25,757 nt of DNA, from positions 4,464 through 30,220 of the forward strand of contig JAMYWO010000284.1 of assembly GCA_024220525.1 (NCBI GenBank), given 5' to 3'. Source of the DNA: Cochliopodium minus (Eukaryota; Discosea; Himatismenida; Cochliopodiidae). Below the pieces are notes generated by a model. The model did not search any database, was not told where the DNA came from, and worked only from the letters and a program-made list of their open reading frames with translations. Positions within the stretch are counted from its first letter, which is position 1. The number at the start of each line of letters is the position of its first letter. A program made the position numbers and the translations under genes. Below, piece after piece: positions 1-25,757 of the stretch.

Positions 1-79
1 ATTAAAATTAAAATTAAAATTAAAATTAAAATTAAAAATTAAAAATTAAAAATTAAAAATTAAAAATTAAAATTAAAAA
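1..79. repeat. AT minisatellite at the left edge
   Basis: Tandem units of ATTAAA and ATTAAAA with no other content. It lies in what would be intron 5 of the RCC1 gene that runs off this edge. The same unit makes up the last ~65 bases of the window, so both ends stop in the same kind of repeat. Confidence 0.9.
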
Positions 80-1296
80 TGAAAAATAATAAATGAAAAA
101 TATCTCAATTTAAAATGAATTTTTTTTTGCTTTTTAGAAAGAGAGCATGAAACATCCCAACGGAAAAAGAAACAACACCTCCAATGTTTATTTCATTCCA
201 AGAGTCATTACTTTGAAAGGATTCCCAAGACCCACACCAATAGACCTTTCCGTCATCTAGTTTTTAAAATAAAAAAATTAAAAAAAAATTAAAAATAAAA
301 TAAAATAATAAATAATAAAAGAATAAAAAAATTCTAAAAAAAATCAAAAAAAATAACGAATCAAGAATGACAAATAAAATTTTATTTAAAATAAAATAAA
401 AATGAATAAAAATAATAAATCTTTGTAAAATATAAAAAAAAAAATCAAAAAAAAATGAAAATAATGAATAAAGAATAATAAAAAATAATAAATCTTTGAA
501 AAAATATATATATATTTAAAATAAATAAATATTTAAAATAAAATTTAAAATATAAATAAAAATAAGACTTTTTTGTATCATTGAAAATTGTCGAGAAGCA
601 CAAACTTGTTTCACATCTTTTAGCAGAAAAATGAATTGATTCAATTTTTTTTGTTGTACCATCCCCAACACTCCTAGGTTATTATCGTAGCTGCCTTTTT
701 TGGAAAAGTGAAAAAAAAAAAATTTTAAAAAAATAATTTTAAAAGTAATCCAAAACAAAATTACCACAACCATACAAATCTCCGTTATCTACAATATTTA
801 TAAAAAATTAATGAAAAAACTGAAATAAAATTATATGTAAAAATAAAAAATAAAAAATAAAAAATAAAATAAAAAATTTTTAATAAAAAAATAAAAATGA
901 ACAAAACAATAAACAATAAAAAATAAAATAAAAAATAAATAAAATAAAAAATAATAAATTTCAATAAAACTCTGATAAATTAAAAAAAAAATAATTTACT
1001 TTCCAAGTAAAAGGAGTGGTAAGCTCCCAAAACAATGGACTTAATATTTGGATTGTTCATTATTTTTTGAGGTGTCAAAATGTCTTCAAGATGTCCTGCT
1101 CCACATTGGCCATTTTCGTTGTGCCCGAAAGAATAAACGTCTCCATTATCTAAAGGGCAAAAAAGAAAATGGATCATAAAGTGAATTTATTGGCGGATAT
1201 TTATTTTTATTAGGCGGAGATTTATATAAATCATTTTCATTTACCTTTCATGAAAATATTGTGATACGATAAACATGATGTTGATCCAGATTTCAT
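1..1296 (-). CDS. RCC1-like beta-propeller protein, 5' part (exons 1-5)
   Basis: Partial gene of the RCC1-repeat family. Visible exons: 1296-1245, 1149-1000, 788-765 (24-nt microexon), 694-569 and 256-131. The start is the ATG of MKSGSTSCLSYHN, shared in position and sequence with the two neighbouring paralogues. Exon 2 encodes a classic blade (DNGDVYSFGHNENGQCGAG, later SIVLGAYHSFYLE), exons 3+4 a diverged blade (NGDLYGCG, then a tail ending SRQFSMIQK), and exon 5 a blade starting NDGKVYWCGSW. All visible introns are phase 1. Exon 5 ends at a GC rather than GT donor, if the phase kept by the other copies holds; intron 4 uses GTCTTA. Exons 6-10 are missing to the left, but a matching set lies at the right edge (23930-25604). 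RCC1 propellers serve either as Ran GEF or, in most protist expansions, as protein-binding scaffolds; nothing here argues for true Ran GEF activity. Confidence 0.85.
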
Positions 1297-1810
1297 CTTT
1301 TTAATTTTGGAAAGGTGATTATATTGATAGAAGAAAATTTGATTTGAATTTTAATAGATAAAACAGTCAAACAAATAATATATTTTCAATCTCTAAATTA
1401 GATATGTTAATCTAGGTTACAATGAGCATTCCCAAAAATTTTTTTTTTGAGAATTATTCAAATTAATTATAAAGATATTGTGATACAATTATTCAGCAAT
1501 CAAAAATGAAATTAAATTTCTGAAGAGAAATATGAATCAAATATCATTCTGTTCATATCAGTTTATATATAACTTCATAAATTATTAATTTTATTTTTGA
1601 GTTTATATAAATTATTTTACACTCAAAATTTTTTGATGTGGATTAATTCTTGATTTGGTAAAGTTGAATTATTTATTGGAGATTTTTTTTCATTTACCTT
1701 TATTTTTAATTTCTATTTTTTATTTTATTTTTAATTTTTATTTTTTTTATTTTTTAATTTTATAATTTTCTTTTATAATTAAATCATCTTTCCAGTTTTT
1801 AAAAAACTTC
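1297..1810. other. Intergenic spacer with a possible decayed RCC1 exon 1
   Basis: About 510 bases between the start of one RCC1 gene and the stop of the next. No open gene was found. Short stretches echo the 5' end of the left-hand gene in the same order: ATATTGTGATAC at 1475-1486 matches exon 1 (1256-1267), and a GAGATTT...TTCATTTACCTTT-like stretch at about 1679-1702 echoes its exon 1/intron 1 border (about 1217-1247). This may be a remnant of another tandem copy, or the promoter of the left-hand gene. Confidence 0.3.
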
Positions 1811-3244
1811 TTAATGAGAAAGTTTCAAGATGATTTGTTGAATGGGTTTGGGGAGTTTGATTTTGTTGGAAGAGAGGAGCACAGAATGTTTCAAACACAA
1901 CAAAAAATAGAAAACTCTTTCCTTAAACTTTTTTCCGAAAAACTTGTGGTTAGTTGTTGACCATTCCTAAAAAAAATAATAATTTAATTTCCTTAAAATT
2001 TCTTAACTAATCTCCATTATTTTATTTATTTTTTTGTTTGTTTATTTTGATTATTTTTTTTATTAATTATTAAAAAAAAATGTTCGAAATTTTACTAAAA
2101 GTTGTTGTTGATTGTGTACTAACATCAAATCATCGAAATCTAGTTTCGTCAAGGTTGTTCTGTCAGTTTTATTTCCCAATCCTAATTGGCCATATTCATT
2201 TCGTCCTCCAACTAAAATTTCCTTATTTTCTTTTTTTCATTGAGAAAAATTTTTAAAATTAAAAAATTATTTTTAAAAAAATTAAAAATTATAAAATGAA
2301 TAAATAAAAAATAAAAAAAATAATCAAAACAAGAAATAAATTTTTAAAAAAATTACTCTTTACAAAGATGGTATGTTCATAGCAGGGGATAATTGTGGAT
2401 ACTTGAGAAATGTCCAATTTGGTAAACTGATACTTTTTGATTTTATCCCCTAGACAAAGTTGGCCAAATTCATTTTCACCACAACCATAAACATCTCCAT
2501 CATCTAAAAACATTTTTTTTTTTATTTTTAGTTTGATTTTTCAAATTTTTATTTTATTTATTTCTTATTTATTTTGATTATTTATTATATGTTTTTTTGT
2601 TATTTTTTTTTCTTAATGAATTAGTTTTTATAAAATTTATTTTTTAATTTGTTTTTTATTTTTATTTATTTATTATTATTTTATGTTACTTTTCTTAAAA
2701 TTATTTTATTATTTATTTATTAATTTAAAATAATACTCTTTTTATTTTTTATTTGTTATATATTTCTTGTTATTTAGTATTTTTATTTTTATATTTTTAT
2801 TATTTATATAATTTTTTTCAATTTATATTTTATTTAATATTTATTAATTAATATTTGAATTTTAAATTAATTTATTTTATTTATTTGAATTTTAAATTTT
2901 TTATTTTTTTTTAATAAATTTTTTATTTTTTCGAACCTGTTATAATGAAATTGTGAAACCTTCCAACATGAAGAGATGAAATGTTTGGGAAAGAGTCTAT
3001 AATGATCATGCTGTATGATTGTACATAATTTCCCAATTGCCCATTTTGATAGTAACCAAAACTTTTCAAAATTGTATTTCCTTTTTGATTCCCTTAAAAA
3101 TTACCAATTATTAATTCGTGTTATTTATGAAATTTAATATTTATGATTTACTTAAATTTTTTATTACTTTTTTTTCATTTTTCATAATTTATTTCAAAAT
3201 ATTTTATAAATTTTATTTTTTATTTTTTATTTTTTATTTTTTAT

Positions 3245-3280
<36 letters not shown>

Positions 3281-4784
3281 ATTTTTTTTATATTATTATT
3301 TTTTTATTTTTTTATTTTTTTATTTTTTTTAATGTTGAGATTTTTTCAATAAATAAGTCATTTCATTTGCTCATTTTTTTTATATTTTATTTTTTAAATT
3401 TTATTTTTATTTTTATTTTTATTTATCGATTTATTTTTTATTTTTTATTTTAAATTTTACTTGTCAAAATGATGGAATGAATGGACCCACAAAGAGCAGA
3501 AATGATCATATTATCTTTCAACAAAAGAAGAGGGGTGGTAATCTTTTCTTGATTGTTTGGGACTCCACATTGTCCATAACCATTCGATCCCATAGTCCAC
3601 ACTTCTCCATTATCTTAAAAATATTAAATAATTAAAAAAATAATTAATTTTAAATTAATTATTAAAAATCAAAAAAAAATAAAAATCAAAAAAATCAAAA
3701 AAAAAAATAAAAATCAAAAAAATTATTTTAAAAATTTGAATTTAAATTAAAAATAAATGATTAATTAACGAAATTTAAGTTAAAAAATTATTTAAATAAA
3801 ATTTTTAGAAACCTTTTAAAAATATGACATGAAACATTCCCACTGAGATTTTTAAAACATTGTCTATTTTTATTTCTTCCCAATTTGCCTTTATGTCATT
3901 TAAGTAGTCCCAATGTCCTTGCCAATGTATTTTTCCGTCAGCTAAGAAATAATTAAAAAATAAAAAAATTTTAAAAAAATTTTGAAGAAATAAACAAGAA
4001 ACCACTAAAAAAAAATGAATATAAAAAAAATAAAAAAAATTAATATTACTATTTTGGATAATTGTGAAATATCTAGACGGAATTACTTGCTTTACATTGG
4101 AGCAAATAAAAGTAAATTTTGGATACTTTTCGATGTTACTTTGAAGAAGCATCCCATCTTTGTTGTAACCTAATAAAATTTTTTTTTTTCCAATCATTGT
4201 CCAATTTGGAAATATAAAAAAAATTTACCACAACCATATAAATCTCCATTATCTTTATTATTTTTCATCAAAAAAATTCGTAAAATTCAGAAAAGTTGAA
4301 CCAAAAAAAGACATTAATATTAATAAAAATATAGCTTCTTAAAAATGTATCAAAGAAAATTATTTCACAAATTTTTAATAATTCATAATAAAAAAATTTT
4401 AAAGAAAATGTCATAAAATTTAAAATAAATTTAGAGAAATTTTAATGAAATTGATTCAAAAAAAAATTTAAAGAAAATTTAATAGTTTTTTTAGTTAAAT
4501 TAAATTTGATTTTTTTTATTATTACGTTCTAAATAAAAAGAATTGTAAACTCCGACCACAATGGACTTTATGTTTTGATTGTTCAAAATTTTTGTGGGTT
4601 TCAAAATGTTTTCAAAGTTTCCAGTCCCACATTGTCCATATTGATTGAGTCCGAATGAATAAACATCACCATTTTCTGGGTTGTATTCAAATAATAAACT
4701 TTTTTTTTTTTTAAGAGGATATTTATAATTACCTTTCATAAAAAAGTTGTGATAAGATAAACATGTTGTTGATCCAGATTTCAT
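1811..4784 (-). CDS. RCC1-like seven-blade propeller protein, complete
   Basis: Ten exons, spliced length 1221 nt (406 aa): 4784-4733, 4675-4526, 4252-4229, 4169-4050, 3941-3813, 3613-3461, 3092-2937, 2503-2357, 2229-2096, 1966-1811. Splice phases agree throughout (phase 1 up to exon 9, phase 0 before exon 10). An in-frame ATG 7 codons upstream (4805) is possible, but MKSGSTTCLSYHN matches the paralogue starts. Exons 2, 3+4, 5, 6, 7, 8 and 9 each encode one blade, for example ENGDVYSFGLNQYGQCGTG and DDGDVYGCGENEFGQLCLG, giving seven blades, the usual RCC1 number. Exon 10 encodes a separate tail: EWSTTNHKFFGKKFKERVF, a hydrophobic helix FYFLLCLKH, then KLPKPIQQIILKL and TAA. The tail resembles the W..xH.FP..F...LL....LP....I motif that I recall at the C-termini of many protist repeat proteins, and loosely a SOCS or F-box. 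Likely role: a cytoplasmic or nuclear protein-binding scaffold; the partner is unknown. Confidence 0.9.
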
Positions 4785-5032
4785 CTGTTCAAAAATTTCT
4801 TTCAAATAGTTAAAATATTTTTAATTCTAAATAAAAAATTATTATGAGTTTATTAATTGAACTTTACTATATATGGGTATATAGAAGTGAAAAAGATCTC
4901 AATTTTTTTATTTATATTTTAAATTTTTAAATAAACATATTCAAATCAAAATATTGTTTTAATAAAGTTATATATTAAAAAAAGAGAAGAAGATAGGAGT
5001 TATTTATTGGTATTGTTGTTATTTTATCGCAA

Positions 5033-5549
5033 TTATATGGGATTTCTTCTTATGAATCTTCCTTCCATACAAGATTTATCATCTTTTTCATTGATTGATG
5101 AGTGGTGATGATGTAATTGTCCTGGCCAATGTGGAACTGGATGGTTGGATGGTGGAAAGGATCATTTTGTTGCATTGGTGTAACTCCCCACAGTTTGTTG
5201 TTATTGATGTTTGATGGGATTGGTTTCTGCTGGAAGAGGATGGATTGATATTGTTAGAGGATTGGTTGTTATTGCTGTTAGAACACAAGTCCTCACATAT
5301 GCTATTTGTATAACATCTCGAATAGGATATGAGACAACTTCAACAAGATCTTTGGGATTTTTGCACAGTATCCCATTATTATATCCCGTGCTTTTTCATT
5401 AGATAGTTTAATTGCACATGAATTTGATAATTGCAATAGATGCTTTTTCCAGATGATTGTGGAAAAGTTTTTTCTCCATCAAAAGGAACAAAAATGGAGG
5501 ATGCCCATTTATCTTTGTAAAATCTTGTCAACTCACATTTTGAGAACAT
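5033..5549 (-). pseudogene. Unrecognised gene relic between RCC1 copies
   Basis: The base composition is visibly richer than the surrounding spacer, as in the real exons. On the minus strand an ATG at 5549 opens 56 codons (MFSKCELTRFYKDKWASSIF at the start, later SSGKSIYCNYQIHVQLN), ending in TAATAA at 5381-5376. The next reading frame continues at once with GILCKNPKDLVEVVSYPIRD, and the third frame then carries an Asn/Ser/Gln-rich stretch (SNSNNNQSSNNINPSSSSRN). A further frame change leads to a His-rich end (HHHHSSINEKDDKSCMEGRF) with TAA at 5035-5033. No GT-AG introns would join these pieces, so at least two or three frameshifts are implied. I do not recognise the family; a globular domain followed by an N/S-rich linker would suit a regulatory protein. 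Alternatively it is a live gene with sequencing errors. Confidence 0.45.
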
Positions 5550-5711
5550 TCAAAAATTTCCTCTGAATAAATTGTTATTTTTAATTTTCAAATCAAAACT
5601 TTTTGAAAAAAAACTTTTTGAAATTAAATCAAAACTTTCAAACTAAAAATGCAAATAAAAAATTTTTTAGTTTTTTTTTTTAAATTTTTTATTTTAATTG
5701 AATAAATTTTT

Positions 5712-6481
5712 TTAGGAAGAAAGTTTCAAGATGATTTGTTGGATGGGTTTGGGGAGTTTGATTTTGTTGGAAGAGAGGGGTACAGAATGTTTCAAACACA
5801 ACAAAAAATAGAAAACTCTTTCCTGAAACTCTTTTCCAAAATACTTGTGGTTAGTTGTTGACCACTCCTACAAAATTAATTATTAAAATTTAAAAAATAA
5901 AAAAAAAAATAAAAAAAATGAAAATAAAAATAATTAAAAAATAAATTAACAAAACTAAAAAAAATAATTAAACTAAAAAATAAAAATATTTTTAATATTA
6001 GAAAAAAAAAATTAATACGAGAAGAAGTTGTTGGTTGTGAAGCAACAATAAATTTTCAAATTTTAGTTCTTCAACAGATCCTCTGTTGTTGGTGTCACCT
6101 AATCCTAATTGCCCATAAAGATTTCCTCCACAAACAAAAATTTTTCTGTTTTCTAAAAAAAATAAAAAAAAAATAAATAAATAAGAAATAAATTTGTAAA
6201 AAATAAATATTTTTTTTGATTTACTGTCAACAAAAATACAATGACCAAAACCAGTAGTTACATGTGTAATATTCGAAAGACCTTCAATTCTAGAAAAAGA
6301 GATTTTTTTATCTCCAGTCTTTCCCAGTTGACCACATTCGTTGTCACCTGTAGAATAAACATCTCCGTTCTCTTTTTAACAAAAAATTTATTTTTAATAA
6401 ATTTTTTTTTTATTACTAAAAAATGAAATATTTCATTTTTTTTATTTTAAACAAATATTTTATTTTTTTTATTTTAACTAA

Positions 6482-6512
<31 letters not shown>

Positions 6513-8244
6513 TTATTTTTTATTTTTTTTTTTTTACCTAACAAAAGCAAAGTAAAGTATCTCCCACAATGAACAGAATTGATGTTAGGAAAAGTTCCGA
6601 TTTTCCCAATTACTGATGATTCACACGTCTTACCAATACCCAGTTGCCCAAAAACATTGTAACCAAAACATTTTAAAACTGTGTTTCCATTTTCTTCTAT
6701 TTTTTTAAATTAATTTTAAAAAAATATTTTATATTTAAATTATCAAGATTTTTAATTTTTTTTATCGTTAATTTTTTTTATTAGAAATTTTTTGTTTTTT
6801 TTTCCGATTACTGTTTAGAATTTTCTTAATTCTTTATTTTTATTTTTTTTTATTTTTTTTATTTTTTTTTTAAAGTAATTTTATTTTTAAATTTTGAAAA
6901 AAAATTTTCATGAAAATAAATTCCAAAATATTTACTCGTCAAAACCACAGAATGAATCGTACCACAACTAACTGAAATGGTATTTTTATCAGTCATAACC
7001 AGTGTAGGTTGTTCCACAAGATCACCACCTTCTTTAATACCACATTGTAGATAATGATTTGATCCCATTGACCATATCTCTCCATTCTCTTTTTTTAAAA
7101 TGAATTTAAAAAATGAAAAAATTAATTTAAATAAATATGATTCGAAATTAATATTAAAATCAATTAAAACAATATGAATATGTCAAAATAAAAACAAATT
7201 TTTTTATTATCATTAAGTCTCTCCGAAAAAAAAATTTAAAATTTGTTAGCGGAAAATTAACTGAATCACACGAACAAAAAAAAATTTTGGATTTTATTTA
7301 TATGAAAAATTTGTTGTGTCCCAAGAAAAAAAAATATGTAAAAAATAATTAAATAATAAATAATAAAAATATATAAAAATAGAGAATAGAAAAATAAAGA
7401 GAAAATATTTAAAAATTTTTTTTTTGATAAATAAAAATTTAAAGAAAAAATAATCTGATATACAATAGAATTTTAGATTGGAATTACTTTTGAGAAATAG
7501 GGTGTGATAAACACCAGAAGCGAAAGAAATGACATTTTCTATTTTAATTTCTTCCCAATCTTTTTCTGCTCTCTTTCCTAACTCTTCCCAAAACCCTCTC
7601 CAATAAACCTTCCCATCATCTATTCAAAAAAAAAAAAAACAATTTAAAAAAATCAAAAAAAAATAATAAAAAATAAAAATAAAAGTTAAATAAAATACTT
7701 TTTAAAATAATGGAAAAATATCTGGATGTGTAAACTTGTTTCACATTTGTTTCTATGAGACGAAAAGTAGAGATATAATCTTCATTTTGCTTTGTTATAA
7801 CATGATTATTGTTGTCTCCTTTGTAAATAAAAAAAATTAAATAAAAATTAATAAAAATAAAATAAAAATTAATAAAAATAAAATATTTTACCACAAGCAT
7901 ACAAATTTCCGTTATCTTTTCAATAAAAAACGAAGATTAATCATTTTTTTGTTAGAAAAAAATTCTCACTTTCTATGTAATATGATTGATTCATTCCCAG
8001 CACTATCGATTTTATTTTTGGATTGTTCATAATTTTGGTGGGAGTCAAAACCCCATTAATGTCTCCTGTTCCACATTGTCCAAGATTATTTTGTCCAAAT
8101 GAATAAACATCTCCATTTTCTAAAATAGTTAATTCGTAAAAAAATAAAAAAAATAAAAAAATAAAAAAAATATTATTTTGGATATTTTATACCTTTCATC
8201 ATTATAGTATGATATCCCAAACATGAACTTGAATATGATTTCAT
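5712..8244 (-). CDS. RCC1-like seven-blade propeller protein, complete
   Basis: Ten exons, spliced length about 1227 nt (408 aa): 8244-8193, 8119-7970, 7915-7892, 7818-7699, 7619-7488, 7088-6936, 6696-6538 (acceptor may be 3 nt further in), 6371-6225, 6152-6019, 5867-5712. The start MKSYSSSCLGYHTIMMK matches its paralogues. Blades include ENGDVYSFGQNNLGQCGTG, ENGEIWSMGSNHYLQCG and ENGDVYSTGDNECGQLGK. The last exon encodes EWSTTNHKYFGKEFQERVF, the hydrophobic helix and KLPKPIQQIILKLSS, then TAA; its DNA is about 93% identical to the last exon of the 1811-4784 gene although the blades are far more diverged. Intron 5 (7487-7089) is long, about 400 nt, and contains TTTGTTAGCGGA, also found in an intron of the transporter gene. 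Same inferred scaffold role as its neighbours. Confidence 0.9.
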
Positions 8245-8718
8245 CTTTAATTATCTAATAATTTTGTTCAGAAGGGCAAAAATGAGTTATAAAAAGATTC
8301 TATCAAAAATAATTGCATCCTTTGAAGATTGTAATATATAATAACGGAATGTTATTTTACCTCTTTTTTCAATTTGAATTTTTTGTTGAATGAATATCAA
8401 TAGTTCTCAATTTTTTTTTTTATATCAATTTTAAAATATAAAATTAAAAAAAGTCTGAAGAAGAAAGAAGGAAAATAAAAATGTAAACTTTTTTGATTCA
8501 ATCTGTTTAAAGACTTAATGGAAAAGTTTAGATTGATTTTGTTTGAAGAGGCAGGGATACAATTTGAAAAAAAATACTTTTTGACAATAATATAAAACTT
8601 TCATTATCTCTTTGAATTCAAAAAAAAAAATTTTTTCATGAAAAATTAAGAAAAAAAATGTTCAATAAATTTCGTAAAAAAAAACTTTAATAAATAATTT
8701 TTGAATGTTCTCACACAT
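8245..8718. other. Intergenic spacer, possible decayed last RCC1 exon
   Basis: No gene is open here. Around 8520-8570 the plus strand reads GATTGATTTTGTTTGAAGAG followed by GCAGGGATACAA and TTTGAAA, resembling the plus-strand view of RCC1 last exons (GAGTTTGATTTTGTTGGAAG, AGAGGGGTACAGAATG, TTTCAAAC). No reading frame survives. It may be a remnant of a former copy between the transporter and the array, or chance similarity in AT-rich DNA. The start of the adjacent RCC1 gene and its promoter are at the left end of this spacer. Confidence 0.25.
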
Positions 8719-11700
8719 TCACTTTTTCGTATTTTCCTCATTTATATTGCAAACCCAAACATTATGATAATCCGGGTGCACTTTCTAAAATAATGTAAAT
8801 AAAAAATAATTAAAACAAAATAGTTTAAATTAATTAAAAAATAAATAAAATTTTATACCAAAACTCTGTAAAAAACAGCAATTGAAACACAAGAAATAAT
8901 AGACAAAACAGAAACGATGATAAATACATAATAACCCTCAAACTTCCCCATTTTAAGCAATCGAGTCGCTATGATATAAAATAAAATTAAGTTTTGTTAA
9001 CAATTTTATTTGAATTTTTTAAATTTTTTAAAATATTTTTTTTTTGTTAAATTTTTTAAATTTTTTAAATAAATTTTTTTTTGTTACCCCACAAAGGAAA
9101 AATCATTCTGGATGCAGATCCAAAAGCAGTCAACAAACCCATTTTCGTACCTTGCCCAACAGGATTAATTACCTTTTTAAAAAATATTTTAAAAAAAATT
9201 AAAAAATTAAATAAATGAAAAAAAAATTGATTAATCTTTGAAATATTAAATAATAATTAAAAATAAAATAAAAAAAATAATAAAAAAGTCTCACTTTTCC
9301 GAATAGTGCAAACGAGATGGTGGTGACTATGGGATAACCTATCACCAAAAGTATGGTTCCAATCAAAAACTTTGGAAAGTAGACTTCCTTTTGCCAAGGA
9401 TAAGGAACTAAATTAATTATAAAATAAAATAATAAAAAATAAAAAAATAAAAAATAAAAAACAAAAAATAAAAAATAAATTGAACAAAACTAAAAAATAA
9501 AAATAAAATTAACAATAAAATATAAAATAATCAAGAAATCAAATTGAAAATGAAAAATGATAAAAAATAAAAATAAAAAAAAAAAAATAATTAAATAATT
9601 AAATGATTAGAAATTGAAAAATTAAAATAAAAAAATAAAGTTTTTCAGAATAAAAAATAAAAAATAATAAAATAATAAAATATAAAATAATCAAGAAAAA
9701 AATAAAAATATTAAAAAATTACTAAGAATTAACAATGACAAGGAAGTAATTGAATATCCAAAAATAGCTATTTTTCTGTCATCTTTAATTAAAAAATTAA
9801 TATTAATTTTTTTCAATAATTTATTTAATTTTTATTAAATTTATTTTGATATTTTTTTTTACCTGGAGCAAATCTTTTAGAAACGGTTCCCATGATGAAA
9901 TAAACTATCACGCTCAAAACCCCATTTCCTATAAACAACAAACCACTTTCTTTGGAAGTCTTTAAATAAAAAAAAAATAACGATTAAAAAATCTTTTAAA
10001 ATAAAAAATAAAAAAATAAAATAAAAAATAAAAAATAAAAAATAAAAAATAAAAAATAAAAAATAAAAAATAAATGAAAAATTTTTTTACCCAACCAAAA
10101 TAGTGGTTTGTGATTGGCGTAGTCAGAGCAGTATATGTTGTATAAATTGTGGTTCCCACACAAAAGGAAAGCAAAGATATTACCATAGGAGGTACTTCCT
10201 GAAAAAAATAAAAATAAAAAAATTTAAAAATAAGAATAAATCAAAATCAAAAAAATTACAAAAATATTTAAAAAAAATTAAAACATAATTAAAATTAAAA
10301 AATTTTACAGGCCAAGTGACGGGTTCTTGAGGAACGTGAACTTTATGGAATTTTTTGTCTACGAAATAAATCATAAACAAAACAAAGTTGAAAGTGGCAA
10401 AAATAGTGGAAATGTATCCGGCAAGAGTATGGCTGTTGAGTGCAAAGAAATGAAAGAAATTATAGGAAGGCATATAAGCTCTTTAATAAATAAAAATGAA
10501 AATAAAAAAACAAAAAAAAAAAATAAAAAAAAAAAAAAAAGATTTACAATAGAAATGCAACACAAGGTCCAAAAATAAATCCTTTTTAATTGTTAAAAAA
10601 AACTTTGGAATGATACAAATAGTCGTGAAAAAAAAAATTGTTTACCCAAACCCTGCATGGACCCCGCAATGGACATATTGTTGGTTTTCTCTTTCATAGA
10701 AGAAGCTTCATTGATGTAAGCCCTACAAATAGAAACGTTACCACATCCAAAACCAACCTTTTAAATGAAAATCAATTTATTTTTTATTTTAAAAATTAAT
10801 GACACATGTCATACAATTTTATTAGTTTTAAATTGTTTTTAAAAAAATTTTTTTTTTTACAAAGAACCTCGCTACCAATATACTCCACTTTGCATCTGGT
10901 ACATCTTGTGCCAAAGCATAGTAGAGATTGCCAAACAGTGAAATCAGTATTGAAGCGTTCATTGACAATTTTCTGTTGTAGGTAGACCTGTTCAAAAAAG
11001 AACAATTAATGAATTTTTTTTTTTAGATAATGTTTCTAATTTTTTTTGTCAGATGGATGTTTATCAATATAATATTGTTTTGGATATCCAATAAACATGT
11101 TCAAAATTTACAACTTTGTTAGCGGATATAAATTAATTGCTAAAAAAATTTAAACTGTTGTAAAATTTTGAACATCCCTATTGTATATCATTTTAAATGA
11201 TTTTTTTTTTTTGAAATTTATTGAAAACTTTCTCTTTGGGATTTCATTCAAATTTTATTTATTAATTATATTTTTTATTTTCAATTAATTCGAAATAATT
11301 TGTAATTCATTTTTATATAAAATTTTTATATTGAATATTTGATCAATGTTGGATAAGTTGTATCATTTAAACAACAATTAATTGTTGATTGTGAGTAATG
11401 ATTTGTTAGGAAGCAAGGATAATAAAAAATAAAAATAAAAAATATTATTGAGACCATTTTCCCAATATGATTGACCCGATCAACTGTCCAAAACTGTATA
11501 CAGATACCACATATCCATAGAAATCTTTATTCGCCCCTTCCTTAAAAACATCAAGTAAATAAAATATTGAAAATTTTTTTTTTCAATTTTACTCCTTCCA
11601 AGTAGAACCATAATGTAGGTAATACGATCGAAAATGTGATGCTTTGACTGAAGATGGTATAAAACATCACTCTGATCGATTTTTTGTATATACTGTCATT

Positions 11701-11781
11701 TTCTTCATCTGTTAAAACATTATTGTTATCATTCAAAGATAAGATCCTTGTGTTTTCATTTGGAACATCTTTATCATTCAT
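8719..11781 (-). CDS. MFS transporter, MFSD8/CLN7-like
   Basis: Thirteen exons, spliced length 1359 nt (452 aa): 11781-11593, 11540-11455, 10987-10861, 10757-10646, 10581-10548, 10480-10309, 10198-10091, 9959-9863, 9782-9723, 9407-9295, 9172-9088, 8968-8859, 8784-8719; stop TGA. Phases match at every junction. A 35-residue acidic cytosolic N-terminus (MNDKDVPNENTRILSLNDNN) precedes TM1 (FSQSITFSIVLPTLWFYLEG). Hallmarks of the MFSD8-type branch follow in order: FYGYVVSVYSFGQLIGSIIL, the loop GKWSTYNRKLSM, SLFGNLYYALA, VARFFVGFGCGNVSICRAYI and QGLGFIFGPCVAFLLAYMP. About twelve hydrophobic segments are expected in total. Family members sit in endolysosomal membranes; CLN7 has been linked to anion transport, but the substrate here is unknown. 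Intron 2 (11454-10988) is unusually long, starts GTCTCA and holds a fold-back repeat. The gene is divergent from the pseudokinase gene across a 612-nt spacer. Confidence 0.85.
10013..10074. repeat. AAAAAAT tandem repeat in a transporter intron
   Basis: A run of about eight AAAAAAT units inside the intron between exons 7 and 8 of the MFS transporter gene. It is typical of the low-complexity intron filler of this genome and shows no coding or structural signal. Confidence 0.8.
11077..11195. repeat. Imperfect fold-back (inverted repeat) inside a transporter intron
   Basis: The left arm contains CATGTTCAAAATTTACAAC (about 11096-11114) and the right arm GTTGTAAAATTTTGAACATC (11157-11176), nearly perfect reverse complements. 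Similarity extends outwards (GGATATCCAATA against CTATTGTATATC), giving arms of about 35-38 nt around a loop of about 40 nt. An inner TTAGC...GCTAA pair sits in the loop. It lies in the long second intron of the MFS gene. It could be a MITE-like element or a structured intron segment; no transposase, and no clear target-site duplication, was seen. Confidence 0.55.
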
Positions 11782-12393
11782 TTCAATCTTTTTTTTTTAA
11801 TTTTATAAAAAATTTATCCATCATAGTGCCGAAAAAAAAATTTTATATTAACACATCACCATCTCTATTTTTTTAATTGATTGGTTGATTTTTATATCAT
11901 TTTAGGAATTGAGGCTTTTATATCAATAGTTATTGCCTATATTTTTTTCTAAAATTTATTTAGGAAAAAATTTACGTATGTCAATTGAATATTTTGGATT
12001 TTAAATCATTAATTTGGCCAAGATTGTGTGAGTTTACAGATTCAATTTTTTAACAAAGTTTTGAAACATTTTTTTTTAAATTCTTTATTTTTTGTATTTA
12101 AATTTAAAAAAGAACAAAAGATAGAAACTGGAAACAATAGAATTGTTTCTTAATATTCATCACTTGATAAGAAACAAAATGAAAAATTACTAAATTTCAA
12201 TTTCAACATTGATTTATTCATTTAAAAAATAAAAAAAAAAAATTCAGAGTGAATTTTAAAAACTATAACCATCAATCTTTGAAGATAATCTTTTAATCCA
12301 TGGATTAAAACCCGCTTGAAAAGATAATTTAAAAATTGAGAGATTTGAAGAAAAAAAAAAAATTGAAAAAGAAATTTTATATTATTTGAAAAC
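11782..12393. promoter_or_regulatory. Divergent promoter region, transporter / pseudokinase
   Basis: A 612-nt spacer between two divergent start codons must hold both promoters. It is AT-rich with T and A runs. I see no recognisable conserved element and no gene in it. Confidence 0.5.
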
Positions 12394-13989
12394 ATGGATG
12401 AAAAGCTGCCCAAAAAAATAGTTAAAAGATACAAAATAAAACACTTGATATCCAAAAATGTAAATCTAATCATTAATATTTATCGAACAATTGATATGCG
12501 TTTATATATATAGTCGTACAATCAAATCTGGAAGGCAAAAGATAAAAAAAAGAATAGATCAGTCTCAATAAAAAGAATGATAGATGCTCTGCGAAATGAA
12601 GATGGTAATCATATAAAAAATTCGAATATGGAGAAATATTCAATAAATTTCAATATTTAAGACATTAAATCGACATACAAGCAAATCCATACTTTGAAAT
12701 CATTAAAACACGAAAATATCTTGAAAATACACAACATATATCATGTGAAAGGAGAATATGATGTATATATCACGTACCAACATATGGAAACAGATTTGGA
12801 GAAAGTGATCAAAGCGAAAACGATATTAAATCCATCACATAAAGTGTATATAAGCTATCAACTTATGAAAGTGATGAAATTTTTGCATTCAGCGGAGATT
12901 ATTCATTTGGGTTTGAGAGTAAAAAAAAAAAAAAAAATTTTCTTTTTAAATTAAATTTGTTTTTTTTGAAAAAAGCCTGGAAGAATTCTAGTAAATTCAG
13001 ATTGCTCTATAAAATTGAAAGACTTTGTTTTTTCTAGTTCGCTTTTAAATAAAAAAGAAGATGATTATTCTCAATGTAAAAAATTTATTTAAATTATTTT
13101 AAATTTATTAAATATTTAGTCAATAAATTATTAAATTTAAATTGATCAATTTAATCAAACTTTTCAAAAAGCTATTGTGTATCAATCTCCCGAAAGAATA
13201 TTTGGGACTGAAAACATTGATAAAAGTGTTGACATGTGGAGTGTAGGTTGCATTATCGTGGAAATGTATTTATCTAAATTTCTCTTTCCAGGGAACTCAA
13301 TATTGAATCAAATTGGTAAAAATTTTTTTTTTTTATGAAATACAATCCATTTTAATTTTGTATAATATTTTATTTATTTTTATTTAATTCTTTGGTGTTC
13401 GATTTTATTTTTGTTTTTTTTTTTGATAAAAGAAAAAATATGCGAAGTGTTGGGTTTTCCAAAAAAAGAAGACATAGATACCTTTAAATCAAAGTACACA
13501 AAAACACTACTAGAAATGGCTCACATTACAAACATAACCCCTCTCGAAGATCTCCTACCCAACCTCGACAAAGACCAACTAAATCTCCTTCAAAACTTGA
13601 TCGTCTTTAATCCAAGCAAAAGACTCACCGCGGAACAAGCCCTCTCCCATCCTAGTTTTAAACTTTTACACGACAAAAAGAACGAACCCGTTTGTGAAAA
13701 ACCCTTATTTTTTTTACATCAACCTCTTGTTGACCATCCTTCTTTTAATAATTTTTTTGAAGAAGATGCTGTTTATTTTTGTGTGAAAACTAAGAAATTC
13801 ATCTTTTTTATGTTGCTTTTCAAGAAGCATTTCAATTCTCGATATAAGTTTCCTTTGCCTCGGTTGGTCCTTTATTTGATCATCAAACATTGCATTTCAT
13901 ATCGGGACTATCAAGTACAAGACAGCAAAGTTTTGTTGGATAAATATTTAATTCCCAAGAAAAAAAAGAAAAAAAATAAACTCAAATAA
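12394..13989 (+). CDS. MAPK15/ERK7-like pseudokinase with RCC1-type C-terminal tail
   Basis: Six exons, spliced length 1215 nt (404 aa): 12394-12459, 12514-12604, 12662-12918, 12976-13075, 13172-13315, 13433-13989. Start MDEKLPKKIVKRYKIKHL fits the MAPK N-terminus. Family match: WKAKDKKKNRSVSIKRMIDA (VAIK Lys kept), YQHMETDLEKVIKAK, DMWSVGCIIVEM, FPGNSILNQIEKICEVLGFP, LLQNLIVFNPSKRLTAEQAL. Catalytic motifs are lost: the GxGxxG loop reads SKNSYN, HRD reads HLG, the Mg-binding Asn of LKPSN is Arg (LRPGR), DFG reads DFV, and the activation loop is short with no TxY (NKKEDDYSQSIVYQSPE). All fall in well-spliced exons with an intact frame, so a selected pseudokinase is likelier than a dead gene. 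The C-terminal ~90 residues are not MAPK-like; KKFIFFMLLFKKH, then FPLPRLVLYLIIK, resembles the RCC1 tail of neighbouring genes without gaps. It ends in a lysine run. Likely a signalling scaffold. Confidence 0.85.
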
Positions 13990-14155
13990 AAAAATATAAA
14001 TTTGATTGACCAATTCCGATGTAAAAATAAAAAAAAATTAAAAGAATTTTTAATTGAATTTGTTTTAACTTGTTTAAACTTGACTTTAAAGACTTTAAAG
14101 CATTTAAAATCTTTTTAAATTAAGAGAAATAATATTATTTTTTTTTTATCCTTTC

Positions 14156-14180
14156 AAAAAATTTTTGACACATTTAAAAA
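14156..14180 (+). promoter_or_regulatory. Shared upstream element of secreted-protein genes, copy 1
   Basis: The stretch AAAAAATTTTTGACACATTT followed by AAAAA lies about 30 nt upstream of the ATG of the first secreted-protein gene. Nearly the same stretch precedes the second paralogue (15046-15073). GACACATT stands out in AT-only surroundings. It may be a core promoter or factor site, or sequence carried along by the duplication. Confidence 0.35.
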
Positions 14181-14206
14181 ATAAAAAAAAAAAAGTTGGA
14201 CAAATT

Positions 14207-14911
14207 ATGAATAAAGTATATGGAGTATTATTCATTTTATTTTGCACAATAATGGTATCATATTGTACAAAATTAGAAAAGAAAGATATTGGAGATTTCC
14301 CATTGGTATTGGAATATCTTGGAAGTTGTGAGGATTTCGATAGAGATTATAATACATTGAATGCAAGCACATTTCAACATGGAAACTGTTTGCCAATAGC
14401 AAATAGCTCAAATGGAGAAGTACCATTAGACGAAGCAGATTTGACAACAACATATGTATGTACTCCTGTAACTGATGGAAAATCGATGGTGCATTTCATC
14501 TCCATCGCAAATACAACCTCATCTGTATCAAATTTTGTAGTATCATTCATCCCATCCAATCCATTCAAAGCATGGGGGACAAATAACTATCAAAGAAGAC
14601 CAGATTGTGATAATGCGAAGAATATATGTAATGATAGTGAATTTGTTATATCATGCAAAGACAATATCGTTGATCTTAGAGGATCATTTGTTATCAATCA
14701 AGATAGAATCTATATCTTTCCATCTGGTGTTTCTGCATCCACATGCAACTTTTTGGGTGCACCTTGCCACTATGTGAGCACCCCTGCAGTGAATGGATAT
14801 TGTGCCTATGAGGCTCCTTCTGATTTTGTGGTATTGGAATCTCCTCACTTTGATGATTTTGAATTCAGAAAGATTAAAAATGGATATCATGATGATAAAT
14901 ACAAGTATTAA
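14207..14911 (+). CDS. Secreted Cys-rich protein, short form
   Basis: A single exon of 234 codons. I place the start at MNKVYGVLFILFCTIMVSYC (14207), which gives a clean signal peptide and matches MNKY... of the next paralogue; the upstream in-frame codons lack ATG. The mature protein has the family pattern YLGSCEDF, NCLPIA, a Cys in TTTYVCTPV, FVVSFIPSNPF, YQRRPDC, a Cys in FVISCKDN, DRIYIFPSG, STC, PCHYV and GYC, so about eight cysteines could form four disulfides. Several N-glycosylation sequons occur (NAS, NSS, NTT). Unlike its two paralogues it stops shortly after the domain, in a short charged tail (GYHDDKYKY). I do not recognise the family. Extracellular or cell-wall location is inferred from the signal peptide and the cysteines. 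Confidence 0.8.
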   Translation: MNKVYGVLFILFCTIMVSYCTKLEKKDIGDFPLVLEYLGSCEDFDRDYNTLNASTFQHGNCLPIANSSNGEVPLDEADLTTTYVCTPVTDGKSMVHFISIANTTSSVSNFVVSFIPSNPFKAWGTNNYQRRPDCDNAKNICNDSEFVISCKDNIVDLRGSFVINQDRIYIFPSGVSASTCNFLGAPCHYVSTPAVNGYCAYEAPSDFVVLESPHFDDFEFRKIKNGYHDDKYKY

Positions 14912-15045
14912 AAAGAAGAAAAATTTATAACGAGTATATATTAAAAATATTTTAATAACAATTCAAAAAAATATCAAAAATCAAATAATTATGTTGATTC
15001 AAAGATTATAATCTCTTTGCAATTTGATAAATTCTTCAGTGTATG

Positions 15046-15073
15046 AAAAAATTTTTTTTTTGACACATTAAAA
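15046..15073 (+). promoter_or_regulatory. Shared upstream element of secreted-protein genes, copy 2
   Basis: AAAAAATTTTTTTTTTGACA followed by CATTAAAA, about 65 nt upstream of the ATG of the second secreted-protein gene. It matches copy 1 apart from T-run length. No equivalent was found upstream of the third paralogue at 22422. Confidence 0.35.
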
Positions 15074-15135
15074 TGGCAAGTTTAATTAAAAAAAAAAAAT
15101 AAAAAAAATTGAAAGGAATATTTGATCAAAGAAGA

Positions 15136-16934
15136 ATGAACAAGTATTTGTTGATATTTTGTATTTTTGTTTACCTATCATACTCCATAAAGGTAACAAG
15201 ACAATCAACATCTGTATCATTATCAATAGAATATTTGGGAAGTTGCAAAGATTTTGCAAAAGATAAAAGTACACTCTTCGTGAGTAATTGGGTAAATGCA
15301 ACATGTTTGCCAATAGCTGCTGATGGATCATTGAGAGATATAAACGACATAAAACCTACCCAATTCTGTGTAAATATCAACGACAAGAAATCAATCATAA
15401 ATTTTGTAGGATTGCCAACATCATATGCTCTATCATTTGTACCAACAAATCCATTTCGCTCAATGCTTAGCAAAAATTATATCAGAAGACCAAATTGTCA
15501 GGTGAAACAAGAATACATGACAACATCTTTATCTGTCACTGCATGTGCTGATAATAATGTGGAGATTGATACAGGATATGTGGTATCAGATGATAGAATC
15601 TATATCTTGCCTGTTGGATCAGTTGCATCTACATGTTTCGATACAACCAATGGATGCTGTCCATATATCAACACCAATATCAATAATGGGATCTGCCCAA
15701 ACAAGGCATCCAAGAGAAAATTGAAATTATATTTTATAAATGTTGAAACACCTGTGGATGCAAATAGATATAGCAAGGATGATTTCACCATCGAACCAAA
15801 GAAAAAAATCAAGGAAACCCACAAATATGGTCACCAAGATAAGTATGATAAGCATAATGATAAGCATCATAATGACAAGAGTTATGCCTACAAAAAGAAT
15901 GAACAAGCAAATATTAATCCATCTGTTTCTGATAATTCAAAGAATGATGTTAATAACAAGAATGAGATCGTCATCGAGGTTCAATCCATCACTAATATCG
16001 AGAATAAACAGTTGGGAAAGAATATAGTTGCTGATGAACAAGAAGAACAAGTATCCAATACTAATATCCACCTCAGCAAGAAAGGAATCAACAATTTGGC
16101 TGGTGGAAGAAAGGGGCATCATTCCTCTGCACATCAAATGGGATCCACCAACAATAAGAATAAACCATCTTCTCCTGCATCATCCAATAGCAAATCTTCT
16201 CCATCCAAATCAGCTAATGACGCAATATCTCCTAAACCTGCTGCTAAAGTCCAATCTCCATCTAAATCTCCATCTCCTGCTAAATTTTCATCTAGCACCA
16301 CAACTTCTGTTGGTCAAAAGAAAAGTTCAAACAAGGATTTGCCTCCATTCCATTCTTTGTAATTATAAATTTCAAAAGACATTTTTTTTTTTCCCAAATT
16401 TTTAAATTGCATTTCAAAAGAGATGAACCATCTGATGAAGATGAAGATCTTCCTTTTTCAAATCAAATCAATTATGCCAACGATAATTTAGTGGATATCT
16501 ATGAAGATGAACCCACTGAGTCCACTCAACAAAACCAAAGACCACACCACGAACACCACGAACACCACGAACATAACCAACACAAACCTCAAAGCAGACC
16601 AACCCAAAGTCCCGAAGACGAAAGCGATATGCCTGTTGATACTGGAAATCTCGTCATTGATAATTCCTACGATAAAAATGCAGAGGATTTTGATGATTTT
16701 GATAGAGATTCTGTTTTTCCTGATGATTATTCTCAAGAGGATCACTCTAATCGCAAACCAAACAGACCTAAGAACAACCCTAAATTCAAGCCTACCAACA
16801 ACAAACCAAATAAGTCTGAGAAACAAGAGGAGGATGACTCTGAGTCTGATGATGATTCCATTTTCACCACTTCTCTCCAAAACAGTAAAACCCCAAAAAC
16901 TATTTTTAGCATTCAAAAGAAACAAATTCAATAA
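15136..16934 (+). CDS. Secreted Cys-rich protein with long low-complexity tail
   Basis: Two exons, 15136-16358 and 16421-16934, spliced to 1737 nt (578 aa). The start MNKYLLIFCIFVYLSYS is a signal peptide; codons upstream (TTGAAAGGAATATTTGATCA) lack ATG. The N-terminal ~200 residues repeat the family domain: EYLGSCKDF, TCLPIA, FALSFVPTNPF-like LSFVPTNPF, YIRRPNC, DRIYILPVG, STC, GCCPYI, GIC. The tail is disordered: His/Lys/Asp-rich (HQDKYDKHNDKHHNDK), then Ser/Pro/Lys-rich (SPSKSPSPAK), then acidic, with an EHH repeat from 9-nt tandem units near 16545-16577. The 62-nt intron (GTAATT...AAAAG, pyrimidine tract before the acceptor) joins in frame at phase 2; the TAA at 16360-16362 overlaps the donor, so an unspliced message would end there and give a 408-residue form. 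The second exon has no ATG of its own at its start. A cell-surface, cyst-wall or metal-binding role is possible but unproven. Confidence 0.7.
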
Positions 16935-17587
16935 AATTTTCAATTTTTATTAATTTTTATTTATTTTTTTTAAATTTTTTTTTTTGCTTTATATCCTTAA
17001 AATTGTTTCAAATTGATTAATATTGCTTCCTTTTTTGTTTAGTTATTGTTTAACATTTTCTTTCAAATTTTGTATGTAAGGAAAGTTTTTGTAATTCGAT
17101 ATTTTTCCACCAATGATTAAAGAATTATCGCAACTTTATCAAATTTTTTTAAAAAATTAAAATCATTCAGATTACCTATCTATTTATGAGATGAATTTTT
17201 TTTCAATTTATGATCTAGATCTGGATATATTTTTTGTGGCAGTTGAAATCCTTCAAGATTATTCTTTATTATCTCAAAACGCACAATCATATGATTTGTT
17301 TTCTTGATTGGGAGAAACTTTTTCTAGATTTATTGAGCTTAATTTTTTTATATTTTTTAGTACTATTTTTAAATCAAAAATCTTGTAGAATCATTCTGGA
17401 TGCAAGATTGATTCTTTGGATGGAACTGTTTAACATTGACAATTTAAAATCTAGTAAAAATTACTTTCCTTCTACAAACAAACCACTATAAAAAATAAAA
17501 AATAAAATATAAATAATTAAAAAAATTAAAAAAAAATCTTCAAAAAAATTAAAAATTAGAAAATACTAAAGAAAAAAATTAATCTAG
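16935..17587. other. Intergenic region with possible coding remnant
   Basis: Mostly AT-rich spacer upstream of the first homeodomain gene. At 17191 a plus-strand ATG opens 38 codons (MNFFSIYDLDLDIFFVAVEI, ending NAQSYDLFS) closed by TGA, and the same frame runs on (LGETFSRFIELN) to a second stop near 17385. The minus strand also stays open for part of this stretch. It may be a decayed gene; no family is recognisable. Confidence 0.25.
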
Positions 17588-18133
17588 ATGTGGTCAATAG
17601 AATCATGGGGAAGGCTAGAACAAGAAATTGAACGAGCTAAAAAAGATCATATCCAAATCAATTACAACGATAGACAAGAATACAAAACAATATATGTTCT
17701 GACCAAAGAATACTATGATCTCACACATGAAATGAATAAAAAATCATCTTGCGATAATAAAGAAATAAAAACAAATAAAAAAAGAAAATCTGAAGAAGAA
17801 AATCTTCAGACATTAATCACGTATAAGCAAAATACATCATCGAAAAGAAATAACAATATAAGCTATAAAGAACAAGAAAAGAAGAATTATAAGGAGAATA
17901 GCGAGGATAATGGTGAAGATGAGGATAAAGAAGCCAAGCAAAGGAGGATAGTGAATTCCAGGCTCAATAGATTGCTCGATTGGCAATATGAGGTATTGAA
18001 GAAGAAATTCCTCGTCAATCGATTCCCCAAGGCAAATGAGCTCACCAACATCGCTGAGGAATTGGATGTGCCCTATACTAAAGTCAAAAATTGGTTTAGA
18101 AATCAACGTTTCAAGATGAAAGAAGCCAAATGA
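17588..18133 (+). CDS. Homeodomain protein, copy 1
   Basis: A single exon of 181 codons, ending TGA. The N-terminus MWSIESWGRLEQEIERAKKD is shared with the copy at 19219 and may be an interaction motif. A charged, Lys/Asn/Glu-rich linker (residues ~55-118) leads into a C-terminal homeodomain of about 60 residues: VNSRLNRLLDWQYEVLKKKF, then FPKANELTNIAEELDVPYTK, then VKNWFRNQRFKMK. Trp48, Phe49, Asn51 and Arg53 of the recognition helix are all present and residue 50 is Arg. Spacing between helices 1 and 2 is that of a typical homeodomain, without the three-residue TALE insertion. It should act as a nuclear DNA-binding regulator. Tandem duplication with 19219-19650 is clear. Confidence 0.88.
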   Translation: MWSIESWGRLEQEIERAKKDHIQINYNDRQEYKTIYVLTKEYYDLTHEMNKKSSCDNKEIKTNKKRKSEEENLQTLITYKQNTSSKRNNNISYKEQEKKNYKENSEDNGEDEDKEAKQRRIVNSRLNRLLDWQYEVLKKKFLVNRFPKANELTNIAEELDVPYTKVKNWFRNQRFKMKEAK

Positions 18134-18327
18134 TGTGGATAGATCTCATTTATTGTGTCTTATATATATATTTATTAAATTTTTTTCATTTTTTGCTTTG
18201 AAGATCTTCGAAAGAAATATTATATTGTATGATTTTCTCATTTGAAAGGAGCTTTATATGATATATTTTTTTATTTTGAGAGGAATGTGGAATTAATAAT
18301 TGATAAAACGAAGAATAAATTCAAAAA

Positions 18328-18726
18328 TTAAAAATTTATTTTTTTCTTTTCTTCGATATTTAACTCCTTCTTAGCTTCAATTTCAATCTCTTTGTTGAAT
18401 TTTCGACTTTGATCTAAAAACTAAACATGATTTAACCTAAATTTTCTTTTTTTTTGAAAGTTAAAACTATTAAGGAAGGAGGCGAGGCAAATTTGAAGAG
18501 ACCCTTTAAGAAAAATTTTTTAATTCCAAACAAATTTTTATTCAAAGTCAAATCTTCAAGAAATTCAACAATGAATTTTGGAAAAATATTTTTTTCTTTT
18601 TCCCACTGTAAAGTATGGGAAACTACAAAATAGAATCACTTATGTTTCAAAATGTACTGTTTTCATTAAATTTCTTGATGAGCCTTTCTCGGGTTTTACT
18701 CCATTTTTTGCCAAGAACTCCAAAAT
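18328..18726 (-). pseudogene. Unrecognised minus-strand gene relic or short-intron gene
   Basis: Between the homeodomain genes the minus strand reads three coherent pieces: 18726-18658 (LEFLAKNGVKPEKGSSRNLM), 18605-18437 (WEKEKNIFPKFIVEFLEDLT, later GLFKFASPPSLIVLTFKKKE) and 18413-18328 (DQSRKFNKEIEIEAKKEL... with TAA). They would join in phase across GT-AG gaps of 52 and only 23 nt; no other intron accepted here is below 54 nt, so the second gap is suspicious. Further upstream a stretch such as KYRAERPLFQQMIGLSSILF (around 18850-18910) could belong to it, but I found no clean splice path to it and no start. A decayed host gene is the simplest reading; a live gene with tiny introns is the alternative. 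Family not recognised. Confidence 0.35.
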
Positions 18727-19218
18727 CTGACTTTATAATTCAAAACAACAATGAAGTTCCTTTATTCAAAAAATTTTCACTGACAAAGCTTTGTTATGAT
18801 ATAAATGGAATTATAATTTAATTAAAATTGATATTTTGAAGATTATATCAAAAAGTATTGATGACAAACCTATCATTTGCTGGAATAATGGTCTCTCAGC
18901 CCTGTATTTAAGTATTGGCGAAATAAAAAAAAAAAAAAAAAATTTATAAAAAAAATAAAAAAAAAAATTAAAGGTTTTTAAAACACTGAGAAAAAAAATT
19001 TCTTGTATCAAGAAGATAAACTCTCTTTTTTTTAATTTCTTTGACATCTTCTTATTTTGATTGAAAAATAAAATTAAATTATTTTCTTCAAAATAAAGAT
19101 AAAAAATTTTTTCAACACTTCTACTACAAAGCAGTACAGTGAAAGAAAAAAATAAAAAATAAATAAATTCAATCCAAATATAAAAATATATTCACAAAAT
19201 ATTCTATAACAAAACATA

Positions 19219-19650
19219 ATGTGGTCTATTGAATCATGGGGAAAACTTGAACAAGATTTTGAAAGGGCACTTAAGGAGGATAAAAAGCAGGATTTCGATG
19301 AGAATCAGGAATACAAGACAATCTTCTTGTTGTGGGACAATGAGATCAACAAGAACAAGACCAAGATGATCGAGGTGAAGGAAAACAAAGAAAAATCAAA
19401 AAAGAGAAGAGTAAGTGATAGTAAAGCTCCAAGCACTGTCACTGTAAAAAAACCATCGAGAGAATCGCCTGAATTTCGTGTAAATTCGAGAATGTTGTAT
19501 AATTGGCAGTATAAATATCTGGAGGAGAAATTTGTGGAGGATAATTATCCCGATGACGATGAGATGTCGGTGATAGCGAAGGAACTTGAAATCACTCTGA
19601 AAAAAGTGAAGAATTGGTATTATAATAAGAGGAAGAGATCAGGAAAATAA
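19219..19650 (+). CDS. Homeodomain protein, copy 2
   Basis: A single exon of 143 codons, ending TAA. N-terminus MWSIESWGKLEQDFERALKE and the following NQEYKTIFLL parallel copy 1 (RQEYKTIYVL); the linker is about 35 residues shorter. The homeodomain occupies the C-terminal third: FRVNSRMLYNWQYKYLEEKF, then YPDDDEMSVIAKELEITLKK, then VKNWYYNKRKRSGK. Trp48, Asn51 and Arg53 are kept, but Phe49 is Tyr and residue 50 is Tyr instead of Arg, so its DNA preference probably differs from copy 1. A basic cluster (KKRRV) in the linker may serve as a nuclear localisation signal. The gene is convergent with the PP2C gene, stop codons about 200 nt apart. Confidence 0.88.
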   Translation: MWSIESWGKLEQDFERALKEDKKQDFDENQEYKTIFLLWDNEINKNKTKMIEVKENKEKSKKRRVSDSKAPSTVTVKKPSRESPEFRVNSRMLYNWQYKYLEEKFVEDNYPDDDEMSVIAKELEITLKKVKNWYYNKRKRSGK

Positions 19651-19850
19651 AAAATCCAAAACAAAAAAAATTGTCAAATAAAATTGAATTAATGAAAAAA
19701 AGGATGACCTCATTTTTAAAACATTGTTTTTGATTTTTCGCTTCGAAAAAATTTTTTTTTGAATTTTTAATTTTTTATAATTTTTTAATTTTCAATAAAA
19801 AAAAAGGGTTAAATTTGACAGAAGAAGTTTGGTTATCTCTTTGTATATTT

Positions 19851-21598
19851 TTAATTTTCTTCAATGTCATCTTTGTCGTTGTCCTTGGAACGGCTTATTT
19901 TCTTTGGGACAATTTTTGGTCTCCTTTGTTCAAAGCTTCCACTGTTTGTGTTGCTAATAAAAAAATAAAAATAATTAAATGATAAAAAATGAAAAAATAA
20001 AATAAAAAATAAATAAAAATACTTATTTTCATTATTTGAATTGTTTATATTATTGTTAGTGTTGATGACAATGTTGGTGGTGGACAAGAGAGACATGATT
20101 TGTCTTTTCTTCTCTTCTTTTTTGATTTCGTTGGATTCGTGAATGGAGCTGAATTGGTTGACAGAAGAGACGAAGTGAGCTTTTGGATGGAAAACGACAA
20201 TTACACTGATGTTATCTTTTGAGCCTAAAATAGAAATAAAAATAATTAAAAATAATTTAAAAATAAAATAAAAATTAATTAAAATTAAAATCTAATCAAA
20301 AAAAATCAAAATAAAATGTGAAATATTTCCCAAAAAAAAAAAAATTAATTTATAATCCAAATTTTATGAAAATAATTTTAAAGTAAAAATAGAATAAATT
20401 AAAATACATAAATAAAAATGTGAAATAAAAAATAAAAGTAATTAAAATAATTTATACACAATAATAAAACTAAAAATTAATTAAAATTTAGTTTTAAAAA
20501 AATGATTATGATTTAAATAATTAAAAAAAAATGATTAAAATGATTTAAAATTTTAATTTTGTAAAAATGATTTTGAAAATTTCAAAAATAAAAAAATAAA
20601 AAAAAAATATTGAAATTAATTTAAAAAATTTTAAATTAATTATTTATTATTTTTTTTACCTAAACATAATGCAGTTTCTCTTAAAACAGAAGCAACATGT
20701 TTTTTACAAGAGTTTCCTTTGTTTCTTATGTAATCCACAACTATATTGACTGCCTGAGTGTCTGTCAGCTCGTCCCACAAGCCATCACATGCCAAAATGA
20801 GGAAGGGAAACTCTTCGTTCAAAATATATGGTTCCTCAAACTCTTCTTCAATGTTGTCATAAGGCTAATCAAAAAAAAAATTATTTTTAAATATAATTTT
20901 TTCTTTTTTTTTACATTTTATTTTTATTTTTTTATTTTTATAATTTTTTTTTTATTTTTTGAAATAAAATTAGTAAATTATTTGTTTTTATTTTGTTTTT
21001 TAGTTTTTTGTTTTTGTTTTTATTTTTATTTTTGTTTTTGTTTTTGTTTTTTTATTTTTAGTTTTTTGTTTAAATATTTGTTTTTATTTTTAGTTTTAGT
21101 TTTATTTATTTTTTCAATTTTTAATTATTTTACATTTATGAATTATTTTATTTTATTTAATTTAAAAAAATTTATTCTTTATTTTTATTATCAATTTTTT
21201 TGTTATTTTTTTGTTTTTTTACTTGTTGAAGAATGGCAGGATGTTTGGTGTTGCCCAGGGCACGGGAAACAGCGATATCTCCGTTGACTCTCCCTTCGTT
21301 AGAAATGAAAGAACCCTGCGAATGCAAAAACTTCCTTTCATAAGTAGAATCCGCTTTGTGGTCTTTGGTAGCTCTTTAAAATATATAATAAATTATTTTA
21401 TTTATTAATATTTTTTATTTTAAATTATTTTTTTATTTTATATAATATTTTTTATTAGAATTTATTTTTAATTTTATTTTTCATTTTTTATTTATTAATT
21501 TTATTTTTTATTCATTATTTATTTTATTTTTTATTTTTTATTTTTTATTTTTTATTCTTTATTTTTTATTTTTTATTTTTTATTTTTTATTTTTTATT
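19851..21598 (-). CDS. PP2C-family Ser/Thr phosphatase, 3' part
   Basis: Visible exons: 21373-21223, 20864-20660, 20224-20033 and 19953-19851 (TAA). Phases agree (0, 1, 2). Motifs in order are those of the second half of a PP2C catalytic domain: TKDHKADSTYERKFLHSQG, GRVNGDIAVSRALGN, FPFLILACDGLWDELTD with the metal-binding Asp of DGLWD, and SKDNISVIVV with the conserved DN pair. The visible part therefore looks active. A ~75-residue Asn/Ser- and Lys-rich tail follows (NTNNNINNSNNEN, RRPKIVPKKISRSKDN). The first half, with the RYEMEDA-type motif and the first metal-binding Asp residues, should lie upstream, but the sequence breaks off at the N at 21599 and none is found beyond it. Role: Mn/Mg-dependent dephosphorylation of phosphoserine and phosphothreonine in the cytosol or nucleus. 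Confidence 0.85.
20225..20659. other. Long AT-only intron of the PP2C gene
   Basis: A 435-nt intron made of A/T runs between two PP2C exons. Donor GTAAAA after the codons for CLG, acceptor TTTTAG. I see nothing else in it. Confidence 0.7.
21519..21598. repeat. TTTTTTA tandem repeat abutting the N
   Basis: About ten units of TTTTTTA with one TTCTTTA variant, ending directly at the ambiguous base. Such a tract is a common site of assembly breaks and false joins. Confidence 0.85.
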
Positions 21599-21599
21599 N
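21599..21599. other. Ambiguous base (N): probable assembly join
   Basis: The only N in the window. To its left the PP2C gene lacks its 5' exons; to its right a different minus-strand gene lacks its 3' exons. A single missing base cannot account for both losses, so this position probably marks a join of two sequences that are not adjacent, or a collapsed gap. Confidence 0.75.
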
Positions 21600-21904
21600 A
21601 TCAAAGATTCTTCAAAATATTTTTTTAAAAAAATATGTTTACAGATGTGTCCATATAGAAGTATTTATAAAATATATTTGATGATGGATATCCACCTCTA
21701 TCCAATCCTGAATTTATCCCATCAATTTGTCTTCACATGTGTGGGAGTTGTAAAGAAAAATTAATCAAAATACAAAAATTTCACTTTTGGTTTTATATAC
21801 CTTGTTGCCAATTCATAATTTTCATCATAACTCGATAAAACGAATACTCTTTTTTGTGCAAATGTGATGTAGAGAAAAAGTATAAAGATAATCAGATATT
21901 TCAT
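21600..21904 (-). CDS. Secreted substrate-binding-like protein, 5' part
   Basis: Two exons are visible, 21904-21801 and 21730-21643, joined in phase 2 over a 70-nt intron; a third would follow beyond a GTAAAC donor at 21642 but is cut off at the N. The start MKYLIIFILFLYITFAQ is a signal peptide. The mature protein begins KRVFVLSSYDENYELATRQI, then DGINSGLDRGGY and FYKYFYMDTS. This resembles the first strand and helix of bacterial-type ABC substrate-binding or extracellular sensor domains (pattern K-V-LVL-SYH..Y.w...i..GI...L, then ...YMDTK). If so it would be an extracellular ligand-binding domain, in protists often the outer part of a receptor. Only about 64 residues are seen, so this is tentative. 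It is divergent from the secreted Cys-rich gene at 22422. Confidence 0.55.
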
Positions 21905-22421
21905 ATTTTTAATTTTCTTTTAATCCTCAATTTTATTATCGAGGAGAAATATTAATTTTTCTTTGAATCAAATTAAAACCTCTTTTTCCGATTAAAAAAT
22001 CTCTCAACAAATTGATGGGAATTAATATTTCAATAATCTTCTCAATCATTTTCGTTATATGCTTGATAAATTATCATCAAAACTAGAATGTCAAATAACA
22101 CTCACAAGATTCAATGACTATTTGATTGGAACTAATCATGGTTCACTTAGTTAATTCATTTTGATTACTTGAACATCATTAAATTTCAACAATTTTTCTT
22201 GAAATATAAAAATTAATATAATTTTAAAAACAAAATTTTGGGTTTAAATGGGAAATATCAAGATAATTCCTGAAACAAAGTCTAAATTGATTAAATAATC
22301 AAATAATCAATTTGTGCTTTTCATCAAATTAATTTGAATTAAAAAATTATCCTTATAAAAAAAGAAAATTTATGAAAAGACAAAAAAATAAGAAAAATAA
22401 TTAAAAATAAAAAAAAAAGAG
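21905..22421. promoter_or_regulatory. Divergent promoter region
   Basis: About 517 nt between two divergent signal-peptide genes, less monotonous than the introns, presumably holding both promoters. A plus-strand 23-codon hydrophobic ORF at 22015-22086 is present but has no visible continuation. No recognisable element was identified. Confidence 0.45.
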
Positions 22422-23867
22422 ATGATGAAAGTAACACTTTTGTTGATTTGCTTGATGATCGTATTGATCGCTGCAAAATCAGAATTGAACCAAATCAAAC
22501 AACAATTTGCAAGAGGAACCCAATTGTCCCAAAAGGCTGCAACCAGAGGAAGATTCAGAGTAGCATATCAAGGAAGCTGCGCACAATTCTTCAGACAATC
22601 TGTCAGTGTCAGCAAATATGTTGCTAATGGTAAAGAAAAAAAATTAATCAAGAAGAAAATAAATTCGATTTCGAATAAGAACATAAATACAATCTTGATC
22701 AATCAGATCTATTATATTTTTAAAAATAATATTTATATGTATCTTTTTTTCCATTTTAATTATTAAACTCATTATTATCTTTTATATTTGAACATCTGCT
22801 AAATGAAATGATAATAATAACATTCAATCTTTGAACATATAATCGATGTTTTGTTTGATAATAATTTTTAATTTTTTAATTTACCCTTGTTATTTTAAAA
22901 ATAAAATAAAAAAGGATGTTTGCCTATCAATGGTACTGATGATGCTGCAAATTTGAATGCAGATGTACAATGCCAAAATATCAGAAGAAACAGATCCGTC
23001 GTTACTATCCTTAATGTCTATGAACAATCCACAAGAAAAGTATACAGATCTCCATTTGTGGTATCCTTTAAACCTACCCGTCCTATCTTGACCCCACAAA
23101 GAGTATATGCAAGAAGACCATCATGTAATGTTGAAAAATCTGTATGTGGTGATAATATTGCAGTTGTCAACAGATGTGATAATAGCGAAGTCACTTTGGC
23201 AAAAGATGGATTATATGTCCTCAATGATGATATCATTTATTTGGCAAGCAGTAAATCCCTCAATCTCAGCCAATGTCATCCAGGAACTTTGGCAACATGC
23301 TGTTCATATGTCAATCCAACCGGAATGAGTAAGAAATAAATATAATATTTAATATTTAAGCCTTTATAATCAATTATAATCTCCCAAATATTTTTAATCA
23401 AATGAAAACCAAAACCAAAATATAAAATTTCTCTAATTATTACTTTTAATAATTTGTGTACTTAAATAATCTCAAAGCAAAATTTTATTTCATTAATGTT
23501 ATAAATTATATGATTTATAATCGCATTATTCCCTATATCTCTCTCACGATACCCATTATAAATTCAAACTAATGCATTTTCTTTATCAATAATAATAGGT
23601 GTATGCCCAAACACCCCATCTACCGGATTGTTGACCTACATCCCATCCAAAAAGGGTCCTACTGTAGTTTTGAGCGCAAAGAACAACAAGGCATCCAAGA
23701 AGCCACTCAAGATCAAACAAGAAGAAGATTCAGAACAATCTGAAGAAGAACAACCTGTCGAAGATGAAGAAGACGAGGATTTCTCCAAGAAAAAACTCGG
23801 AAAGCCAATCAAATCTTCCAAGAAGGTTAAAGCAAGCAAGAGCAAGAACATTGACTTTGAATTTTAA
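22422..23867 (+). CDS. Secreted Cys-rich protein with acidic/basic tail
   Basis: Three exons, 22422-22629, 22915-23328 and 23599-23867, spliced to 891 nt (296 aa); both introns (285 and 270 nt) are phase 1. Signal peptide MMKVTLLLICLMIVLIAAKS. The family pattern is kept: AYQGSCAQF, GCLPING, a Cys in DVQCQN, FVVSFKPTRP, YARRPSC, NRCDNS, DDIIYLASS, SQC, TCCSYV and SVCPN. The last exon encodes a disordered tail, first acidic (EEDSEQSEEEQPVEDEEDED) then Lys-rich (GKPIKSSKKVKASKSKN). Compared with the two paralogues at 14-17 kb it has an extra basic stretch before the domain (ARGTQLSQKAATRGRFR) and introns inside the domain, so it is the more distant member. Function unknown; secreted or cell-wall location is inferred. 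Its stop lies 62 nt from the stop of the convergent RCC1 gene. Confidence 0.82.
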
Positions 23868-23929
23868 ATAATTGAATTAAATTGATTTAAAAGTTTAAAA
23901 AAAAAATGTTTTAATTTATTTGTTTTTTT

Positions 23930-25757
23930 TTAAGAAGAAATTTTAATGATAATGTGTTGGATGGGTTTGGGGAGTTTGATTTTGTTTGAATGAAATTGCT
24001 TGGTATGTTTCAAACACAACAAAAAGTGGAAAACTCTTTCCTTAAACTTTTCCCCAAAATACTTGTGGTTAGCTGTTGACCATTCCTATCAAAATAAAAA
24101 ATAAAAAATATTTATATTTATATTAATAAAAATTAAAATCAACTAAAATAATTAATATTCAAAATAGTTCTTTAAAACAAAAAAGATCAATAATTAATTA
24201 CAATGATGGGTTGTTGGTTTTGAATGAACATCATGTTTTCAAAATCTAACTTTAGGGGAACATTACTCTTCTTTTTATTTCCCATTCCTAGTTGTCCATG
24301 TTCATTGGCTCCACAGACAAATATTTCATTATTTCCTTCAAATTTTTATAATTAAAAATTGAAAATTAAATTGAAATAAAAATAAAAATTAAAAATTTAA
24401 AAAAAAATAAAATGAAATGAAAAATAATTACTGTTAACAAAGATAGAATGACCGTAACAAATGACAATTTGAGAAATGTTGGGAATATTTACTTTGGTAA
24501 ATGTATATCTTTTTCCTTCGTCTCCCAAACAAAGTTGGCCATCTTCATTTTCTCCAGTGCCATAGGCGTCTCCATCCTCTAAAATTAATTTTATTTTAAT
24601 ATTTTTTAATTTTATTGATTTTTATTTTTATTTTTTCATTTTTTTTGTTATGTTAATTTAATTTATTTTCATTTATTTTAATTTATTTTAATTATTTTAT
24701 TTTATTTTAATTTAATTTAATTTATTTTATTTTAATTTATTTTAATTTATTTTAATTTATTTTAATTTATTTTAATTTATTTTAATTTTTTGTTATTTTT
24801 ATTTTCTGATTTTTTTTATATTAATTTTATTATTTTTTTTTATTTTTATTTTTTATTTTTCTTTCAAATATTTTTATTTTTTGATTTTTTTTTATATTAA
24901 ATTTTTTAATTTTTAATTCTAATTTTTAATTATAATTGTTTCAATTTTTATTTTTCATTGAATACCTGTCAAAAGGAATGAATGAAATCTCCCAATGTGA
25001 AGGGAAGAAATATTTGGAAAGGTATTAATTGTATTAATTTTGAAATCATTGTCGCTGTGTCCATTTCCTAATTGTCCAAAGTTATTGTACCCAAAACTTT
25101 TCATACTTGTTTTTCCGTTTTCGTCTTCTTTTATTTATTATTATCAAATTTTTTAATTTACATGAAAACAAAAATGTTATTTTTTTAAATTTATTTTTAA
25201 ATTAATTTCATTATTTTTATATTTAATCATTTTTGCTTTTTTTAATTTTAAAATTTTTTTTTTTTATTTTTTAAATTTTAAAATATTTCTTAAATTTTTT
25301 TTTATTTTATTTTTTTATTTTTTATTTTTGAATTATTATTTTTTTTTACTTATTTTTTAAAAATTTTTTAAAAATTTTTTTATATTTATTTTTTGAATTA
25401 AATTTATTTTTTTTATTTATTTTTGTCATTTTTTTTGTTATTTTTTTTTACTGAGTAAAATGAAAGAATGTATGGATCCACAAACAACAGAAACAATGTT
25501 TTTGTCAATCATCAAAAAAGTGGGTTTAGAAATTCTAGATCTATCTTTCGGTATTCCACATTGGCCATATTCATTCGATCCCATAACAAACACTTCTCCA
25601 TTTTCTAAAAAAAATTTAAAAAAATTTAAAAAAAATAAAAATTAAAAAATAAAAATATTAAAATAAAAAAAATAAAGTAAAAATAAAAAATATTAAAATT
25701 AAAAATTAAAAATTAAAAATTAAAAATTAAAAATTAAAAATTAAAAATTAAAAATTA
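23930..25757 (-). CDS. RCC1-like beta-propeller protein, 3' part (exons 6-10)
   Basis: Visible exons: 25604-25452, about 25127-24966, 24578 to about 24433, 24335-24202 and 24085-23930 (TAA). Sizes and phases match exons 6-10 of the complete paralogues (153, 156-162, 147, 134, 156 nt). Blades include ENGEVFVMGSNEYGQCGIP, SFGYNNFGQLGNGHSD, EDGDAYGTGENEDGQLCLGD and NNEIFVCGANEHGQLGMG. The last exon gives EWSTANHKYFGEKFKERVF, the helix HFLLCLKHT, and KLPKPIQHIIIKISS. Exons 1-5 are absent: the window ends in intron 5 within an ATTAAAA repeat. The complementary half (exons 1-5, ending at phase 1 in intron 5 within the same repeat) is at the left edge, and the two halves would give a 409-aa protein of normal structure. 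It is therefore probably the same gene as 1-1296. Confidence 0.87.
24727..24785. repeat. 10-bp tandem repeat in an RCC1 intron
   Basis: About six units of TTTTAATTTA inside the intron between exons 7 and 8 of the right-hand RCC1 gene. The surrounding intron (about 24579-24965) is T-rich on the plus strand and holds nothing else recognisable. Confidence 0.8.
25693..25757. repeat. AT minisatellite at the right edge
   Basis: Nine to ten units of ATTAAAA running to the last base. Same unit as the left-edge repeat and in the corresponding intron of an RCC1 gene. Confidence 0.9.

Follow-up and report, generated by a model that had tools for sequence, protein, structure and literature searches.

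A C-terminal module shared by an ERK7-like pseudokinase, RCC1 proteins and other scaffolds of Cochliopodium minus, and its candidate role in ubiquitin ligase docking

Gene content of the window

The window (the whole stretch of DNA that was analysed, 25,757 bases of a 44.65-Mb assembly of Cochliopodium minus) has a G+C content of 23%, and its introns are short and AT-rich. Both ends of the window hold RCC1 genes on the minus strand, and a kinase gene lies between them on the plus strand (Table 1). Pfam recognizes an RCC1 repeat of gene B in 7941-8186.

Table 1. Kinase and RCC1 features of the window
Feature	Position	Strand	Remarks
Fourth RCC1 gene	1..1350	-	From the ORF list; runs off the left window edge, tail outside the window
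RCC1 gene A tail exon	1811..1966	-	Gene body to about 4805
RCC1 gene B tail exon	5712..5867	-	Gene body to about 8186
ERK7/MAPK-like pseudokinase gene	12394..13989	+	Hand model, six exons, 404 aa
Pseudokinase exons	12394-12459, 12514-12604, 12662-12918, 12976-13075, 13172-13315, 13433-13989	+	In-frame hand model
Pseudokinase C-terminal docking module (putative)	13753..13899	+	Phe at Trp position, predicted helix KKFIFFMLLFKKH, loop, predicted PLPRLVLYLII helix
RCC1 gene C tail exon	23930..24085	-	Tail quoted in the original prediction; AG acceptor directly before GAATGG
RCC1 gene C repeat exons	24187..25641	-	Glycine signatures; contig (30,220 bases) ends at the right window edge, start may be missing

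Several other genes are found in the window. Two paralogous genes (17588-18133 and 19219-19650) both start with MWSIESWG(R/K)LEQ; a homeodomain (Pfam 2.3e-11) forms the end of the first, and its paralogue looks similar. Paralogous Cys-rich, secreted-looking proteins (14207-14911, 15109-16362 and 22422-23339) have GSC...F, P..P and RRP.C motifs in common, and one of them carries a long low-complexity tail. The best Pfam match in the two pieces of these proteins that were scanned had an E value of only 0.087. Exons on the minus strand in 20640-21375 read ACDGLWDELTD and GDIAVSRALGN, which we take to resemble a PP2C phosphatase. One unknown base at 21599, beside a TTTTAT-rich repeat, is a masked or uncertain assembly position.

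The ERK7-like pseudokinase

The hand model of the kinase gene contains five GT-AG introns of 54-117 bases each. A changed genetic code and a pseudogene were considered for the in-frame stops of the gene and rejected, as the stops fall in these introns. The protein matches the MAP kinase chain 6v6a (E 3.1e-73) over residues 4-340; the listing names the chain a mitogen-activated protein kinase, and it is presumably ERK7. In the catalytic motifs of the window protein HRD reads HLG, the following Lys is replaced by Arg, the metal-binding Asn is also replaced by Arg, and DFG reads DFV. Judged by its sequence the protein is therefore a pseudokinase, as the original prediction of a dead kinase had it. 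It has the kinase fold in common with ERK7/MAPK15 but lacks the HRD Asp, the metal-binding Asn and the DFG Gly that mark active protein kinases, and it carries a tail module behind the kinase fold. A second ERK7-like pseudokinase, a paralogue on contig C179, was assigned by its likeness to the window kinase.

A shared C-terminal module

The original prediction held that the kinase and the RCC1 proteins share one C-terminal tail, and the strings on which it was based are present in the last exon of the kinase gene and in the tail exon of RCC1 gene C. A single RCC1 tail gave at least 150 matches in the genome (the best 150 of 396 candidates were scored). A profile of 30 RCC1 tails, from which L009 and L010 were omitted as near copies of L007, was compared with the 536 window ORFs of at least 25 residues. 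The three RCC1 tails scored 97-100 bits, and the kinase exon ranked first of the remaining 533 ORFs with 16.5 bits (runner-up 8.5 bits), with an E value of 0.27 when scaled to the genome. A second profile of 73 tails was iterated over the ORFs of 93 loci and the window, the kinases being excluded from training by design. With this profile the window kinase scored 31.9 bits (E 4.2e-6 at the estimated genome scale) and the C179 kinase 19.4 bits (E 0.033).

The predicted sharing of the tail also held against shuffled sequences, at a margin that depended on the profile. With either profile, the 5000 composition shuffles and the 5000 hydrophobic-pattern shuffles all stayed below the score of the window kinase, which exceeded the pattern-shuffle maximum narrowly for the RCC1-only profile (13.9 against 13.8 bits) and widely for the 73-tail profile (34.8 against 18.6 bits). 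The C179 kinase scored 2.9 bits with the RCC1-only profile, a value reached by 305 composition shuffles and 285 pattern shuffles out of 5000 each, and 21.5 bits with the 73-tail profile, where 0/5000 shuffles were as high.

The kinase tails are also matched by tails of SPRY proteins. A profile of 13 SPRY tails, containing no kinases, recognized the window kinase with an E value of 6e-7 and the C179 kinase with 0.006; a profile of ankyrin and Kelch tails gave only 0.89 for the window kinase. One SPRY-protein tail used as a genome query matched both the window kinase (E 1.1e-3) and RCC1 tails, while the C179 kinase tail as a query matched three SPRY-class tails (1.4e-5, 0.009 and 0.028). Pairwise scores with two SPRY-class tails and with the tail of RCC1 gene C were 96, 81 and 58 for the window kinase and 86, 98 and 29 for the C179 kinase. 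Among the sequences compared, the nearest relatives of the kinase tails are SPRY-protein tails elsewhere in the genome. On these comparisons the kinase tail is homologous to the RCC1 tails within one family of modules of about 50 residues, and the kinases look as though they acquired a SPRY-type copy.

The consensus of the 73-tail profile reads eWstenHkffpkefkekiftflLclKrfsklnskikiPKpvlfiIikfilkns. The module begins with a Trp/His/Phe cap, followed by a first hydrophobic helix (predicted, of the form V-x2-F-L-L-x2-K), a variable loop, L-P-K and a second predicted hydrophobic helix. A Trp opens the matched stretch in 72 of the 73 modules. The module is usually the last part of the protein: in 67 of the 73 no more than 10 residues separate its end from the stop. 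Of 70 sequences measured, 62 have a distance of 31-40 residues from the Trp to the Pro of the LP; for the remaining eight the pattern caught an earlier Pro. The kinase tail does lie within 13700-13989, where it had originally been placed, but the module proper covers only about 13753-13899 (13774-13899 as aligned by the 73-tail profile, 13753-13773 from the alignment to the second kinase). Likewise, an ungapped register of 24 residues between a Lys and the LP had been proposed for kinase and RCC1 tails. The arithmetic is right, but this is not the best alignment; profile and pairwise RCC1 alignments place gaps in the loop, and the spacing from Trp to LP varies. Structure models of an RCC1 tail and a kinase tail, each built from an input alignment of four sequences, gave helix, LP loop and helix at low confidence (mean pLDDT 66 and 53). 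A PDB fold search with the low-confidence RCC1-tail model gave no match, and the tail sequence searched against the PDB gave only two chance-level matches (E 0.31 and 0.82).

Scaffolds bearing the module

The module family occupies at least 265 distinct places on 159 contigs. These places come from two single-sequence genome searches (the best 150 of 396 and the best 150 of 281 candidates, merged) and include the window kinase and the window tails; some are partial, and the weakest, with E values up to 0.08, are candidates. The scaffolds that bear the module are RCC1, ankyrin, Kelch and SPRY proteins, the two ERK7-like pseudokinases, a Ras/Rab-like GTPase and ribosomal-P0-like proteins, in classes that were assigned by hand, several SPRY-class members being placed by tail likeness. 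RCC1 glycine signatures lie upstream in 38 of 40 RCC1-class loci and on the opposite strand in none (0/40). Pfam supports the ankyrin (E down to 5e-35, eight ORFs), Kelch (6.5e-53) and RCC1 (2e-48) scaffolds and the L10P insert (2e-15) of the P0-like scaffold L068; the SPRY match is weak (2.7e-5) and, like the Ras match of the GTPase L095 (0.0015), lies below the curated cut-off. For ankyrin, Kelch, GTPase and Skp1, scaffold and module occupy one ORF. In the RCC1, SPRY and P0-like cases the module is on an exon neighbouring the scaffold exon, and the two are joined by predicted splicing.

Profiles made from one scaffold class recognize modules of the others. At E < 1e-3 the SPRY-only profile found 34 of 41 RCC1, 5 of 8 ankyrin, 4 of 4 Kelch and 7 of 7 other tails, and the RCC1-only profile, with classes held out, found 9 of 13 SPRY, 8 of 8 ankyrin, 0 of 4 Kelch and 5 of 7 others. 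The homologous LP-containing module that had been proposed for two unrelated scaffolds is thus found on more than two. Closure of an RCC1 blade was rejected as the role of the tail, which also occurs on ankyrin, SPRY, GTPase and kinase scaffolds.

Some of these genes are unusual in themselves. L067 (C233) and L068 (C156) are paralogues that resemble ribosomal P0 (uL10) and carry the module near the C-terminus; in L067 it is followed by a terminal stretch with FALFGGDD, reminiscent of an acidic stalk tail. The ORF of L095 (C591:3100-3700, minus strand) holds the C-terminal part of a Ras/Rab-like GTPase and then the module, which we take to be reminiscent of animal Rab40 with its SOCS box. L094 looked like an LRR protein by eye and was discarded as such, having no Pfam match.

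Outside this genome, a protein database that may hold few eukaryotic gene models contained no relative of the tail at thresholds of 10, 1 and 0.01. One pattern matched 18 stretches in IMG/VR viral contigs, none of which was confirmed as a relative, and no description of such a module was found in the literature listings searched. Similar W-H-FP-LLL-LP tails may exist in other protists. Within the one genome that furnishes the evidence, and on gene models made by hand, this is a real, large and unnamed module family of which the window kinase is a member.

Skp1 fusion and ubiquitin ligase components

A genome search for Skp1 gave six matches, and two of these loci (on contigs C33 and C78) also match the module profile. 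Skp1 of this genome is found on contigs C60 and C175. The C33 gene (L080, 588-1596) consists of a 294-residue ORF and a second exon across a GT-AG intron, which together give a reading of 318 residues. Its protein holds, in order, ankyrin-like sequence (read by eye; Pfam ankyrin has no match in that exon), the module, a divergent POZ part and a well-conserved C-terminus of Skp1. The module starts at residue 89 with WSQELHYLFPESVKDIISTFMFCL, followed by a long loop and SFLPFHLIKKIILESI. It is a weak, long-looped member of the family (22.9 bits, E 0.0027, with the first 31 residues alone aligned by the 73-tail profile); at 25.2 bits, none of 5000 pattern shuffles scored as high. The Skp1 domain (PF01466, E 1.1e-20) covers residues 272-317, and 26 of the last 33 residues are identical to those of an ordinary Skp1 of the same genome. 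The C78 copy (L078) has 41% identity over query residues 1-193 and is broken by stops and frame changes. The two fusions are probably the result of one event. Gene fusion is classical evidence for a shared pathway, and the C-terminus of Skp1 is the part that holds F-boxes. Here the partner fused to the module is the adaptor of SCF ligases, which suggests that the tail serves to connect its proteins to a ubiquitin ligase.

Other ligase components are present in the genome. Cullins gave 29 matches on eight contigs, 26 of them above the cut-off, and contig C31 holds a Skp1_POZ match with no Skp1-domain match. Ordinary F-boxes occupy at least 150 places, so a second type of box needs a reason. Among the places listed, these at least 150 scored F-box places and the at least 265 module places do not overlap. 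At L096 (C191) and L097 (C4) a module gene is followed on the same strand, at a distance of about 250-300 bases, by an F-box gene. Two F-box places, these at 245 and 301 bases from modules, were considered as fusion partners and were read instead as separate downstream genes.

Proposed function of the module

The leading reading, which is given an even chance, is that the module is the receptor-side box of a cullin-RING ligase and acts most likely via Skp1. One homologous module sits on many unrelated binding scaffolds of this genome. The predicted LP helix, which resembles helix 1 of the F-box, would dock on a surface of Skp1, and a cullin would be recruited. Substrate choice would fall to the scaffold (RCC1 propeller, ankyrin, SPRY, Kelch, GTPase or dead MAP kinase). 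The ankyrin-like/module/Skp1 protein would then be receptor and adaptor in one chain. The pseudokinase would itself act as a receptor: its dead kinase fold would hold the substrate and bind former partners of ERK7, which would be ubiquitinated. The tails had been proposed as docking modules for one complex; a role in ligase docking is plausible and is strengthened by the Skp1 fusion protein, and it stays a putative role. A more specific picture is put forward only tentatively, as possible rather than probable: an unnamed, massively multiplied Skp1-docking box with the LP helix last may have made ligase receptors of RCC1 propellers, SPRY proteins, a GTPase, P0-like proteins and a dead MAP kinase, and may once have been welded to Skp1.

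If the receptor-box reading is right, a eukaryote would have evolved a separate receptor box beside the F-box, and the box would have spread over several of the scaffolds on which animals carry the SOCS box, a strong case of convergence. The pseudokinase would exemplify the reuse of a kinase fold as a receptor for degradation. Through the fusion of module and Skp1 the docking partner is open to a direct test. Should the partner not be Skp1, there would still be many proteins of this genome with a common domain that Pfam does not recognize in the 60 copies scanned.

A docking or oligomerisation function outside the ubiquitin system, such as attachment to a membrane or a cytoskeletal scaffold, or self-association, is conceivable for the module but rather unlikely. 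Scaffolds as diverse as these, which include ribosomal-P0-like proteins and a GTPase, need not imply ubiquitination, and the predicted hydrophobic helices could self-associate. A tail of this kind is harder to reconcile with the existence of the Skp1 fusion and with a list of scaffolds that is rich in substrate-receptor folds.

Relation to the F-box, PRANC and SOCS box

The receptor-side box favoured here was compared with known boxes by scanning 60 modules against Pfam (13 of the 73 were omitted as near copies or partial). None of the 60 was accepted by the F-box models (scan E up to 10; HMMER filters drop most matches above 0.1), and the suggestion that the module is loosely F-box-like finds no support in Pfam. 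Nine families appeared in the scan with one member each (best E 0.057-0.23). A loose regular expression for the LP loop and the hydrophobic pattern of helix 1, applied without a background control, fits 71 of the 73 modules. Like the F-box (PF00646/PF12937), the module has an LP followed by a helix-like stretch with hydrophobic residues at matching places, and the fusion gene links it naturally to Skp1. Unlike in the F-box, with its order H1-H2-H3, the LP segment is the last element and comes behind the Trp/His cap and a further helix-like stretch. The module lacks F-box helices 2 and 3, and its position in the protein is C-terminal.

Shortened F-boxes are known in poxviruses. In a review of poxviral ankyrin proteins (PMC4353913), the PRANC or ANK-F-box is described as a C-terminal truncated F-box behind ankyrin repeats that binds Skp1. 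According to the same review, most Skp1 contacts are made by helix 1 and the preceding loop, and poxviral F-boxes cut to two helices, once effectively to the first, still bind Skp1 (PMC4353913). None of the 60 modules matched PRANC (PF09372), and the module differs from PRANC in that it belongs to a cellular genome and is also joined there to RCC1, SPRY, Kelch, GTPase, P0-like and kinase scaffolds. Receptors with divergent boxes have also been reported from Dictyostelium: a study of Skp1 pull-downs (PMC9485057) lists 38 interactors with F-box-like sequences, many of them divergent, and 18 further interactors that have receptor domains and in which no F-box was found. Boxes that escape detection are therefore not strange.

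It has also been suggested that the module is loosely SOCS-box-like, and it could be a counterpart of the SOCS box, with helix 1 as the binding site for an Elongin-C-like protein and the LP segment as that for a cullin of the Cul5/Cul2 type; this is improbable. Both are C-terminal, about 40-50 residues long and have an LP in the second half. In animals the SOCS box is joined to SH2, WD40, SPRY, ankyrin, LRR and GTPase scaffolds, according to PMC4812663, and the range of scaffolds found here, with SPRY, ankyrin and GTPase, is similar. The solitary Skp1_POZ match on C31 would also be in keeping with such a partner. The motifs of the SOCS box are nearly or wholly lacking, however. The BC box consensus occurs in 0 of 73 modules, and the Cul5 motif LP-hydrophobic-P, as given in PMC4812663, occurs in 1 of 73; the SOCS box model (PF07525) matched 0 of the 60 modules and Pfam SOCS_box has no match in the genome. 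The fusion partner, moreover, is a Skp1 with a well-kept C-terminus. The module is read here as one that would act like an F-box or a SOCS box but belongs to neither.

Probable conservation and origin of the pseudokinase tail

In the pseudokinases the tail could be a decayed relic that has lost docking, the proteins working otherwise. In the alignment both kinases have Phe in place of the Trp, and the window kinase also lacks the His/Phe five residues on; the cap, moreover, aligns partly with an ordinary C-terminal helix of the MAP kinase match. Decay is nevertheless improbable, since the likeness between the two kinase paralogues extends along the tail and takes in KFPLP and what follows (34.7 bits and E 1e-6 for the window kinase with the C179 tail as query), which suggests that the tail is kept. 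A chance likeness between hydrophobic, AT-biased sequences, to which the narrow pattern-shuffle margin and the genome-scaled E value of the RCC1-only profile might point, is very improbable in view of E values of 4e-6 to 6e-7 with kinase-free profiles, reciprocal matches of SPRY and kinase queries, and the low score of the next window ORF.

The original prediction had further linked the kinase to the RCC1 genes as chromosomal neighbours. A special kinship with the neighbouring RCC1 genes does not hold, the kinase tails being closest to SPRY tails among the sequences compared. The neighbourhood looks incidental, because the C179 kinase lies about 23.5 kb from the nearest module place among those listed on its contig.
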